Assembly (NCBI RefSeq): GCF_032930845.1 | Contig: NZ_CP136758.1 | Coordinates: forward strand, 310,001 to 374,000 | Source: Parvularcula sp. LCG005 | Lineage (GTDB): Bacteria > Pseudomonadota > Alphaproteobacteria > Caulobacterales > Parvularculaceae | Length of the DNA stretch: 64,000 nt | Reading direction: 5' to 3' | Part shown: positions 1 to 64,000 of the stretch, piece by piece | How positions within the stretch are numbered: position 1 is the stretch's first letter | How the letters are laid out: each line of letters begins with the position of its first letter | Program-made: the position numbers and the translations under genes | Notes under the pieces: model-generated | Database searches by the model: none | Seen by the model: only the letters and a program-made list of their open reading frames with translations | What the model was told of the DNA's origin: nothing

Positions 1-339
1 GTCACAGATGCTATGCCGGGCGTTGGCACCAGTCTGAAACGGTTTGCGTTGTCGGGTCAGACGATAATGATCAAGGATGGTCTGTGTGTTGACGAGAGCG
101 GCACGCTCGCCGGGTCCAACCTTGATATGGCGAGCGCCGTGCGCCAGCTGGTTGAGATGACCGATGTTGAACCCGCGGCCGCGATCGCCATGGCGACAGC
201 CAATCCGGCCCAATTCATGGGTCTGGCGCAGAGCGGTACAATAAGAAAAGGCAGCAGGGCCGACCTTGTCCGGCTCGACCGTCAGCTGGCGTTGAAACAG
301 GTCTGGCAGGGCGGACAGCCCGTCCTGCCGGAAGCCTGA
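1..339 (+). CDS. nagA: N-acetylglucosamine-6-phosphate deacetylase, C-terminal part
   Basis: The reading frame is open from the first base (V-T-D-A-M...), so the gene starts before the window and only about 112 C-terminal residues are present. NagA removes the acetyl group from GlcNAc-6-phosphate in cytoplasmic amino-sugar catabolism. The visible piece carries the family's 'VTDAM' start of the last barrel strands, 'GTLAGS' followed by 'LDMASAVR', and the terminal 'G.I..G..ADLV.LD' strand typical of amidohydrolases. Its stop lies 4 bases from the end of the convergent cyclotransferase gene. The metal ligands are outside the window, so activity cannot be judged. Confidence 0.9.
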   Translation, partial: VTDAMPGVGTSLKRFALSGQTIMIKDGLCVDESGTLAGSNLDMASAVRQLVEMTDVEPAAAIAMATANPAQFMGLAQSGTIRKGSRADLVRLDRQLALKQVWQGGQPVLPEA

Positions 340-342
340 TCG

Positions 343-1179
343 TTATTTGCCTGTCGGCACCACGGCAATTTCAAACACTTTCGGCCACCATTTTCCCGTG
401 ACATAGATTTTGTCCGCAGCCGCATCATAGGCGATGCCGTTCAGCACTTCGTCATTTACATCCGCTCTGTCTGGATGCAGCCCGGCGAGGTTGATGAAGC
501 CGGTCACGTGTCCATCGGACGGATCGAGCCGGACGATCACGTCGGTCTGCCAGATATTCGCCCAGACCTCGCCCTTGATGAACTCCAGCTCGTTCAGCCG
601 CGTAATGGGCCGACCATTGGCCTTGACCTGCACCCGGCCGGTTTCTTCAAAGGTTGCCGGGTCAAAGAAGCGCAACGTGTCCGTGCCGTCGCTCATGATC
701 AGGCGGCTGCCATCATAGGTCAGGCCCCAGCCTTCGCCGGCATATTGGAAAGTGCCGACCTGTTCGAGGGTGTCCAGATCAAAAACATAGGCCGTGCCTG
801 CGCGCCAGGTCAGGGTGATGATGCGGTCATCGACGACGGTCGCCCCCTCACCGAAGATCGTGGCAGGCAGGGCGACTCGCTTCTCCGCGCCATCGCCAAT
901 GATGTCGTGACGGATCAGGGTCGACTTACCAACCTTGCCCGTGCTTTCGTAAAGGGTGCCATCCGCGATGAAGAGACCCTGCGTAAAATCTTCCGTACCG
1001 TGCGGAAACGTTTCTACGACCTCATAGGTATACGTCTTTGGCGCCGCAGGTGCATCAGTTGCTTCTGGGACGGCGGCTGTGGCTGCCGCGGCGGCGGGGG
1101 GCGTGCTCGCCTCCACGTTTGTATCGGCATTGCCGCAGGCAACGAGCAAAAGAAGGGGCAGGACAGCGATGCGTTTCAT
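343..1179 (-). CDS. Glutaminyl-peptide cyclotransferase (plant-type), lipoprotein
   Basis: Predicted glutamine cyclotransferase, which converts N-terminal glutamine of peptides to pyroglutamate. The mature part (from about residue 45) has the beta-propeller pattern of the plant/bacterial family, with 'FTQGL', 'EGWGLTYDG', 'LNELE', 'WANIWQTD' and 'VLNGIAY' in order. The N-terminus is a lipoprotein signal with lipobox 'LVAC', followed by an Ala/Pro/Thr-rich linker, so it probably acts anchored in the periplasm. I chose ATG 1179 over the upstream TTG at 1200 because it starts the signal peptide directly and has AAGGA/GAAGG just upstream. It lies 17 bases after the Rieske gene and may be co-transcribed with it. 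Confidence 0.88.
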   Translation of the reverse strand: MKRIAVLPLLLLVACGNADTNVEASTPPAAAAATAAVPEATDAPAAPKTYTYEVVETFPHGTEDFTQGLFIADGTLYESTGKVGKSTLIRHDIIGDGAEKRVALPATIFGEGATVVDDRIITLTWRAGTAYVFDLDTLEQVGTFQYAGEGWGLTYDGSRLIMSDGTDTLRFFDPATFEETGRVQVKANGRPITRLNELEFIKGEVWANIWQTDVIVRLDPSDGHVTGFINLAGLHPDRADVNDEVLNGIAYDAAADKIYVTGKWWPKVFEIAVVPTGK

Positions 1180-1196
1180 ACCTTCATCCTTGACGC

Positions 1197-2276
1197 TCAA
1201 GTGCGCCAGTAAAGTTGGGTGGCCTCGATCGGGTTTTCAAACTTGTCGGCACCGCCTGCAAGATAGGCGCGTTTCAGCGCCAAATACCACTGGGCCAGCC
1301 GGTCGGGATCACCGGCATACAGCATGACCGGCTTGGCCAGCGCGATATTTTCGTTCTGGGCGCTGAGGATGGCACCATCCTGTCCGAGGAAGGTCTTGGC
1401 CAGGGGATAGGTAAAAGGCTTCAAAACGGACAGAAGCGGCATGTTCCAGAAAAACATCTGGGTGATCAGGGCGCGGTTGTCCTCGGTCGGTGTGATACAG
1501 GTCAAGCCGAGGATCGTATATTTCTCGTTGCGGATCGTCTCGAGGCGCGTGGCGGGCAGGCGAAACTCGATCTCGGTCGTCGCGGCCCCGCCGATCAGCT
1601 TATAGGCGCGTCCATTGGACGATGGCCGGTGCGGCTTCATCCGGAAGCCGAAGGCCGTTGGCTCGTAATCCTTGACCTTCTCGCTCGCATCCCCGGGCCG
1701 GCGCCAGAACCATTGCTGATGGACGAAAGGCGTGTGGGCCGGGTCGACGAGCCCGATCACCGCTTCGTCATAGGGACCTTCCGCCTTGGCGTGGATAATC
1801 ATCTTGGGCGCAGGGCCGGGAATATCATCCGGAATGTGCGGCGGGTCGAGGTCGGGCACGCCGTCGAAGCGGCGCAGATCATCAGGGATGTAGATCCAGA
1901 TAAGGCCCTTCTGCTCATGGGTCGGATAGATCGGGGCCCGGACTTTTTCGCGAGCAAAAACTTCCCGCTCACTCAGTGCGGGGATCTTGCGACAGGTGCC
2001 GTCCTCCACATCGAACTTCCAGCCGTGATAGGGGCATTCGACGCAAGCCCGCCCCTGTTCATCGGACTGTTGCCCGGCAGAGAACGGCGCGGCCCTGTGC
2101 GGGCACACATCGCGCATCGCAAACACCCTGCCGGATTTTGTCCGTCCAAGGACGACGGGCTGGCCAAGATAGAAGCGACGCTCCATCTTTCCTGCTTTGA
2201 TTTCGGCGGAGGGCGCGGCAAAATACCAGATGTTGCGCAAGGGCAGCGTGGCAGGGTTGGGCTGCGGCGCGCTCAT
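1197..2276 (-). CDS. Rieske non-heme iron oxygenase
   Basis: An aromatic-ring-hydroxylase-type oxygenase of 359 aa. The N-terminal Rieske domain has both cluster motifs: CPHR (Cys58, His60) and CPYHGW (Cys81, His84). The catalytic domain has the mononuclear iron pattern D-x2-H-x4-H at about Asp178, His181 and His186. The family includes vanillate demethylase, chlorophyllide and carnitine oxygenases; the substrate cannot be read here. No reductase gene is adjacent, so electrons must come from a partner encoded elsewhere. Its ATG overlaps the stop of the upstream alpha/beta hydrolase by 4 bases (ATGA), so the two are probably translationally coupled. Confidence 0.88.
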   Translation of the reverse strand: MSAPQPNPATLPLRNIWYFAAPSAEIKAGKMERRFYLGQPVVLGRTKSGRVFAMRDVCPHRAAPFSAGQQSDEQGRACVECPYHGWKFDVEDGTCRKIPALSEREVFAREKVRAPIYPTHEQKGLIWIYIPDDLRRFDGVPDLDPPHIPDDIPGPAPKMIIHAKAEGPYDEAVIGLVDPAHTPFVHQQWFWRRPGDASEKVKDYEPTAFGFRMKPHRPSSNGRAYKLIGGAATTEIEFRLPATRLETIRNEKYTILGLTCITPTEDNRALITQMFFWNMPLLSVLKPFTYPLAKTFLGQDGAILSAQNENIALAKPVMLYAGDPDRLAQWYLALKRAYLAGGADKFENPIEATQLYWRT

Positions 2277-3034
2277 GCTGTCAGCTCGTCAACAAAGGCA
2301 AACAGACGCTTCAGCTCTTCGGGCCCAGACATCCGGTGGTCGCCCGCCTTGACAAGGCTCACCACCACATCAGTGCTCGACAGATGATCCGCATACCGCA
2401 TGACGTGACGCCAGGGCACGACGTCGTCCGCCATGCCGGAGAGGATCCGCACAGGCACATCGACGTCCAGCGGCTGATCAAAGATCAGATGGTGATCACC
2501 ATCGCTGAACAGGGCGGCTGTATAGACCATCTCGCTGTCATCATATTCCGACGGCACAACCAGCTTTCCGTCCTGTTTGATGCGCGATAGATCCTCGGCG
2601 GACATGCGCAGCGGCATGAGGGCATCTGTGAAATCGGGGGCAGGCGCGACGAGCACCAGTCCGGCTATCCGTTCTGGCCGCCAGCGGGCAAGAAGTCCGG
2701 CGATCCATCCCCCCATGGAGGAACCGACCAGCACCTGCGGCCCTTCCGTGTGATGATCCAGAATGTGCAGCGCGTCGCGGGCCCAGATGCCGATGGTCCC
2801 GTCTTCGAAGGCCCCATCGCTTTCACCGTGCCCGGAATAGTCAAACAGCGTACAGGCAAAGCCGCGACCGGCCGCGTGATCGTAGAGGGCCGTCGCTTTC
2901 GTGCCCAACATGTCAGACGCATAGCCGCCAAGCCATATCAGGCCCGGGCCCGCCCCTTTGTGCTGGCGAACGGCAAGGCGGTCGGTCTTCGGACCGTCGA
3001 CCATGGTGACGGGCGGTGTGCTCTTGTGATCCAT
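2273..3034 (-). CDS. Alpha/beta hydrolase
   Basis: A 253-aa serine hydrolase without signal peptide, so cytoplasmic. The nucleophile elbow is G-S-S-M-G with Ser106; the acid is likely in 'MADDVVPW' and the histidine in 'GDHRMS' near the end. The oxyanion region 'WLGGYASDM' and the 'FDYSGHGES' strand resemble the ABHD10-type acyl-thioesterase/esterase group, but the substrate is not known. It is the first gene of a two-gene unit with the Rieske oxygenase and is transcribed away from the glycosyltransferase gene, leaving about 53 bases for two promoters. Confidence 0.85.
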   Translation of the reverse strand: MDHKSTPPVTMVDGPKTDRLAVRQHKGAGPGLIWLGGYASDMLGTKATALYDHAAGRGFACTLFDYSGHGESDGAFEDGTIGIWARDALHILDHHTEGPQVLVGSSMGGWIAGLLARWRPERIAGLVLVAPAPDFTDALMPLRMSAEDLSRIKQDGKLVVPSEYDDSEMVYTAALFSDGDHHLIFDQPLDVDVPVRILSGMADDVVPWRHVMRYADHLSSTDVVVSLVKAGDHRMSGPEELKRLFAFVDELTA

Positions 3035-3087
3035 AGGGCAATGTGTCTACCGCGTGGGGCGAAGAGCACAAGGATGTGAGTGCAAAG

Positions 3088-4275
3088 ATGGATCTTTCGG
3101 GCATTACCATATTGCAGGTCATTCCGGCGCTGGAGACCGGAGGAGCAGAGCGCACAACGCTCGAAGTGGGTAGGGCGGTGGTGGCTGCGGGCGGGCGATC
3201 TCTTGTCGTGTCCGAAGGTGGGCCGATGGTGGCGCAGCTGGAAGACGAAGGCAGCCGACACATCACAATGCCTGCCGCATCAAAGAACCCGCTGACCATG
3301 TGGGGCAATCGCGGCCGCCTGATCGATCTGGTGAAACGGGAGAAGGTGTCCGTCATCCACGCCCGGTCACGCGCGCCGGCCTGGAGTGCGCTGGGCGCAG
3401 CCCGCGCCACGGGAACGCCGTTCGTCACGACCTATCATGGTATTTATCGCGCCAAGACCGCCCTGAAGCGCCTCTACAATTCCGCGATGGCCCGGGGCGA
3501 GGTGGTGATCGCCAACTCTGAATATACTGCTGAGGCTGTTCGGCAGAGCTTTGCCGATGCGCCGTTTTTCGACCCCGGCCGCATGGTGGTGATTCCCCGG
3601 GGGGCCGATCTGTCACGGTTTGATCCTGAGCAACTGGATGATGCCCGTCAGCAGGCGGCGCTCACGGCGTTTGGCGGTGAAGGTGCCATCCGCATCCTTC
3701 TGCCGGGTCGTCTGACCGAATGGAAAGGCCAGCGCGAAATGATCGCAGCGGCAAGGCTTTTGCAGGAAGAAGGAACCATCGGCCCGGTTCGGGTCGTTCT
3801 GGTTGGCAGCGCCCAGGGGCGGGACGACTATGAAGCGTCTCTGCGGCGAGAGATCGAGGAGGCAGGCTTGCGCGACAGCGTCCATATTCATGGCCATTGG
3901 GAAGACATGCCAGCTGCCTATGACTGGGCTCACATCGTCGTATCCGCCTCAACCCGGCCTGAAGCCTTCGGCCGTGTTTCTGTAGAGGCGCAGGCCATGG
4001 GGCGGCCCGTCATCGCCACGGCCCATGGGGGATCGTTGGAAACCATCGATCCTGAAAAGACCGGATGCCTTGTCCCGCCGGGAGATGCCAAGGCGATTGC
4101 GACCTCGGTGTCCCGCTGGGCGACGCTGACCCCGACGGGGCGTCGCAAGGTTGCTGCTGCGGCGCGGGCGCGCGCTGTTGAACGATTCTCGATTGAGGCC
4201 ATGACGGACGCTACTCTTTCTGTTTATAACTCCTTAACATCGCAAGAAGGGCGGCCCACCGCCCAGTCAGGATAG
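3088..4275 (+). CDS. Glycosyltransferase family 4 (GT-B fold)
   Basis: A 395-aa retaining glycosyltransferase. The N-terminal Rossmann domain begins 'ILQVIPALETGGAERT', the standard GT4 entry loop. The C-terminal donor domain has 'LLPGRLTEWKGQ' and the E-x7-E signature within 'EAFGRVSVE'. It probably adds a sugar to a lipid-linked intermediate of a surface polysaccharide or LPS core at the inner face of the membrane. I chose ATG 3088, which begins the first beta strand; GTG 3076 and GTG 3043 are possible upstream starts, but AAGGA lies too close to the former. The GT9 gene follows with almost no gap, supporting a joint role. Confidence 0.9.
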   Translation: MDLSGITILQVIPALETGGAERTTLEVGRAVVAAGGRSLVVSEGGPMVAQLEDEGSRHITMPAASKNPLTMWGNRGRLIDLVKREKVSVIHARSRAPAWSALGAARATGTPFVTTYHGIYRAKTALKRLYNSAMARGEVVIANSEYTAEAVRQSFADAPFFDPGRMVVIPRGADLSRFDPEQLDDARQQAALTAFGGEGAIRILLPGRLTEWKGQREMIAAARLLQEEGTIGPVRVVLVGSAQGRDDYEASLRREIEEAGLRDSVHIHGHWEDMPAAYDWAHIVVSASTRPEAFGRVSVEAQAMGRPVIATAHGGSLETIDPEKTGCLVPPGDAKAIATSVSRWATLTPTGRRKVAAAARARAVERFSIEAMTDATLSVYNSLTSQEGRPTAQSG

Positions 4276-4280
4276 TGAGT

Positions 4281-5282
4281 ATGCCCGGCGCGCGTATTTT
4301 GGTGCTGAAGCAAGAGGGTTTGCGGCAGTTTGTCGAAGCTGAACCGGCCTTTGCCGCGATCCGCGCGGCCAACCCGGGTGTGCCGATCGATCTGCTGACC
4401 ACTGCCGCGTTTGGGCGGCTGGCCAAGGGTTCACCGCATTTTGACCGTGTGCTTGCGGCCGGTTCTTTCAATGACAAAGCGGCCCAGAAGGAATTTGTCA
4501 GCCAGCTGAAACGTATTGGTTACGAGCAGGTCTATGACCTCGACGGCACCAAGGCGACGTTGGAACTGCGCTCGGCCATGACCGGTTTCCGTGGCCCCCG
4601 CTGGATCGGGCCAAAACGCGTGATGACGAAGGAAGGTCGCCAGACGGCGTCGTTCTCTGGTCCTGCCATGCGCAAATTGCTGTCCGATGCGCGCCTGCCG
4701 GTGGAGCATCGCCTGCCGGATCTCCGCTGGGCTTTCACCGCCCGCAAGGACGCCGCCAACATGCAGCCCTCCTGGTTCGGGATCACCGGGCAGTTCGCCC
4801 TTCTGTTGCCGGCAACCGACCCGTCCCGCCGCTGGCCAGCCAAGGCCTATGCCGTGCTGGCCCAGGCCCTTGCTGCGGAAGGCATCAAGTCCGTAGTCAT
4901 CGGACCTGATGAGATCAGCGCGTTCGCGCACGACATCGCGAAGCAGGATCTGGGTGACGGGCGTTCGCTGGGGGCGGGACAGGTCATTGACCTGGCCGGG
5001 AAAGCGGACCTGTCGCAGCTTGCCATGCTGGCGCGTCATGCGCAGTTCTTCGTGGCCGGTGCCACTGACGAGCTGCATCTGTGCGCATCGGTCGGATGTC
5101 CCGGTCTTCTCCTGCTGCACCCTGCGGATGTGTCTGAGGCTGAAAGCCTTTTTGGCCGCGAGGTCATCAAGCTGACAGCACAGGATGTCAGCCGGATCGA
5201 TGCTGAAATGGCCATTTCCATGTTGCGGAATATGGGGCTGTTGAAGGGCGCACCGAAGAAAGGTCTGCGAGCATTTGCATGA
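4281..5282 (+). CDS. Glycosyltransferase family 9 (heptosyltransferase-like)
   Basis: A 333-aa GT9-family protein, the group containing LPS heptosyltransferases. It starts 'ARILVLKQEGLRQFVEAEPAF', like the family's N-terminal strand and helix, and has the 'LPATDPSRRWPAKAY' donor-site strand and a C-terminal 'GATDELHLCASVGCPGLLL' segment equivalent to the usual 'D.G..HlA.a.g.p' motif. The expected Asp/Gly of that motif is shifted to T-D-E-L-H, so donor specificity is uncertain. ATG 4281 is preferred over GTG 4275 because AGGA sits 8 bases upstream. It follows the GT4 gene immediately, suggesting an LPS/glycan pair. Confidence 0.82.
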   Translation: MPGARILVLKQEGLRQFVEAEPAFAAIRAANPGVPIDLLTTAAFGRLAKGSPHFDRVLAAGSFNDKAAQKEFVSQLKRIGYEQVYDLDGTKATLELRSAMTGFRGPRWIGPKRVMTKEGRQTASFSGPAMRKLLSDARLPVEHRLPDLRWAFTARKDAANMQPSWFGITGQFALLLPATDPSRRWPAKAYAVLAQALAAEGIKSVVIGPDEISAFAHDIAKQDLGDGRSLGAGQVIDLAGKADLSQLAMLARHAQFFVAGATDELHLCASVGCPGLLLLHPADVSEAESLFGREVIKLTAQDVSRIDAEMAISMLRNMGLLKGAPKKGLRAFA

Positions 5283-5309
5283 CGCAACGCTCATTCACGT
5301 CCATTTCAA

Positions 5310-5338
5310 TTGAATGGTGACACTCCAGGCGCTATATT
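5310..5338 (+). promoter_or_regulatory. Predicted sigma-70 promoter of infC
   Basis: TTGAAT (5310-5315) and TATATT (5333-5338) are separated by 17 bases. The leader that follows has a GC-rich hairpin (about 5346-5393, outer arms TGG-CGC/GCG-CCA, inner arms CCTTGC/GCAAGG) before the infC Shine-Dalgarno. Prediction only. Confidence 0.55.
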
Positions 5339-5417
5339 AACGCGATGTGGTCGCTTTCCCTTGCCTTTTGCGCAAGGCGCGGCCACCCCGACACAGAAGT
5401 TGATATAGGAGACGACC

Positions 5418-5954
5418 ATCTCGCGCAGACCACAGAACATGACCCCGCCGAAACAGACGGGTCCTCGGATGAACGATCAGATCAGGGCATCGAAGGTCCT
5501 GCTGATTGACGAACAGGGCGAGAAAAAAGGCCCTATCGCCATTGATGAAGCGATCGGCATCGCGGCCGGTGCCAGCCTTGACCTTGTCGAGGTCGCGGGC
5601 GGCGACATCCCTGTCTGCAAGGTGATGGACTACGGCAAGTTCAAATATCAGCAGCAGAAGAAAAAGGCTGAAGCCAAGAAGAAGCAGAAAGTCGTCGAGG
5701 TCAAAGAGATCAAGATGCGCCCGAACATCGACATCCATGATTATGAGGTGAAGACCAGGGCGATGCGTCGGTTCTTTGAAGAAGGCGACAAGGTCAAGGT
5801 GACCCTGCGGTTCAGGGGGCGTGAAATGGCCCACCAAGAGCGCGGTATGGAGCTTCTCAACAAGGTGCGCGAAGAGTTTGAAGGCACGACCAAGGTCGAG
5901 GCCCTTCCCAAACTCGAGGGTCGCCAGATGATGATGGTTCTCGCACCCCGCTGA
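5418..5954 (+). CDS. infC: Translation initiation factor IF-3, AUC start
   Basis: IF-3 binds the 30S subunit, prevents early 50S joining and checks the start codon and initiator tRNA. The N-domain, the Lys-rich linker helix (from about residue 68, '[14 protein letters not shown]') and the C-domain ('[10 protein letters not shown]', '[11 protein letters not shown]') are all present. I start the gene at ATC 5418, not ATG 5439: AGGAG lies 7 bases before the ATC, and reading from it gives an N-terminus with R-R-P then 'QTGPR', as in other alphaproteobacterial IF-3 proteins. Rare AUU/AUC start codons are a known feature of infC and the basis of its autoregulation. With this start the protein is 178 aa. 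The usual rpmI-rplT partners are not adjacent. Confidence 0.93.
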
Positions 5955-5988
5955 GAACTCAATGACATTAGACAACAGGTGTTCTTGA

Positions 5989-6756
5989 ATGAACGTCGTG
6001 AATGGGGCTGGTCCAGACCAGCCCTTTTTTGATGGAGAAACGGGCCTCAGCGCCAATCTGGCGGCCAGCCTGACAGCGAGCCTGGCGTCGGACGGCTGGG
6101 CCCGCGCGACGGGCGCTCTTTCTCCCGCGCTGGTCACCGCCCTGCGTGATGAAGCGATCCGCCTCGATGCTGCATCGGTGACCAAGGATGCGGGTGTAGG
6201 GCGAGGGGCCGATTATCAGCAGGACCGCAACATCCGGCGGACGCGCATCACCTGGCTTGATGGATCATCACCGGTTCAGATCGCTTTTCTGCGCTATTGC
6301 GAGACGCTGCGGCAGGCCATGAATCGCGAGCTGTTTGCGGGCTTGCAAAGCTTTGAGGCGCATTATGCGATTTATCCGCCCGGTGGCCACTATACGCGGC
6401 ATCTGGATGCGTTCGCCCATCCTTCGCGCCCCGCTGGTGAGAGACCTATTCGCGGCCATACGCCCAAAAACCGGGTCATGTCCCTCGTGTGCTATCTCAA
6501 CGAGGCATGGGACGAGGCAGATGGCGGCACGTTGGCCCTGTGGGACCATGTGCCAGTCGACCCGACAAGCGGCCAGACCATGCTGGCCGCTCTCGACAGG
6601 ATTCCTCCGACGGCGGTCATCCAGCCGCGCGGCGGCGATATCCTGCTGATGCGGTCTGAGGCGATCCCCCATGAGGTCCGCGAAACCATTCGCACACGCT
6701 ATGGTATAGCGGGATGGTGGCGAATCGCTCCGTCTGCGGCAGACCTCGTTTTTTAA
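5989..6756 (+). CDS. 2OG-Fe(II) oxygenase (prolyl-4-hydroxylase-like)
   Basis: A 255-aa 2-oxoglutarate and Fe(II)-dependent dioxygenase. The facial triad is readable: His138-x-Asp140 in 'YTRHLDAF' and His228 in 'AIPHEV', with Arg237 placed to bind 2-oxoglutarate. The fold pattern ('YPPGGHY', 'CYLNEAWDEADGG', 'GGDILLMRS') is that of the prolyl-hydroxylase-like group, whose bacterial members hydroxylate proteins, including translation factors and ribosomal proteins. It lies 34 bases downstream of infC on the same strand, so co-expression with translation genes is possible; the substrate is inferred only from that position and is not shown. Confidence 0.82.
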   Translation: MNVVNGAGPDQPFFDGETGLSANLAASLTASLASDGWARATGALSPALVTALRDEAIRLDAASVTKDAGVGRGADYQQDRNIRRTRITWLDGSSPVQIAFLRYCETLRQAMNRELFAGLQSFEAHYAIYPPGGHYTRHLDAFAHPSRPAGERPIRGHTPKNRVMSLVCYLNEAWDEADGGTLALWDHVPVDPTSGQTMLAALDRIPPTAVIQPRGGDILLMRSEAIPHEVRETIRTRYGIAGWWRIAPSAADLVF

Positions 6757-6889
6757 CGCGTAGACACAGTTGCGTAAACTGATGGGAAAACCGGTCACGC
6801 TAAATAATAAATAGTTGGATTCTGCAGTGCTTTCTTGCGCGCACTGTCCCTGCCGACTACCGTAGAGACGGTATCAAGGGGAATTTGCC

Positions 6890-7540
6890 ATGAAAAAGTC
6901 ACTCATTACTGCTGCAAGCCTGTTCGGTTTTGCTTCGTTTTCTGCCGCACATGCTGCGCCCGTCTATCTGAATATTGACAATATCAGTGTTGAGGTGAGC
7001 GATGGCACGTCGCCGGGGACGTTCAACAATACGTTCAACGGCGGGCAGACCATCGACAAGGTCATTGATGCGCCCTCGGCCGATGCTGAGGAGTTTCACA
7101 ATCAGACCACCCACATCTGGTACACGGCAGATGAAGCCGGTGGCGCGCTGGAACTGATTTTCGATTTCGGTCAGGAATACGATATCAGTACACTGCATTT
7201 CTGGAATTATAACGGCGAGAGCTATGACGTCGACAATATCGACTTCACTTTCTTCAACAAGGACAATGTTGAAGTCGGCAGCCTTTCGATCGAGCCCGAT
7301 CTCGGCTCTCCTGGTGGTATCACAGCGCAGGATATCGTTCTTGCGGCACCGCTGAACGTCCAGTTTGTCGTGGCGCTGTTGTCCGGCACCAACCGCCAGG
7401 TGGATTTCCAGAACATTGGCTTCACGGCGGACGTTTCCATCCCGGTCGATCCGGTGCCGGTGCCTGCCGCAGCTCTTCTGATGGCCAGTGGTCTGGCGGG
7501 GATCGGCGCTGTCCGTCGTCGGCGCAGAGCGGATCGCTAA
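6890..7540 (+). CDS. VPLPA-CTERM (PEP-CTERM type) surface protein
   Basis: A 216-aa secreted protein. An N-terminal signal peptide ends near 'AHAA' (about residue 24). The middle is a beta-rich, acidic domain reminiscent of a discoidin/F5-8C-type lectin. The C-terminus is a sorting signal: 'VPVPAAALL', a hydrophobic segment and an Arg cluster (RRRRR). This is the VPLPA variant of the PEP-CTERM signal, processed by exosortase/archaeosortase-type enzymes in exopolysaccharide-producing Gram-negatives. No exosortase is in the window. It ends in a strong terminator, so it is probably monocistronic. The ligand is unknown. Confidence 0.8.
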   Translation: MKKSLITAASLFGFASFSAAHAAPVYLNIDNISVEVSDGTSPGTFNNTFNGGQTIDKVIDAPSADAEEFHNQTTHIWYTADEAGGALELIFDFGQEYDISTLHFWNYNGESYDVDNIDFTFFNKDNVEVGSLSIEPDLGSPGGITAQDIVLAAPLNVQFVVALLSGTNRQVDFQNIGFTADVSIPVDPVPVPAAALLMASGLAGIGAVRRRRRADR

Positions 7541-7557
7541 AATCAATATGCTTTTGG

Positions 7558-7588
7558 ATGCCGCTCCTTGACCGGGGGCGGCATTTTC
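7558..7588 (+). terminator. Rho-independent terminator after VPLPA-CTERM gene
   Basis: A 10-bp stem (ATGCCGCTCC with GGGGCGGCAT, one G-T pair) and 7-base loop are followed by TTTC. It starts 17 bases after the stop codon. Confidence 0.75.
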
Positions 7589-7685
7589 ATGACAAAAACG
7601 ACACTCTTCCGCAGCCTTTGATATGGAACGTATGCGGGCCTTCCTCCGTTAGTTGTGTAGCCGTCCACAACGGAAGGAAAAAATT

Positions 7686-8249
7686 ATGACGAAGATTCAG
7701 AATTCAAAAATTGCTATTCTTGCTACGAATGGTTTCGAACAATCAGAGTTGATGGAGCCCCTGCGCCAGCTTCGCGACGCCGGATCAGAAGTCCACGTCG
7801 TCTCGCTGGAACCCGGCGAAATCAAAGGCTGGGACAAGGATAATTGGGGCGAGAGCGTTAAGGTCGACAAGACGATCGATCAGGTGACAGTCGATGACTA
7901 TCACGCGCTGGTCCTGCCCGGTGGTCAGATCAACCCAGACCTGCTCCGCGCTAATGAGCAGGCGGTAAAATTCGTGTACGACTTCTTCAACACGAAAAAG
8001 CCACTTGCCGCGATTTGCCACGCGCCATGGCTGCTCATCGAAGCGGGTGTTGTAAAAGGTCGTGACGTCACGTCGTACAAATCGATCAAGACGGACTTGG
8101 TCAATGCCGGTGCGAACTGGAAGGACGAGGCCGTCGTCGTTCATGAAGCGCTGATTACCAGCCGGAACCCCGGTGACCTTGATGCCTTCTGTGCCAAGAT
8201 CATTGAAGAGGTTCGGGAAGGCCGTCACGAAGATCGCGTCGCCGCCTAA
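7686..8249 (+). CDS. DJ-1/PfpI family protein (type 1 glutamine amidotransferase-like)
   Basis: A 187-aa cytoplasmic protein of the PfpI/YhbO branch. The nucleophile elbow 'AAICHAPWLL' gives Cys111 followed by His112, and Glu18 in 'NGFEQSEL' is the acidic residue that tunes the cysteine; 'VLPGGQINPD' supplies the oxyanion loop. Members act as chaperones, glyoxalases/deglycases or peptidases under stress, and the exact reaction is disputed. ATG 7686 is chosen because GGAAGG lies about 8 bases upstream. It stands alone between two terminators. Confidence 0.88.
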   Translation: MTKIQNSKIAILATNGFEQSELMEPLRQLRDAGSEVHVVSLEPGEIKGWDKDNWGESVKVDKTIDQVTVDDYHALVLPGGQINPDLLRANEQAVKFVYDFFNTKKPLAAICHAPWLLIEAGVVKGRDVTSYKSIKTDLVNAGANWKDEAVVVHEALITSRNPGDLDAFCAKIIEEVREGRHEDRVAA

Positions 8250-8273
8250 TCGCGCCTGCAATGTAATGATAAG

Positions 8274-8303
8274 AGGGCCGGGCCGCATGCCCGGCCCTTT
8301 TTT
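8274..8303 (+). terminator. Strong Rho-independent terminator
   Basis: A perfect 10-bp stem AGGGCCGGGC / GCCCGGCCCT with a 5-base loop runs into six T residues. It ends the DJ-1/PfpI transcript. Confidence 0.92.
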
Positions 8304-8338
8304 ATTGCCGCGACGTGTTGCCGCTCTAGTTGAAAACC

Positions 8339-10183
8339 ATGACCTTCATTGCCCCATGTCTTCGCCATGTCGTCACCGCTTTCCTGGTCATGGCGTTGAC
8401 CGTCGTATCTGCGGACGCCCAACTGCTTGGTGGGCAGAAGAATAATGACGAGGCGCAGCGCCCCAGCGGCTTCTCCGATCTGATGGAAGCGGTGGGTTCC
8501 GGCAGCCGTCTTCTGATCCGCCAGATCCAGCCCGGTGAAGAGCGGGATCGCGTAGAGAACCCACGCTACAATAGTCAGGAAAGTCCACGCGACAGTTTGA
8601 AGACGTTTACCGAAGCCATGCTGCTGGTCAGCCGCGGTTACGACGAAATCGGGTACGAACGCGCGCTGGCGAGCCTCCCGGCCTATGCCACTCGAGCGCA
8701 GGCAGACGATCTTTACGCCGTTCTCACGCGGATCGGGCCGATCTCCGCAGCTGAGCTGCCTGGCGCGAAGCGCGTCGAACAGTCCGGTGATACACGATTT
8801 GAAGTGTTTCCCCTGGCGGTTGATCACGACTGGATCTGGTCCGCCGCCAGCTCGCCGCCAGAAGGTGAGATTGCCCTGAGGCAGGTTGCGCCGAAGAAAT
8901 GGCTCTTCACACAAACAACACTGGACAGTCTGCCGGGCCTGAAAAAGTCCTTGGCGGCCATCCCACCGCATTATGATCAGGCTCAGGATGGTCAGTATTT
9001 CATGACGGTGTTCTCGCCCCTGTACGAGCAGACCAGCCTGCTCGATTGGGGATTCTTCGCGCTCGCTCTTGTGGGCGGCCTTGTCGCGGGCCGGCTATTT
9101 CATGCCGGTATGAAATATCTTGCTGGCAGAGCAAATGAAGATTTGACGCCACTGCTCGGCTCGACCCTGAAAGGCGTTGGTCGGGCTGGTGGCCTTCTCA
9201 TCTTTATCTTCGCCTTCACGATCGCGCTCGGCTTTCTGACCCTTGGTCCCGTTCTCAAATCACTATCCTATCAAATACCCCGCTTCCTTCTGGTCATCGC
9301 CGTTGCGCTTTTCATTCTATCCCTGATCGATGCCGCTTCCGCCTTGTTCCGTAGTCGGATCGGTACCGGTAAAGACACTCATTATGACCGCATGGTGGTG
9401 ACCATCATTCAGCGGATTATTCGTGTAGTCATTTTGACCATCATCCTTCTCTTCGTGCTGCAGAATGTGCTGGGCATGGATGTAGGGGCGCTGCTGGTCG
9501 GTCTCGGCGTCTTCGGTCTGGCCCTGTCGCTTGCTGCACAGGACTCAGTGAAGAACCTGTTTGGCGCCATCACCATTTTCGCCAACAGGCCATTCGTTGT
9601 CGGCGACTGGATCGTCTTCAAGGGCGAATTGGGCAGTCATATCGCGGTGGTCGAGGACATTCAGCTTCAGTCCGTGAAGGTCAAGGATCTGTCCGGCGAC
9701 CTTATCACCATTCCAAATATGCAGTTCATCGACAAAGAAGTGCAGAACCTGTCCGCCCGCGATTATATCCGTACAGAACTCAACATCGCGCTTCCCTATC
9801 GGAATGCACCCGACGAGGTCGACCGGGCGATCCAGGCGCTGCATGATGTCTTCGAAGACGAAGAGGTGCTCGATAGCGCCAAGGGCCATGACCGAGACGG
9901 CGCCCATATCAGCTTCCCCAAATTTGAGGACAGCGTACTGATCATTCGGGCCTATTATTACTATTTCATGGGCGAGGGAGAGGACGTCCAGCGCGATACG
10001 GATCGTGGCTGGTTTACCTATCTGGACCACTGCACGCTGGTGAACCGCAAGATCATGCAGGTCTTCGGCGAGCGTGATATCGAATTTGCGTTCCCCACCC
10101 AGACGATCAACGTCGTGCCGCAGGCGGGAGAGCCAGTGGAAGTGTCGCAGGTCAAGGGGCGGCGGCAGTCAGCTCCTGCCTGA
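8339..10183 (+). CDS. Mechanosensitive ion channel, MscS family, long form
   Basis: A 614-aa MscS-type channel, more than twice the length of E. coli MscS. An N-terminal signal peptide ('VVSADAQ') is followed by a roughly 210-residue periplasmic region, then about five membrane segments. The pore helix TM3 and beta domain follow, with the family pattern '[21 protein letters not shown]' and 'GDWIVFKG' near residues 385-430, and a cytoplasmic alpha/beta domain. Such proteins release solutes on osmotic downshift, and the long periplasmic part may sense envelope state. ATG 8339 is preferred over TTG 8330. Its 3' end overlaps the convergent queG gene by 32 bases. Confidence 0.88.
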
Positions 10184-11258
10184 CATCGGGGTGGTTTTCG
10201 CGCTCATGAAGGTGGCCAAGGGCGTCCTCTGCGCCGCCGAGACACCGCCATGCCCAAACCGCCATGGCGCGCACCTCAGGCGCCTCGTCCGTGAGGCGGT
10301 TCTTCACCAGCGGTAGAAAGGCTGTGTCCGCACTATTGCCGATGGCAATCAGAACATTGCGCACAAACCTGTCGCGTCCGATCCGTTTGACCGGACTTTT
10401 CGTAAAAAGCGAACGGAACGCAGCGTCATCCAATTGTACAAGGGTCGCCAGAGAGGGCGAGCGCAGCGTGTCGCGGGCAATCAGCTTTGCCTCGCGCCCC
10501 TCTTCGGCAAATTTGTTCCAGGGGCAGATGGCGAGACAGTCGTCGCACCCATAAATACGGTTACCCATGAGCGGGCGCAGGGCGGCGTCGATCGTGCCTT
10601 TGTGCTCGATTGTCAGATAGCTGATACACCGCCGAGCATCGAGGCGGTATGGCGCGGGGAAGGCGGCGGTCGGACAGATGTCAAGACACGCCCGGCATGA
10701 CCCGCAATGATCTGTCTCCGGCGTATCAGCGTCGAGGTCGAGCGTGGTGTAGATCGATCCCAGAAAAAGCCAGGAGCCAAATTCGCGACTGACAAGATTG
10801 GTGTGCTTGCCCTGCCAGCCTAGACCGGCCTGTGCCGCGAGTGGTTTTTCCATCACCGGCGCCGTGTCGACGAACACCTTTATCTCGCCGCCATATTGAT
10901 CGATCAGCCAGCGTCCCAGCTGCTTCAGCCGCTTCTTGATGACGTCATGATAGTCTTCATTCTGGGCGTAGACGGAGATGACGCCGCGGTCCTCGTGCTC
11001 CAGTGCGGTGAGGGGATCTGTCTCAGGGCCATAGTTTAGGCCGAGCATGATAACGCTCTTCGCCTCAGGCCAGAGGGCGCGGGGGTGGCTGCGCTGTTCG
11101 ACGCGGTTTTCCATCCACGCCATTGTGCCATGATGGCCGTCCTGAATGGCGTTGCGTAACCGGGCGCCGACCTCATCGGGCAGGCCGGCATCCGTAAAGT
11201 GACAGACGCTGAAGCCAAGCGTCAGCGCCTGTTGGCGGATTTCTTCCGCAGGCGTCAG
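10152..11258 (-). CDS. queG: Epoxyqueuosine reductase, CTG start
   Basis: QueG carries out the last step of queuosine synthesis, reducing epoxyqueuosine in tRNA with cobalamin and two [4Fe-4S] clusters. The cysteines are plain: '[12 protein letters not shown]' and '[11 protein letters not shown]', preceded by 'VDTAPVMEK' and '[10 protein letters not shown]', and followed by a HEAT-like C-terminus. The first ATG (11123) would remove 45 residues that look like the normal family N-terminus ('[17 protein letters not shown]' ... 'GHHGTMAWM'). No ATG, GTG or TTG is available in that stretch. The frame can begin only at CTG 11258, directly after the cysQ stop (TAA|CTG), giving 368 aa, the usual length. 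A G-rich run in the end of cysQ could serve as ribosome site. Confidence 0.9.
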
Positions 11259-12050
11259 TTACGCCCCCCAGGCGATAAAGTGCGGATTGTCATAGCCGCG
11301 CTCTTTCTTACCATAAAGAAGCGGGCCGCCCTCGGTCTCGCCATCTAGCTCATGCACACGGCCACCCGCGGCCTCGAGCACGGCCTGACCGGCGCCCGTA
11401 TCCCATTCCATCGTCCGCCCAAGACGGGGATACACGTCCGCCTGACCCTCAGCCACGAGGCAGAATTTCAGGGACGACCCTGCGGGCTTGAATTCTTCAG
11501 CCCCCAATTTGGTCAGCAGGCTTTCTGTTTCGGCGCTGCGATGGCTGCGGCTGGCCACTGCGATCAGCCCGTTTTCAGGCTTGATGCGGACGGTAATCGT
11601 CTGGGGAACGCCCGTCCGGACCATGGTCGCGGGGTCAATCTCCTGAACGAACGCGCCTGTATCAATCGCGCCGAACCACATTTTGCCAAGCGCCGGGGCG
11701 AGAACGACGCCGGCCACCGGGCGGCCATTCTCGACCAGGGCGATGTTGACGGTAAACTCAGCCGTTCGGTTCACAAATTCCTTGGTGCCGTCGAGCGGGT
11801 CGACGAGAAAGAATTTGCTGCCCAGCTCGGGCATTTCACCGCGGCTGGCGGCTTCCTCGGCAAGAATCGGAATGTCCGGATGAACGGCCTTCAGGCCAGC
11901 GACGATAATAGCTTCGCCCGCTTCATCGGCATCGGTAACAGAGGATCCATCAGATTTCTCCCGTGCCTCAAAGCCGCCTTGATAGACGTCCATGATCGCT
12001 TTGCCCGCACGCAGGGTTATATCAATGAGGCCATCAAGAAAAATATTCAT
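11259..12050 (-). CDS. cysQ: 3'(2'),5'-bisphosphate nucleotidase
   Basis: An Mg2+-dependent phosphatase of the inositol monophosphatase superfamily that removes the 3'-phosphate from PAP/PAPS and so supports sulfate assimilation. The metal-binding motifs are visible: 'AEEAA' (about residue 65), 'VDPLDGTKEF' (about 83-92) and 'WDTGAGQAVLEAAGG' near the C-terminus. ATG 12050 begins the conserved first helix ('FLDGLIDITLRAGKAIM') and has an AAGGGAAAG stretch upstream; starting at 12113 would add 21 unlikely residues. It is the first gene of a unit with queG, whose start abuts this stop codon. Confidence 0.9.
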   Translation of the reverse strand: MNIFLDGLIDITLRAGKAIMDVYQGGFEAREKSDGSSVTDADEAGEAIIVAGLKAVHPDIPILAEEAASRGEMPELGSKFFLVDPLDGTKEFVNRTAEFTVNIALVENGRPVAGVVLAPALGKMWFGAIDTGAFVQEIDPATMVRTGVPQTITVRIKPENGLIAVASRSHRSAETESLLTKLGAEEFKPAGSSLKFCLVAEGQADVYPRLGRTMEWDTGAGQAVLEAAGGRVHELDGETEGGPLLYGKKERGYDNPHFIAWGA

Positions 12051-12179
12051 CGCACAACTTTCCCTTTTGCAGGATGTGGTAAACACTTTTTCGCTAGGAA
12101 GGGAAACGCCCAAACGGCACCAAGGTTAATGTGCAATCGCAGCATAGAGGTGGTTGCGCCGCCCACGGGGATCGGGTCT

Positions 12180-13748
12180 ATGGTGACTAGTTTCGGCTGG
12201 CGACGTGTGAAATCCGCAGCAGATGGATTTGCATCGGCTCGCAAAGACGACGGAGCGGACACAGGCACATCAGCAGTGAGCAGTACAGGTCAAACACAGT
12301 CAGATAAGCCCGGCGTGACCGGTCAGCGTGCTGTGATGACGCCGCCAAAGCGGCGTCCGTTCATGTCTCGGGAAATGTGCGGTGATATCGCCGCTGCCCT
12401 CACGGTGATGATCATCACCGGGGCTGCGTTTGCGGCAACACCGCTGGCTGACCGCGGCGTAATTATCGATGGCTTTGCCACCGCCTCCGATCCATGGATC
12501 CTGATCTGCACCGGTTTCCTTGCGGGCCTCGCCCTTGCAGAGGCGCTGCGTCAGGGCGGCTATTTTCATTTCGACCAGTTGCTGCACAGTTGGGATTCCT
12601 TGCGCGGCGTGGTCTGGCGCTGGGGCCTGACGCTGCTCAGCCTGATCGCACTGTCCTACGCTTTTGGTGTTTCACAGCTTTTGTCCCGCAGCTGGCTGCT
12701 GGCCTGGGCGCTTTTCGCGACCGTTGGCCTGGTGCTGGGCCGCTTCGCGACGACCTGGGTCCTGCGCAATCTGACCCGTGATGGCCGTAGCTTGTGCCGG
12801 AAAATTGCCGTTGTCGGCGATGATGAAGTTGCGGAGCTTTTTCTCAAGCGTGCGGGTGAGCGGGAGAGCGGCCTGCTGGTTGTCGCCCGCTATACTGCCG
12901 AAGAAATGGCCGAGACTGGCCAGGGCGCCATGGATCAGGCCCAGTCGCTGGTCGAAGCCGGCATGCTGGACGATGTCATCCTGTGCCTGCCCGATTCGAA
13001 ATCTGAGCAGATCACGCAGATCATTAGCCGGTTGAGTGCCTTGCCGGTGCATGTGGCCCTCTGTCCTGACCATTTCTGGCTCGAGCGCGGCGTTGGCCAG
13101 ATGACGACTATCGGCACCATGCCCCTGTTGACGGTTCATCGCCGACCGATCACGGGCTGGAACAATTTCGTGAAAATGCTCGAGGACAAGATCCTCGGTT
13201 CCATTCTCTTCCTGTTTGCCCTGCCGATCATGGTGATCTGCGCCATCGCCGTCCGCCTGGACAGCCCGGGGCCCATTTTCTTCATCCAGAACCGCCAGGG
13301 CTTTGCCGGTGAGATTTTCCCGATCGTGAAATTCCGGACCATGCGCGTGATGGAAAACGGGGATACGGTCGTCCAGGCGACCAAGGACGATGACCGTATC
13401 ACGCGCGTCGGCCGTTTCCTGCGCCGCGCCAGCCTCGATGAACTGCCGCAGCTGTGGAATGTGCTGCGCGGTGACATGTCGCTCGTCGGACCGCGCCCTC
13501 ACGCGATTGCCCACGACAAATACTACATGCACATCATCGCTGATTACGCCGCCCGCCATAAGGTGAAGCCCGGCATCACCGGCTGGGCCCAGGTCAAAGG
13601 GTTCCGCGGGGAAACCGCGGATGACGAAACCATGGCCGCGCGGATCCGGCACGATCTTGCTTATATTGAGAACTGGTCCCTGACCTTCGACCTGCGCATC
13701 ATCGTGATGACAGTGCTGGCAGTGATTCTACCGAAGAACGCCTACTGA
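12180..13748 (+). CDS. Polyprenyl glycosylphosphotransferase (undecaprenyl-P hexose-1-P transferase, WcaJ/GumD type)
   Basis: Initiates exopolysaccharide assembly by transferring a hexose-1-phosphate from a UDP-sugar to undecaprenyl phosphate. After a Ser/Thr-rich cytoplasmic N-terminus come about four membrane segments (residues 70-190), a CoA-binding-like domain ('KIAVVGDDEVAE'), a re-entrant membrane helix and the catalytic domain: 'KFRTMRV', 'DDRITRVGRFLRRASLDELPQ', 'SLVGPRPH' and 'GITGWAQV'. The start is uncertain: 12129 (AAGG close upstream), 12180 and 12336 are all in frame, and the last gives the commonest family length (470 aa). The frame stays open far upstream, antisense to cysQ, which is not coding. 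The gene ends within the convergent DUF4174-like gene (21-base overlap). Confidence 0.9.
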   Translation: MVTSFGWRRVKSAADGFASARKDDGADTGTSAVSSTGQTQSDKPGVTGQRAVMTPPKRRPFMSREMCGDIAAALTVMIITGAAFAATPLADRGVIIDGFATASDPWILICTGFLAGLALAEALRQGGYFHFDQLLHSWDSLRGVVWRWGLTLLSLIALSYAFGVSQLLSRSWLLAWALFATVGLVLGRFATTWVLRNLTRDGRSLCRKIAVVGDDEVAELFLKRAGERESGLLVVARYTAEEMAETGQGAMDQAQSLVEAGMLDDVILCLPDSKSEQITQIISRLSALPVHVALCPDHFWLERGVGQMTTIGTMPLLTVHRRPITGWNNFVKMLEDKILGSILFLFALPIMVICAIAVRLDSPGPIFFIQNRQGFAGEIFPIVKFRTMRVMENGDTVVQATKDDDRITRVGRFLRRASLDELPQLWNVLRGDMSLVGPRPHAIAHDKYYMHIIADYAARHKVKPGITGWAQVKGFRGETADDETMAARIRHDLAYIENWSLTFDLRIIVMTVLAVILPKNAY

Positions 13749-14318
13749 CCACGGGGACCGCTCGGCCTCGACATCTTCGGCCCGGTCATCGCCGGGGCGC
13801 CGGGTCTTTGGCCGTTCCGGCTTGGGCGGGGGCAGGGCCATCCGCTCTTCACCCATTACCAGCTCGGCAAGCACGGCCTGGGACACAGGCACGCGACCGC
13901 GGACGCCGATCTCACCCTGATCATCGACACACAGAAAGTGAAAGCCGGATTTGACATCCAGACTGCGGCGCAGCTTGCGGGTGTTCAGCCAGCTCATGGG
14001 CTGGCCGTTCCGGCGCGGTACGTCATTGCCGTAGATCTCGACAACGTTGATGTGGACGCGGCGGATTTCGTGCAGGATCGGTTTAAGGGCGCGGCGCTGG
14101 CGCACGCACCCATCATCGTTCTGGTCCTGGCCTACAAGGATAATGGAGCGGGCGAGATTGCACGCCACAGGCGCTCGTTCGCTCGTCCAGCTGACCGGCA
14201 GCAGCGCCGACAGCACATCCTTCGCAGTGTCCAGGAGCGATAAACCCATTATTTCTGCAACCGGGACGATAACGCCCAACCGATTGTCCCTAAAAGACGC
14301 AACGTGTCGCATATCCAT
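13728..14318 (-). CDS. DUF4174-like protein
   Basis: A 196-aa protein I recognise only weakly. The core 'RSIILVGQDQND', then 'HEIRRVHINVVEIYG' and 'LRRSLDVKSGFHFLCVDDQGEIGVRG', follows the thioredoxin-like pattern of DUF4174 proteins (strand, helix, strand, 'LR..l....F...L...DG'). It ends in a Pro/Arg-rich tail. A hydrophobic stretch after residue 12 ('NRLGVIVPVAEIMGLSLL') may be a poor signal or membrane segment. No cysteines of a thioredoxin CxxC are seen, so redox activity is not implied. It lies between the polyprenyl glycosylphosphotransferase gene (convergent, overlapping) and sqdB (divergent). ATG 14318 is the assumed start. Confidence 0.5.
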   Translation of the reverse strand: MDMRHVASFRDNRLGVIVPVAEIMGLSLLDTAKDVLSALLPVSWTSERAPVACNLARSIILVGQDQNDDGCVRQRRALKPILHEIRRVHINVVEIYGNDVPRRNGQPMSWLNTRKLRRSLDVKSGFHFLCVDDQGEIGVRGRVPVSQAVLAELVMGEERMALPPPKPERPKTRRPGDDRAEDVEAERSPWSVGVLR

Positions 14319-14446
14319 GCAATTATCGCTGCGCTTTACCGTTTTGAACCATATATTTGGCCGAAACAATCCCACCAAACCGTTGTCAAATCTGCTAGCC
14401 AGTCTCTAAGAGTGAGAACCTTGAATGTCCGAAAGGTGGGTAGTGG

Positions 14447-15631
14447 ATGAAAATTGTCGTTCTGGGCGGGGATGGTTTTTGCGGGTGGCCGACGGCCCTG
14501 CATTTGTCGGCACAGGGGCACGACGTCTGTATCGTCGATAACCTTTCGCGTCGAAAAATTGATGTTGAGCTGGAAGTCGAGTCCCTGACCCCCATTTCGC
14601 CGCTGACCGATCGGGTTGCGGCGTGGAAGCGCGTGTCTGGCAAGGACATTTCGGTCAAGTTCATTGATGTTGCTCATCAATATACTGATCTTCTGAACCT
14701 GCTGCATTCCTATCAGCCGGATGCGCTGGTGCACTTCGCCGAACAGCGCGCTGCGCCCTATTCGATGAAGTCAGCGTCCCATAAGCGTTATACGGTCGAT
14801 AATAACCTCAATGCGACGCACAACGTGCTGGCGGCAATTGTTGAAAGCGGCCTTGATATCCACGTCGTGCATCTGGGGACGATGGGGGTCTATGGCTACG
14901 GGACGGCCGGCATGGTCATCCCGGAAGGCTATCTGACGGTTCAGGTTGATGCCGGCGTCAATGGCCTTGTTGAGCAGGAAATTCTGTATCCGGCCAATCC
15001 CGGCTCGATCTATCACATGACCAAGACGCAGGATCAGCTGTTCTTTGCCTATTATGCAAAGAACGATCACCTGCGGATCACCGACCTTCACCAGGGCATT
15101 GTCTGGGGCACCCAGACCGAAGAAACCCGTCTTGATGAAGCGCTGATCAACCGGTTTGATTATGATGGCGACTACGGCACGGTCCTCAACCGCTTCCTGA
15201 TGCAGGCGGCGATCGGATACCCGCTCACCGTTCATGGCACGGGCGGGCAGACGCGCGCGTTCATCCACATTCAGGATACGGTCAAATGTATCGAACTGGC
15301 GGTGACCAATCCGCCAGAGCGCGGCGACCGGGTGATGATTCTGAACCAGATGACCGAAACGCGTCGCGTACGGGACCTGGCGCAGATGATTGCCGACAAG
15401 ACGGGCTGCGAAATCGACCGAATTCCCAATCCGCGCAAGGAAGCGGATGAGAATGAGCTGCAGGTCGAGAACAAGCAGTTCCTTCAACTGGGGCTCAACC
15501 CGACGACCCTTGATGCGGGTCTGATGGAAGAGGTGCAGGAAATCGCCAAGAAATACGCGCACCGTTGTGACAAGCGGCGCATTCCGTGTGCATCATATTG
15601 GACCTCGGACAACAAGGATAAGGCATCCTGA
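14447..15631 (+). CDS. sqdB: UDP-sulfoquinovose synthase (NAD-dependent epimerase family)
   Basis: A 394-aa extended short-chain dehydrogenase/reductase that makes UDP-sulfoquinovose from UDP-glucose and sulfite, the head group of the sulfolipid SQDG. The cofactor loop 'VLGGDGFCGWPTALHLS' is close to diagnostic for the SqdB/SQD1 group, as is 'HFAEQRAAPYSMKS'. The catalytic set is 'LGTMGVYG' (Thr) and Y-x3-K in 'IYHMTKT'. No sulfoquinovosyltransferase gene (sqdX/sqdD) is adjacent. The nearby polyprenyl glycosylphosphotransferase leaves open that the sugar enters a glycan instead. It ends before the convergent transporter gene with only 4 bases between stops. Confidence 0.92.
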   Translation: MKIVVLGGDGFCGWPTALHLSAQGHDVCIVDNLSRRKIDVELEVESLTPISPLTDRVAAWKRVSGKDISVKFIDVAHQYTDLLNLLHSYQPDALVHFAEQRAAPYSMKSASHKRYTVDNNLNATHNVLAAIVESGLDIHVVHLGTMGVYGYGTAGMVIPEGYLTVQVDAGVNGLVEQEILYPANPGSIYHMTKTQDQLFFAYYAKNDHLRITDLHQGIVWGTQTEETRLDEALINRFDYDGDYGTVLNRFLMQAAIGYPLTVHGTGGQTRAFIHIQDTVKCIELAVTNPPERGDRVMILNQMTETRRVRDLAQMIADKTGCEIDRIPNPRKEADENELQVENKQFLQLGLNPTTLDAGLMEEVQEIAKKYAHRCDKRRIPCASYWTSDNKDKAS

Positions 15632-15635
15632 TTAT

Positions 15636-16973
15636 TCAGGGTGTCTTGCTGATGGCAGGATCTGATGAAAGCGGCGGGCTGCCATAGACGGTAGCCGCCG
15701 CTTTTTTAATGGCTGTCTGCCGCCGTAGCATGAACAGCAGGACGCAAAGCTGCAGGACCGCAAGGACGAGGAAGACATCCTCCGCGCCAAGGCCCGCCCC
15801 GCGCAGGGGGAGCAGGAGCGCGGCGCCAATCGTTGCGGCCGCGCCATTCGTCATGTTCGACGTCCCCATGACCTTTGCCCGCTCATCTTCAGGCGCACGC
15901 TGCTGCAGCGCTGCCATCATGGGGACGGCAAAGAGGCCATTGGCCGCGGCGGTACAGGACAGAAGAATCAGGAGGGGTATGCTTTGAGGCCGGAAGATCG
16001 GCAGGTCAGGATTGGCGCCAAGGCTGACGAGCCAGATCAGGAAACAGCCAACGATCGTGCCAAAGACGCCAATGCCCGCCAGTGTAAAGCTGTCACGGAC
16101 GCGGCCCCCCCAAATGCCCGCAATAATCGAGCCGATCCCGGCGCCAATCGCAAAAAGGGCCTGTACCGCGGAGATGCTGGCATCGTTGCCCCCCAGGACT
16201 TCCGACACATAGTCGGGCAGATTGGCGAGAACGGCCGAGGCAACGAACCAGAACCATCCGATTCCGAGCATGGGATAGAAGACGCCCTTCATCTCGAAGA
16301 CGTGGGCGTATTGTTTCCACGCCACTTTGGGGATGTTCCAGTCAATGGGGCGATGTCCGGGCGCGTGGGTCTCCGGCATGTAGAAGGATGACAGCATGCC
16401 AAGACCGGCAGCACCAATAAGCATGGCAGAGACGATCAGCCTGCCGCCTTCCTGGTTCACGAACAGACCGCCAAGGCCGTAACCGGCGATGATCGCCACG
16501 AACAGGCCGGCATTGTAGTAGCCATTCGCCCGGATCAACTCGCCCGGGCCAAAGAGCTGGGGCATGACGGCATTGCGGACGGGGCTGAAAAACGCTGACT
16601 GCGCGCCCATGACGAACATCGTGGCCAGCAGCAGCGGGGCCGACCCGATAAGGAAGAATATCGCTGCCAGCACCATCAGCATGACTTCGATGATCTTCAG
16701 CTTGCGGATCAGGCTGTGTCGCGGCCGACAATCAGCCAACTGGCCGGCGATCAGCGAGAACAGAAAGATTGGCAGGGTGAAGCAGATCGAGACAATTGCA
16801 CTGGCCCGCTCACCCATCCCCCAAGGCAGACTGAAGACCCCCGTGTCGCCTGCATTGAACGCCGCAAGAACGGCCAGGATTGTTGCCATACGGAGGGTAT
16901 TGTCGGCAAACGCCCCAAGGGTCGTCGCGCCCCACAGGGGCCAGAACCGCCGCGTTGGTATGAAACTGGTCAT
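15636..16973 (-). CDS. MFS transporter, LplT-like (lysophospholipid transport)
   Basis: A 445-aa major facilitator with 12 predicted membrane helices. It starts 'RRFWPLWGATTLGAFADNTLRMA', which resembles the LplT / Aas-fusion group that flips lysophospholipids inward for re-acylation, and has the loop 'GQLADCRPRHSLIRK' between TM2 and TM3. Its start overlaps the stop of the upstream plsC-type acyltransferase by 4 bases (ATGA). In other bacteria the same two activities are fused or adjacent (LplT with Aas), so transport followed by acylation of lysophospholipid is a reasonable inference. Confidence 0.83.
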   Translation of the reverse strand: MTSFIPTRRFWPLWGATTLGAFADNTLRMATILAVLAAFNAGDTGVFSLPWGMGERASAIVSICFTLPIFLFSLIAGQLADCRPRHSLIRKLKIIEVMLMVLAAIFFLIGSAPLLLATMFVMGAQSAFFSPVRNAVMPQLFGPGELIRANGYYNAGLFVAIIAGYGLGGLFVNQEGGRLIVSAMLIGAAGLGMLSSFYMPETHAPGHRPIDWNIPKVAWKQYAHVFEMKGVFYPMLGIGWFWFVASAVLANLPDYVSEVLGGNDASISAVQALFAIGAGIGSIIAGIWGGRVRDSFTLAGIGVFGTIVGCFLIWLVSLGANPDLPIFRPQSIPLLILLSCTAAANGLFAVPMMAALQQRAPEDERAKVMGTSNMTNGAAATIGAALLLPLRGAGLGAEDVFLVLAVLQLCVLLFMLRRQTAIKKAAATVYGSPPLSSDPAISKTP

Positions 16974-17734
16974 GCAGGGGTCGGTATCGATGGGACGATA
17001 GCGGCGGGCAGGGTGCCGGCTGCCGCCTGGTCGTGGAGAAGCGAAAGGGAACGGGTTTCGATCATCTGCTCAAGCTCGGCCATGAAACATTCCTTGTCCA
17101 GACCTGGCGCGATGGCGGGGAGAAATTCCACCGAGCAGGGGCCAGGCACGATCCACGCCGATTGCTGTGGCCAGCGCAAGCCCAGATCGGTGGCCACCGG
17201 TACGACAGGACAGTTCATTTTCTCATAAAGATGAAAGACGCCTTTGCGATAGCGGTGCTGGGTGCCCACGGGGGACAGGTGCCCTTCGGGGTAGATCAGG
17301 ATGGACCGGCCCTCGGCGCTCGCTTTTTCCATCTCTTCAGCCATCAACCGGCCCCGTGCAGCCACGCCGCCGCAATTGTTCACGACAATCGCCCCGAGCT
17401 TGCGCAGGATGGGGCCCAGCAGGGGATAGTTCAGAAGGTGACCGCCAGTAACAAAGGCCAGGTCCGGAATGGCGGCGAACACGACGAAGCCGTCGCCCCA
17501 GCTTTGATGCTTGGACGCAATGATGAACGGCCCATCGGGCAGGTGGTCCAGGCCACGCAACCGCACATCAATGCCGCCAATATGCCGCATCAGCCAGACC
17601 ATGACTTGGCAATAGGCCTGTATCCAGCGTGCGACCGGTCGGCGCGTCGGCCACAGAAGCAGGGGCATCGCGGTGACGACGAAAAATGTCGACACGAGAT
17701 AGTAGGCGGCGCGGAACAGAATTGAACGGGGCAT
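16970..17734 (-). CDS. plsC: 1-acyl-sn-glycerol-3-phosphate acyltransferase (PlsC family)
   Basis: A 254-aa membrane-bound lysophospholipid acyltransferase. Two N-terminal hydrophobic segments precede the catalytic H-x4-D motif, here 'HQSWGD' (about residue 82), and the substrate motif 'IYPEGHLSPVG' (about residue 155). It transfers an acyl chain to the sn-2 position of lysophosphatidate or of lysophospholipids delivered by the adjoining LplT-like transporter. ATG 17734 has an AGGAGG ribosome site 5-6 bases upstream and begins the first membrane segment, so the longer frame to 17935 is rejected. Expression appears to be driven from a promoter with a 19-bp palindrome in its spacer (17760-17788). 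Confidence 0.88.
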   Translation of the reverse strand: MPRSILFRAAYYLVSTFFVVTAMPLLLWPTRRPVARWIQAYCQVMVWLMRHIGGIDVRLRGLDHLPDGPFIIASKHQSWGDGFVVFAAIPDLAFVTGGHLLNYPLLGPILRKLGAIVVNNCGGVAARGRLMAEEMEKASAEGRSILIYPEGHLSPVGTQHRYRKGVFHLYEKMNCPVVPVATDLGLRWPQQSAWIVPGPCSVEFLPAIAPGLDKECFMAELEQMIETRSLSLLHDQAAAGTLPAAIVPSIPTPA

Positions 17735-17759
17735 AAGGCCCTCCTGAATGACCAGAACC

Positions 17760-17788
17760 GTATAAAATGAACAATGTTCATTTGTCAA
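17760..17788 (-). promoter_or_regulatory. Promoter with embedded palindromic operator, plsC-lplT operon
   Basis: On the minus strand TTGACA (17788-17783) and TTATAC (17765-17760) are exactly 17 bases apart. The spacer is filled by a perfect palindrome with 8-base arms, AAATGAAC-aat-GTTCATTT (17765-17783). This is the size and layout of a TetR-family operator. No regulator gene is adjacent. Confidence 0.75.
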
Positions 17789-17843
17789 CTGGCCTGCTTT
17801 GGCAGGGTGCTTTAGGGTCAGCGAAAACGGGGAGGTGCCGACG

Positions 17844-18605
17844 ATGTTTGCCATGGATTTACTGCCTTGCGCGGCCAGCGTCCCTATTGCGGCCGAGGAT
17901 TTTGAAGACGCATCCAGTACTGCCGCGGCTCTCATGACGCATCATCCCAATCTCTCCGTTATCAAGGAAAACGGTCAGCACGTGCTGCAGTCAAACTACG
18001 TCGGCGATGCGCATGGAAGTGAGCGGAACTATGCAAATATTCCGCTGAAGGACGGGTATGAGGAACTCAGCCTGTCGTTCGATGTCAAATTCGAGAAGGA
18101 CTTCCCGTTCGTCCGCGGCGGCAAGATGCACGGCTTCGTCCCCGATCGCTCGGTCACGGGCGGGCAGGCGCTGACGCCCGAGGGCTGGTCGGCCCGCATC
18201 ATGTGGGGCGCAGAGGGTGTGCCGCTCACCTACACCTATCATCAGGACCAGCCCGGGAAGTACGGCGAGATCGGGACGGCGTTAAGCGATGCAGCTTTCC
18301 CCACGGACGAGTGGTTTGCGGTCACCCTCCATACCCGTCTGAATACGGAGGATGGCACGCCCGGTTTCACGCGTCTTTATCTGAATGGAACGCCCGTGCG
18401 GGAACAGACGGGACTGACATTCCGAAGCGTCTTTTCACCAGAATCTCTGATCAGCCGATTTGTGATCGTGACGTTCCATGGCGGCAATGATCCCAGCTGG
18501 GCGCCGAAAAATGCCGATGGAAGCTACCGAACCGTTCAGAGCTGGTTCGACAATATTGCGATTTATGACCAGCCGTGCCGACGCATGGGTCCCGTCGTGC
18601 CCTAG
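17844..18605 (+). CDS. Polysaccharide lyase family 14-like domain protein
   Basis: A 253-aa protein with the jelly-roll pattern of PL14-type lyases/lectins: 'LSFDVKFEKDFPFVRGGKMHG', 'GWSARIMWG', 'YTYHQDQPGKYGE' and 'VIVTFHGGNDPSWAP' followed by 'WFDNIAIYD'. The family cleaves alginate or glucuronan-type polymers, and many bacterial members are uncharacterised. The N-terminus is short and only weakly hydrophobic, so secretion is uncertain. ATG 17844 is chosen because GGAGG lies 8 bases before it; the TTG at 17799 is an alternative. It diverges from plsC and ends overlapping the ccmE stop by 4 bases. Confidence 0.75.
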   Translation: MFAMDLLPCAASVPIAAEDFEDASSTAAALMTHHPNLSVIKENGQHVLQSNYVGDAHGSERNYANIPLKDGYEELSLSFDVKFEKDFPFVRGGKMHGFVPDRSVTGGQALTPEGWSARIMWGAEGVPLTYTYHQDQPGKYGEIGTALSDAAFPTDEWFAVTLHTRLNTEDGTPGFTRLYLNGTPVREQTGLTFRSVFSPESLISRFVIVTFHGGNDPSWAPKNADGSYRTVQSWFDNIAIYDQPCRRMGPVVP

Positions 18606-19081
18606 CGGCGCTTGTCATTTATATATTGTTCGTAGGCGCCTGTTTCTTTCAGCGCGTCTGCGACTTCCGGGGCCATGTAGTTTTCATCATGGCGCGCCAG
18701 GACAGTTGAGGCGATGAACGTGCCGTCCTCGCGCATCCGGCCCTGTGCAATGACACCATCGCCTTCTGCGACAAGGCCCGGCAGGACATCATCGAAAATG
18801 ACCGGGACGGATTTTTCGCCGTCAGTGATGGTGAAGGTGACGGCGACCGCTTCGCCAGCCTTCAGCGATCCCTTCTCGACCATGCCGCCGAGGCGGATCT
18901 CACGGTCCGGCAGCTCTGACAGCGCCGGCAATCCCGACGGCGCATAGAAATAGACCTTGGTCTGACTGACCGCGAACAGGGCAAGAGCCGTTGCGCCGAA
19001 GAATGCTGGCAGAACAATACCCAGCATCAAAAGGCGACGCTGCCGCTTGCGAAAGGGGGAGGTAGGCTTCTTGCCAGTCAT
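18602..19081 (-). CDS. ccmE: Cytochrome c maturation heme chaperone CcmE
   Basis: A 159-aa periplasmic heme chaperone anchored by one N-terminal membrane helix (about residues 18-40) after a basic tail. It covalently carries heme from CcmC to the CcmF/H ligase. The heme-binding histidine and its context are intact: 'LARHDENYMAPEV' near residue 128, matching the H-x-x-x-Y motif. The OB-fold region includes 'IRLGGMVEKGS' and 'VPVIFDDVLPGLVAEG'. ATG overlaps the ccmD stop by 4 bases. Confidence 0.95.
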   Translation of the reverse strand: MTGKKPTSPFRKRQRRLLMLGIVLPAFFGATALALFAVSQTKVYFYAPSGLPALSELPDREIRLGGMVEKGSLKAGEAVAVTFTITDGEKSVPVIFDDVLPGLVAEGDGVIAQGRMREDGTFIASTVLARHDENYMAPEVADALKETGAYEQYINDKRR

Positions 19082-19218
19082 CGTTTCACTCGCCTTGCCG
19101 CAAGGACAGCGTGCAGCACGAGGCCCCCCAGAATGAGGGCCGACAGACCCCAGGACAGGCCGATAAAAAGGGTGGGGTCAGCGGTGACGATGCCAGCGCC
19201 AATCGTGGGCTCACTCAT
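19078..19218 (-). CDS. ccmD: Heme exporter protein CcmD
   Basis: A 46-aa single-pass membrane protein required to release heme-loaded CcmE from the CcmABC complex. It has one hydrophobic helix ('FIGLSWGLSALILGGLVLH') followed by a basic tail (AARRVKR), the normal CcmD form. The ATG at 19218 lies inside the 3' end of ccmC (8-base overlap) and is preceded by AAGGAGG about 6 bases upstream. The longer frame to 19353 is an overlap with ccmC. Confidence 0.9.
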   Translation of the reverse strand: MSEPTIGAGIVTADPTLFIGLSWGLSALILGGLVLHAVLAARRVKR

Positions 19219-19984
19219 GACCGCCTCCTTCGGGAATGGCTTCAAGTTGGGCGCGTGATGGAGCACGGCTTTCAGGCTGGCGGACGGTCCGCTCGACGAG
19301 GGCGGTCCGTGTGCGCAAGATCGTATAGGCGATGGAGAGGAAAAAATAGCCAAGGCCCATCAGGAGGAGCGGCCACAGCATCGAGGCGGGCATTGAGGGC
19401 CCGCCCTCGCGGATCACGGTGGCCTTCTGATGGAGGCTGTCCCACCAGTCGACAGAAAACTTGATGATGGGAAGGTTGATCGCGCCGAGCATTGCCAGCA
19501 GGGCGGCGAGCCGAGCGGCGCGGGCTTCGCCCTCAACCGCCTGCCAAATTGAGATATAGCCAACATAGATGAACATCAGCACCAGCATGGATGTCAGTCG
19601 CGGATCCCAGTCCCAATACACGCCCCATGTGACCTTACCCCAGAAACTGCCGGTCATCAGTGCAAGGACAGTGAAGGCAAGGCCGATTTTGGCGGCCTCG
19701 CGCGCGGCAAGGTCGGCGAGGCGATGGCGCCAGACAAATCCAACAAAGCTGGCGATCGCGACGGCCGCATAGGTCTGGAGCGCGAGCCATGCTGCGGGGA
19801 CATGGACGTACATCATCCGGACGCTTTCGCCCTGCCGGAAATCAGGCGGCGAGGTGATGAATGCCATATAGGTGCCAGCGGCCAGGCAAAGCGCCGTCAG
19901 AACCCACAGAACGGGCATGACCGGTCGTGTGACCGCCAGAAAGCGCGCCGGATTGGCGAGTTGCGAGATGGGATGCGTCTTCAT
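19211..19984 (-). CDS. ccmC: Heme exporter / heme-handling protein CcmC
   Basis: A 257-aa, six-helix inner-membrane protein of the heme-handling family that loads heme on CcmE. The tryptophan-rich signature is present as 'WGVYWDWDPRLTS', and the axial histidines are in 'YVHVPAAW' and 'SLHQKATV'. ccmC-ccmD-ccmE form a compact operon; ccmA and ccmB, normally upstream, and ccmF-G-H, normally downstream, are not here. A hairpin terminator (20033-20065) from the preceding gene separates it from upstream transcription. Confidence 0.94.
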   Translation of the reverse strand: MKTHPISQLANPARFLAVTRPVMPVLWVLTALCLAAGTYMAFITSPPDFRQGESVRMMYVHVPAAWLALQTYAAVAIASFVGFVWRHRLADLAAREAAKIGLAFTVLALMTGSFWGKVTWGVYWDWDPRLTSMLVLMFIYVGYISIWQAVEGEARAARLAALLAMLGAINLPIIKFSVDWWDSLHQKATVIREGGPSMPASMLWPLLLMGLGYFFLSIAYTILRTRTALVERTVRQPESRAPSRAQLEAIPEGGGHE

Positions 19985-20032
19985 CGGGCTGGCTTTTACC
20001 AGCTTGGCGCGCTGTGGCCATGACTCAGACGC

Positions 20033-20065
20033 AAAAAAGCCCTGCCAGATTGTCTCTGGCAGGGC
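20033..20065 (-). terminator. Rho-independent terminator of the 108-aa acidic protein gene
   Basis: An 11-bp stem GCCCTGCCAGA / TCTGGCAGGGC with a 5-base loop; the minus strand then reads TTTTTTG. It lies just after the stop at 20085. Confidence 0.9.
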
Positions 20066-20084
20066 GGATGCGGACGGGAAGGCG

Positions 20085-20411
20085 TCAGCCTTTCTGGTAG
20101 AGTGGTGTGGCGTCGGACAGATCGCCCAGATCCTGTTCCAGACGCTCGCCGGTTGGATCGGGGTCGTCCTCGGTGGACTGTTTCATCACGCCCTTGTCCG
20201 CATTGTATGTCTCGTTCTGTTCCGGCGTCCGGGCGTCTTCCGGTGAGAAGACGGGATCATCGGTCAGGTCGACGGGGAGGGGCTGATCTTCAAGATTGTC
20301 CGGCTCTGTCGCCGGGCGCTCGACATCGGCAAATTTTTCATTGCTCGGCGGATGCTCGAAGCGTTGACGGCTATTTTCGTCTTTGTCCTGTGGACCGCGC
20401 AGATTTTCCAT
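20085..20411 (-). CDS. Hypothetical acidic, low-complexity protein
   Basis: A 108-aa protein very rich in Asp, Glu, Pro and Gln, with no hydrophobic core, signal peptide or recognised domain; it is likely disordered. The start at ATG 20411 is supported by a perfect GGAGG 5 bases upstream, better than ATG 20423. It has its own terminator. A good ribosome site, terminator and normal codon use argue that it is real. Function unknown. Confidence 0.65.
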   Translation of the reverse strand: MENLRGPQDKDENSRQRFEHPPSNEKFADVERPATEPDNLEDQPLPVDLTDDPVFSPEDARTPEQNETYNADKGVMKQSTEDDPDPTGERLEQDLGDLSDATPLYQKG

Positions 20412-20472
20412 ATGAGCCTCCATTTCATGGCTTGCACAAGAAACGGATGGGGGCGGCGATCTGTTCCCGTGA

Positions 20473-21816
20473 TCAGCCCGTCAGGCGCCGAAAGCCTGGC
20501 CAGGCGATCAGCAGCATGACCCCGCGGCTGAGCATGAAGACGACGAAAGCCAGCCAGAGACCATGATTGCCGAGGATGGGCACAACACCGATCAGGGCTG
20601 CGGCAAATAGACCGACAGAGGCGAGCATGGCGTTGCGGAGCACATTTCCGCGCATGGCGCCGATGAAGATGCCGTCGAGCTGGAACGGCACCATCATGAC
20701 GATGGGACCGATGATGGCCCATGGATAATATTGGCCGATGACCGCTCGCAGGTCCCGCATATCTCCCTGCGGCGGGATGACAAGGTCGATGACCGGCTGT
20801 GCGGCGAGCCAGAGGATGATGGTCAGGCAAAGTGCAGCGCCAATCGCCAGAGTGCTGGTCGACCGGACCGCTTCATGAAACCGGGCGCGTCGATCGTTGG
20901 TGGCGCCCAGTGCCTTTCCGACCAGTGTTTCTGCAGCAATCGCAGGTCCATCAAGCAGCAGACCCGCGGTCATGACGATGTGCATCAGGACCTCATTCGC
21001 TGCCAGTGTGATATCGCCGAACTGTCCGCCCGCCCGCGCGAACCAGGCAAATACAAAAGCCAGCAGAAAAGTCCGTATGGCGATGTCCATGTTCAGGGCA
21101 AGGATCGATCGTAAATTCTCGCGCAGCCGCGCCAGGTCCCAGTGCTGGCGGATCCCGCCGCGCCGATGCAGGACCCCGAGGATAACGCCGCCCAGCAAGA
21201 CTGTACCGAGCCCTTCGGCCAGGGCCGTGCCAGCGGCGATACCCTTGACGCCCCAGTCCAGATAAAGAACGAACCAGGCGTCAAGAACAGCGTTGAGGAT
21301 CGTCACTGAGACCACGACGACCATCATCAGCCCGGTCCTCCCCTGACCGGTGAGCCAGCCCACGCCTGCGAAAAATGCAATGGCCAGCGGTGCCGCGAGA
21401 AGCCGGATTTCAATATAGTCACGCATGGCACCAAGGGCGCCGGGCGAAACATCCGTGCCGCCGCCCATGATCCACTGCGCGGCCTGACTGATCGGCAGGC
21501 GGAGGATGAGGAGCACAAAGCCGAGAACAAACCCAAGCAACGCGCCCTGAATGAGATGCGCCCGCAGACCGGCTTCGTCATTGCGGCCATCGGCCTGAGC
21601 CGACAGTCCCGAAAGGCTCATGCGCAAGAAGCCCAGCGTCCAGTAGACAATCGCGAACACAGCTGCAGCCAGCGATACGCCGGCAATATCCGTCGTTGTC
21701 GCGCCGCGGGCGAGCACGGCCATGTCAACGACGCCCAGAAGCGGGGTGATCATGGCCGCCATGCTGGCAGGAAAGGCAATGCGAAAGGCGCGGACGACGC
21801 CGTCGTGAGAACTCAA
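20473..21816 (-). CDS. MATE family efflux transporter (DinF-like), TTG start
   Basis: A 447-aa multidrug/toxic-compound exporter with 12 predicted helices in two homologous halves ('FPASMAAMITPLLGVVDMAVLARG' at the start of the first). The DinF-like branch exports organic cations or peptides coupled to Na+ or H+. The only sensible start is TTG 21816, in a TTGA overlap with the preceding gene's stop, which implies translational coupling. It is the last gene of the 23062-to-20473 unit with a membrane protein of unknown role and an ABA4-like protein. Confidence 0.87.
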   Translation of the reverse strand: MSSHDGVVRAFRIAFPASMAAMITPLLGVVDMAVLARGATTTDIAGVSLAAAVFAIVYWTLGFLRMSLSGLSAQADGRNDEAGLRAHLIQGALLGFVLGFVLLILRLPISQAAQWIMGGGTDVSPGALGAMRDYIEIRLLAAPLAIAFFAGVGWLTGQGRTGLMMVVVVSVTILNAVLDAWFVLYLDWGVKGIAAGTALAEGLGTVLLGGVILGVLHRRGGIRQHWDLARLRENLRSILALNMDIAIRTFLLAFVFAWFARAGGQFGDITLAANEVLMHIVMTAGLLLDGPAIAAETLVGKALGATNDRRARFHEAVRSTSTLAIGAALCLTIILWLAAQPVIDLVIPPQGDMRDLRAVIGQYYPWAIIGPIVMMVPFQLDGIFIGAMRGNVLRNAMLASVGLFAAALIGVVPILGNHGLWLAFVVFMLSRGVMLLIAWPGFRRLTG

Positions 21817-22619
21817 TAAGGGAATAGAGGCAAACCTTTGTAGCCCAGAACAATAAGGCCGATGATACCGGCAACCAGTGCCAGCGCAAAGACATCCACC
21901 ATCCGCCGCGCCCAGAATGATTGTGCACCTGCCAGCTCTACAGCAGCGCCAAAAACGGGCAGGATCTGCATGGCGTGGATCGCCAGAAAATGACCGGGTC
22001 GCAGATCCCCCACCACTCTGGACCAGCCCAGAAGCGGAATACCCACAATATCTGATCCGGGATCCCCAACCCAGTGACCCAGATTGGCAGCGATGGCCGC
22101 GCCCGAACCGATACCGGCGATGCCAGTGATGATAAGGCCCAAGACGATCGCGCGGCGATAGGGACCTTTCAGACGATCCGACCGCCGGGCGATCAGGCAG
22201 CCCAGCCAGAACGACGTGGCTGTGAGCAGAAGAGCCGCCACGCCCATGGCCCGATACAGATTGGCGGTGGTCTGGGACGTCCCGTTGAAATGGCTTTCAA
22301 GCCCATGGGCGCCTTGCCAGGTGATATAGCCCACTTCAAAAAGGCTGGTGATGATCGCCGTCCATGCCAAGGCCTCCAGCTGCCATCCGCGTCGGCCGGC
22401 GGGCAGATCGGCAGCAAAGTAGGCCAGCGTCAGCAGGAAAAGGCCGGTGGAGAGCATGAACTTGATGGGTTTGATCCACACAGACACGCCGGCCAATTGG
22501 CGATGATCAACGAGGCTTGCGGCCAGACTGGGGATTGCCAGACAGAGCAGGGCAATGCCGAATACGGTCAGGGCCCGGTGCCCCCGCCAGAAGCGGGCCA
22601 GAAAAAATGTCTTTGTCAT
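21813..22619 (-). CDS. Conserved multi-pass membrane protein of unknown function
   Basis: A 268-aa integral membrane protein with about seven hydrophobic segments. It shows conserved-looking polar positions in or near helices ('VSVWIKPIKFMLSTGLF', 'GHFLAIHAMQILPV', 'SFWLGCLIARR') that I have seen in uncharacterised bacterial membrane proteins, but I cannot name a family. It lies 5 bases after the ABA4-like gene and overlaps the MATE gene, so the three are co-expressed, presumably under the palindrome at 23085-23103. Confidence 0.75.
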   Translation of the reverse strand: MTKTFFLARFWRGHRALTVFGIALLCLAIPSLAASLVDHRQLAGVSVWIKPIKFMLSTGLFLLTLAYFAADLPAGRRGWQLEALAWTAIITSLFEVGYITWQGAHGLESHFNGTSQTTANLYRAMGVAALLLTATSFWLGCLIARRSDRLKGPYRRAIVLGLIITGIAGIGSGAAIAANLGHWVGDPGSDIVGIPLLGWSRVVGDLRPGHFLAIHAMQILPVFGAAVELAGAQSFWARRMVDVFALALVAGIIGLIVLGYKGLPLFPY

Positions 22620-22624
22620 GTGAG

Positions 22625-23062
22625 TCAGTCAATGGACCGCAAGCCGCGATTTCTCACGGTGCGGATGATAAAGTAGAGGAGCAGGCCTGTTGGTCCAAGC
22701 ATGAATGTAAGGATCAGGCAGGGCACGAGAAGAAGATGGGGCACGCCGTTTCGTTTTGCATCACGCGCTTCCCATGCACCGACGAACAGGTCGAAAGCGA
22801 GGTAGTGGATCCAGCCGACGAGCGCGCCGCCATCGCTGGCCAGAAGGGTTTTGACGCCCTCGAGCGAGGTGAAATCGCCTGCCATACCGCCCGCCTGAAC
22901 AAGGCCAGGCACGAGCAGGAGGACGTAGGCAGTTGAGAGCAGGAGGGGCAGGATAATGGCCGTAATCCACTGGGTGCCGCGCCAGAACGGCAGGAAAACG
23001 AGGGCAGCCCATCCGGCAAGCGGCACGGCATTCACGATCGGAAACAATTCGTCTGGCGTCAT
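22625..23062 (-). CDS. ABA4-like family protein (DUF4281)
   Basis: A 145-aa, four-helix membrane protein related to plant ABA4, which is needed for neoxanthin formation. The family signature is clear: 'LAFDLFVGAWEARDA' followed by 'GVPHLLLVPCLILTFMLGPTGLLLY'. The bacterial role is unknown; a carotenoid-related function is possible but no carotenoid gene is in the window. It is first in a three-gene unit with a membrane protein and a MATE exporter, opposite a TetR gene. Confidence 0.87.
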   Translation of the reverse strand: MTPDELFPIVNAVPLAGWAALVFLPFWRGTQWITAIILPLLLSTAYVLLLVPGLVQAGGMAGDFTSLEGVKTLLASDGGALVGWIHYLAFDLFVGAWEARDAKRNGVPHLLLVPCLILTFMLGPTGLLLYFIIRTVRNRGLRSID

Positions 23063-23084
23063 GGAAACTCTCCCTTGATGCCTT

Positions 23085-23113
23085 ATCTAGACATTGTCTA
23101 GATTGACTGTCAA
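23085..23113. promoter_or_regulatory. 19-bp palindromic operator with adjoining -35 box between TetR and ABA4-like genes
   Basis: ATCTAGAC-att-GTCTAGAT (23085-23103) is a perfect 8-3-8 palindrome. On the minus strand TTGACA (23113-23108) lies just upstream, and the -10 region (TAGATA at 18-base spacing) falls in the palindrome. The site is 43 bases before the TetR start and 23 before the ABA4-like start, so it could control both. Confidence 0.72.
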
Positions 23114-23145
23114 GAACACCTTTCATCAGGAGAATCTATCAATTT

Positions 23146-23697
23146 GTGGCCAAGTCTCAGAACTATCATCATGGCGATCTGCGCAACGCCATCATCAATG
23201 CTGCTATTGCCATTCTCGATGAAAAGGGTGTCGAAGGCCTGACGCTTCGTCAGTGTGCGTTGCGGGCGGGGGTCAGTCACGGCGCGCCGTCCCATCATTT
23301 TGGTGACATGCGCGGCCTCACCACGGCGCTGGCGGCGCGGGGATTTGCCATGCTGACAGAAGAGATGACGATTTCGGGGGATGTGGACATGCCGGCGATC
23401 GGCATCGCTTACGTCCGCTTCGCGCTGGCCAATCCCGGCCTCTACAGCGTGATGTTCCGCGCTGATCTGCTCAACCCGAATGACGCTGATCTGAAGGCCA
23501 GTGGCGGCGAGGCCTATGGGGTACTCGCCGCTGCCGTGGCGCGACAATATCCGTCCGATGAAGCGGAGGAAGCGGCGATGCGTGACGCGATGTGGTCACT
23601 GGTGCACGGCTACGCGTCCCTGGTGATGGCCGGGGAAATCGACATGCCAGACGATGTTGAGCGCGCCGTCATCAGCCTCGTCCGTGCACTGACCTGA
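23146..23697 (+). CDS. TetR/AcrR family regulator with WHG-type C-terminal domain
   Basis: A 183-aa repressor-type protein. The N-terminal HTH spans about residues 8-55 ('LRNAIINAAIAILDEKGVEGLTLRQCALRAGVSHGAPSHHF' region; helix-turn-helix 'LRQCALRAGVSHGAPSHHFG'). The C-terminal ligand domain has 'WSLVHGYASLVMAGEI', the WHG-like element. The start is GTG 23146 with AGGAG about 13 bases upstream, a loose spacing. It is divergent from the ABA4-like/MATE operon with a palindrome between, the classic layout for local autoregulated repression of an exporter. Confidence 0.88.
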   Translation: MAKSQNYHHGDLRNAIINAAIAILDEKGVEGLTLRQCALRAGVSHGAPSHHFGDMRGLTTALAARGFAMLTEEMTISGDVDMPAIGIAYVRFALANPGLYSVMFRADLLNPNDADLKASGGEAYGVLAAAVARQYPSDEAEEAAMRDAMWSLVHGYASLVMAGEIDMPDDVERAVISLVRALT

Positions 23698-23713
23698 AAA
23701 CGGCTCGGACACA

Positions 23714-23741
23714 GCAAAAAGCGGCCCGCGAGGGGCCGCTT
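23714..23741 (-). terminator. Rho-independent terminator of rpmE
   Basis: A 9-bp stem AAGCGGCCC / GGGCCGCTT with a GCGAG loop; on the minus strand the stem is followed by TTTTT. It also lies just past the convergent TetR gene. Confidence 0.88.
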
Positions 23742-23767
23742 GGCTGTTCCCGAAGAACAGGTCAGGA

Positions 23768-23986
23768 TCAGATGCCGAAATTGCCGAACTTGCTGTTGAA
23801 CTTGGACACGCGGCCTTTATCGGTCAGGCGCTGTGGGCCACCGGTCCACGCAGGGTGCGACGTCGGATCGATATCGAGGTTCAGGGTCTGGCCCGGCTCG
23901 CCAAGGGTCGAGCGGGTCGTGAATTTCGTCCCATCGGTCATCACGACTTCGATGAAGTGATATTCGGGATGCGTGTTCTTTTTCAT
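23768..23986 (-). CDS. rpmE: 50S ribosomal protein L31
   Basis: A 72-aa L31 protein of the large ribosomal subunit. The sequence follows the alphaproteobacterial form: '[19 protein letters not shown]', '[16 protein letters not shown]' and a C-terminal 'VSKFNSKFG'. It has no cysteines, so it is the zinc-independent type. ATG 23986 has GAGG 8 bases upstream and is preferred over ATG 23998. It appears monocistronic with its own terminator. Confidence 0.96.
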
Positions 23987-24184
23987 ATCGGGCCTCACGG
24001 GTGACGTGGGTAAAACTCTAGGAAGGCGCGGCGCATAGGCTATTGAGCTAGAAAGGGCAAGACCGAATTGCGATCCAGCCTCAAAAGAAATTGGTCTGGC
24101 GTGGTGGTTCGGGGACGGTCAAGGCTTGTCCTTTGACCGTCCATGGGCTTGGTTGTGGGTCTGTCAGTTATGGGCTCCTCCTGA

Positions 24185-25237
24185 ATGCGTTTCCTGACCC
24201 CGTTTGTGTACCTGATTGCCCTGACCGCTATCGGCGCTATCGCCGTGATCGTCTGGCTCGGTTTCAGTTTCCGTCAATTCGATGTCGTGGAGGCCAAGGG
24301 CAAGCTTCGCTGTACGCCTGTGGTCGGCATTTATGGCGCGATCGACATTGCGCCGCTTCCCGGGACGGGTATTGCCTTTCTGTCGACCATGGATCGCCGG
24401 GGTGAGGCGCCGCGCGGCATGCTGCTGCGGTTTGACACGGATAATCCGCTGGACGATTCCTCCTGGCGCGACCGCACCGATGGCGCGCCTGCGCTGCTCA
24501 ATCCCATGGGCATTGACCTCTACCACACTCTGCTGCCCGATGGCCGGGCGCTGAACCGTCTGTTTGCGGTCAATCTCGCCGGTCCTGAAGTGCTGCTCTA
24601 CGACATCGACGCGAGCGGCGACCTGGTCCTTCGGGAGCGCTTTTCCGATCCGCGTCTGACCAGTCCTAATGATGTCGTCGCCACCGGCCCGCGCAGTTTT
24701 TATGTCACCAATGATACGGCGGCAGGACGGGAAAGCTGGCGTGGCAAGGTCGATTTCATGTTCGGCTTCAAGACCGGTCAGATCCTGCACTATGATGGGT
24801 CCAGCTGGTCCGACGTGGCCGATGGCCTGGCATTCCCGAACGGCTTGGCGCTGTCAGACGATGGCAAGACGCTGTATCTGGCCGAGATGCGGGCCAAGCG
24901 GCTTGTCCGATATGAGCGTGATCCGGAAACGGACGTCCTGACCGCATCGCGTTACGTGCCGCTCGACACGTTCCCTGACAGCGTCTCGATCGACACGGAT
25001 AATCACGTTCTCGTCGGCTCGATCCCGCAGCCGCTGTCGTTCACCGCCTATGGTGAAGGGCTGAAAGACCAGGCGCCATCGCAGATTATGCGGGTGGCAG
25101 AGAGCGGACTGACCGAAACGGTCTTCCAAGACCCCGGAGATGTGCTATCCGCCGCGACAGTGGGCGTGCGGCTTAAGGACAAGATCCTGATCGGCTCGCG
25201 CGCCGCGGATCGGTTCTTGATGTGTAGCGGGGGATAA
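24185..25237 (+). CDS. Paraoxonase/arylesterase-like six-bladed beta-propeller hydrolase
   Basis: A 350-aa protein with an N-terminal membrane anchor (about residues 5-28) and a SMP-30/paraoxonase-type propeller. 'NPMGIDLYH', 'SPNDVVATGPRSFYVTND', 'FPNGLALSDDGKTLYLAE' and 'PDSVSIDTDNHV' are the calcium-site strands typical of PON enzymes (Asn and Asp ligands). Activity on lactones or aryl esters is likely, but the natural substrate is unknown. The stop shares one base with the thrC start (TAATG), so the two are translated together although functionally unrelated. Confidence 0.8.
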   Translation: MRFLTPFVYLIALTAIGAIAVIVWLGFSFRQFDVVEAKGKLRCTPVVGIYGAIDIAPLPGTGIAFLSTMDRRGEAPRGMLLRFDTDNPLDDSSWRDRTDGAPALLNPMGIDLYHTLLPDGRALNRLFAVNLAGPEVLLYDIDASGDLVLRERFSDPRLTSPNDVVATGPRSFYVTNDTAAGRESWRGKVDFMFGFKTGQILHYDGSSWSDVADGLAFPNGLALSDDGKTLYLAEMRAKRLVRYERDPETDVLTASRYVPLDTFPDSVSIDTDNHVLVGSIPQPLSFTAYGEGLKDQAPSQIMRVAESGLTETVFQDPGDVLSAATVGVRLKDKILIGSRAADRFLMCSGG

Positions 25238-26643
25238 TGGCCGCCCAGGTTTCTTACAGTTCGACGCGCGGGCAGTCGCCTGAGCTGTCGTTTGATGACG
25301 TTCTGCTGACGGGGCTTGCGCCAGATGGCGGCCTTTATGCGCCGGATCACTGGCCCACCCTGAGCAAGGCTGAGCTCAAATCCCTGGCGGGGCAGCCCTA
25401 TCAGGTGATCGCCCGCGCCGTCATTTCGCCATTCCTCGACGACACTGTGTCGGACGCCGAACTGGGCGAGATGATCGACGCCGCCTACGGTCGCTTTGCG
25501 CATCCTGCCGTCGCCCCCGTGCTGCAGACGGGGCCAGCCGACTTCATGATGGAGCTGCATCACGGCCCGACACTGGCGTTCAAGGATGTGGCGATGCAGT
25601 TGCTCGGGCACCTGTTTGCTGCGCGTCTGAAGGCCCGCGGTCGTCAGATGACGATTGTCGCGGCGACGTCAGGTGACACGGGCGGTGCGGCCATCGATGC
25701 CATGGCCAACCGGCCAGGCGTCAATATCTGTGTACTGCATCCCAATGGCCGGATTTCCGAAGTGCAGCGCCGCTTCATGACGACGGTTGAGGCGGACAAC
25801 GTGCTGAACATTGCCGTTGAAGGCAATTTCGACGACTGTCAGGCGCTGGTCAAAGCGATGTTTGCGGATGTGGATTTCCGCGACGCCGTCAGTCTTGGTG
25901 CGGTCAACTCGATCAACTGGGCACGGATCGTTGCGCAGATCGTCTACTATGTGTCGACGTCGCTGACGCTCAGTCGTGACGGTGAGCCTGTGCACTTCTG
26001 TGTGCCGACCGGCAATTTCGGGGACATTTTCGCCGGCTTTGTCGCCAAGCAGATGGGCGCGCCGGTGGGTCACCTTGTGGTGGCGACGAATGAGAACGAC
26101 ATACTCAACCGCGCCATGCGCCAGGGCGCCTACAAGCCCGATGGCGTTATCGCAACGCAGTCGCCCTCCATGGACATTCAGGTGTCCAGCAATTTTGAGC
26201 GGCTTCTCTATATTGCCTGCGGCCGCGACGCTGAACTCGTCAGGGAACTGATGGGATCGCTGAAAGAGGGCGGGTTTGTCCTGCCTCAGAACCTGCGCGC
26301 GGCGATTGCGCCGGACTTCAGCTCCTATCGCGCCAGCGAGGAGGCGACGGCCGCCAAGATCGCGCAGATCTGGCGGGAAACGGGTCAGTTGATCGATCCG
26401 CATACGGCTGTCGGCCTTGTGGCCGCCGATGGCGCGCGGGCCAATGGTCTGAAAGGAACGCTGGTGACGCTGTCGACAGCCCATGCGGCAAAATTCCCCG
26501 ACGCGGTCGAAAGTGCCACGGGGGTCCGGCCAGACCTGCCGGCCCGCTGCCGTGATCTTTATGCCCGAGATGAAGTGATGACCGTCCTGCCCAACGATTA
26601 TGCGGCGGTGACCGATTATATCCGCAAGGCCTTCGAGAACTGA
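25237..26643 (+). CDS. thrC: Threonine synthase
   Basis: A PLP enzyme of 468 aa that converts O-phosphohomoserine to threonine. The Schiff-base lysine sits in 'HGPTLAFKDVAMQ' (about residue 113), the phosphate-binding loop in 'ATSGDTGGAAIDA', and the substrate region in 'HPNGRISEVQRRFMTT'. The N-terminal 'YSSTRGQ' and the length match the fungal/proteobacterial class. It is followed with one-base overlap by a GNAT gene. In many alphaproteobacteria an M16 peptidase gene lies between; here it is absent. Confidence 0.96.
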   Translation: MAAQVSYSSTRGQSPELSFDDVLLTGLAPDGGLYAPDHWPTLSKAELKSLAGQPYQVIARAVISPFLDDTVSDAELGEMIDAAYGRFAHPAVAPVLQTGPADFMMELHHGPTLAFKDVAMQLLGHLFAARLKARGRQMTIVAATSGDTGGAAIDAMANRPGVNICVLHPNGRISEVQRRFMTTVEADNVLNIAVEGNFDDCQALVKAMFADVDFRDAVSLGAVNSINWARIVAQIVYYVSTSLTLSRDGEPVHFCVPTGNFGDIFAGFVAKQMGAPVGHLVVATNENDILNRAMRQGAYKPDGVIATQSPSMDIQVSSNFERLLYIACGRDAELVRELMGSLKEGGFVLPQNLRAAIAPDFSSYRASEEATAAKIAQIWRETGQLIDPHTAVGLVAADGARANGLKGTLVTLSTAHAAKFPDAVESATGVRPDLPARCRDLYARDEVMTVLPNDYAAVTDYIRKAFEN

Positions 26644-27248
26644 TGGCGCGGTGGCTCTCATCCATGTCGGGATGGGGACCTGCCGGGATCACCCTCGTGA
26701 ACGGCGCGGTCACTCTGCGTCCGCCGTTGAAGACGGATTTTGAAGCCTGGCAGGCTGTCATGACGCGGGACAGGGATGTGCTGGCCCCGCGCCAGCCCAC
26801 TTGGCCGGACGATCATCTCAGCCTCGCCAGCTATCGCCGTCGCCTGCGAGTTTATGATGCAGAACGCGAACAGTCGCGCGGCTTTGCGTTCCATATCGTG
26901 GCGACGGAAGATGACCGCTTCCTCGGCGTCCTGCGGATCGCGCCCATCCACTACGGCGCCGCGCAGTCGGGAACGCTTGGATATTGGGTGGAGCGCGAAA
27001 GCTGGGGTCAGGGCATCGCCACCCAGTCCGTCGCCGCGGCTGTCTCCTTTGTCTTCAAGCAGTTGCAGCTGGCGCGCCTCGATGCCCATTGCCTGCCGGA
27101 CAATATTGCGTCCCGCCGGGTGCTCGAAAAAAACGGATTTCAGGAGGAAGGCACGTTGCGCAGCTTCCTTGAGATCAACAAAGTGAGAAAAGATCACATT
27201 CTTTACGGCCGGGTCGCACAATCTGTGCATGGTAGTGGCGGGCAATGA
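26643..27248 (+). CDS. GNAT N-acetyltransferase, RimJ/RimL type
   Basis: A 201-aa acetyltransferase of the Acetyltransf_3 group, which includes the ribosomal-protein N-alpha acetylases RimJ and RimL. Acetyl-CoA binding is indicated by 'ESWGQGIATQSVAAAVSFVF' (Q-x-x-G-x-A type loop), and the closing element by 'NIASRRVLEKNGFQEEG'. An N-terminal extension 'TRDRDVLAPRQPTWPDDHLS' is typical of RimJ-like members. ATG overlaps the thrC stop by one base, so it is part of the same operon. The target protein is not known. Confidence 0.87.
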   Translation: MARWLSSMSGWGPAGITLVNGAVTLRPPLKTDFEAWQAVMTRDRDVLAPRQPTWPDDHLSLASYRRRLRVYDAEREQSRGFAFHIVATEDDRFLGVLRIAPIHYGAAQSGTLGYWVERESWGQGIATQSVAAAVSFVFKQLQLARLDAHCLPDNIASRRVLEKNGFQEEGTLRSFLEINKVRKDHILYGRVAQSVHGSGGQ

Positions 27249-27326
27249 CCTTGTGCCGGGCCCTCAGGTTCGTCACAATCGTTAGTGGCGGTCCATGGGC
27301 CGGCTAGTGGGAGTAGGGTGACGCGC

Positions 27327-29660
27327 ATGCAGGGCAATCTGCCAACCTTCGGAATTGACGCCTATGCCGACAAGCTGGGTCGTCTTGCGACTTATGCGCC
27401 GCGGGAGCTGATGCTGACCGAGGGGGCTGTGCTGGGCGGTTTGGCCATCGTGGCCGGTATCCTGATCATCATCGCTTTGTTGCGCCGGTCGGCCATGGCG
27501 GCTGTCAGCTTTTCTTTTGTGTCCCTGACCGGCCTGCTGCTGTCGATCGTTTTCGACCGTCTCGATTTTGTCCCGACCGGGACCCAGACCCTGATCGTCT
27601 GCCTCTACGCCTGCGGCGTGCTTCTGTTCGTCACGGCGACATTGCGCGTGGCGCGGGAAAACCCCTTCGTTGGCGGGATTGTCCTGATGGCCATTGCCGC
27701 CATGCTCGTGGTGGGCGGGGCCAGCGCGCTCAACGTCATTGATGGCTGGCCGATGGCGCGGCTGTCCCTGATGGTGACGGGCGGCATGACGCTCCTTTTT
27801 ATCATTATCGAATTTGTCCGGGGCGATCGCGCATCAATCATCGTGTCGCCCGGCCTCGTCCTGCAGCTTCTGGGCGGGGGCGGGATGGCCTATGTGGCGT
27901 CCCAAGCCGGTGATCTGACCTGGTGGATGAGTGTTGGGCCCACGGTCGCGCTGGCCCTTGGCGCTTTTTACGCGGCTGTCGCGGCGCAGATCGTCGTCGC
28001 CATGCATCAACGTGGTCATCGGCCTGTGGTGAACATGACTGTTTCACCGGCTGCTGGTGCGGCCGGCGCAGGTGCCGCCGCGGTCTCGATGTTCGAGGAG
28101 GTGCACCATGACGATACCCCGGCGCCGCAGCGTCGGAACCGGGTCGATGTCGCGCCCGAACCCCTGACCCGCAGCCGCCAGCCGGTGATCGAAGAAATTG
28201 ACGATGACGAGCCTGCATTTGATCATTACGACGAGCCGCCGGCCTTTGTAGCGCCAGAGCCAGAGCCGGAGCCAGCCGAGCCGCCACCCTCGCGGCCGCG
28301 GCATGATTATGCCCCCTTCAAGGCGCGGCCCGCAGCGCCTGAACCACAACCCTATGCAGCGCCGCCGGCGGCGGCTGGCTTCGCCGACGATCAATATTCA
28401 GAGCCCGTTTCGGCCCAGTGGGGTCGCGGTGGTGACCAGGGCCTGACCCATCGGATGGGTGATGATGAATATGTCTGGGACGTGCTTGCCGACCAGGAAG
28501 TGCGCATGGGCCCCAGCTTTGCCAAACTCTTCCAGATTGGCGACGGCCGCCTTGCGGCCCCCGAAGTCCTGCGGGACGCCATTGACGCCGATAGCCTCGA
28601 TGAATTTGACGAGCAGATCCTTGGCGGGCCTGAGCCGTCCACGGGCCGGTTCGATGTCATGCTGACCACCCGTTCCGGTGATGTGGTGCAGCTTGAGGGT
28701 CGTCGTCAGGTGGATCACGACGGCATCATGGTGCGCATTGCGGCACGGGCTGAACTGCTGCGCGCGGCACCGGTCGCGGCGCCGCGGCCAGCCGCGCCGT
28801 TGACGGCCAAACCGTCGCTGGCGGCAGCAGCGTCGCGGACTGAGCCTCCCCCGCTAACAGCGGGACCGGCCCCGACCGGTGCCGTGGCCGCCCTTCAGCG
28901 CGGTGAAATCGAGGCGCATTTTCAGCCGATCGTTCGCCTGAGTGATCGCAAGACCGTCGGCTTTGAGGCGCTGGCCCGCTGGCGCCAGCAGGATGGTACG
29001 ATTGTCGACGCCTCAAGCTTCGTCGACGATATCGTCGAGGCGGGAGAGGGACTGGCGCTGGCTGACATGATCATCGCCCATGCCGCGGCGGCACTGGGCG
29101 CCTGGATCGCAGAAGAGCCAGGGCAGGGGCAATTTGTGACCGTGAATGTGGCGGCCTCCGATCTGCCCAAAGATGGGTTGTCGGACCTGATCGATCAGGC
29201 CGTGAAGCAGCATAGCCTGCCACCGGGCGCGCTGGTCGTTGAACTGACCGAGGGCCGCATTCAGTCGTCCCATTCCAAGGCGCTCGCGGCCGCCAAGGCC
29301 GTCCGTGGCGCTGGGGCGAGCCTCGCCATTGATGATTTCGGGATCGGCTTCTCGACCCTCAGCCGTCTGCAGAAATTCCATTTCGACATCATCAAGACCG
29401 ACAAGTCGATCATCGAGAATATCGGCAAGCAGAAAAAGAAAAAGTCGTTCCTCGCGGCCATCCTGACGACGGCCCGCAAATCGGGCGCGCCCGTCGTGGC
29501 CGAGGGGATCGAAGACGAAGAAACGGCACAGCTGCTGGCGTCCATGGGCTGCGATTTCGGCCAAGGGTTCCTGTTTGGGGCCGCCGCGCCGCTCGGCGGG
29601 GGGCAGGCTGCCGCCGGCGGAACGGGGTCGGGCCAAGGCGGCGTCGGCAATCTGCGCTAG
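27327..29660 (+). CDS. Membrane-anchored EAL-domain protein (predicted c-di-GMP phosphodiesterase)
   Basis: A 777-aa protein. Residues 30-240 hold about six membrane helices, followed by a Pro/Glu-rich, probably disordered cytoplasmic linker (about 250-370), a PAS-like stretch and a C-terminal EAL domain (from about residue 520). The catalytic residues are intact: 'FEALARW' (Glu), the Asn in 'VNVAA', Glu in 'VELTEG', 'IDDFGIGFS', Lys in 'IIKTDKS' and Glu in 'AEGIEDEE'. It should hydrolyse cyclic di-GMP and thus influence motility/biofilm choice. ATG 27327 with GGGAG/AGGG upstream is preferred over GTG 27285. It has no GGDEF domain. Confidence 0.88.
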   Translation: MQGNLPTFGIDAYADKLGRLATYAPRELMLTEGAVLGGLAIVAGILIIIALLRRSAMAAVSFSFVSLTGLLLSIVFDRLDFVPTGTQTLIVCLYACGVLLFVTATLRVARENPFVGGIVLMAIAAMLVVGGASALNVIDGWPMARLSLMVTGGMTLLFIIIEFVRGDRASIIVSPGLVLQLLGGGGMAYVASQAGDLTWWMSVGPTVALALGAFYAAVAAQIVVAMHQRGHRPVVNMTVSPAAGAAGAGAAAVSMFEEVHHDDTPAPQRRNRVDVAPEPLTRSRQPVIEEIDDDEPAFDHYDEPPAFVAPEPEPEPAEPPPSRPRHDYAPFKARPAAPEPQPYAAPPAAAGFADDQYSEPVSAQWGRGGDQGLTHRMGDDEYVWDVLADQEVRMGPSFAKLFQIGDGRLAAPEVLRDAIDADSLDEFDEQILGGPEPSTGRFDVMLTTRSGDVVQLEGRRQVDHDGIMVRIAARAELLRAAPVAAPRPAAPLTAKPSLAAAASRTEPPPLTAGPAPTGAVAALQRGEIEAHFQPIVRLSDRKTVGFEALARWRQQDGTIVDASSFVDDIVEAGEGLALADMIIAHAAAALGAWIAEEPGQGQFVTVNVAASDLPKDGLSDLIDQAVKQHSLPPGALVVELTEGRIQSSHSKALAAAKAVRGAGASLAIDDFGIGFSTLSRLQKFHFDIIKTDKSIIENIGKQKKKKSFLAAILTTARKSGAPVVAEGIEDEETAQLLASMGCDFGQGFLFGAAAPLGGGQAAAGGTGSGQGGVGNLR

Positions 29661-29693
29661 GGTCTGTGTCTCAGGAGGCTGATCCGCGCAGCG

Positions 29694-30323
29694 TCAGGAA
29701 AGAGGCCTTGTGCCAGCATTTCCGTCTGATGCCAGCGCGGCCAGGTTCGACGGGCTAAGGCCGATCTGCGCCAGGGCAGCTGACCACATGTCCTTGGCCG
29801 ACGTTTCAAAGATCAGATCGTGACTAGCCGGCAGATCGAGCCATAAATTACGGCGAAGCTCATCGTCGAGCTGGCCGGCTGACCATCCGGCGTGACCGGC
29901 GATCAACTTTGTATGGGACAGGGCGTGGCGCGCTTCGTCGAGATGCTCGAGCGCATCCCGGTTCGCGGTCAGACCCATATTGCCGGCAATCACGAATGTC
30001 GTGGCATGGTGGTATTCATCCGTATGCAGCACGAATCCATGCCCCTGATCGCACGGGCCGCCAAGGAAGATCGGCACGGACCGGCCGTCAACCGAAGGAC
30101 CAAAATCGGCATTCTTGACGGCATCCTGCGCCACGACGCCGTCGATTGGCTTGTTCACGATCACGCCGAACGCGTGCTCGGTATCGTGGGTACACACCAA
30201 TACAACCGCCTGATCGAAGGGAGGGTCGACCAGTCCCGGCAGCGAAATCAGCAATCGGCCAGAGAGGCCGGACTTTGAGCTGTCCGCAGCGGTGGCGGCT
30301 GAATTTGAAAAGCGAAGCGTCAT
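29694..30323 (-). CDS. YqgE/AlgH family protein (UPF0301)
   Basis: A 209-aa protein of the widespread YqgE family. The core is visible as 'SGRLLISLPGLVDPPFDQAVVLVC', 'HAFGVIVNKPI', 'FLGGPCDQGHGFVLH' and 'LIAGHAGWSAGQLDDEL'. The molecular function is not established; in pseudomonads the homologue AlgH affects alginate and virulence expression. ATG 30323 begins just before the conserved region, and the frame running to 30434 is not credible. It is monocistronic and divergent from the peroxiredoxin gene. Confidence 0.9.
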   Translation of the reverse strand: MTLRFSNSAATAADSSKSGLSGRLLISLPGLVDPPFDQAVVLVCTHDTEHAFGVIVNKPIDGVVAQDAVKNADFGPSVDGRSVPIFLGGPCDQGHGFVLHTDEYHHATTFVIAGNMGLTANRDALEHLDEARHALSHTKLIAGHAGWSAGQLDDELRRNLWLDLPASHDLIFETSAKDMWSAALAQIGLSPSNLAALASDGNAGTRPLS

Positions 30324-30452
30324 ATCAGTGAAGTAGGAGACTGTCTGCCGCTGGCAACTATGGCGCCAAGAAATGAGCGTGCTCAAACGCCGGCTGGCGA
30401 TTTCAGAAAAGACGCCTAAAGCATCAGGTGACACCCTCAGAAAGTGATGATC

Positions 30453-30932
30453 ATGATCAAAATTGGCGACAGCCTACCCCAGATGACGTTGATGAAAGCG
30501 ACGCCCGATGGGCCCGAACCGCTTGAAACCGCATCATATTTTGCCAACCGCACGACGGTCCTGTTTGCCGTGCCCGGTGCCTTCACGCCGACCTGCTCTG
30601 CGCGCCATCTGCCAGGCTTTGTCGAGCGCAGGGACGATTTTACCGCGAAGGGCGTCGATCAGGTGGCCTGTATTTCGGTCAATGATGGTTTTGTCATGGG
30701 CGCCTGGGGCGAGAGTGCCAATGCGACCGGACAGATTGACATGATCGCGGACGGGAACGGCGAATTTGCGCAGGCTCTCGGTCTCGACATGGATTCAAGC
30801 GGCTTCGGCATGGGGCTGCGGTCACGCCGCTATGCCATGATCGTTGAAGACAATGTGGTGAAAGCCCTGAATGTCGAAGAGCCAGGTACGTTTGAGGTAT
30901 CGAGCGCGGACTACGTCCTGAATCAGCTTTAG
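30453..30932 (+). CDS. Peroxiredoxin (Prx5/hybrid type)
   Basis: A 159-aa thiol peroxidase that reduces H2O2 and alkyl hydroperoxides. The peroxidatic cysteine lies in 'VPGAFTPTCSARHLPGF', the Prx5-family signature, with the conserved Arg in 'LGLRSRRYAMIVEDN'. No second cysteine suitable for resolving is present after 'ACISVND', suggesting use of glutathione/glutaredoxin or thioredoxin. GTG 30444, ATG 30447 and ATG 30453 are all in frame; the last gives the usual 'MIKIGDSLP' start. Confidence 0.92.
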   Translation: MIKIGDSLPQMTLMKATPDGPEPLETASYFANRTTVLFAVPGAFTPTCSARHLPGFVERRDDFTAKGVDQVACISVNDGFVMGAWGESANATGQIDMIADGNGEFAQALGLDMDSSGFGMGLRSRRYAMIVEDNVVKALNVEEPGTFEVSSADYVLNQL

Positions 30933-31042
30933 CCGATTGTTGCGATATGTGGCGGTAAGGCACCATTTTCGGTGCGTTACCGCTCACAGGCAGGAACTGA
31001 TACGCTTTGTCACTATGCAGAAGGCGCAGTCTTTGCTCTGCT

Positions 31043-31267
31043 ATGCCCATGACGACGACGACTTCAGAGATCGTGCTTGCGGGATTTGAGATCCCGCCTG
31101 CTCTTCGCTCAGTGGTTTCCCTCATTGGTCTTGTGACCGGGATCCTTCTTCTGGGCGTGACCTTTATTGCCGCGGCGGTCGTGCTTCCCTTTGCCCTCCT
31201 CCTGACATTCGTGCTTGGACGAGGCCATAAAGGGCAGCGCAAGGGATGGCAGCCTGTCCCGGTCTGA
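31043..31267 (+). CDS. Small hypothetical membrane protein
   Basis: About 74 aa with two closely spaced hydrophobic segments ('SVVSLIGLVTGILLLGVTFIA' region and 'VVLPFALLLTFVLG') and a basic tail (GRGHKGQRKG). No family recognised. The start is ATG 31043 or 31049 without a clear Shine-Dalgarno, so the gene is only moderately certain. Hydrophobicity pattern and topology (positive-inside tail) are the only support. Confidence 0.5.
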   Translation: MPMTTTTSEIVLAGFEIPPALRSVVSLIGLVTGILLLGVTFIAAAVVLPFALLLTFVLGRGHKGQRKGWQPVPV

Positions 31268-31284
31268 CGGCCAGGACAGTTTGG

Positions 31285-31527
31285 TCAGCCAAGAAGGCCG
31301 TCCCCATCGGGGTCGAGCAGGCGATGCAGATGCACAATGAAATAGCGCGTATGGGCGCTGTCCACGGTTGCCTGCGCTTTTGAGCGCCAGGCGGCCTCCG
31401 CCTCTGCATAGTTGGGAAACACCCCGACAATATCGACATTGTTCAGGTCCTTGAACTCTGCCTTGGAAGGGCTGGTCAGCTCGCCACCAAAGACGAGGTG
31501 AAGAAGCTGCTTGTTTTTGTCTGTCAT
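31285..31527 (-). CDS. DUF4170 domain protein
   Basis: An 80-aa cytoplasmic protein of a small family typical of alphaproteobacteria. The signature is nearly complete: 'LLHLVFGGEL', 'DIVGVFPNYAEAEAAW' and 'KAQATVDSAHTRYFIVHLHR'. Function unknown. It follows the inositol-phosphatase-family gene by 30 bases, forming a pmbA / phosphatase / DUF4170 unit seen repeatedly in alphaproteobacteria. Confidence 0.9.
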   Translation of the reverse strand: MTDKNKQLLHLVFGGELTSPSKAEFKDLNNVDIVGVFPNYAEAEAAWRSKAQATVDSAHTRYFIVHLHRLLDPDGDGLLG

Positions 31528-31557
31528 AAAATCCGTCTTTCGAGTCAGTACTGATTT

Positions 31558-32391
31558 TTAAGCCGACAGCGTGACTTCCCGCAAATCGGCCGGCAGATGG
31601 TTGAGGCGTGAAACGAGTTGGGAATAAAGGCCCGGTGCGGCGCACACAAGAGCGCGCTGTACCGGTTCCACGCCATTGAAGCGAAATTCCTTCCCCTTGT
31701 GGTCTGACGCAATGGCGCCTGCCTCAGACGCGATCAGCGCCCCCGGCGCGACATCCCAGTCCGCCTTGCGCAGCAGGGCCAGGGCCGCATCATATTCACC
31801 CTTGGCGACCAGGGCCATTCGGTAGCTGGTGGAGTTGCGATAGCCGACCTGCATGGCCGGCCAGGGCTGCAGCCATTGCGGATGGGCGAAGAGGTGTTTC
31901 CAGCCCAGCATCCGGCACTGCTCTACCGCGTCACAGGCACTGGCCCTGATGGGGGCACTGTTACAGAAGGCACCGCCGCCCAGCGTGGCTTCGAAGAATT
32001 CGTCCGTGATGGGATTATAGATGGCGGAGGCGACGGCTTTGGTGCCTTCGACCAGCGCCACGCAGACGGCAAATTCGGGACGCCCTTCAAGAAATGCACG
32101 GGTGCCATCGATAGGGTCGACAATCCACACCCGTCGGGCCGTCAGCCGCTGTAGATCATCGGCACTTTCTTCGGACAGCCAGCCATAATCGGCGCGCGCG
32201 CCTGCGCGCAGCATCTCTTCAAGAATGGCATTGGCTTCGAGATCTGCCTCGGTGACAGGAGAGCGATCCTGTTTGTGCCAGCTTTTCAGGCCACGGGTCT
32301 TGAACCGTTTGACCACCGCTGCCCCGGCCGACCGGACCGCCTTGCAGAGCAGGGCGTGGTCGTCGGCCAGCGAAGGCGATGGATCAGACAC
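31558..32391 (-). CDS. Inositol monophosphatase-superfamily phosphatase (CysQ-like)
   Basis: A 277-aa Mg2+-dependent phosphatase. The motifs are 'SEESAD' (about residue 74), 'WIVDPIDGTRAFLEGRPEF' (about 89-107) and 'ADWDVAPGALIASEAGA' (about 212). It differs from the cysQ copy at 11259-12050, so the window has two members; the substrate here may be PAP, inositol-1-phosphate or a related compound. It sits 5 bases after pmbA and 30 before DUF4170, in one operon. Confidence 0.87.
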   Translation of the reverse strand: MSDPSPSLADDHALLCKAVRSAGAAVVKRFKTRGLKSWHKQDRSPVTEADLEANAILEEMLRAGARADYGWLSEESADDLQRLTARRVWIVDPIDGTRAFLEGRPEFAVCVALVEGTKAVASAIYNPITDEFFEATLGGGAFCNSAPIRASACDAVEQCRMLGWKHLFAHPQWLQPWPAMQVGYRNSTSYRMALVAKGEYDAALALLRKADWDVAPGALIASEAGAIASDHKGKEFRFNGVEPVQRALVCAAPGLYSQLVSRLNHLPADLREVTLSA

Positions 32392-32396
32392 CGCCC

Positions 32397-33737
32397 TCAG
32401 CTTCCAGCAATGGTCATCTGTTCGATGCGCAGGGAGGGGGCGTTGGTGGAGCCCTTGCGCTCGAAATCATTGGCGGCGGTGAGGTGCAGCCACATCTCGA
32501 GCAGATTGCCGGCAATCGTGATTTCGGACACTGGCTCACCAACAACGCCGCCAGAGATCCAGAAGCCCGAACACCCGACTGAATAGTCACCGGTGTTCGG
32601 ATTGATCTGCGGGCCGAACATATCCGTCACGAGAAGGCCTTTGCCCGTATCTCTGTACAGTTCTTCCGGGCTCATCTCGCCGGGGCCAAGGTCGAAGTTG
32701 AACGTGCCGGAACCGGGCGGGCCACCGGTGCCGCGTTTGGCCCGGCCATTGGATGGCAGGCCCAGCTGTCGTCCCTGTGAGCTGTTGAGGATCCACGTCG
32801 TCAGCACACCGTCCTGAATAACGTGCAACGGTGCCGGCCGGATGCCTTCACCATCAAAATTGCGAGAGCCAAAGCCCCGCTTGATGAAGGGATCATCCGT
32901 AATCGTCATATGAGCAGGGAAAAGCTGCTGGCCCATTCGGTCCTTCAGGAAGCTGGTGCCCCGCGCAATGGCGCCGCCATTGACCGCTCCGGAGAGTGGC
33001 GACAGCAGTGACCGGGCCAGACGCTTGTCAAAAATGACCGGCGCTTTCTGGCTTTCCAGTTTGCGGGGTTTCAGGCGCTTGACTGCCCGCTCGCCAGCGC
33101 AGCGGCCAATTTCGTCAGGCGCGCGCATGTCACTCAGATGGGTCGCGCTGCCATAGTCGTAGTCGCGTTCCATGCCGGTGCCTTCACCGGCAATGACGGA
33201 GACCGAAAGGCTGTGACTGCCGCCGGTCGAGCTGCCGGAGAAGCCGTGGGAGGTGGCGAACCAGCTCTGGCCGTAGCCCACCGATGCGCCAGCGCCTGAG
33301 GAGGTCGTCACGCCGTCAACGCCCAGTGCCGCCGCTTCGCAGTCGAGGGCGCGCTGTTTGAGGACATCCGCAGGCGGTTCCTCGCCGTCGAACATGTCGA
33401 GGTCCTCGAACGGCCCTTCCGCCAACAGGCTTGGATCCGCGAGGCCGCAATAGGGGTCGGCCGGCGCAAGGCGTGCCATGGCCACGGCGCGCTCAACCAG
33501 CTCGTTCAGGGCATTGTCCGAAAAGTCGGTGGTCGAGACGCTGGCCTGACGCTGGCCGATCAGGACTCGCAGTCCCAGGTCGCGGCTTTCGGACCGCTCG
33601 ATATCTTCGACCTCGCCCAGACGGACAGAAACACTGTCACTGACGCTGCGATAGATAAGCGCATCGGCGGCATCCGCCCCGGCTGCCGTGGCGCGGTTGA
33701 GCAGCACGGCGAGAATGTCATCGAGTTTTTCAGTCAT
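32397..33737 (-). CDS. pmbA: TldE/PmbA metalloprotease subunit
   Basis: A 446-aa member of the TldD/PmbA family. With TldD it forms a heterodimeric zinc protease that degrades unfolded peptides and matures some modified peptides; PmbA itself lacks the zinc site. The family marks are 'VRLGEVEDIERSESRDLGLRVL', 'FDKRLARSLLSPLSGAVNGGAI', and the C-terminal 'DMFGPQINPNTGDYSVGCSGFWI' with 'ITIAGNLLEM'. ATG 33737 begins the conserved region; the longer frame to 33953 runs antisense through the glycine riboswitch and is rejected. tldD is not in the window. Confidence 0.93.
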   Translation of the reverse strand: MTEKLDDILAVLLNRATAAGADAADALIYRSVSDSVSVRLGEVEDIERSESRDLGLRVLIGQRQASVSTTDFSDNALNELVERAVAMARLAPADPYCGLADPSLLAEGPFEDLDMFDGEEPPADVLKQRALDCEAAALGVDGVTTSSGAGASVGYGQSWFATSHGFSGSSTGGSHSLSVSVIAGEGTGMERDYDYGSATHLSDMRAPDEIGRCAGERAVKRLKPRKLESQKAPVIFDKRLARSLLSPLSGAVNGGAIARGTSFLKDRMGQQLFPAHMTITDDPFIKRGFGSRNFDGEGIRPAPLHVIQDGVLTTWILNSSQGRQLGLPSNGRAKRGTGGPPGSGTFNFDLGPGEMSPEELYRDTGKGLLVTDMFGPQINPNTGDYSVGCSGFWISGGVVGEPVSEITIAGNLLEMWLHLTAANDFERKGSTNAPSLRIEQMTIAGS

Positions 33738-33832
33738 ATGCCCGGCAATAGGCGTCAGCCGATTGACTGGCAAGCCGGAGGCCGTATTCTTCGGCCCAAG
33801 TCGCGGTCGGTTCTCCGGCCGCACGTCTTCCT

Positions 33833-34033
33833 GGCGGGAGACGCCGGTGGGCTGCAAAAGGTGATGGTCTACATCAGCCAAAGCATCTACCGGGGCCGAA
33901 GGCGCAACCACCCCGGAAACGCTCAGGCACCATGGACCGCCCGGCAGAACCAAAGGCTGGAAAAGGATCAGCAGGTCCTACCGAAGGAGCAAGCGGGTCC
34001 GCCCGTCAATCTCTCAGGTTCCCATGACAGCCG
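33833..34033 (+). promoter_or_regulatory. Tandem glycine riboswitch (two aptamers)
   Basis: Two glycine-type aptamers in series. Aptamer 1 (33833-33942): P1 arms GGCGG/CCGCC, core GCCGAAGGCGCAA (33895-33907) and GCTCAGG (33921-33927). Aptamer 2 (33955-34033): arms GGCTG/CAGCC, core ACCGAAGGAGCAA (33980-33992) and CTCTCAGG (34011-34018). The spacing and both conserved cores match the known class, and the next genes encode the whole glycine cleavage system, its usual target. Glycine binding should turn the operon on. The region between pmbA and gcvT holds nothing else apart from promoters. Confidence 0.93.
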
Positions 34034-34042
34034 GGGTCTTTG

Positions 34043-34063
34043 GATGCGGTGACCGCGTCTTTA
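34043..34063 (+). terminator. Candidate expression-platform terminator of the glycine riboswitch
   Basis: GATGCGG and CCGCGTC pair over a TGA loop (34043-34059) and are followed by TTTATTCTT, just before the gcvT ribosome site. Placed directly after aptamer 2, it could be the glycine-relieved terminator. Short stem, so the exact platform is uncertain. Confidence 0.5.
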
Positions 34064-34083
34064 TTCTTCGGGGTATGCTTGGG

Positions 34084-35238
34084 ATGTCTGAACTGAAAAA
34101 ATTACCACTGGATGCACTGCATCGCGAACTGGGCGGCAAAATGGTGCCCTTCGCCGGCTACGAAATGCCCGTGCAATATCCGGCCGGAGTGAAAGCAGAA
34201 CATCTGCACACACGTGCCCGGGCCGGGCTTTTCGATGTCAGCCATATGGGGCAGGGCTGGCTCACCTCAATTCACGGCACAGGCACGGACACCGCGCATG
34301 TCATGGTCGCTGACCTGATCGAGACGCGGGTCCCCGGCGAGATTCGAAAGCTGGGTCGTGGCCGCATCCGCTACACAGTCCTGCTCAGCGATGAGGGGGG
34401 TATTCTCGACGATCTGATGATCACGCGTCCTGCTGCGGACGAGGACCAGGGTCGCCTGTTCATCGTCGTCAACGCGGCCGTGAAAGATCAGGACTTCGCC
34501 CTGATGCGCGAAAAGCTGACTGATGGTGAGTTGGTGGTCCTTGAGGACCGTGCGCTGCTCGCGCTGCAGGGACCTGAGGCGGCGGCTGTGCTGTCGGAGA
34601 TCATCCCTGAGGCAGCGGACATGCCCTTCATGTCGATGATGGACGCGCATTTTGACGGCCTGCCCATCATCCTGTCCCGCTGCGGCTATACCGGTGAAGA
34701 CGGGTTCGAGCTTTCGGTCCCGGCCGAAGAGGCCGAAGGGGTCGCCCGGCGCCTTCTCGAGTTTGATGCGGTCGAGCCGATCGGCCTTGGTGCGCGGGAC
34801 TCCCTGCGGCTTGAGGCCGGCCTCTGCCTTTACGGTCATGATATGTCGGGGGCGGAAAGCCCTGTGGAAGCGTCCATTCAGTTCGCTATGGGCAAGCGCC
34901 GCCGCGAAGAGGGAGGCTTCCCGGGTTACGACCGCATTGCCCGCGAACTTGCTGAGGGCGCCCATAAGGTCCGTGTCGGGATCAAGCCTGACGGTCGGGC
35001 ACCCGCGCGCGAGGGCGTGCCGATCCAGTCGACAGACGGCCATCCCATTGGTGTTGTGACGTCTGGCGGGTTTGGCCCCACCTATGATGGCCCCTTGGCC
35101 ATGGGGTATGTTGCGGCCACCCACGCCGCCCCAGGTACGCAAATCGAGCTTCTCATCCGCGGCAAGGCGCAGCCCGCCACCGTGGTCGAGCTTCCCTTTG
35201 TCCCGCAGCGTTATTACCGCGGCAAGAAATCAGCCTAA
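34084..35238 (+). CDS. gcvT: Glycine cleavage system T protein (aminomethyltransferase)
   Basis: A 384-aa folate-dependent enzyme that takes the aminomethyl group from lipoylated GcvH and yields methylene-tetrahydrofolate and ammonia. Conserved stretches are '[15 protein letters not shown]', '[10 protein letters not shown]', 'DDLMITR', '[14 protein letters not shown]' and '[17 protein letters not shown]'. ATG 34084 is chosen ([13 protein letters not shown]), with GGGG about 10 bases upstream; ATG 34075 is an in-frame alternative. First gene of the gcv operon, behind a tandem glycine riboswitch. Confidence 0.95.
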
Positions 35239-35249
35239 GGAACGAGAGC

Positions 35250-35621
35250 ATGTCTACCAAATTTACCAAAGACCACGAATGGGTGCGCATGGACGGGGAC
35301 GTCGCCATTATCGGCATTACGCCTCACGCCGCTGAACAGCTGGGTGATGTGGTGTTTGTCGAGCTGCCCGACGTCGGCAAGACTTTTGCCGCCCATGACG
35401 ACATGGCCGTGGTGGAAAGCGTCAAGGCGGCCTCGGACGTCTACGCCCCGATCTCGGGTGAGATTGTCGCTGTGAATGGCGACATCGTGGATTCCCCAGA
35501 AAAGGTGAACGAGGACCCTGCAGGCGACGCCTGGTTCGTGAAGATCAAGCCTTCCGACCTGTCAGAGCTTGACGGTCTGATGGACGAAGCGGCGTATAAG
35601 GACTTTGCCGATCATGGCTGA
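35250..35621 (+). CDS. gcvH: Glycine cleavage system H protein
   Basis: A 123-aa lipoyl carrier shuttling the aminomethyl intermediate between GcvP and GcvT. The lipoylated lysine is in '[14 protein letters not shown]' (about Lys59), with '[12 protein letters not shown]' at the N-terminus and '[15 protein letters not shown]' at the C-terminus, as in the family. AAGGAACGAGAG precedes the ATG. It lies 11 bases after gcvT and overlaps the following VOC gene by 8 bases. Confidence 0.97.
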
Positions 35622-36057
35622 CCGACCGAGATTTCATCTCGCCTTTCCCGTGCACAGCCTTGAGGCAGCACGGGAATTCTATGGCGAATGGCTCGGCTGC
35701 CCTGAGGGGCGTTCAAACAGTCACTGGATCGATTTTGATCTTCATGGCCATCAGATCGTCGCCCATCTGGCGGAGAGCGAAGGGCCGGAAGATCACCACA
35801 ATCCGGTGGACGGAAAGTCCGTTCCCGTTCCCCATTTCGGGCTTATCCTGGAATGGGCGGACTGGGAGGTCTTGCGCGATCGGCTCACCGGCCTTGGCGC
35901 GGACTTCATTATCGAACCCTATGTGCGGTTCAAGGATCAACCGGGTGAGCAGGCGACCATGTTTCTGCGTGACCCGTCGGGCAATGCCCTCGAATTTAAA
36001 GCTTTCCGTGACGAAGTCATGGTCTTCGCCAAGCGGTTCAATGATGGAAGTGTGTAA
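35614..36057 (+). CDS. VOC family (glyoxalase/bleomycin-resistance-like) protein inside the gcv operon
   Basis: A 147-aa vicinal-oxygen-chelate protein with two beta-alpha-beta-beta-beta modules: '[23 protein letters not shown]' opens the first, and '[20 protein letters not shown]' to '[15 protein letters not shown]' form the second. Candidate metal ligands are His11, a central His and Glu in 'ALEFK'. Members include glyoxalase I and extradiol dioxygenases; close relatives are annotated only as dioxygenase-like. ATG lies 8 bases inside gcvH, and the gene ends 6 bases before gcvPA, so it is translated with the glycine cleavage enzymes. Its role there is unknown. Confidence 0.85.
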
Positions 36058-36063
36058 GGACGA

Positions 36064-37410
36064 ATGAGATATCTTCCCCTGAATGATGATGAACGCGCGC
36101 AGATGCGCGGTGTCATTGGCGTTGACGCCATTGACGACCTGTTCACCGATGTGCCCGTCGATGCTCTGAACCCCAGTCTCGATCTGCCTGATCACAAGGG
36201 GGAGATGGAAGTTGAGCGCATCATGGCGGGTCTCGCCGCGCGTAACCGTGCCGCTGGGGCCGGCCCCTTCTTTGCCGGATGCGGCGCGTACAAGCACCAT
36301 GTGCCTGCCACGGTGGACCACATCATTCAGCGGTCTGAATTCCTGACGGCCTATACGCCGTACCAGCCGGAAATCGCCCAAGGCACGCTGCAATACCTGT
36401 TTGAATTCCAGAGCCAGGTCGCCACCCTGACCGGCATGGACATCGCCAACGCGTCCATGTATGACGGTTCCACCGCGGCGGCCGAAGCGGCGCTGATGGC
36501 GCGCCGGGTGACCAAGCGCAATAAAGTCATCTGCTCCGGTGGTCTGCACCCGCACTATGCGCAGGTGATCCACACCAATTCAGAGCTGATCGGCGACACG
36601 GTGCTTGAAGCCCCAACCCACCCGGAAGGGCAGGGGTCTATCGCTGACATGATCGATGATGACACGTCCTGTATCATCGTTCAGTCCCCTGACGTCTTCG
36701 GTAATATCCGTGATCTCTCCGCCTTGGCAGAGAAAGCCCATGCCCATGGTGCGCTGCTGGTGGCCGTGGTCACCGAGGCGGTCAGCCTTGGTCTGCTCAA
36801 ATCACCGGGCGCCCAAGGCGCCGACATTGTGGTGGCTGAGGGACAGTCGATCGGCAACGCGCTGAACTTTGGCGGGCCCTATGTCGGTCTCTTCGCTGCG
36901 CGCGAAAAACTCGTCCGGCATATGCCTGGCCGCCTGTGTGGCGAGACGGTCGATGCGGATGGCCAGCGCGGCTATGTGCTGACCCTGTCCACGCGGGAGC
37001 AGCATATTCGCCGCGACAAGGCGACGTCGAATATCTGCACCAATTCCGGCCTCTGTGCACTGGCCTTCACGGTCCATATGTCACTGCTGGGCGGCACGGG
37101 CCTGCGCCAGCTCGCAATCCTGAACCATGAGGCGGCCTGCAAGACGGCTGACGCGCTGGCAGAGATTGACGGGGTTGAAGTGCTGAACACCAGTTTCTTC
37201 AATGAATTCACGGTGCGCCTGCCGAAGAACGCCGCGACGGTCGTCGAAAATCTTGCTCATAAAGGCATTATCGCCGGTGTGCCGGGTAGTCGTCTCTGGC
37301 CGGATAATGCCGATACGGAAAATCTGCTGATTGTCGCTGCGACGGAAGTCACCACCGACGCGGATATTGCTGCCTTTGCTGTGGCTCTGAAAGGGGAGCT
37401 GTCCTCATGA
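36064..37410 (+). CDS. gcvPA: Glycine dehydrogenase (decarboxylating) subunit 1
   Basis: The 448-aa N-terminal half of the P protein in its split form. It pairs with GcvPB to decarboxylate glycine and load the aminomethyl group onto lipoyl-GcvH. Family stretches: 'MRYLPLND', '[42 protein letters not shown]' (residues about 72-113), '[14 protein letters not shown]' and '[13 protein letters not shown]'. The PLP lysine is on the other subunit. Its stop overlaps the gcvPB start by 4 bases (ATGA), consistent with one-to-one synthesis of the subunits. Confidence 0.96.
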
Positions 37411-38978
37411 CCATGAACAACCAGGGTCGTCCGACCCGCCCCGAACAGACGGCCGATGTGCTGCCCCAGACCCATACGGGCAACAGAGCGCTGCAGATTG
37501 AAGAGCCGCTGATCTTTGAGGTGGGCGACTTCCGCGGCACCGGCGTCGATTTTCCAGAGGCCGAAGGCGTGCCATCGCGCCTTGGCGATTTTGCGGCGGA
37601 CGACGCACCGGCTTTGCCTGGCCTGGCTGAGCCAGAGGCGATGCGTCATTTCGTGCGGCTGAGCCAGAAGAACTATGCCATCGACACCGGCCTGTTCCCG
37701 CTCGGCTCCTGCACCATGAAGCATAACCCGCGTCTGAACGAAAAGATGGCGCGCCTGCCGGGCTTTGCCGATGTGCACCCGCTGCAGCCGCAATCCACCG
37801 TCCAGGGCGCCATCGACGTCATCGAGCGGGTCGGCGACTGGCTGAAGGAACTGACCGGCATGCCTGCGGTTGCCATGTCGCCGAAGGCCGGTGCCCATGG
37901 GGAACTGTGCGGCATGATGGCCATCAAGGCGGCGCTGATCGCCCGCGGTGAAGCCGATACACGGACCCGCGTCCTTGCGCCCGACTCTGCACACGGCACA
38001 AACCCCGCGACCGCGGCCCAATGCGGTTTCACCGTTGATGGCATTCCGGCAGACAAGACAGGCCGCGTCGATCTTGAAGCGTTCAAGGCCAAGCTTGGTC
38101 CTGATGTCGCCGCAATCATGGTGACCAATCCGAACACCTGTGGTCTGTTTGAACGGGATATTCGTCAGCTGGCGGATCTTGTGCATGAGGCGGGCGGCTA
38201 TTTCTATTGTGACGGTGCGAACTTCAACGCCATCATGGCCAAGGCGCGCCCCGGCGATCTTGGTGTTGATGCCATGCACATCAATCTGCACAAGACGTTC
38301 TCCACCCCCCATGGCGGCGGTGGTCCGGGTTCTGGTCCAACGGTGCTGTCTGATGCGCTCGCACCCTACGCGCCCATCCCGTTCGTCATTCATCGGGAGG
38401 GCCGGTTCACGCTGGTCGAGGATAAATCCGACCCGGCGGCCAAGGACAGCTTTGGCCGCATGGTCGCCTTTCACGGCCAGATGGGCATGTTCGTCCGGGC
38501 CCTGACCTATATGCTCAGCCATGGTGGTGACGGCCTGCGACAGGCAGCCGAAGATGCAGTCCTGAATGCCAATTACATCCAGGCGCGCCTGAAGACGGAG
38601 ATGACTCCGGCGTTCGACGGCACCTGCATGCACGAGGCGCTGTTCGATGATCGTTTCCTGAAGGACACGGGCGTTGGGACGCTCGATTTTGCAAAAGCCA
38701 TGATCGACGAGGGCTTCCACCCGATGACCATGTATTTCCCACTGGTCGTGTCGGGCGCCATGCTGATCGAGCCGACGGAAACGGAATCCAAACAGTCGAT
38801 CGATCAATTCTGCGACGCGCTTCTGGGCCTCGCCCGCGAAGCGAAAGCGGGCAATGCGGAGAAATTCAAGGCCGCACCGGTTTATGCGCCGCGTCGTCGC
38901 CTTGATGAAACCGCTGCTGCCCGCAAGCCGGTGCTGAAGTGGACCGCGCCAGTGGATGCGTCCATGGCGGCTGAGTGA
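37407..38978 (+). CDS. gcvPB: Glycine dehydrogenase (decarboxylating) subunit 2
   Basis: The 523-aa PLP-binding half of split P protein. The PLP lysine lies in '[18 protein letters not shown]' (about residue 294). Other family stretches are '[13 protein letters not shown]' (here '[13 protein letters not shown]'), '[13 protein letters not shown]', '[12 protein letters not shown]' and '[11 protein letters not shown]'. An N-terminal extension of about 30 residues precedes the usual start. It closes the glycine cleavage genes and is followed at 18 bases by the isochorismatase-like gene. A long antisense open frame (37257-38807) is a composition artefact. Confidence 0.96.
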
Positions 38979-38996
38979 CGATCAAGGGGGCGTGTC

Positions 38997-39560
38997 ATGA
39001 CCGAAAGCATGCCGCGCCCCCTTGTTATCCTGGATGTGCAGGATGCCATCGACCAGCCGGTTTGGGCGGCCAAGAACAACCCTGATTACCTTGAGAATAT
39101 CGTCCGTCTGCTGAGCCATTGGCGACAGATGGACTGGCCTGTCCTGCATGTGAAGCACGACGAGGCGAACCCCGCGTCCACCTACGCGGCGAGCGGACCA
39201 TGGAACGGCATCAAGGCTGAAGTGGCACCCATCGGGGGCGAGACCATCATCGTAAAAACGCAGAACTGCGCGTTCATTGGGACCGAACTGGACCGAGAAC
39301 TGAAGGCGCTCGGCGTCAATCGTTTTATCCTGACCGGCGTTGTGATCCACAATTCCATCGATGCCACCGTCAGGGCGGGAAGGGCGCTCGGCTACACGAT
39401 CGACCTGCCGCTTGACGCAACGACGGCGGTGCCCGTGACGGGGCTCAATGGTCAAGTGTGGGAGGCGCAGACTGTGTTCGATGTCACCGCTGCTATTCTT
39501 GCCAGTGAATATGTCCTGCCGTGTACGGTGGATGAGTTGCTGGCGGACAGGACGGACTAA
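38997..39560 (+). CDS. Isochorismatase-like hydrolase family protein lacking the catalytic cysteine
   Basis: A 187-aa protein with the cysteine-hydrolase fold: 'LVILDVQDAI' (first Asp), 'PVLHVKHDEANP', the Lys strand 'IIVKTQNCAFIGTEL' and the nucleophile region 'LTGVVIHNSIDATVRAG'. In isochorismatases and nicotinamidases that position reads 'x-x-C-x-x-x-T-x-R', but here the cysteine is replaced by serine (N-S-I). The Asp and Lys of the triad remain. It may be inactive, a serine variant, or a binding protein. It lies 18 bases downstream of gcvPB and may be in the glycine-regulated operon; a bidirectional terminator follows. Confidence 0.8.
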   Translation: MTESMPRPLVILDVQDAIDQPVWAAKNNPDYLENIVRLLSHWRQMDWPVLHVKHDEANPASTYAASGPWNGIKAEVAPIGGETIIVKTQNCAFIGTELDRELKALGVNRFILTGVVIHNSIDATVRAGRALGYTIDLPLDATTAVPVTGLNGQVWEAQTVFDVTAAILASEYVLPCTVDELLADRTD

Positions 39561-39561
39561 C

Positions 39562-39592
39562 AAAAAAGGCGCGGGAGAAACCCGCGCCCTTT
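39562..39592. terminator. Bidirectional Rho-independent terminator
   Basis: An 8-bp GC stem GGCGCGGG / CCCGCGCC with an AGAAA loop, preceded by six A and followed by CTTT. It serves the gcv/isochorismatase transcript (+) and the DUF2937 gene (-). Confidence 0.9.
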
Positions 39593-39615
39593 CAAATCTG
39601 TGATCTTCTGTCGGC

Positions 39616-40113
39616 TCAGGCGTAACGGCGGCGGAATGGCGCACCGAGGATCCCGAATATGACCCGGAAAATGGCCCAGAGGCCAGCGCCAAGCCCGCCG
39701 CCATAGGCAGCAGCGTCTGGCGTCACGGGCACGGCAATCTCGAATTCTTTAGCTGTATTCTCGGCGATTTCCACGTCATGGGTACGCGCCAGAACGATGG
39801 GCCGCATCAGGTCGCTGGCATTGCGCAGCGCCATTTGCGAGGCCACCAGCTTTTCAAAACGGGCAATGATCGTCTCGTTACGGACACAGTCGGTCTTGAA
39901 CAGCGGCTCATTGGTTCCGGCGCAGGTTTCTGCGGCCATCTCGCGCGTATAGCCGATGGACTCACGGTCAGAGTCGATGGAACGGACAATCCGGCCAAGC
40001 TCGTCAATCCGCCCTTCCAGATTCTGCATGTAATGTGTCGTGAAATTTGGTGCCTGGGAACCAGCGACGACGCCCGCCACCCCCAAAACCATTGCAAGTA
40101 AACGTCCCAGCAT
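39616..40113 (-). CDS. DUF2937 family membrane protein
   Basis: A 165-aa protein with an N-terminal signal or membrane segment ('LLAMVLGVAGVVAGSQAPNF') and a C-terminal hydrophobic helix ('GLWAIFRVIFGILGAPF'). The 'SQAPNFTTHYMQNLEGRIDELGRIV' element is the DUF2937 signature, a periplasmic coiled region of unknown role. ATG 40113 begins the signal; 40146 would add unsupported residues. It is monocistronic. Confidence 0.85.
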   Translation of the reverse strand: MLGRLLAMVLGVAGVVAGSQAPNFTTHYMQNLEGRIDELGRIVRSIDSDRESIGYTREMAAETCAGTNEPLFKTDCVRNETIIARFEKLVASQMALRNASDLMRPIVLARTHDVEIAENTAKEFEIAVPVTPDAAAYGGGLGAGLWAIFRVIFGILGAPFRRRYA

Positions 40114-40217
40114 ATCGTCGGTCCCTGTCTCCAATTCCAAGGGCAAGGTTGCCTTCTTGCCCGGCGAAAGTCGAGGGGGAATTAACGCGCCGTTAACCTT
40201 GGTGGGAGCGTCAGCCT

Positions 40218-41135
40218 CTATTTGAGGCCGATTTCCGCAAGACGTTCGGCCAAAAAGCCAGCGCCGGTGATGTCCTCGGCCTCCGTCCCATCGCGGAATT
40301 GCGGCATGCAGGACAGTATTGCGTCTGGCCGAGGGTGCAGGAAGAACGGCATGGAATAGCGCGACTGGTTGGGCCCGTCGGGGTTCACGACCCGGTGGGT
40401 CGTGGCGGAGATATGCCCATTGGTTATGCGCGCCAGCATATCGCCCGCATCGACGATGATTGAATCCTGTGGCGCATCAATGGCCTGCCATTTGCCGTTG
40501 CGGTCCAGCAACTCGAGGCCGGACGCGGAGGCGGCCACCAGCAGGGTGATGAGGTTGATATCCTCATGGGCCGCGGCGCGTACGCAATGGGGGTCTGCCC
40601 CCTCGGCAATGGGGGGATAGTGAAGGAGGCGCAGGATCGAATTGCCGCCCTCGGCCATTTTGGCAAAATAGTTCGCTTCGAGCTCAAGCGGCTGGGTCAA
40701 TGCTTCCAGCAGGGTCAGGCCGGCGTCATCCAGGGACCGGTAGAGCCACGCGACCTCGGCCTCAAAGGCGGCCGGCTCTACGGGCCAGACATTGGGCGCA
40801 ATCTCGTCGCGGCCGACATGCCAGAATTCTTTCAGGTCCGGGTGAGGATTGCCCTTGGCATGTTCCCGGCCAAAAGGGGTGTAGCCACGCTGACCGTCCT
40901 TGCCGACCATATATCGGGTCTTCTCGACCGCGGGCAGGGCAAAGAACTCTTCGACCGTCCGGTAGCTGTCATGCAGGCGGTCCAGGTCGATGCCATGATC
41001 GGTGATGATGACAAAACCGGTCGCCTTGAGCGCCTCGTACAGGGCCGAAGAGAAGGCGCGGCGCGCATCGCCATCGCCTTCAGTATATTGGCTGAGACGA
41101 AGGGTCGGAACGGGGGCTTTTTCGGTGGTCGTCAT
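40218..41135 (-). CDS. Isopenicillin-N-synthase-family 2OG-Fe(II) oxygenase
   Basis: A 305-aa non-heme iron dioxygenase. The iron ligands are His-x-Asp replaced by His-x-Asp-type 'AAHEDINLIT' (His and Asp, about residues 198-200) and His in 'SATTHRVV' (about 254); 'RYSMPFFLHP' carries the Arg-x-Ser pair for 2-oxoglutarate. The N-terminal 'GFVIITDHGID' and 'FGREHAKGNPHPDLKEFWHVGR' are family marks. Such enzymes hydroxylate or desaturate small molecules; the substrate is unknown. ATG 41135 is preferred to TTG 41153. It is the last gene on this strand after the acyltransferase/desaturase pair. Confidence 0.86.
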   Translation of the reverse strand: MTTTEKAPVPTLRLSQYTEGDGDARRAFSSALYEALKATGFVIITDHGIDLDRLHDSYRTVEEFFALPAVEKTRYMVGKDGQRGYTPFGREHAKGNPHPDLKEFWHVGRDEIAPNVWPVEPAAFEAEVAWLYRSLDDAGLTLLEALTQPLELEANYFAKMAEGGNSILRLLHYPPIAEGADPHCVRAAAHEDINLITLLVAASASGLELLDRNGKWQAIDAPQDSIIVDAGDMLARITNGHISATTHRVVNPDGPNQSRYSMPFFLHPRPDAILSCMPQFRDGTEAEDITGAGFLAERLAEIGLK

Positions 41136-41183
41136 GGGGCCGTTACGCCGCAAACTTTCGCTTCCCGCAAGAGCAAAATGTGC

Positions 41184-42314
41184 TCACCGCGTGGCGGGCA
41201 GCCAGCCGCGGCGACCGGCCGGTCGCTCGGCCAGAAGTTGGCGCAGGCGATCCCGCATGGGGTCTCGCCGGCGCTCGGTCATAGCGGCCAGAGCATACGC
41301 GCCGACCAGCGGCAGGACGAGAAGAAGGCCATGTCGCCAGATAGCGGATATCTCCCCCGGCAAGGCCGCGCCGCTCAATTGCAGCAGGGGATAATGGAAC
41401 AGATAGAGGGCGAATGATCCGCCAGCCGCCCAGCGGATAAACTCGGCAATGTGCCCGGCGCCCGGCTCATAGGCGAAGCGCTGCATCACAACGTGAACGC
41501 CAAGCAGGTGCAGAGCGAAGAGGAGACCTAGAAGGTTGGCCCAGAGGAAGGTGTCGGAATAGCCGATCAGGACAGTGCCGCGCGGCCCCAGCAGCCCCTC
41601 GGTCCAGGCCTCGAGAGCCATTGGCATGTGAGCCGACTGCATGAAACCATAAGCGGCGATTGGTAGGATGATGAGGGCCAGACCAGAACGCAGGCGGAGC
41701 GATGCGCTGTGCTTGACGACATGCCAAAGGGCGACGCCCAAGCCCCAAGACGGGGCCAGCAGCCAGATCTTTGGCCCGGCCAGTGCGATGGCGGCCGTTG
41801 TCCAGAAAATCCGTGTGCTTCCCCGAAGGAAGAATGCGCAGGCAAAGATCACATAGTACCAAGCCTCATATCCCAGCGACCACCAAGGGCCGTTGGATCC
41901 GGGCCTGACCGAGATGAACCACAGCTCATTGGTGAAGGTCAGGGCCGTGACAAGTCGCCGTGTCGGGTCGTATCCCCTGAAAAAACCGTCATAGACAGTT
42001 GAATCAATCAGTATGCCAATCGGGTCACACAAAATGACGAGCAGGATGGCGGGGATCGCCACACTCCACAGCCGGGACAGGCGGTCGGCCGCAAAATTGC
42101 GCAACCCCTCGCGCGCTCGTTTCTCTGCGGTGTAGGCAATGACAAAGCCCGACAGCACGAAGAACACGACGACGGCATCGCCGCCAAGGTCGTGCTCGCG
42201 GATCCAGCCATATTGCCCGCCGGTGAAGCGCTCATAGGCCCAATGGGAAATGAGAACGAGCAACGCGGCGCCGGCTCTCAGGCCGTCCAGATAGAGGGAG
42301 AAGCCCCGGTTCAT
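41184..42314 (-). CDS. Acyltransferase family 3 protein (OafA/YrhL type)
   Basis: A 376-aa membrane O-acyltransferase with about ten helices. The entry motif 'SLYLDGLRAGAALLVLISHW' contains the catalytic-type His, and 'GDAVVVFFVLSGFVIAY' with 'RLSRLW' follows as in the family. These proteins acetylate or acylate surface glycans, peptidoglycan or small lipids. Its start overlaps the sterol-desaturase-like gene by 4 bases (ATGA), so they are coupled and may act on the same lipid or glycan. Confidence 0.9.
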   Translation of the reverse strand: MNRGFSLYLDGLRAGAALLVLISHWAYERFTGGQYGWIREHDLGGDAVVVFFVLSGFVIAYTAEKRAREGLRNFAADRLSRLWSVAIPAILLVILCDPIGILIDSTVYDGFFRGYDPTRRLVTALTFTNELWFISVRPGSNGPWWSLGYEAWYYVIFACAFFLRGSTRIFWTTAAIALAGPKIWLLAPSWGLGVALWHVVKHSASLRLRSGLALIILPIAAYGFMQSAHMPMALEAWTEGLLGPRGTVLIGYSDTFLWANLLGLLFALHLLGVHVVMQRFAYEPGAGHIAEFIRWAAGGSFALYLFHYPLLQLSGAALPGEISAIWRHGLLLVLPLVGAYALAAMTERRRDPMRDRLRQLLAERPAGRRGWLPATR

Positions 42315-43378
42315 GCTGCCTCACGGGAGGGTTCTGTCGATACACTGTTCTGCGCTTGGGCGGCCTTCTCAGCGCGACGCTCCGCCCACAGACGGCGGAC
42401 CCAGATAAACGGTTCGCTCAGCGCGTCTTTCAGCGTTTCATGGGGGCGCGGGCGATACACGCCATTGTCGGCCGACAGGCCAAAGACCAGACGCTCATTT
42501 TTCCGGGGGCGGATGTATGTACCGAACAGGATGTCCCAGATGGCGAAAACCTCACCATAATTGCGGTCCCAGTGCCGCTCGGCCCGTGAATGGTGGACCT
42601 GGTGCTGGGCGGGGCTCGAGAAGATCCAGCACAGGGGTTTGGGGTAGCGCAGAAAGACATGACTGTGCCGCAGATGGGTAAAGCTCAGCTGCAGGATGGC
42701 GTAGAAGGCATTCGTACCGAGGATCAGGACCAGATCCATACCGCCAAAGACGGCCGTGCCAAAGACGATGACCGGCCCGGCAAAGAGGGCCATCAGGCTA
42801 CTCTCGAAAAGGATTTCCACCGGATGGATGCGTGAAGCCGTGAGAGGGGTGAGTGTCGTCGCGCTGTGATGGACCCGGTGGAAGGCCCACAGGGCCTTCA
42901 CTTCATGGCACATGCGGTGGGCCGCATATTCTGCGAGGTCCAGCGCGGCGACCAGCATGATGACGAGAATGACCGCTTCTGTGGTGGAGACGGCATCGGC
43001 AGACGCCAGATCGAAATCGACCCCGGTCCAGGTGGCGATGATCGCCGCGGAGACGATCGCGAGGGCCGACATGGAGAACAGGCCGACGACCTCAAGTCCC
43101 TTGTTCAGCGCGAACATCTTCACATCGACAAGCGCCGAGCGGCGGCGCCAAAGCTTTATCGGGATAAGAAAGGCGATGAGGCCGCGAAGGCCTTTCCGTG
43201 CTGCCAATGGCCGAACGCCAATGCCATAGGCAAAGAGGGCGGCAAGCAGGCCGGCGACCAGATAGGGCCACCAATAGCGGCCATGGGCAATCGCCTCGCC
43301 CTGGCGCGCGAACCAGACGCCTGCTGCGAAACTGTCGAGGCCGAGAAATCGGCCAATTGCGTCGAAAAACCCGTCCAT
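42311..43378 (-). CDS. Sterol desaturase / fatty acid hydroxylase superfamily protein
   Basis: A 355-aa di-iron membrane enzyme. The histidine clusters are intact: H-x3-H in 'HRMCH', H-x2-HH in 'HRVHH', and the third H-x2-HH in 'HQVHH', with a further His in 'FTHLRHSH'. About five membrane helices surround them. The superfamily hydroxylates or desaturates sterols, carotenoids, fatty acids or ornithine lipids. Coupling to an acyltransferase gene (4-base overlap) suggests modification of a membrane lipid. First gene of the pair; divergent from gabT. Confidence 0.9.
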   Translation of the reverse strand: MDGFFDAIGRFLGLDSFAAGVWFARQGEAIAHGRYWWPYLVAGLLAALFAYGIGVRPLAARKGLRGLIAFLIPIKLWRRRSALVDVKMFALNKGLEVVGLFSMSALAIVSAAIIATWTGVDFDLASADAVSTTEAVILVIMLVAALDLAEYAAHRMCHEVKALWAFHRVHHSATTLTPLTASRIHPVEILFESSLMALFAGPVIVFGTAVFGGMDLVLILGTNAFYAILQLSFTHLRHSHVFLRYPKPLCWIFSSPAQHQVHHSRAERHWDRNYGEVFAIWDILFGTYIRPRKNERLVFGLSADNGVYRPRPHETLKDALSEPFIWVRRLWAERRAEKAAQAQNSVSTEPSREAA

Positions 43379-43549
43379 GGGTCTTTGTGGCAGGGCTTTT
43401 TGAGGATCCGGTAAAAACCCCCTGCCAAATTTGACCGCCCGGCAGCCGAAAGCACCAAAAATCGCTTGTCTTGGCAGGCCGTTGAGTGCGAGGCGAAACT
43501 TTGACTAGGGCTGCGGTGGATGGCCCCATGCAATGACGGAGAAGGCAAG

Positions 43550-44860
43550 ATGGCGGAAGGCAAGAACGAATACCCCTCAAACGAGCTCATGGTGGCGCGA
43601 CGCGACGCGGCCTGCCCAACGGGCCTGCCTTCCAAATCCGGTATTTATGCTGATCGCGCCCAGGGCGCTGAACTCTGGGATATCGAAGGAAAGCGGTATA
43701 TCGATTTCATCGCCGGTATCGGCGTGCTCAATGTCGGCCACCGTCATCCCAAAGTGCAAGAAGCCATCAAGGCGCAGCTGGACAAGGTCGTTCACACCTG
43801 TTTCGGCGTCGCCCAGTATGAAAGCTATGTCGAACTCGCAGAACGCCTGAACGCACTGGTCCCGGCCTCCGAACCGATGAAGACCATGTTCATGAACACG
43901 GGCTCCGAAGCGACCGAGCATGTCTGCAAATTCGCGCGGCGCATTACGGGCCGCCCGGGCCTGATCTCCTTTGAAGGGGCGTTCCATGGGCGGACACTGC
44001 TGGCCACGGCACTGACCGGCAAGGCTGTCCCTTACAAGACTGGCTTTGGTCCGCTGCCTTCCGACGTCTATCATGCGCCGTACCCGAACGAATACAAGGG
44101 AATGACCGCGCAGATGGCGCTCAACTGCCTGCACGCGATTTTCGAGACATCGATCCGGCCCGAAGACGTGGCCGGTATCATCATCGAGCCAGTACAGGGC
44201 GAGGGCGGTTTCATTCCCGCTCCCAATGAATTTCTGCAGGGGCTGCGCGATATCTGTACGCGTCACGGCATCATGTTCATCGCCGATGAGGTCCAGACCG
44301 GCTTTGCCCGGACGGGGTCAATGTTCGCCATTGAAAAGTCCGGTATCGAGCCTGACTTCCTCGTCTGTGCCAAGAGTATCGCGGGCGGCTTGCCATTGTC
44401 TGCGGTCATCGGCAAGGCGTCCCTGTTCGACAAGATCGAAGCAGGCGGCATGGGGTCCACCTATGGCGGCAACCCCGTTGCCTGCGCGGCAGCACTCGCG
44501 GTCCTTGATGTGATTGAGGAAGAAGGCCTTATTCAGCGGGCAGAGGAAATCGGCGCCAAGATCGAAGCGCGCTGGACCGAGCTGCAGAACGGCGTTGCCA
44601 AGGGCGTGTTCGGTGATGTGCGTCGGGTCGGCGCCATGGCGGCAGTCGAATGCGTGACCGACGGCAATGCGCACCAGCCAAACCCGGAAGCCGCCGCGGC
44701 GATCCAGGCCAAGGCACGGGAGCTGGGACTGATCTTCCTGACCGCTGGCAAGAAGGGGCAGGTGATCCGAACGCACGTCCCCCTCGTCATCTCGGATGCG
44801 CTGCTGGATGAAGGTCTCGACGTCTTCTCGGACGCAGTGAAAGCCGTTCTTAAAGCCTGA
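43550..44860 (+). CDS. gabT: 4-aminobutyrate aminotransferase
   Basis: A 436-aa class III PLP aminotransferase. 'NTGSEATEHVCKFAR' binds the cofactor phosphate, 'IIEPVQGEGGFIPAP' and 'FIADEVQTGFARTG' hold the PLP-ring residues, and the Schiff-base lysine is in 'VCAKSIAGGLPLSAVIG'. The sequence follows GabT (transfer of the GABA amino group to 2-oxoglutarate) more closely than ornithine or acetylornithine enzymes, but 5-aminovalerate is also possible. ATG 43550 with GGAGAAGG upstream is chosen over 43520. No gabD is adjacent. Confidence 0.92.
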   Translation: MAEGKNEYPSNELMVARRDAACPTGLPSKSGIYADRAQGAELWDIEGKRYIDFIAGIGVLNVGHRHPKVQEAIKAQLDKVVHTCFGVAQYESYVELAERLNALVPASEPMKTMFMNTGSEATEHVCKFARRITGRPGLISFEGAFHGRTLLATALTGKAVPYKTGFGPLPSDVYHAPYPNEYKGMTAQMALNCLHAIFETSIRPEDVAGIIIEPVQGEGGFIPAPNEFLQGLRDICTRHGIMFIADEVQTGFARTGSMFAIEKSGIEPDFLVCAKSIAGGLPLSAVIGKASLFDKIEAGGMGSTYGGNPVACAAALAVLDVIEEEGLIQRAEEIGAKIEARWTELQNGVAKGVFGDVRRVGAMAAVECVTDGNAHQPNPEAAAAIQAKARELGLIFLTAGKKGQVIRTHVPLVISDALLDEGLDVFSDAVKAVLKA

Positions 44861-45111
44861 TGATGGTCTGGCTGATCGTTCTCGGGCTGGCGCTCCTCGG
44901 GGTGCATCTGTTTCGGCTGAAAAAGACGACGACCAACCGGCGGGCCCAACACTTACGCGCCGTCCGCGAGCGTCGGCGTGCCACCTTCGCGGCGATCAGG
45001 GCGGCCAAGGCGCTTGACCATGATCGCCAGTCGGCCGCCCCATCGGCCGACGCCCCTGAGGTGTCACCGTCTGACGAGGCCGATCGGCACGGTCGTGCAT
45101 CTTCAGACTAG
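44860..45111 (+). CDS. Small hypothetical membrane-anchored protein
   Basis: An 83-aa protein with one N-terminal hydrophobic segment ('VWLIVLGLALLGVHLF') and an Arg-rich then acidic cytoplasmic tail. The ATG shares one base with the gabT stop (TGATG), a typical coupled start, which is the main support. No domain recognised; function unknown. Confidence 0.55.
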   Translation: MMVWLIVLGLALLGVHLFRLKKTTTNRRAQHLRAVRERRRATFAAIRAAKALDHDRQSAAPSADAPEVSPSDEADRHGRASSD

Positions 45112-45144
45112 CCACTCTGCCTTGACCGACCTAAGTTTGCCGGC

Positions 45145-45834
45145 ATGGCCAATCTATCCATCATGCCCATGGCAATTCCGCTGGTGCCCTGTATTGACGG
45201 GCAGGTCTTTCCTGTTCGTCGCGTCTTCTGTGTCGGCAAGAACTACGCTGACCACGTGGCGGAGATGGGAAGCGATGCGAGGAAAGACCCGCCGGTCTAT
45301 TTCACCAAACCGGTCGACGCTGTCATCGTTCCTGATCTGGAAGCACCGGACGTTCCCTATCCGCCCCGTACTGAGAACCTGCATTTCGAGGGTGAGCTGG
45401 TCATCGCCATGGCCCGCGGCGGTGCCGATATTGTTGAGGCGGAAGCCCTGTCGCACGTCTATGGCTACGCCGTGGGCTGCGACCTGACCCGCCGCGACCT
45501 GCAAAAGGCGGCCAAGGATCGCGGGGCGCCGTGGGATATGGCCAAGGGCTTTGATCATAGTGCCGTTATCGGCCATCTGACCCCCGGGGCAGAGATGGCA
45601 CGGGGCAAATCGATCTCCCTGAGCGTCAATGGGCAGGAGCGGCAGGCTGCACCACTCGACACCATGATTTATAGCGTGGCGCAGATCATTGCCGACCTGT
45701 CGACCTATGTGGCGCTGGCGCCGGGAGACCTCATTTACACTGGCACGCCCGCCGGGGTCGGTGCGCTGAGCCGCGGCGATCGCGTCGCCATCCGTGTGGA
45801 TGGTCTTGCGCCTCTCGATTTTTCCATTTCATGA
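45145..45834 (+). CDS. Fumarylacetoacetate hydrolase (FAH) family protein
   Basis: A 229-aa metal-dependent hydrolase/decarboxylase of the FAHD1-like group (acylpyruvate hydrolase, oxaloacetate decarboxylase, fumarylpyruvate hydrolase). The signatures are 'CVGKNYADHVAEMG', 'YFTKP', metal ligands in 'LHFEGELVIAMA' (two Glu) and Asp in 'GYAVGCDLTRRDLQ', and 'YTGTPAGVG'. It overlaps the following GNAT start by 4 bases. ATG 45145 or ATG 45163 may be the start. Confidence 0.9.
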   Translation: MANLSIMPMAIPLVPCIDGQVFPVRRVFCVGKNYADHVAEMGSDARKDPPVYFTKPVDAVIVPDLEAPDVPYPPRTENLHFEGELVIAMARGGADIVEAEALSHVYGYAVGCDLTRRDLQKAAKDRGAPWDMAKGFDHSAVIGHLTPGAEMARGKSISLSVNGQERQAAPLDTMIYSVAQIIADLSTYVALAPGDLIYTGTPAGVGALSRGDRVAIRVDGLAPLDFSIS

Positions 45835-46379
45835 CATCTCTGTCTATTCGTCCGGCGACGGACCAAGACATGGTGGCCGTGACAGACATCTATGGGGCGG
45901 CCGTGCGCGACCATAATGCGTCGTGGGAATGGACCCCGCCGGATCTGGCCGACATGCGGGCACGGCGAGATGGGGTGCTGTCCCGCGGTCTGCCCTACCT
46001 TGTGGCCTGCAGGGGCGATCTGGTCATTGGCTTTGCGTATCTTGGCCCGTTCCGCCTGCGCCGAGCCTATGACTGGTCGCTTGAAAACTCTGTCTACGTT
46101 AATCCCGAGGCTCAGGGTCTGGGGGCGGGGCGGGAACTGATGACCACCCTGATAGACTGGGCTGAGGCCAATGATTACCGCCAGATGCTGGCGGTCATTG
46201 GCGATGGCGCCGGCGGCGCATCGGTGCCGTTTCATCGTCGCCTTGGTTTCATCGAGGCGGGCACCATCCCCCATATGGGATGGAAAGCCGGCGCATGGCG
46301 TGATCTGGTGCTCATGTACCGTTCACTCGGGCCCGGCGACACACAGCCGCCCCGCCACAGGCTCGACGCCGACAGCTGA
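45831..46379 (+). CDS. GNAT acetyltransferase, phosphinothricin-acetyltransferase-like
   Basis: A 182-aa acetyltransferase. 'IRPATDQDMVAVTDIYGAAV' opens the fold, 'NSVYVNPEAQGLGAGRELMTTLI' is the acetyl-CoA pyrophosphate loop, and 'VPFHRRLGFIEAGTIPHMGWKAGAWRDLVLM' closes it, as in Pat/Bar and MddA enzymes. Those acetylate phosphinothricin, methionine sulfoximine or sulfone. The neighbour downstream is a free-methionine-sulfoxide reductase, so a methionine-analogue substrate is plausible but unproven. Coupled to the FAH gene by a 4-base overlap. Confidence 0.87.
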   Translation: MTSLSIRPATDQDMVAVTDIYGAAVRDHNASWEWTPPDLADMRARRDGVLSRGLPYLVACRGDLVIGFAYLGPFRLRRAYDWSLENSVYVNPEAQGLGAGRELMTTLIDWAEANDYRQMLAVIGDGAGGASVPFHRRLGFIEAGTIPHMGWKAGAWRDLVLMYRSLGPGDTQPPRHRLDADS

Positions 46380-46419
46380 TTGGCCTATTGCCCGGAAAAG
46401 ACCGAATGGAGGCCTGGCC

Positions 46420-46893
46420 ATGACTGACAAACGCGAAATCTATCGTCAGACCACGCAGGAAATTCTCGCTGTGCTGGAGGGGGAGACCAACCTCACCGCG
46501 CGGATGGCGACGGTATCATGCCTGTTGGCCCATGCCTTTCCTGACAACATCTGGACCGGGTTCTATTTGGTCGATCCGGAGAAAGAGCGGGAGCTTGTGG
46601 TCGGGCCCTATCAGGGCACGCTGGGTTGCCTGCGCATTCCGTTCGACCGCGGCGTCTGCGGCGCGGCAGCACGGCTTGAAGAAACGCAGGTCGTGAAGGA
46701 TGTGCACGAGTTCGAAGGCCACATTGCCTGTGACAGCCGGTCTGTCAGCGAAATTGTGCTGCCTGTCTATGGGGCAGACGGCAAACTGTTCGCGGTGCTT
46801 GATATCGACAATCCCGAAGCGGGAACATTTGACGAGGTTGATCGCGAAGCGCTTGAGGCGCTGATCGCCAAGGTCTTTCCGCACGCAATGTAA
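46420..46893 (+). CDS. msrC: GAF-domain free methionine-(R)-sulfoxide reductase
   Basis: A 157-aa GAF protein that reduces free Met-R-sulfoxide. All three catalytic-type cysteines are present: Cys in 'GTLGCLRIPFDRG', Cys in 'GVCGAAARL' and Cys in 'HIACDSRSVSE'. 'NLTARMATVSCLLAHAFP' and 'WTGFYLVDP' are family marks. GGAGG lies 5-9 bases before ATG 46420. It follows the GNAT gene and ends at an operator that overlaps its stop codon (46889-46906). Confidence 0.92.
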   Translation: MTDKREIYRQTTQEILAVLEGETNLTARMATVSCLLAHAFPDNIWTGFYLVDPEKERELVVGPYQGTLGCLRIPFDRGVCGAAARLEETQVVKDVHEFEGHIACDSRSVSEIVLPVYGADGKLFAVLDIDNPEAGTFDEVDREALEALIAKVFPHAM

Positions 46894-46929
46894 AGCAAGC
46901 TTGACATTCGCGGTGGTAGCATCTATATC
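46889..46929 (+). promoter_or_regulatory. Promoter and operator of the membrane protein/XRE repressor operon
   Basis: TTGACA (46901-46906) and TATATC (46924-46929) are 17 bases apart. The -35 box is part of TGTAAAG-caag-CTTGACA (46889-46906), an imperfect inverted repeat nearly identical to one at 50286-50303. It overlaps the preceding stop codon. It is the likely autoregulatory site of the XRE protein encoded in this operon. Confidence 0.72.
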
Positions 46930-46952
46930 ATCGGTTCAAGGAGCGTTGCGTC

Positions 46953-47333
46953 ATGTTCAATACCCGCCGATATCTGATTGATCTTTTTTCCGGACTGGCG
47001 ATTTATGCCGTGCTGCTGTTCGGCTCGATCTGGACGCTGCAGCGGACGTCATTTCCCGCAGCGCTTCAGGTCGTGATTGCCATCATTCCCATGCTTGGTG
47101 CGCTTGCCGTCACGGCCGCGGTTCTGAAACACTGGCGACAGATGGATGAGATGATGCGGCGCATACAAATTGAAGCCTTTGCAGTGGCTGCAATCATTGT
47201 CGCGCTGGGCAGTTTTACGCTGGGGTTTCTTGAAAATGCCGGGTTTGAGCGTGTGTCAATGATCTGGATTTTCCCCGCCCAGATTGGCCTATGGGGGCTT
47301 GTGGCGCCCATTATCGGTAGGCGGTACAGTTGA
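46953..47333 (+). CDS. Four-helix membrane protein paired with XRE regulator
   Basis: A 126-aa membrane protein with four predicted helices and a short basic loop ('KHWRQMDEMMRRIQIEA') between helices 2 and 3. 'MDEMMRRIQIEAFA' is typical of small membrane proteins that are regularly encoded just before a 65-aa XRE regulator; the function is unknown, possibly sensing or sequestering the regulator. AAGGAG lies about 9 bases before the ATG. Its stop overlaps the regulator's TTG start (TTGA). Confidence 0.82.
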   Translation: MFNTRRYLIDLFSGLAIYAVLLFGSIWTLQRTSFPAALQVVIAIIPMLGALAVTAAVLKHWRQMDEMMRRIQIEAFAVAAIIVALGSFTLGFLENAGFERVSMIWIFPAQIGLWGLVAPIIGRRYS

Positions 47334-47527
47334 ACAACAGCCTCAAAGAATGGCGCACCGAACGGGGCCTGTCACAGCAGGCCCTGGCCGATGCGCTGGG
47401 CGTATCGCGGCAGACGGTCATCTCCATTGAGAAGGGCCGCTATGACCCGTCGCTGCCGCTGGCCTTCGCGATTGCGCGGGTCTTTGGCTGTCAGATCGAG
47501 GATCTGTTTGTCCCTGACGATCAGTGA
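47330..47527 (+). CDS. Small XRE-family helix-turn-helix repressor, TTG start
   Basis: A 65-aa protein that is almost entirely an HTH: 'LKEWRTERGLSQQALADALGVSRQTVISIEKGRYDPSLPLAFAIA' region (residues about 5-49) and a C-terminal 'IEDLFVPDD'. This is the short XRE class usually paired with a membrane protein. It starts at TTG in a TTGA overlap with the membrane protein's stop. It probably binds TGTAAAG-N4-CTTKACA sites at 46889-46906 and 50286-50303. The transposon inverted repeat begins 2 bases after its stop codon, so the coding sequence is intact. Confidence 0.9.
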   Translation: MNNSLKEWRTERGLSQQALADALGVSRQTVISIEKGRYDPSLPLAFAIARVFGCQIEDLFVPDDQ

Positions 47528-47528
47528 T

Positions 47529-47565
47529 TGTAAAGGCTACTGGACATTGTGTACTTTGCAAACGA
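47529..47565 (+). repeat. Left terminal inverted repeat
   Basis: Begins TGTAAAGGCTACTGGACATT and ends CTTTGCAAACGA. Compared with the reverse complement of the right repeat, it differs at GCTA/TAGC (four positions) and three single bases. Confidence 0.82.
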
Positions 47566-47604
47566 ACCTGACAGGGGCGGTCTAGGGCTAGTTTTGCCGT
47601 CAGT

Positions 47605-47811
47605 TCACTTCTTTGGGGGATTCGATCCGGGTCCAGTCTTGGGCCTGTCCTTTTCGGCGGCCTCTTTGATCTCAGCGTCAGTCTTTGGTGGCGCTTTCGC
47701 TATGCGCTTCATGGCGCGGTCAAAGGCTTCCTCGGACTCGTCGCACTCAAGTTCGCGTGCGGCTTCTGAAAAGCGATCAGCCTGTTTTTTTTGTGACATT
47801 TTTACCGTCAT
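47605..47811 (-). CDS. Small charged protein of the transposon passenger cassette
   Basis: About 68 aa, Lys/Glu/Asp-rich, with a short helical core ('ADRFSEAARELECDESEEAFDRAMKRIA') and a Pro/Lys tail. I have seen similar small proteins near PIN genes but know no function. Starts at ATG 47811 or 47799, both inside the 3' end of the PIN gene (overlap 23-35 bases, frame +1). An A8 run lies in the overlap, so ribosomal or transcriptional slippage could also join it to the PIN protein. Confidence 0.6.
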   Translation of the reverse strand: MTVKMSQKKQADRFSEAARELECDESEEAFDRAMKRIAKAPPKTDAEIKEAAEKDRPKTGPGSNPPKK

Positions 47812-48325
47812 GCGATCCCTCAAACAAGGTTCCGGCATTTGGATCAGGTGGAGATGGCGGCTCGCAAATTTTCAGCAACTCTCCGTCAGGCTTCTCTATT
47901 TGACCGTCTAGTCTTATAAGATCACTGCCGTCGAAGGTATGCAGTTCATCAAGGCTGTAGATCAACGCTGTAGCTAAATGAACTGCATCCTGTGGCTTTT
48001 TGAGCACCGGGTATCTACGCAACAAGCGCCTTGCAGCTACGCCGACATCTCTATCAACCTGAACCTGCGTTACAAATGGCTGCTCAATAAAATCTTCGAA
48101 GTTTGCATCATTGCTAGCGCTTATGCCTGTTTCTTGAGTGCCGGGGATGCACCTTTTTTTAAAAACTTCCGCGAGAGTAAATGATGAAGTCCAGATCTGG
48201 ACCTCGTTACGCTGAGCCCGCTGCAACACGTACCGGCAAGCATCGTCACGGCCCGCCTCCTGGTTGATGAGGGCAATCCACATGCACGCGTCCCAATAGT
48301 ATTCAGGAATATCAGCCAAGCTCAC
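47777..48325 (-). CDS. PIN-domain ribonuclease-like protein (transposon passenger)
   Basis: A 182-aa PIN-fold protein. The acidic active site is complete: Asp12 ('YWDACMWIAL'), Glu53 ('FTLAEVF'), Asp113 ('KPQDAVHLATA') and Asp132 ('TFDGSD'). Most bacterial PIN proteins are toxin RNases of VapBC-type modules, but no VapB-like antitoxin (AbrB, RHH, Phd) is adjacent. The start GTG 48325 overlaps the upstream gene by 14 bases; TTG 48319 has better spacing to AGAGG. The C-terminal 40 residues extend beyond the normal PIN fold. Located between an unknown 284-aa protein and a small charged protein. Confidence 0.85.
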   Translation of the reverse strand: MSLADIPEYYWDACMWIALINQEAGRDDACRYVLQRAQRNEVQIWTSSFTLAEVFKKRCIPGTQETGISASNDANFEDFIEQPFVTQVQVDRDVGVAARRLLRRYPVLKKPQDAVHLATALIYSLDELHTFDGSDLIRLDGQIEKPDGELLKICEPPSPPDPNAGTLFEGSHDGKNVTKKTG

Positions 48326-49166
48326 CCTCTCGGAGTTTATCTAAATAGTCCAATATATCTTGGCCGCCGGTGAAATCCTTGTCTGTAATTTCACCAATAC
48401 TCATTCGACGAGGAGCTACGTGAGATATTGCTGTCGCAAATACTTTCTTGATCTTTCCGTTTGCTGCAAATTGAATCTCACCTCGAACCCTAACTCTTTT
48501 TTGCTTCCAAATATCGTCAATGGAAAGAGAATTGCTAAATTCATCCATCAGGGCTTCGCGAACTCTACACCAGACTGGCTCCCTGCTTTTTCGCTCCAAA
48601 ATTCGGAAAGCAGGATGTCCGCGATCAGCGCCAACCTCGATGAACTCGCCTTCAAGCGACCCGAATTCAACCCGACTACGATCGCCTATTAAGTAATCCG
48701 GGCTAAGAGTGTTATCGTCTAGCCGCCGCAGATAGCCCGTGGCGTTCGATGGAGTGATTACCAAATCGCCGCCGTCGAAATTTAGGAACTCCACGCGAGT
48801 TCTTCCAACCGATTGGCGATTACGCTTAAGCAGTCGAACAGCGACGCGCCGACGCTTTGGGGACCAGCCGTTAATTGCCGAGCGCTCCCACGTTGTGCCA
48901 GAAGTATCAAAGAGACGCCGAGCTTCGGATATGCGTCGGGTAGCCAAACCACGCACTTCGATGTCCGGCCGCAACGACACAGCCTCGGCCTCGACGGTAA
49001 GCGGGCTGTTCGTAGATGCTGCCGTTAAATTCCATGCCAACGTTTCAGAGTCAGATTCCTCACTCAGAAGCTCGAACAAGTCCTTCACTTGTTCGAGGGC
49101 GTCCCGCACATCCAGAACATCGGGATGCGCAGCAGGAGCCTCGATAGTCATTTTAACCTTGGCCAT
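48312..49166 (-). CDS. Unknown 284-aa protein upstream of PIN gene (possible antitoxin or partner)
   Basis: A soluble, charged protein without signal or membrane segment. The N-terminal half (to about 150) includes 'WNLTAASTNSPLTVEAEAVS' and an Arg-rich stretch 'WSPKRRRVAVRLLKRNRQSVG'. The C-terminal half (about 165-265) reads like an OB-type beta barrel: 'FGSLEGEFIEVG', 'HPAFRILERKSREPVWCRV', 'KRVRVRGEIQFAANGKIKKVFA'. I do not recognise a named family. It is translated first and overlaps the PIN start by 14 bases, the usual place of an antitoxin. Lower GC than host genes suggests transfer from another lineage. Confidence 0.75.
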   Translation of the reverse strand: MAKVKMTIEAPAAHPDVLDVRDALEQVKDLFELLSEESDSETLAWNLTAASTNSPLTVEAEAVSLRPDIEVRGLATRRISEARRLFDTSGTTWERSAINGWSPKRRRVAVRLLKRNRQSVGRTRVEFLNFDGGDLVITPSNATGYLRRLDDNTLSPDYLIGDRSRVEFGSLEGEFIEVGADRGHPAFRILERKSREPVWCRVREALMDEFSNSLSIDDIWKQKRVRVRGEIQFAANGKIKKVFATAISHVAPRRMSIGEITDKDFTGGQDILDYLDKLREGELG

Positions 49167-49252
49167 AAAAATCCAACAAAAACAACGACGTATATGGAGT
49201 TTACTGTTTTACTGACTATCGGTAAAGCGTTCGTTGACAGCTTCCGGCTCAA

Positions 49253-50188
49253 TTAACAAGCTGATCGATACGTCAGCCGCTTGCCGGCGATACCCGTTAG
49301 CGCGGCTTCCGTCCGTTCCCCATCGTTGACGCCCTTTGCAGAGCGGAGGTTATAGCGGAAGTCGAACTCTGCCAGATAGCGGTGCAGGTGCTTCTTGGCG
49401 CAATGTTGGTAAGTGCCCTTCATGCCGCGCTTGAAGACGCTGAAATAATTCTCGACGTGGTTTGTTGTGACCGTAGGGTCATCCTTGCGGACATACTCAT
49501 CGGCAGAGTGGTTGACGCTCTCGTGACCAGCAAAGCCTGTGGCAATGCGCTTGAAGCGTGGAGCCTCGTCGGTGACGATACGAGCCTCCTTGGCAATGTT
49601 GGCGTCCACAATCGGCTTGATGGTCGTGACTTTCAGGTCATCAATAACGCTGCTGCGGGCAATGCCTGTTTCGCGGTCCAGCAACGTCAGGACTTTCATC
49701 TTCTGCACGTAGTTGCGGCTGCGGACGTCCTGATTGGCCTCTGGATCGGTGCCGATGAAAGTCTCATCGACCTGTACGTCGCCACCATTGCCGCCGAAAG
49801 GTGCCAGCTCACCCGCGCGCATAGCCTCGCGGATACGGTGGGCAAGAAACCAAGCCGTCTTGTAGGTGACTTCAAGAATGCGATGCAGCTGATGGGCGCT
49901 GACGCCCTTCTTGCTGGCGCACATCAGATAGACAGCCTGTAGAGCCTTATGGAGAGGAATGCGCATGTGCTCGAACACGGTGCCAACTTTGACCGTGAAC
50001 TGACGACGGCAGTCATTGCAGCGGTGCAGGCCGTGGCGCACACGCTTTTCAGGATTTGCCGCGATCTTCTTGATTTTTCCCGTGCAGCCACAATGTGGGC
50101 AGACAGGCTCATCGCCCCAGACAATGCCTTCAAGGTATTCAAAGGCAGCGGCTTCATCATGAAAGAACGGTTTGGACAGAATAGACAT
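49253..50188 (-). CDS. IS1595-family (ISXO2-like) transposase
   Basis: A 311-aa transposase that appears complete. An N-terminal zinc ribbon ('CPHCG' and 'HRCNDCRRQF', residues about 31-64) is followed by the ISXO2-like catalytic domain: 'VQVDETFIG' (first Asp), 'RIVTDEAPRF' (second Asp) and 'TTNHVENYFSVFKRGMKGTY' (Asn/His-Val-Glu). 'FDFRYNLRSAKGVNDGERTEAAL' closes the domain as usual. It lies 42 bases from the right inverted repeat. The catalytic residues look intact, so the element may still be mobile. Confidence 0.95.
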   Translation of the reverse strand: MSILSKPFFHDEAAAFEYLEGIVWGDEPVCPHCGCTGKIKKIAANPEKRVRHGLHRCNDCRRQFTVKVGTVFEHMRIPLHKALQAVYLMCASKKGVSAHQLHRILEVTYKTAWFLAHRIREAMRAGELAPFGGNGGDVQVDETFIGTDPEANQDVRSRNYVQKMKVLTLLDRETGIARSSVIDDLKVTTIKPIVDANIAKEARIVTDEAPRFKRIATGFAGHESVNHSADEYVRKDDPTVTTNHVENYFSVFKRGMKGTYQHCAKKHLHRYLAEFDFRYNLRSAKGVNDGERTEAALTGIAGKRLTYRSAC

Positions 50189-50229
50189 CGGCTTGATCCT
50201 CTCAAGCCATTATGTAGACCTTCGGATCA

Positions 50230-50266
50230 TCGTTTGCAAGGTATATAATGTCCAGGCTACTTTACA
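50230..50266 (-). repeat. Right terminal inverted repeat
   Basis: Read on the minus strand it begins TGTAAAGTAGCCTGGACATT and ends CCTTGCAAACGA. Its outermost six bases on the plus strand (TTTACA, 50261-50266) form a -35 box for the downstream hydrolase gene. Confidence 0.82.
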
Positions 50267-50303
50267 TTTCAAAATTCCCGCCTTATGTAAAGTGAGCTTT
50301 ACA
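50261..50303 (+). promoter_or_regulatory. Hybrid promoter and XRE operator before the alpha/beta hydrolase gene
   Basis: TTTACA (50261-50266, end of the transposon) and TATGTA (50284-50289) are 17 bases apart. The -10 overlaps the inverted repeat TGTAAAG-tgag-CTTTACA (50286-50303), which matches the site at 46889-46906 in 15 of 18 positions. AAGGAG at 50306-50311 is the ribosome site. Confidence 0.65.
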
Positions 50304-50319
50304 AAAAGGAGAGCGTGAT

Positions 50320-51171
50320 ATGTTGATCGAGATTGTCATGGCGGCGCTGATGTCTGCTGCCGTACCGGAAGACAACCAGCCCCCAGCAATGGAAGTGACC
50401 GTGTCGGGAGAAGGCGCGCCCGTACTTCTCATTCCCGGGCTGGCCAGTGGCGCCGACGTGTGGGCGGAGACGGCCGACCGTCTTGATGATCAGTATGAGG
50501 TGCACATTGTGCATTTCGCGGGTTTTGCTGGCCTGCCGCCTGTGGAGGGGCCCTTTCTGGAGACGCGCCTTGCGGCGCTGACCAATTATCTGGCGGCGGA
50601 GGAATTGGATGGCGTGACGGTCATCGGGCACAGTCTGGGTGGCTTCATGGCAACGGAACTGGCGCTTACCGCCCCGGCGCGTGTTGAGAAGGTGGTGTCC
50701 GTCGACAGCCTGCCATTTGCGGGGCTCCTTTTCCTCGGTGCACCAACCGAGGAGGCCGCACGGCCCGCGGCGGCCCAGTTCGCGGAACAGTTGCTGGCGA
50801 TGGATGACGCGACCTATGCCGCGCAAGCCAAGATGACCGCGGCGTCCTATACGATGAAAGAGAGCCGCCAGGCCCAGATCGTCTCCAGTACCTTGGCGTC
50901 AGATCGCGCGACGGTGGCCGCAGCCATGCAGGTCCTGATGACCACGGATCTGCGAGACGACCTGCCTCGTCTCGACGCTGAATTGCTGATCATCTATCCT
51001 TGGGCCGAAGGCGGACCATACACGGCGGACCAGACCGATGCTTTTTACCGCGCGCAGTTCTCGGGCGCGCCGCGTCTTTCGGCGCAGCGGATCGACAATG
51101 CCCGGCATTTCGTCATGTATGATCAGCCTGAGGCGTTTTTCAAAGCTCTGGAAAGTTTCCTCGCCCCATAG
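50320..51171 (+). CDS. Alpha/beta hydrolase
   Basis: A 283-aa hydrolase with a short, weak signal-like N-terminus ('IEIVMAALMSAAV'), so possibly exported. The nucleophile elbow is G-H-S-L-G in 'VTVIGHSLGGFMATEL' (Ser about residue 110), the acid is likely in 'LLIIYPWAEGG', and the histidine in 'DNARHFVMYDQPEAF'. Substrate unknown. The ATG has AAGGAG 9 bases upstream. Without the transposon it would follow the XRE repressor gene directly, and it keeps a copy of the same operator. Confidence 0.88.
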   Translation: MLIEIVMAALMSAAVPEDNQPPAMEVTVSGEGAPVLLIPGLASGADVWAETADRLDDQYEVHIVHFAGFAGLPPVEGPFLETRLAALTNYLAAEELDGVTVIGHSLGGFMATELALTAPARVEKVVSVDSLPFAGLLFLGAPTEEAARPAAAQFAEQLLAMDDATYAAQAKMTAASYTMKESRQAQIVSSTLASDRATVAAAMQVLMTTDLRDDLPRLDAELLIIYPWAEGGPYTADQTDAFYRAQFSGAPRLSAQRIDNARHFVMYDQPEAFFKALESFLAP

Positions 51172-51189
51172 GCCTCGGCGCCTGTCCCG

Positions 51190-51795
51190 TCAGCGTTGCT
51201 GGGGAGCCAGACGGGGCGGCGCTGACAATGGTGCCTTGGTCCTGCGGTCATCGGCGGTGCTGTCGTCAGGCGCGTCGGTCATCTGGCTGTCATCACCTGA
51301 TCCGCGGAGCTGCGCCTTGGCGCCTTCGATTGTCCGCCGCAGCTGCACCGGGTTATCGACATCGGGAAGGGTGATAACGCCGACGCCGGTACCGCGCAGG
51401 ATCATATGGCCGTAATTGAAAATTCGGCCCCAGATGGATTGCTGAAGATTGATTTCTTCGATCTTGTTCAGCGACACTTCTTTTGTATCGCGAGAGATCA
51501 GCCCGGTCTTGTAGACAAACCGCGTGGTCGTGACGGCGATTTCCGTCGTGATCAGTTCAATTTCATGGGCGAGCAACAGCCAGATGCCAGCAAAGGCGGG
51601 CACAGCTCCCAGGATATAAAGCCACTGACCCTGGCCGGGGACATCGCCGGTCGTCAGATGGACAAAAGCGACCCAGAAAATCGGCACGATGCCGACCAGG
51701 AACCACAAAAAGGGACCGACGGAATAGGTCCAGTTGAACCGGGCCTGAGTCAGAACCCGTTCCCCCGGCGCCAGTGTCTTTGCAACGTATCCCAT
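51190..51795 (-). CDS. PH domain-containing membrane protein (YdbS/bPH_2 type)
   Basis: A 201-aa protein with two membrane helices (about residues 25-45 and 57-77) followed by a bacterial PH-like domain: 'TTTRFVYKTGLISRDTKEVSLNKIEEINLQQSIWGRIFNYGHMILRGTG'-type region (residues about 90-140). The C-terminal 50 residues are charged and probably disordered. These proteins are thought to act in membrane-protein assemblies, with no defined role. It is convergent with the hydrolase gene and divergent from ettA. Confidence 0.88.
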   Translation of the reverse strand: MGYVAKTLAPGERVLTQARFNWTYSVGPFLWFLVGIVPIFWVAFVHLTTGDVPGQGQWLYILGAVPAFAGIWLLLAHEIELITTEIAVTTTRFVYKTGLISRDTKEVSLNKIEEINLQQSIWGRIFNYGHMILRGTGVGVITLPDVDNPVQLRRTIEGAKAQLRGSGDDSQMTDAPDDSTADDRRTKAPLSAPPRLAPQQR

Positions 51796-51958
51796 TGGCA
51801 GTCCCTCTTATTGGTAAATATAGTGTACCAGCCCGCCGATTGTAAGGTTCGGCGGCCTCTGGAGCAGCTGGCAGTGCAAGGCTCATTCAGGCGTTGTGAT
51901 CGGTCGCGCGGTGGCGTAACCACGCCCCTCATCCCTCAGCCAATATCCGGAGCGCCGA

Positions 51959-53623
<1,665 letters not shown>

Positions 53624-53664
53624 TTTCTGCCATTAGCGGTTTGACAGTTTACTGAAAATATCTG

Positions 53665-53697
53665 ACGCTCCTTCCTCGACCGAGGGGGAGCGTTTTG
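53665..53697 (+). terminator. Rho-independent terminator of ettA overlapping the next gene's start
   Basis: ACGCTCC (53665-53671) pairs with GGAGCGT (53687-53693), extended by inner TCCTC/GAGG pairing, and is followed by TTTTG. The T-run contains the TTG start (53695) and the 3' arm contains the G-rich ribosome site of the next gene. Confidence 0.72.
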
Positions 53698-54087
53698 CGT
53701 AAAGAGACACCGTTAGAGAAGGCGACAGGCAGCTTCGGTTCACGCGGTCTTTCGATCCCGTCCCATCCATTTTTTGCGGGTGTTTATGCGGCATTGCTTG
53801 TTGGCTCGCTGGCGGGCTTTGCGCCGTCCTTTTACGCCTTCGGCAACGCAGCGAAGATGCTGGATATGGTCGCCGTTGCTGAACGAGGCGCGATGATCGG
53901 TCTCCTTCTCGCCGGGTTCCTCTCCTGCGTGGCGATCCGCAATGCATCAAAATATAATGACGACGAACGCAAGCTGGCGGTTCAATTTTCAAGAGGTGTC
54001 TGGACCACGGCAATTTTTTTATTTGTCCTGGATCTGATTTTTCGCGACGCAGTATTTGAATGGATAGCAAAGAACGACACATATTAA
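53695..54087 (+). CDS. Hypothetical membrane protein, TTG start
   Basis: A 130-aa protein with three predicted membrane helices (around residues 27-50, 62-82 and 100-118) and a charged N-terminus. No family recognised. No ATG, GTG or other TTG lies between the upstream in-frame stop and the first helix, so TTG 53695 (G5AG ribosome site 5 bases upstream) is the likely start. That start sits in the tail of the ettA terminator. A strong terminator follows. Confidence 0.68.
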   Translation: MRKETPLEKATGSFGSRGLSIPSHPFFAGVYAALLVGSLAGFAPSFYAFGNAAKMLDMVAVAERGAMIGLLLAGFLSCVAIRNASKYNDDERKLAVQFSRGVWTTAIFLFVLDLIFRDAVFEWIAKNDTY

Positions 54088-54113
54088 AAAGGCGCCCACT
54101 CGGGGCGCCTTTT
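54086..54113. terminator. Bidirectional Rho-independent terminator
   Basis: GGCGCCC / GGGGCGCC stem with short loop, flanked by AAAAA and TTTT. It ends the membrane protein gene (+) and the GlsB/YeaQ gene (-). Confidence 0.88.
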
Positions 54114-54134
54114 CTCGTTCTATTGCGCTAGCGC

Positions 54135-54383
54135 TTAGACGCTCCGGCGACGGATGACCCGGCCGATCCAGATCAGGAAGCAGGCGCCAAGGAAGGCGAT
54201 AACCAGCTGACCAAGAAGACCGCCAAGCGTACCCACGCCCACAGCCATCAGAATGGCGTTCAACACCACGGCACCAACAATACCAAGAACGATATTCATC
54301 AGTAGACCCTGGTTCGATTTCATGACCTGTTCAGCCAACCAACCAGCAATGCCGCCAATAACAATCCAAAGCAGAATATTCAT
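54135..54383 (-). CDS. GlsB/YeaQ/YmgE family stress response membrane protein
   Basis: An 82-aa protein of the 'transglycosylase-associated' family with three helices: 'LLWIVIGGIAGWLAEQVMK', 'GLLMNIVLGIVGAVVLNAILM' and 'LLGQLVIAFLGACFLIWIGR', and a basic tail. Gly-rich helices are typical. Family members are induced by general stress; biochemical function unknown. ATG 54383 is preceded by GAGGA at 7 bases; the longer frame to 54458 is rejected. Confidence 0.93.
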   Translation of the reverse strand: MNILLWIVIGGIAGWLAEQVMKSNQGLLMNIVLGIVGAVVLNAILMAVGVGTLGGLLGQLVIAFLGACFLIWIGRVIRRRSV

Positions 54384-54473
54384 TATCGTGTCCTCGTTTC
54401 CATTGCCGGACGATCCCGGCCTCTGGAGAACAAACGCGTCTCCTGGCATTTGGTTCAATGAGGCGACACAAAC

Positions 54474-54500
54474 AAAAACCGGCTGCCTTTCGGCAACCGG
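54474..54500 (-). terminator. Rho-independent terminator of the EF-hand gene
   Basis: Nine-bp stem CCGGTTGCC / GGCAGCCGG on the minus strand (one G-U pair) with GAAA loop, followed by TTTTT. The stem is perfect only in the minus-strand RNA. Confidence 0.82.
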
Positions 54501-54528
54501 CTTTTTCTACATCCAGACAAGGGGGAAA

Positions 54529-54891
54529 TCAGTCGTCGTAGGGGGCGTCGTCATCGACCCGCGACGATGGTGAACGGCTGCCGCCCGTCGACAAATCATA
54601 ATCTGCTTCCGGATAAAGCTCATAGGGCGTCAGTGCACTGTCATTATTCAGATCATGCCCGCCAAGACCTGCGCGATACCGGCGACTCCGAACGGGGGCT
54701 GTGCGCTGGCGATCCTTGTAGCGGCCAAATTCGTCATCGCTGATAACACCATCGCCGTTCAGATCCGCGTCCTCGAACGCCACGGGATCAGTGGCGAGCG
54801 TCCGATAGACCTCGCCATCCGTGGGACCGGGGGCACCCGCGCTGGCGGAAAAGCTCATCAGGACAGATATCGACAGACTGGAAAACAGCAT
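54529..54891 (-). CDS. Secreted EF-hand calcium-binding protein
   Basis: A 120-aa exported protein: signal peptide ending near 'SASAG' (about residue 18), then two EF-hand loops, 'DADLNGDGVISDDE' (canonical) and 'DLNNDSALTPYE' (shorter, less canonical). An Arg-rich segment lies between and an acidic tail follows. Probably binds calcium in the periplasm or outside; role unknown. ATG 54891 has AGAGAGG 8 bases upstream. Confidence 0.85.
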   Translation of the reverse strand: MLFSSLSISVLMSFSASAGAPGPTDGEVYRTLATDPVAFEDADLNGDGVISDDEFGRYKDRQRTAPVRSRRYRAGLGGHDLNNDSALTPYELYPEADYDLSTGGSRSPSSRVDDDAPYDD

Positions 54892-55039
54892 GGTTAACAC
54901 CTCTCTCTTCGGCAAATCTTAACACCCGCGCATTGGGGCTGCAAACGGTCTTTGTAACGCCTGGTTCAGGGCGGTTAAGTCTTTCGAAACCTGATATTTA
55001 ATTGGCGCTACTTTACTGAATGGCAATGGGTCGTCCTGT

Positions 55040-57064
55040 ATGGACCTCGCGTTATGTAGAGTAGATGCGGCGTTTTTCATGATGCAAATCCTGGGGTGTA
55101 TTGCCACCCAGCATGACTGGCAGCTGGTCCTGGTCGCGGCAGTTGTCTGCATTATCTACAGCTTTGCTTCGATTGAGCTCATGACTCGTGCACGAGACGC
55201 TCAGCTGGCGATACGCTGGCGCTGGGCGCTCAGCGGCGCTGTAGCGACGGGTCTTGGGATTTGGGCCACGCATTTTATCGGCATGCTCGCTTACGAATAT
55301 CAGTGGAGCCAGGGGCTGGATGCGGGCCTGACCTTTGCATCGGCCATCGTGGGCATCGTTGGCGCGGCCATCGCCTATTGGGCCAATCTGCGCCTGCCAT
55401 CCCTGAGCGGTCCTATCGTCGCCGGCCTCGCGCTCGCCTGCGGGACAAGCCTGCTGCACTATCTCGGCATGTTTGCCTACACGACCGGCGCCATGCTGGT
55501 CTGGCAGCCGGACTACATCGTGCTGTCGGTCAGCCTGTCGATCCTGTTCTCCGTCCTCGCCATGGTCGCATGGTATAAAGGCGCCCCCAAAGCGCTGGCT
55601 GCGGCGCTTCTGGTTGCAGAAATAGTGCTCTTGCATTTTACCGGCATGACGGCTCTCACGGTCATTCCGACGGTCGCGGATGTCACGGCCACTCTGATCA
55701 CTCGCGAAGCCGTCGAGACAAGTGTCATCGCCGTGGCGCTGGTGTCCGCCCTGGTGGGCTATCTGGTGCTGCGCTTTGACAACCAGATGACGCGCCAGAA
55801 AGCGCGTGAAGCAGATCAGCTGAAGGTGATGGCCAAGCGGCTTGAGGACGCCTTGCATCGGGCAGAGGCGTCCAATCGGGCCAAGGGCGATTTTCTCGCC
55901 AATATCAGCCACGAAATGCGTACGCCGATGAATGGCATTCTGGGCATGGCCCAGGTCATGAAGACAACCGAACTGACGGATCAGCAGAAAAGATATATCG
56001 AAGTCCTGGAAGGGGCGGGGAACGCGTTGATGGTCGTCATCAACGATGTGCTCGATTTCTCGAAGCTCGAGGCGAAGCGCGTCAAGCTGGAGGAAGCACC
56101 CTTTGATATTCGCGCCATGGTCACGGAGATCATTGCCAAATATCGGGACAGCGCAGCGGCCAAAGGCCTGAAAATCACGCATGAAATTGATAACGAACTG
56201 CCACCATATTTCGATGGCGACGCACTGCGCGTGCGTCAGATTCTCAGCCATCTGATCAAGAACGCGGTGAAGTTCACCATGCATGGTGAAGTTTCAATCA
56301 GGGTGTTGAGTATCAAGTCCGGCGTACGGCTTGAAGTCGTGGATACCGGGATGGGGATCGAGGAGTCTGTCCGTTGCCGTATCTTTGAAAAATTCGAACA
56401 GGCTGACACTTCGCGATCTCGTCAATTTGACGGGACCGGACTGGGGCTGTCCCTGTGCTACGAACTGGCCACACTGATGAATGGCACGATTGATGTCAGC
56501 AGTGTTGTCGGTGAGGGGTCGACCTTCTGGGTCGATTTGCCGCTCAAGAAGACGTCGCGAACGCCGGAGCAGGGCGCGGCCAAGTCAAAAGTGCCGCCAC
56601 CAATGGCGCCGGCGGCGTCAAAGGTGGAAGTCGCCTCGTCTGCAGATGCCGCGGCGGATGAACATGAACAGGCGCCCTACATTCTTGTGGCGGAGGACAA
56701 TGCGGTCAATCAGCAAGTCATCAAGACTCTGCTGCGCAGCTGTCCCTATGAGGTCGTCCTGGTCGACAATGGCCAGAAAGCTGTCGAAATGTTCGCCGAA
56801 CGGCGTCCGGCCCTGATTATCATGGATGTGGCGATGCCTGTCATGGACGGCCATGCCGCCACCCGCGCCATCCGGCACCTTGAAGCGCAGCGGCGCGCCA
56901 AGCCCGTTCCGATCGTGGCGGCAACGGCCCATGTGCTGGCGCAGGATCGTGAAGCCTGCTTCCAGGCCGGTATGGATGACTTCATGACCAAACCCCTGAA
57001 CCGCGACCTGATCAAGGACATGGTCGAGCGCTGGGCGGGGCCGACGGAAGCACGTGCAGCCTGA
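55040..57064 (+). CDS. MHYT-domain hybrid sensor histidine kinase/response regulator
   Basis: A 674-aa hybrid kinase. The N-terminal 260 residues form a seven-helix MHYT sensor with the repeated His-containing motifs 'THFIGMLAYEY', 'LHYLGMFAYTTG' and 'LHFTGMTALT', thought to bind copper and sense O2, CO or NO. Then come a HisKA domain with the phosphorylated His in 'NISHEMRTPMNGILGMAQ', an HATPase domain ('LIKNAVKFT', 'VDTGMGI', 'GTGLGLSL') and a receiver domain (acidic pair 'AEDN', phospho-Asp in 'IIMDVAMPVMDG', Lys in 'TKPL'). No partner regulator is adjacent. ATG 55079 is an alternative start. Confidence 0.93.
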   Translation: MDLALCRVDAAFFMMQILGCIATQHDWQLVLVAAVVCIIYSFASIELMTRARDAQLAIRWRWALSGAVATGLGIWATHFIGMLAYEYQWSQGLDAGLTFASAIVGIVGAAIAYWANLRLPSLSGPIVAGLALACGTSLLHYLGMFAYTTGAMLVWQPDYIVLSVSLSILFSVLAMVAWYKGAPKALAAALLVAEIVLLHFTGMTALTVIPTVADVTATLITREAVETSVIAVALVSALVGYLVLRFDNQMTRQKAREADQLKVMAKRLEDALHRAEASNRAKGDFLANISHEMRTPMNGILGMAQVMKTTELTDQQKRYIEVLEGAGNALMVVINDVLDFSKLEAKRVKLEEAPFDIRAMVTEIIAKYRDSAAAKGLKITHEIDNELPPYFDGDALRVRQILSHLIKNAVKFTMHGEVSIRVLSIKSGVRLEVVDTGMGIEESVRCRIFEKFEQADTSRSRQFDGTGLGLSLCYELATLMNGTIDVSSVVGEGSTFWVDLPLKKTSRTPEQGAAKSKVPPPMAPAASKVEVASSADAAADEHEQAPYILVAEDNAVNQQVIKTLLRSCPYEVVLVDNGQKAVEMFAERRPALIIMDVAMPVMDGHAATRAIRHLEAQRRAKPVPIVAATAHVLAQDREACFQAGMDDFMTKPLNRDLIKDMVERWAGPTEARAA

Positions 57065-57135
57065 CGGCTTCCTTTTTGTTGATAAACGATATAGGGTGAA
57101 GCGACGCGTACCTAACGAGCGTCAGGTTTTCACCG

Positions 57136-58356
57136 ATGATATCTTCTCCGACTGGCGGCCCGGCGCCCACACCGGCAGACCAGCGCATCGTCTATATCGA
57201 TGTCCTGCGCGGTGTCGCCGTGCTGATGATCTTCGTGGTGAACATCAAGGGCATGACCATGCCCTTTCCTTACTACATCAATCCGTGGTTGTGGCCATCG
57301 CCGCTTGATGAGGCGATTGCCATCGGCCAACGGTTCGTGGTCGATGATAAATGGCGCACCATTTTCACAGCGCTGTATGGCGCTGGCCTCGTTCTTGTGG
57401 GTGATCGGTATGGAGAAGATGCGCGACGTCTTCTGGCCCGACGGAATGGCTGGCTGATCGCCTTTGGTCTTATCCACATGATTGGCATTTGGATCGGTGA
57501 CATCCTGTTCTTTTACGGGGTGACCGGACTGATCGCGATGCGGTTCAGCAAAATGTCCGTCAGCCGACTTTTCTGGTGGGGTGGTTTTTGTCTCCTGCTC
57601 GGAACGATCTGGTCTGCGGGTGCTGAAATGGCGCCGCTTTTCGATGACCTCATTTACGGCGTCCTCAAAGATTCCATGTGGGCCTATAATGAGGAAGTGA
57701 TGGGCTACCAGATCGCTGCCATGCTCAGCGGCGTGCCCGAACAGCTGCAGTACCGGCTCGGCGATGCGGTCGGCTACATCTTCTATTACTTTCTCGGGAC
57801 CGGCTTCTGGCTCGTTACGCTGGGGCTGATGGTCCTTGGGATGGCGTTCTACCGCGCCGGTCTGCTGCAGGGGCGGTGGTCAGTACGCACTTGCCTGTGG
57901 ATCGCCGTGCCATGCCTTGCGGCCGCTTGGGCGCTGGATGCCGCGCAACTCATCTTTGTCGCCGGCAGGGGAGGCACCTATGATGCGCATCTCTTCACGT
58001 CGCCATTTCTACATCTTGATGGCTATCTTGGCGCGCTTGGCTATGCCGCCCTCATCTCGGTGATGGTCTCCCGCGGCTGGCCGCTTCGCCGCTTGGCGGC
58101 GGTCGGCCGTATGGCGTTTACGAACTACATTGCCTGCTCGCTGATCGGTACAACGATTGCCGGGGGGCATACCTGGGGGCTCGCGTGGTTTGGCCAGGTC
58201 GCTTTGTGGCCGCTTTTGCTGGTAGTGATCGGCACCATGATCCTGTTGCTGATCATATCACCCTGGTATCTGTCCTACTTCCGTTATGGTCCGCTCGAAT
58301 GGCTATGGCGCTCGCTGGTCTATCGGCGGCTGCAGCCCATACTCAAAAGAGGTTGA
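57136..58356 (+). CDS. DUF418 domain membrane protein
   Basis: A 406-aa membrane protein with about ten helices. It starts 'RIVYIDVLRGVAVLMIFVVNIKGM', the acyltransferase-like N-terminus, and ends with the DUF418 region ('VGRMAFTNYIACSLIGTTIAGG', 'PLLLVVIGTMILLLIISPWYLSYFRYGPLEWLWRSLVY' region, residues about 320-395). A transport or transfer role is supposed for the family but not shown. The end overlaps the convergent glutaminase gene by 14 bases. Confidence 0.9.
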   Translation: MISSPTGGPAPTPADQRIVYIDVLRGVAVLMIFVVNIKGMTMPFPYYINPWLWPSPLDEAIAIGQRFVVDDKWRTIFTALYGAGLVLVGDRYGEDARRLLARRNGWLIAFGLIHMIGIWIGDILFFYGVTGLIAMRFSKMSVSRLFWWGGFCLLLGTIWSAGAEMAPLFDDLIYGVLKDSMWAYNEEVMGYQIAAMLSGVPEQLQYRLGDAVGYIFYYFLGTGFWLVTLGLMVLGMAFYRAGLLQGRWSVRTCLWIAVPCLAAAWALDAAQLIFVAGRGGTYDAHLFTSPFLHLDGYLGALGYAALISVMVSRGWPLRRLAAVGRMAFTNYIACSLIGTTIAGGHTWGLAWFGQVALWPLLLVVIGTMILLLIISPWYLSYFRYGPLEWLWRSLVYRRLQPILKRG

Positions 58357-59284
58357 TCCCCGCCCGATGGGAGAACCATTCGAGTGCCACTGTGCCAGCG
58401 AGCGAATTGCCCGCTGTGTTCAGGCCGGGGGACCAGACGGCGACCGTGCCGACATTGGGGATGATGGCCAATATGCCGCCGCCGACGCCAGACTTGCCCG
58501 GCAGGCCGACACGGAACGCAAAATCGCCAGACATGTCATAGTGTCCGCACAGCATCATGATGGCGTTGACGCGTTCGACGCGGTCGGGATTGGTAATCCA
58601 CTCATTGATGACGGGACTGGTGCCGTTCGCAGCGAGAAACAGGCCTGCCCGGGCGAGATCGCTGACCGACATTTCGATGGCGCACTGATTAAAATATGTG
58701 TCGAGAACGGTCGGCACATCCTGCCGCAGAACACCGAAACTTTTCATGAAATAGGCCAGCGAGCGATTGCGGTCACCGAAGGCGGCCTCTGAATCGGCCA
58801 CGACTGGATTGATGTGGATTTCAGGCGTGCGAGCGCAGCGCCGGATAAAACTCAGAAGGCGCGCAATACCGCTGCGCTCACCGCAATGTCCGACGATTGA
58901 GTCGGTAACAACCAGCGCGCCCGCATTGATGAAGGGATTGCGCGGCTTGCCCCGTTCCTGCTCCAGCTGGACAATCGAATTGAATGCCGTGCCTGACGGC
59001 TCCCGACCGACCCGGCCCCACAGGCTCTCGCCTTCCAGCTCGAGGGCAAGACAGAGCGCAAAGACCTTGGAAATGGACTGGATGGAAAACGGCGTGTCCG
59101 ACAGGCCAGCGGACGCTTCCGTCCCGTCAATACCAGCGAAGGCGATGGCAAAGGCACCGGGATCCACCTCAGCAAGCGCCGGGATGTAGTCGGCGACCTT
59201 TCCGCGATTGAGAAACGGGCCGATATCCTCGCAGATGGCGTCGAGGATTTCCTGCCAGTTCGGGTGGGCGAGGGGTGCGTTCAT
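58343..59284 (-). CDS. glsA: Glutaminase
   Basis: A 313-aa serine-dependent glutaminase of the beta-lactamase-like fold, hydrolysing glutamine to glutamate and ammonia. The S-x-x-K active site is 'FSIQSISKVFAL' (Ser about residue 62). Other conserved parts are 'GREPSGTAFNSIVQLE', 'PRNPFINAGALVV' and the C-terminal 'GLPGKSGVGGGILAI'. Normal family length. ATG 59284 begins the conserved N-terminus; the frame to 59407 runs into the promoter region. Confidence 0.95.
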   Translation of the reverse strand: MNAPLAHPNWQEILDAICEDIGPFLNRGKVADYIPALAEVDPGAFAIAFAGIDGTEASAGLSDTPFSIQSISKVFALCLALELEGESLWGRVGREPSGTAFNSIVQLEQERGKPRNPFINAGALVVTDSIVGHCGERSGIARLLSFIRRCARTPEIHINPVVADSEAAFGDRNRSLAYFMKSFGVLRQDVPTVLDTYFNQCAIEMSVSDLARAGLFLAANGTSPVINEWITNPDRVERVNAIMMLCGHYDMSGDFAFRVGLPGKSGVGGGILAIIPNVGTVAVWSPGLNTAGNSLAGTVALEWFSHRAGINLF

Positions 59285-59381
59285 CGTCTGCGCGTTAAGG
59301 CAATCCGCCTGTTTACGCCAGTACGCGCTGCGCTTCCCAAACCGGCCTCTCGCCTTATACTGCTGGGGCAGGAGAGCACCG

Positions 59382-60209
59382 ATGAGCGATATTTTGACCT
59401 TGGCCACAATGGCGACCCTCGCAATCGGCGCGGCCCTGCATGACCCGCCTAGCGAGGGCCGGACGGTCGCGCATTATCTTGCCAATGAGGCGGTGATGGT
59501 GGTCGATGGCGAGACCAAGGTCCTGTTCGATCCGCTTTTCGACCACGGCTATGGCGTCTACCCGGCCCTTCCCGGCACGGCCTTGGCCAAATTGATGGCG
59601 GACGAGGCGCCGTTTGACGGGATAGACGCGGTGTTCGTCACCCATGGTCATGGCGATCATTTCTCGGCTGAAAAGACAATCGCATTCCTCAAGGCGCGCT
59701 CGGACGTCATGCTGGTCGTGCCGGCGCAGGTGCTGGAAATGATGGAAGCGGATGTTGCATGGTCGGATGATCTGGCCGGACGGATCCGGGCGGTGCACCT
59801 GTCAAATGGTGATGATGCAGCAACCTTCGCTTTTGAGGATATTGACGTCACGGCGATCCGTATTCCCCATTCAGGCTGGCCCGAGAGAGCCGAGGTCCAG
59901 AATCTTGTTTACCAGGTGACGCTCAACGATCACGTGACCGTCATGCATCTGGGCGATGCCGACGCGAACGACAATCACTATGCGCAGTATGAAGAATATT
60001 TCGCCGAACACCCCTCACATGTCGGTTTTCCGCCTTACTGGTTTCTGTTGAAGGAAGAGGGATTGGCAATCCTCGATACGCGTTTGCACATTCTGCGCGC
60101 GATCGGCGTGCACGTGCCCATAACGGTGCCGCAGGCGCTGGAGGAGACAGGCCTTGAGTATTTCGCAACGCTCGGTGAATACCGGGTGATCGACGTCTCA
60201 GCGGACTAA
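59382..60209 (+). CDS. MBL-fold metallo-hydrolase (UlaG-like)
   Basis: A 275-aa metallo-beta-lactamase-fold protein. Metal site: 'VTHGHGDHFS' (H-x-H-x-D-H), then His in 'IRIPHSGWPE' and Asp in 'VMHLGDADANDNHY', the single- or two-metal pattern of the UlaG/RNase-Z-like branch. A short hydrophobic N-terminus ('LATMATLAIGAALHD') could be a signal peptide. The substrate is unknown. AGGAGAG lies 6-10 bases before ATG 59382. It converges with the esterase gene (4-base overlap). Confidence 0.87.
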   Translation: MSDILTLATMATLAIGAALHDPPSEGRTVAHYLANEAVMVVDGETKVLFDPLFDHGYGVYPALPGTALAKLMADEAPFDGIDAVFVTHGHGDHFSAEKTIAFLKARSDVMLVVPAQVLEMMEADVAWSDDLAGRIRAVHLSNGDDAATFAFEDIDVTAIRIPHSGWPERAEVQNLVYQVTLNDHVTVMHLGDADANDNHYAQYEEYFAEHPSHVGFPPYWFLLKEEGLAILDTRLHILRAIGVHVPITVPQALEETGLEYFATLGEYRVIDVSAD

Positions 60210-61087
60210 TCCTGCACGTCTGTCGTTGCCGCTTTCTGCATGAACTGAACCGTATCCGCAACGACGCTGTTGCGGCCGGGAAAGGCCATGCCAATCACAA
60301 GATCAGCGTGGTTCGTGTCCGGATAAATAATCGTTTCAACCGGTACCTTTGCGGCCTTCAGGGCAGCTTCCATTGACGCAATGTTCGTTGGGCCGACGGA
60401 CTTGTCTCTCTGACCGTAGACGAGAAGCATGGGCGGCGCGTCCTTGGTCACGCGATTGACGGGCTGGGTGGTGCCCAGATCAGGTGTGCCGCCAAACGCC
60501 GCCCGAGCCGAGTCGCGACCGAGCGGTAGGAAATCATACGGGCCGGCCAGACCGATGACGGCGTCCAGTATGGCGGGGCTCTTTCCCGCTGGCCAGACCT
60601 CCGGCGCCAGCGCGGCCTGCACCACGTTATAGGCCCCGGCGGAGTGGCCCACCGCGAAAAGCGTTTCCCGGGTGCCACCATAGGCGGCAGCATTTGCGTG
60701 TACGTAGGAAATCGCCAGCGCGGTATCTTCGACAAAGGCGGGATAGGTCACCTCGGGCACAAGGCGATAGCCGATCACCGCCGTCAGATACCCCTCGGCC
60801 GCATAGCGCTCTCCGGCAAACGCGTAGCCCTGGCGGCTGCCTGAATTCCATGCGCCACCATGCACGAAGACAAGCACCGGGAACGGCCCTTGGCCTTCCG
60901 GCCGGTAGATGTCGAGGGTCTGTTTCGGCGCCGGTCCATAGGCCAGATCGCGGGTCACGGTGATGTCCGCGCCGATGGGGGCGGCGAACGTCGTCAGGAG
61001 GCGGGGGCCGGAGCATCCCGGCATCAGGGACAACAGGCTGACAAGCCCCAGTAGCGAAGCGGCACGGCGGATTGGTCGTGTTTTCAT
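60206..61087 (-). CDS. Alpha/beta hydrolase, carboxylesterase-like lipoprotein
   Basis: A 293-aa esterase of the HSL/BD-FAE-like group. The lipobox 'LMPGC' (Cys about residue 25) marks a lipoprotein. The oxyanion motif 'VFVHGGAWNSG', the nucleophile elbow G-H-S-A-G in 'FAVGHSAGAYNVVQ', the acid in 'VYGQRDKSVGP' and His in 'YPDTNHADLVIG' are all present. It probably hydrolyses small esters or deacetylates glycans in the periplasm. Confidence 0.88.
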   Translation of the reverse strand: MKTRPIRRAASLLGLVSLLSLMPGCSGPRLLTTFAAPIGADITVTRDLAYGPAPKQTLDIYRPEGQGPFPVLVFVHGGAWNSGSRQGYAFAGERYAAEGYLTAVIGYRLVPEVTYPAFVEDTALAISYVHANAAAYGGTRETLFAVGHSAGAYNVVQAALAPEVWPAGKSPAILDAVIGLAGPYDFLPLGRDSARAAFGGTPDLGTTQPVNRVTKDAPPMLLVYGQRDKSVGPTNIASMEAALKAAKVPVETIIYPDTNHADLVIGMAFPGRNSVVADTVQFMQKAATTDVQD

Positions 61088-61130
61088 GCCGTTTATTTAG
61101 CGTGGGGATACAATGAGGCGAGCGGGGCCC

Positions 61131-61793
61131 TCAGGTGTCTTCCAGTGAGAAGAGCCAGCTCTGCACCAGACGCCGTGGGTGAACTTTTTCATTCAGGCAT
61201 GTCAGATGGCTGTGGAAGACACGCTGGTCATCGTTGAAGTCGTCCACATGGTGCCGCATTTTCAGCTCTACCGGCGCTTCTTTGGCGACGGGCTTTCCAC
61301 AGAATACGCATGGGGGCGGATAGGGTGTGCCCGGCTCAAGCACCTGGCGTGCAGTTTCTTCCGTAAAAGGAATAACGGGGTTGAGGCGACCCATGAGGAG
61401 CGTCACCTCCCGGGCCCATGCACTATGCCCGAGCCTTGTCCATTCATCGATGAGGGCGGCATTCTCAAGCACATAGGACATGGCGTCCCGGGCGCGTTCA
61501 ACAACGTGCCGAGAGACCGGTTCAGAGATCCGGGGCTGGCGGAGGGGCGATCCTGGCCGACCGTTCAGTGTCGCGATCATATCGGCGGCGGCGATAACGC
61601 GCTGTCCGGTAGCGGTGTCCACAGGCCCAGCGTCACCGTCGAGTATGGGCACAAAAATGGCGTCAAGTTCGGCGACACTGCGGGCACTGTCAAACAAGTC
61701 TTTGCCAGCTTCGTTGTCGAAGCTGCAGGGTCCCCAAATTGTCAAGGCTGATACTCCCGTCACACGTCGTCGTCCCGGGCGTAGCGATGGCAT
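61131..61793 (-). CDS. DUF4259-like protein with Cys/His cluster
   Basis: A 220-aa protein. Its N-terminal part resembles DUF4259 ('ALTIWGPCSFDNEAGKDLFDSA', a Trp-Gly then Phe-Asp-Asn-Glu-Ala pattern). The C-terminal part holds 'PCVFCGKPV' and 'HSHLTCLNEKVHP', which together could form a zinc site (C-x2-C ... H-x3-C). I have no named function for either combination. Starts: ATG 61793, or GTG 61763. No ribosome site is strong. Monocistronic, about 95 bases from the lipoprotein gene. Confidence 0.6.
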   Translation of the reverse strand: MPSLRPGRRRVTGVSALTIWGPCSFDNEAGKDLFDSARSVAELDAIFVPILDGDAGPVDTATGQRVIAAADMIATLNGRPGSPLRQPRISEPVSRHVVERARDAMSYVLENAALIDEWTRLGHSAWAREVTLLMGRLNPVIPFTEETARQVLEPGTPYPPPCVFCGKPVAKEAPVELKMRHHVDDFNDDQRVFHSHLTCLNEKVHPRRLVQSWLFSLEDT

Positions 61794-61888
61794 GTCAAAT
61801 TTAACTGACCGTGGATGAATATCGTTAACGGATGAATTGCGCCAAAAAATATTGCGCCGCACCTATCCGCGTGGCCGAGCCGCAGGGA

Positions 61889-62479
61889 TTAACTGCACCC
61901 CTCAACATACTGGATCGCTGGGCCGCCCGCGTGGATCGCGGTCACCTTGCCATCAGCGCCAATCTCATAGCGAATGCCCCGTGCCTCCGGCGCGCTGACA
62001 TAGGGGGCCTCGCGACCATCGGCCCAAACCGTCAGATAGGCGGCGGGCGCCTCCACATATTTGTGGGGCGACTCGAGCAGCGTGTCCCCGTAAGCTGCCT
62101 TCACTTTGGCGGCCGCGTCGCCGACATGGATACCGCGATCTGATGATATATCGGCACCATCCGTCAGGCTGATCCGGGTGAGCGTACCGGCCTCTACCAT
62201 CACCAGAACGCCCGCTGGGGCCTGGTCGGGATGGAAATACATGCATGCTTCGGGATCACCGGTATTCTGCGCGTTGGGGCTGGTCCCAACGAGCGCTGTC
62301 AGGTCATTCGCGCTCATGCCGATCCGCATGTCGCCATAACCCTGAGGTGTCAGTGACCTGTCGCTGGTCTCTTCGGTCGTCGCGGCCGCGGAGGAGGAGG
62401 ACGCAGAGTCATTCGTGGTCCCGTCACCGCAGGCAGCAAGAGCGAGAAGGGCAAGGAGCGAAAGATGAGTGTGGCGCAT
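61889..62479 (-). CDS. Hypothetical lipoprotein
   Basis: A 196-aa exported protein: signal peptide with lipobox 'LAAC' (Cys about 17), a Ser/Ala/Thr-rich linker, then a domain starting 'GYGDMRIGMSANDLTALVG' and 'RGIHVGDAAAKVKAAYG', a duplicated beta-alpha pattern seen in small bacterial lipoproteins and BamE-like folds. Function unknown. ATG 62479 has GGAG 7 bases upstream, better than ATG 62491. Confidence 0.8.
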   Translation of the reverse strand: MRHTHLSLLALLALAACGDGTTNDSASSSSAAATTEETSDRSLTPQGYGDMRIGMSANDLTALVGTSPNAQNTGDPEACMYFHPDQAPAGVLVMVEAGTLTRISLTDGADISSDRGIHVGDAAAKVKAAYGDTLLESPHKYVEAPAAYLTVWADGREAPYVSAPEARGIRYEIGADGKVTAIHAGGPAIQYVEGCS

Positions 62480-62538
62480 GACTGTCTCCATCAGATCAGG
62501 ATGAAACTAGGCCGCGCCCCATTCGGGGAAAGGGTGGG

Positions 62539-63015
62539 TCAGCCTTCCAGCGCACGCGCCAATTCGTCGAGCTGATCGGCGGCGGCGTTCCATCCCGCCT
62601 CAAATCCCATCTCGGCATGATCCTGCATGGCCTTCTCGGTGGGGTGGGCCGCGCCCCAGATCATCCTTGTGCCCCCCTTGCCGTTCTCGGTGATATCGAC
62701 GAAGCCCGTCATTTCGAACGGCACGCTATCATTCTCTCTGGAACCGAAGACAAGACGGTGACCCTGCTCAACTTCGAGATACTCGCCCCTATTGTCGAAC
62801 TTCTCGCCTGCCGGTCCCTCAAAGACCGTGTCAAAGTGTCCGCCGGGCTCCACATCCAAGGTGGCCGATGTGACGCGCCATGGCTTGGGGCAATACCACT
62901 GCATCAGCAGATCGCCTTCGGTCCAGCACCGCCAGATAGTAGCCGGGGAAGACGCAAAGTCCCGCTCGATATGCAGCGTATAGGGCTGCTTCAACAGCTC
63001 TTCAGTGGTCGTCAT
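62539..63015 (-). CDS. SRPBCC family protein (AHSA1-like)
   Basis: A 158-aa START/Bet-v1-fold protein: 'IERDFASSPATIWRCWTEGDLLMQWYCP' opens the domain, 'FEMTGFVDITENGKGGTRMIW' is the central sheet and 'EMGFEAGWNAAADQLDEL' the long C-terminal helix. Members bind small hydrophobic ligands; no enzymatic role can be assigned. Its start overlaps the TetR gene's stop by 4 bases (ATGA), so the regulator is co-expressed with it. The pairing of a small ArsR/TetR-type regulator with an AHSA1-like protein is common. Confidence 0.9.
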   Translation of the reverse strand: MTTTEELLKQPYTLHIERDFASSPATIWRCWTEGDLLMQWYCPKPWRVTSATLDVEPGGHFDTVFEGPAGEKFDNRGEYLEVEQGHRLVFGSRENDSVPFEMTGFVDITENGKGGTRMIWGAAHPTEKAMQDHAEMGFEAGWNAAADQLDELARALEG

Positions 63016-63635
63016 TTTCTTCTCTCCTGCCTCTGGGGCGTAAACAGAAAATCCAGATAGCGTTTGAGGTGCTCAACGCTTTCCTTGGCGGGGGTGCTGT
63101 CACCCTTCGCCTTTGACAGGATGAAGCCGCCCTGCAGCACTGCCTGCAGGTGTCGGGACAGGCCCGCCGCATCAATCTCGCTATTGCCGGCGTCGTTCAG
63201 CGCAGCGGCAATGTCATCTTCCAGTGTGCTGGCATGGCCGAAGATGGCCTCGGCACAGGCGTCGCGAATGTCCGTACTGCCCTCGTAAATCTCCTGCACC
63301 ATCGTCCCGGCATAGCAGGTGATCTCGGGCAGGGGGCCGTCGAGCAGGGCAATGCGCAGGTCCAGATAAGCGAGCACGCGATCCGCCGCGTTGCTCAGGT
63401 CGTGATAGTCCGCCGCGGCGAACATCGCGCCGGTACCAGTCGCCCAGGCCCGCGCCGCTGCGATGGCCAGTGCGTCCTTGTTCGGGAAATGATGAAAGAA
63501 TGCGCCCTTTGAGACACCCGCGGCGGTGCACAGCTCATTCACGCTGGTCGCCGCATAGCCCTGCTGCCGGAACAGGGTGAGGGCGGCGTCAGTCAGGCGC
63601 GTGGCGGCATCGGCGGGGCGTTCGGTCGTGCTCAT
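63012..63635 (-). CDS. TetR/AcrR family transcriptional regulator
   Basis: A 207-aa repressor. The HTH is 'YAATSVNELCTAAGVSKGAFFHHFPNKDAL'-type (residues about 29-58), and the C-terminal ligand domain resembles TetR_C groups of AcuR/NemR-like regulators. It probably binds the 22-bp palindrome in its own promoter (63644-63665) and so regulates itself and the SRPBCC gene. ATG 63635 gives the normal family length; the longer frame to 63836 crosses the operator. Confidence 0.92.
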   Translation of the reverse strand: MSTTERPADAATRLTDAALTLFRQQGYAATSVNELCTAAGVSKGAFFHHFPNKDALAIAAARAWATGTGAMFAAADYHDLSNAADRVLAYLDLRIALLDGPLPEITCYAGTMVQEIYEGSTDIRDACAEAIFGHASTLEDDIAAALNDAGNSEIDAAGLSRHLQAVLQGGFILSKAKGDSTPAKESVEHLKRYLDFLFTPQRQERRK

Positions 63636-63641
63636 GTCTGA

Positions 63642-63670
63642 ATACAAACCGACCGGTCGGTTTGTGTCAA
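63642..63670 (-). promoter_or_regulatory. Promoter with 22-bp palindromic TetR operator
   Basis: On the minus strand TTGACA (63670-63665) and TTGTAT (63647-63642) are 17 bases apart. ACAAACCGACC / GGTCGGTTTGT (63644-63665) is a perfect 22-bp palindrome filling the spacer. The transcript starts close to the TetR ATG at 63635, so the leader is very short. Confidence 0.85.
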
Positions 63671-63805
63671 GTAGCGGTGCTGATATTGGGGCTGGAGCTA
63701 TCGGCCAACCTCGAGCCGCGGTGGATAAGTCGCTCCTACCGGCGCCTAAATTCCTTCGTCGCAGAATGCCCACTCCTCGACACTTGGAAGGACAGAAATC
63801 AGGCC

Positions 63806-63854
63806 AATACAACCGCCTCGACAGCCCTTTCGGCAATCGAGGCGGCGGTGTATT
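63806..63854. repeat. Inverted repeat / hairpin in intergenic region
   Basis: AATACA-a-CCGCCTCGA (63806-63821) faces TCGAGGCGG-cgg-TGTATT (63837-63854): 9 plus 6 paired bases around a 15-base loop. No T-run follows, so it is not a standard terminator. The 245 bases between the TetR gene and the last gene otherwise hold the TetR promoter and nothing else I recognise. Confidence 0.55.
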
Positions 63855-63881
63855 CTAGCTCTCATTTCTCAGGACACACCT

Positions 63882-64000
63882 GTGCTTCAACTCTTATTCA
63901 TACTCATTGTCTGTGCCGTATTTTCTACGGGCCTACTGTTTGTAACGGCCCTCGGTGCATTGGTCGGTCTCTTGAAGCCGTCCAGAGAGACGTGGTTGCT
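63882..64000 (+). CDS. N-terminus of a small membrane protein, cut by the window end
   Basis: From GTG 63882 an open frame of about 39 residues runs off the window. It encodes a hydrophobic stretch ('LLFILIVCAVFSTGLLFVTAL') then 'GLLKPSRETW'. AGGA lies about 9 bases upstream. The topology looks like a real membrane protein start, but nothing more can be said. Confidence 0.35.
   Translation, partial: MLQLLFILIVCAVFSTGLLFVTALGALVGLLKPSRETWL

Follow-up and report, generated by a model that had tools for sequence, protein, structure and literature searches.

An IS1595-family transposon of Parvularcula sp. LCG005 with a putative toxin–antitoxin-like gene pair as cargo

An IS1595-type transposase gene and a PIN-domain nuclease gene lie close together in Parvularcula sp. 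LCG005, which raises the question whether the nuclease gene belongs to a transposon and what it might do there. The window, that is the whole stretch of DNA analyzed here, is 64,000 nt long (GCF_032930845.1, NZ_CP136758.1, positions 310,001–374,000 of the forward strand), and all coordinates below refer to it. A first-pass annotation had placed 37-bp inverted repeats at 47529–47565 and 50230–50266, around the transposase and three more open reading frames. Such repeats do exist (30/37 identical, 81%) and enclose these genes, but their outer 13 bases are target DNA.

The complete element spans 47542–50253 on the minus strand (2712 bp). It is bounded by 24-bp terminal inverted repeats, GGACATTGTGTACTTTGCAAACGA on the left (47542–47565, plus strand) and GGACATTATATACCTTGCAAACGA on the right (50230–50253, minus strand), which are identical at 21 of 24 positions and start with GG (GGACATT...). 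The 8-mer AGGCTACT stands perfectly duplicated on both sides, at 47534–47541 and 50254–50261, with one additional copy in the window at 42795. In the accessible text of PMC8101967 and PMC12561309, 8 bp is the usual length of an IS1595-family target duplication, and ends starting with GG are given for Merlin and ISApl4. The proposed mobile unit of 2.7 kb with cargo was thus retained, but with its ends 13 bp further in.

What the element inserted into can be read from a virtual empty site. When the flanks are joined with one copy of AGGCTACT, a palindrome with 7-nt arms, TGTAAAG-GCTA-CTTTACA (TGTAAAGGCTACTTTACA), is restored; its left part (47529–47541, plus strand) and the remainder at 50262–50266 are not transposon. 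A second palindrome, TGTAAAG-TGAG-CTTTACA (TGTAAAGTGAGCTTTACA), lies 19 nt beyond the first, just upstream of a hydrolase gene at 50320. In a genome scan allowing up to 1 mismatch, the pattern has only 3 sites, two of them flanking this locus, with 0 control hits. Because the palindrome is restored, a second site is 19 nt away and the pattern is rare in the genome, the transposon probably interrupted one of a pair of tandem operators. The XRE-type regulator encoded at 47330–47527 could, as a guess, be the protein binding them. A true empty site, for which the first-pass annotation had called, was sought twice in 9 congeners and not found there; the nearest homologues of the neighbour genes are ~29–36% identical in these genomes, and gene order differs where they are adjacent.

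On the minus strand the order of transcription is transposase, protein A, PIN nuclease and a small charged protein. The transposase (49253–50188, 311 aa) has an N-terminal zinc ribbon (PF12760, E 4e-12) and a DDE domain (PF12762, E 7e-33; NF033547, E 1e-57, 195.6 bits at a cut-off of 75), with one match in its genome. The zinc ribbon is described in the available portion of PMC8101967 as a feature of IS1595 groups other than IS1016. Protein A (48312–49166, 284 aa), a putative antitoxin of no known family, is followed by the PIN-domain nuclease (47777–48325, 182 aa; PF01850, E 3e-8), a putative toxin, and by the small charged protein (47605–47838, 77 aa), a transposon-associated reading frame. 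By the listed starts, A and PIN overlap by 14 nt and PIN and the small frame by 62 nt, the head-to-tail overlaps that had been reported. GC contents are 51.3% for A, 49.0% for PIN and 56.0% for the transposase, with 60.5 and 58.2% in the 5-kb flanks, so the cargo is indeed richer in AT than its surroundings. No recombinase (resolvase) was matched among A, PIN and the small frame in Pfam and NCBIfam. With PF12762, NF033547, and ends and 8-bp duplication outside all these genes, the locus is an IS1595-type transposon carrying a PIN module, as first annotated.

All three additional genes lie inside one pair of ends, the arrangement of a tIS, an insertion sequence with passenger genes. As in the tIS of PMC7986276, as far as its accessible text describes them, ends enclose extra genes in a single-transposase element; here, by contrast, the passenger is a recurrent nuclease pair swapped among IS lineages.

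The recurrence of the pair was examined in other genomes. With A alone as scan query nothing was found, and none of 60 relatives of the source genome contains a match to it. Of 384 other genomes in the class sample, 6 have a match to A, as does one (by tblastn) of 357 plasmid records that contain a transposase relative. Plasmid pMOC1 of Methylobacterium oryzae carries transposase, A, PIN and small protein in the same order (A 39% and PIN 57% identical), and its ends are flanked by a perfect duplication, AATCGGAA. Genome G340 has the same four genes together with an inverted N6/N4 DNA methyltransferase gene inside one end pair (duplication 7/8); in G357 the order is transposase, methyltransferase, A, PIN. 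A Bradyrhizobium element has a 7/8 duplication. The expectation that the same cargo would stand between IS1595 ends elsewhere was borne out in pMOC1, Paracoccus, Lentibacter, Bradyrhizobium and others.

Scanning genome contigs with an alignment of PIN proteins yielded 64 named loci. In 60 of them, A lies directly upstream of PIN according to profile searches; two of the 4 loci without A (L095 and L099) start at a contig edge. At 24/64 loci a whole or partial IS1595 transposase lies on the same strand within 800 nt upstream of A, and this share may be biased upward because 3 of the 5 sequences behind the scan patterns stand beside a transposase; five of the 24 belong to one MAG. At one additional locus the transposase is 1.8 kb upstream, with a methyltransferase between. 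Because no transposase is seen within 800 nt of 36 of the 60 pairs (4 of these with too little upstream sequence to tell), the A–PIN pair also lives without the transposon. Hosts include Xanthobacteraceae, Rhodobacteraceae, Methylobacterium, Bradyrhizobium, Paracoccus and Lentibacter, as well as Acidobacteriales with diverged pairs; host names need caution, many of the records being MAGs.

Could the transposon simply have inserted beside an unrelated PIN operon? Of 28 distinct loci tested, the window included, 17 have terminal inverted repeats (at least 16/22) with a duplication (7–8 of 8) outside the pair, and in 14 the duplication is 8/8. The same end-plus-duplication search gave 14/25 with named loci and 0/25 once their downstream sequences were shuffled. 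At its loosest setting (16/22 plus 6/8) a chance hit is possible, as with the second-ranked hit at L040; the best hits counted all have at least 7/8. Ends with duplication were absent in 11 of the 28 (L041, L042, L044, L055, L059, L068, L081, L084, L097, L098 and L100). L044 is among them despite its closeness to pMOC1. At L011, which is one locus with L042, inverted repeats (20/24) are present but no convincing duplication.

An uncultured Rhodobacteraceae MAG (CATOSB01...) contains five copies at five sites with five different 8-bp duplications. Three copies are identical over 2931 bp, one has 1 difference and the fifth is interrupted. Because 8-bp duplications surround the whole unit and identical copies occupy different sites, the whole unit, including A and PIN, has moved recently. 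Chance adjacency, for which nothing was found to speak and to which we assign practically no weight, was rejected on the 17 elements with ends and duplication, the 0/25 control and the five MAG copies. Pairs without a transposase, named beforehand as the case that would tell against a mobile cassette, are common as counted above, yet the passenger reading stands, as the duplications and identical copies show mobility.

The histories of the genes were compared using 17 elements with long transposase matches, for both Mantel tests and trees. Distances of A and PIN are closely correlated (Spearman 0.89, reached in 0/1000 permutations). For transposase and A, the correlation is 0.27 (118/2000 permutations), and –0.09 (1445/2000) when two acidobacterial rows are left out. 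The transposase of L053 clusters with those of Lentibacter and Paracoccus and is only a distant relative of those of L042/L046, the loci with which the L053 pair clusters. L056 and L074 fall into one transposase clade and into different pair clades. In AU tests, shared clades were rejected in both directions (p 0.0017, 1.2e-36, 7.6e-5 and 3.2e-6), with the groups named once the trees had been seen. These sequence comparisons show that A and PIN diverge as a unit, and because transposase and pair trees conflict, the pair has been exchanged between IS1595 lineages.

The cargo was also approached from the transposase side. A transposase match is present in 70 of 289 genomes, the window's own included. 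Among 29 sampled IS1595 loci of other genomes, 2 have A–PIN in their 1.5-kb flanks, one being G340, and the other 27 have none there. The small protein was matched by HMM in 14 of the 29, including 12 of the 27 without the pair (one weakly, E 2e-3). The three-gene PIN cassette of the first-pass annotation was therefore rejected: the A–PIN pair holds, but the small protein also accompanies IS1595 transposases that lack it, and the cargo proper is the two genes A and PIN.

We conceived that the pair might instead be part of the transposition machinery, for example a regulator of transposase expression. It does follow the transposase directly and in the same orientation: the gap is 86 nt in the window, the genes overlap in G340, and the spacing between domain matches is 39–48 nt in 11 of the 24 transposase-linked pairs. 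However, the absence of the pair from 27/29 sampled IS1595 loci, the 36/60 pairs with no transposase seen nearby and the conflicting histories of transposase and pair make this explanation very improbable.

Other genes also lie behind IS1595 transposases. Ends with an 8/8 duplication were found within the flanks at 8 of the 29 loci (shuffle control 0/145); at all 8 the space behind the transposase measures 883–1411 nt, and a bare IS is not among them. Behind the transposase of L106 lies a DUF433/PIN_10 pair, behind that of L124 a SocA/Panacea antitoxin-family protein and behind that of L132 an N6 methylase. Seven proteins behind IS1595 transposases, picked by eye, carry an R-x4-H motif, which we take to resemble the HEPN nuclease motif. 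Ends were found for 3 of these seven loci (L112, L115 and L125), and the same end search found none for L106, L124 and L132.

What A and PIN might do was approached through conservation and predicted structure. The AF2 model of PIN (pLDDT 90.4) matches VapC20 and many VapBC toxins, and the sequence link to a solved VapC is weak (one hit, 4e-4). Four acidic residues, presumably the catalytic acids, are conserved over all 57 rows: D12 in 55 (2 gaps), E53 in 56, D113 in 57 and D132 in 50 (E in 6). The residue counts use all rows, 16 of 56 PIN proteins and 7 of 53 relatives' A proteins having been excluded from one alignment each.

Protein A matches no Pfam family above cut-off and nothing in NCBIfam or PADLOC. 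In a Pfam search with 47 A proteins, no family matched more than 2 of them (best E 0.002), and none was RHH, AbrB or Phd/YefM, the known antitoxin DNA-binding domains sought. Its AF2 model (pLDDT 89.4, pTM 0.59) has an N-terminal alpha/beta domain, an OB-like barrel at ~165–249 with five strands and a helix following the third, and a C-terminal helix at 271–279. The consensus of this helix is FTGGLxxEYLxxLR; G268 is found in 44, Y274 in 40 and R279 in 48 of all 54 rows, and the FTGG part is absent in 4 of 53 relatives' rows (L091, L093, L094 and L096).

The top PDB matches of the A model in Foldseek are lysyl-tRNA synthetases (E 1.2e-4), and these matches may reflect an anticodon-binding OB fold. 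A could then be an RNA-binding subunit that guides PIN to a particular RNA, the two forming a two-subunit ribonuclease with A as no antitoxin. Such a role would fit the OB barrel and the joint divergence of A and PIN, but the models superpose only in part (TM ~0.2, with ~0.23 for the synthetase hits; rmsd 8–19), and a conserved C-terminal helix right before the PIN start is how an antitoxin tail is expected to look. We regard the guide-subunit role as improbable.

The reading that we favour, with fair though not high confidence, is an IS1595-family transposon whose cargo is a type II toxin–antitoxin-like pair that renders cells dependent on the element. PIN would be an RNase toxin of the VapC type, and A an antitoxin that binds PIN through its conserved C-terminal helix. 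In VapB and FitA, an arginine enters the active site of the toxin; the conserved arginine in the tail of A may likewise enter that of PIN. A and PIN would be read from the transposase transcript, as their strand and the short gaps suggest. Co-transcription is made less certain by a promoter scan at chance level (3 sites vs 2.2 expected), which placed none between transposase and A, and by a weak terminator-like site at the transposase 3′ end (49278–49259; 6 such sites vs 3.1 expected). A cell that had received the element and then lost it would be poisoned, so that the element, or the replicon carrying it, would be kept more stably (‘take me or die’). The pair would be a passenger that transposition as such does not need. 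Toxicity, neutralization and co-expression are thus predicted properties, and the addiction-type function first suggested for the cargo appears to fit the sequence evidence best. Counted against the toxin–antitoxin reading were the size of A, the lack of a recognized DNA-binding domain, pairs lacking the transposase, IS1595 loci lacking the pair and the rows missing FTGG.

Toxin–antitoxin pairs can also act as abortive-infection modules. A–PIN may accordingly be an anti-phage module spread by the transposon, in which infection releases PIN by disturbing A, and protection of the host rather than addiction benefits the carrier. The methyltransferases within the same elements (G357 and G340) and an A–PIN pair on one phage-like contig point this way, but PADLOC has no model matching any of the four proteins of the element. 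We consider an anti-phage role unlikely, if slightly less so than the guide-subunit role of A.

Compared with VapBC, the putative toxin–antitoxin pair has a PIN toxin with four conserved acids, a VapC-like predicted fold and a partner gene directly upstream and overlapping, but the partner is 284 aa long with an OB-like barrel and without a known antitoxin DNA-binding domain. Usual VapB antitoxins are much smaller.

The closest parallel for the transposon is the Tn3 family. In the accessible text of PMC7157771, 39 of 190 Tn3-family transposons have toxin–antitoxin pairs near their transposition genes, from ~10 acquisition events; the listed antitoxin types are RHH, AbrB and Phd/YefM, and the pairs are proposed to be tied to transposition as ‘take me or die’ (Lima-Mendez et al. 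2020). As there, pairs including PIN toxins stand at a set place beside transposition genes and are repeatedly acquired and exchanged. Unlike there, the transposase is of the IS1595 family, no resolvase is among the reading frames, the pair lies behind the transposase and the partner is not RHH, Phd or AbrB but the 284-aa A. A Tn3-like arrangement thus recurs here with a new partner protein, in a family that has a single transposase and is unrelated to Tn3. No description of A–PIN or of an IS1595 toxin–antitoxin pair was found in the literature searched, which included accessible text of PMC7157771, PMC12548467, PMC7371123, PMC3281130, PMC8101967, PMC12561309 and PMC7986276, with the IS1595 review of Siguier et al. 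2009 outside this scope.

Tentatively, and at somewhat less than even chance, IS1595 elements may have a standing slot behind the transposase for interchangeable, mostly nuclease-type modules, swapped among lineages and rendering transposition addictive, an independently evolved counterpart of the Tn3 pairs. By extrapolation, the modules would be A–PIN with a new OB-fold antitoxin family, DUF433/PIN_10, SocA/Panacea, HEPN-like proteins and DNA methyltransferases; it is an extrapolation because ends were found for only 3/7 R-x4-H loci and for none of L106, L124 and L132.

Protein A defines an unclassified putative antitoxin family, found on contigs of several phyla. Whether toxin–antitoxin genes benefit the transposon or just the plasmid that carries it is a question that the available text of PMC7157771 raises for the Tn3 family. 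An element of this small, single-transposase type, with the pair behind its transposase, found in five copies in one genome and exchanged between lineages, would offer a simpler setting for addressing it.

The cargo carried with IS1595-family transposases extends beyond the pair formed by the putative antitoxin A and the PIN-domain putative toxin (A-PIN). At several loci from other genomes (L042/L011, L012 and L046-L050), A-PIN elements additionally carry a DNA methyltransferase. In the element present in five copies in an uncultured Rhodobacteraceae MAG, the methyltransferase is reduced to a short fragment, located between the transposase and A. A-PIN pairs without a transposase lie beside a single IS1595-type end at L075 (position 1114), L076 (6820) and L015 (4431), and these loci are possibly decayed elements.

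In the window, an imperfect inverted repeat (arms 49142-49157 and 49206-49221, matching at 13/16 positions) flanks the start of A. The repeat may be an operator or a hairpin, or it may have arisen by chance.

Around the insertion locus, a genome scan located the palindrome TGTAAAG-N4-CTTTACA/CTTGACA at 46889-46906, upstream of a membrane protein/XRE pair, and at 50286-50303, upstream of an alpha/beta hydrolase. Outside the window it occurs at one other genomic place, 530548-530565, where another hydrolase-like ORF lies nearby. These sites may make up a small regulon under the XRE regulator.

Other proteins occupy the same position, with an IS1595 transposase on one side and the small charged protein on the other. 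L106 (395-1482) has a second PIN pair there, unrelated to A-PIN, in which a PIN_10 protein comes after a DUF433 protein, and at L124 (848-1309) the place is taken by a SocA/Panacea antitoxin-family protein. Furthermore, proteins of ~175-250 aa with an R-x4-H motif stand behind IS1595 transposases at L112, L115, L116, L117, L123, L125 and L133. When four of them (L112, L115, L117 and L125) were scanned against Pfam, nothing scored above cut-off. The motif is suggestive of HEPN-like cargo.
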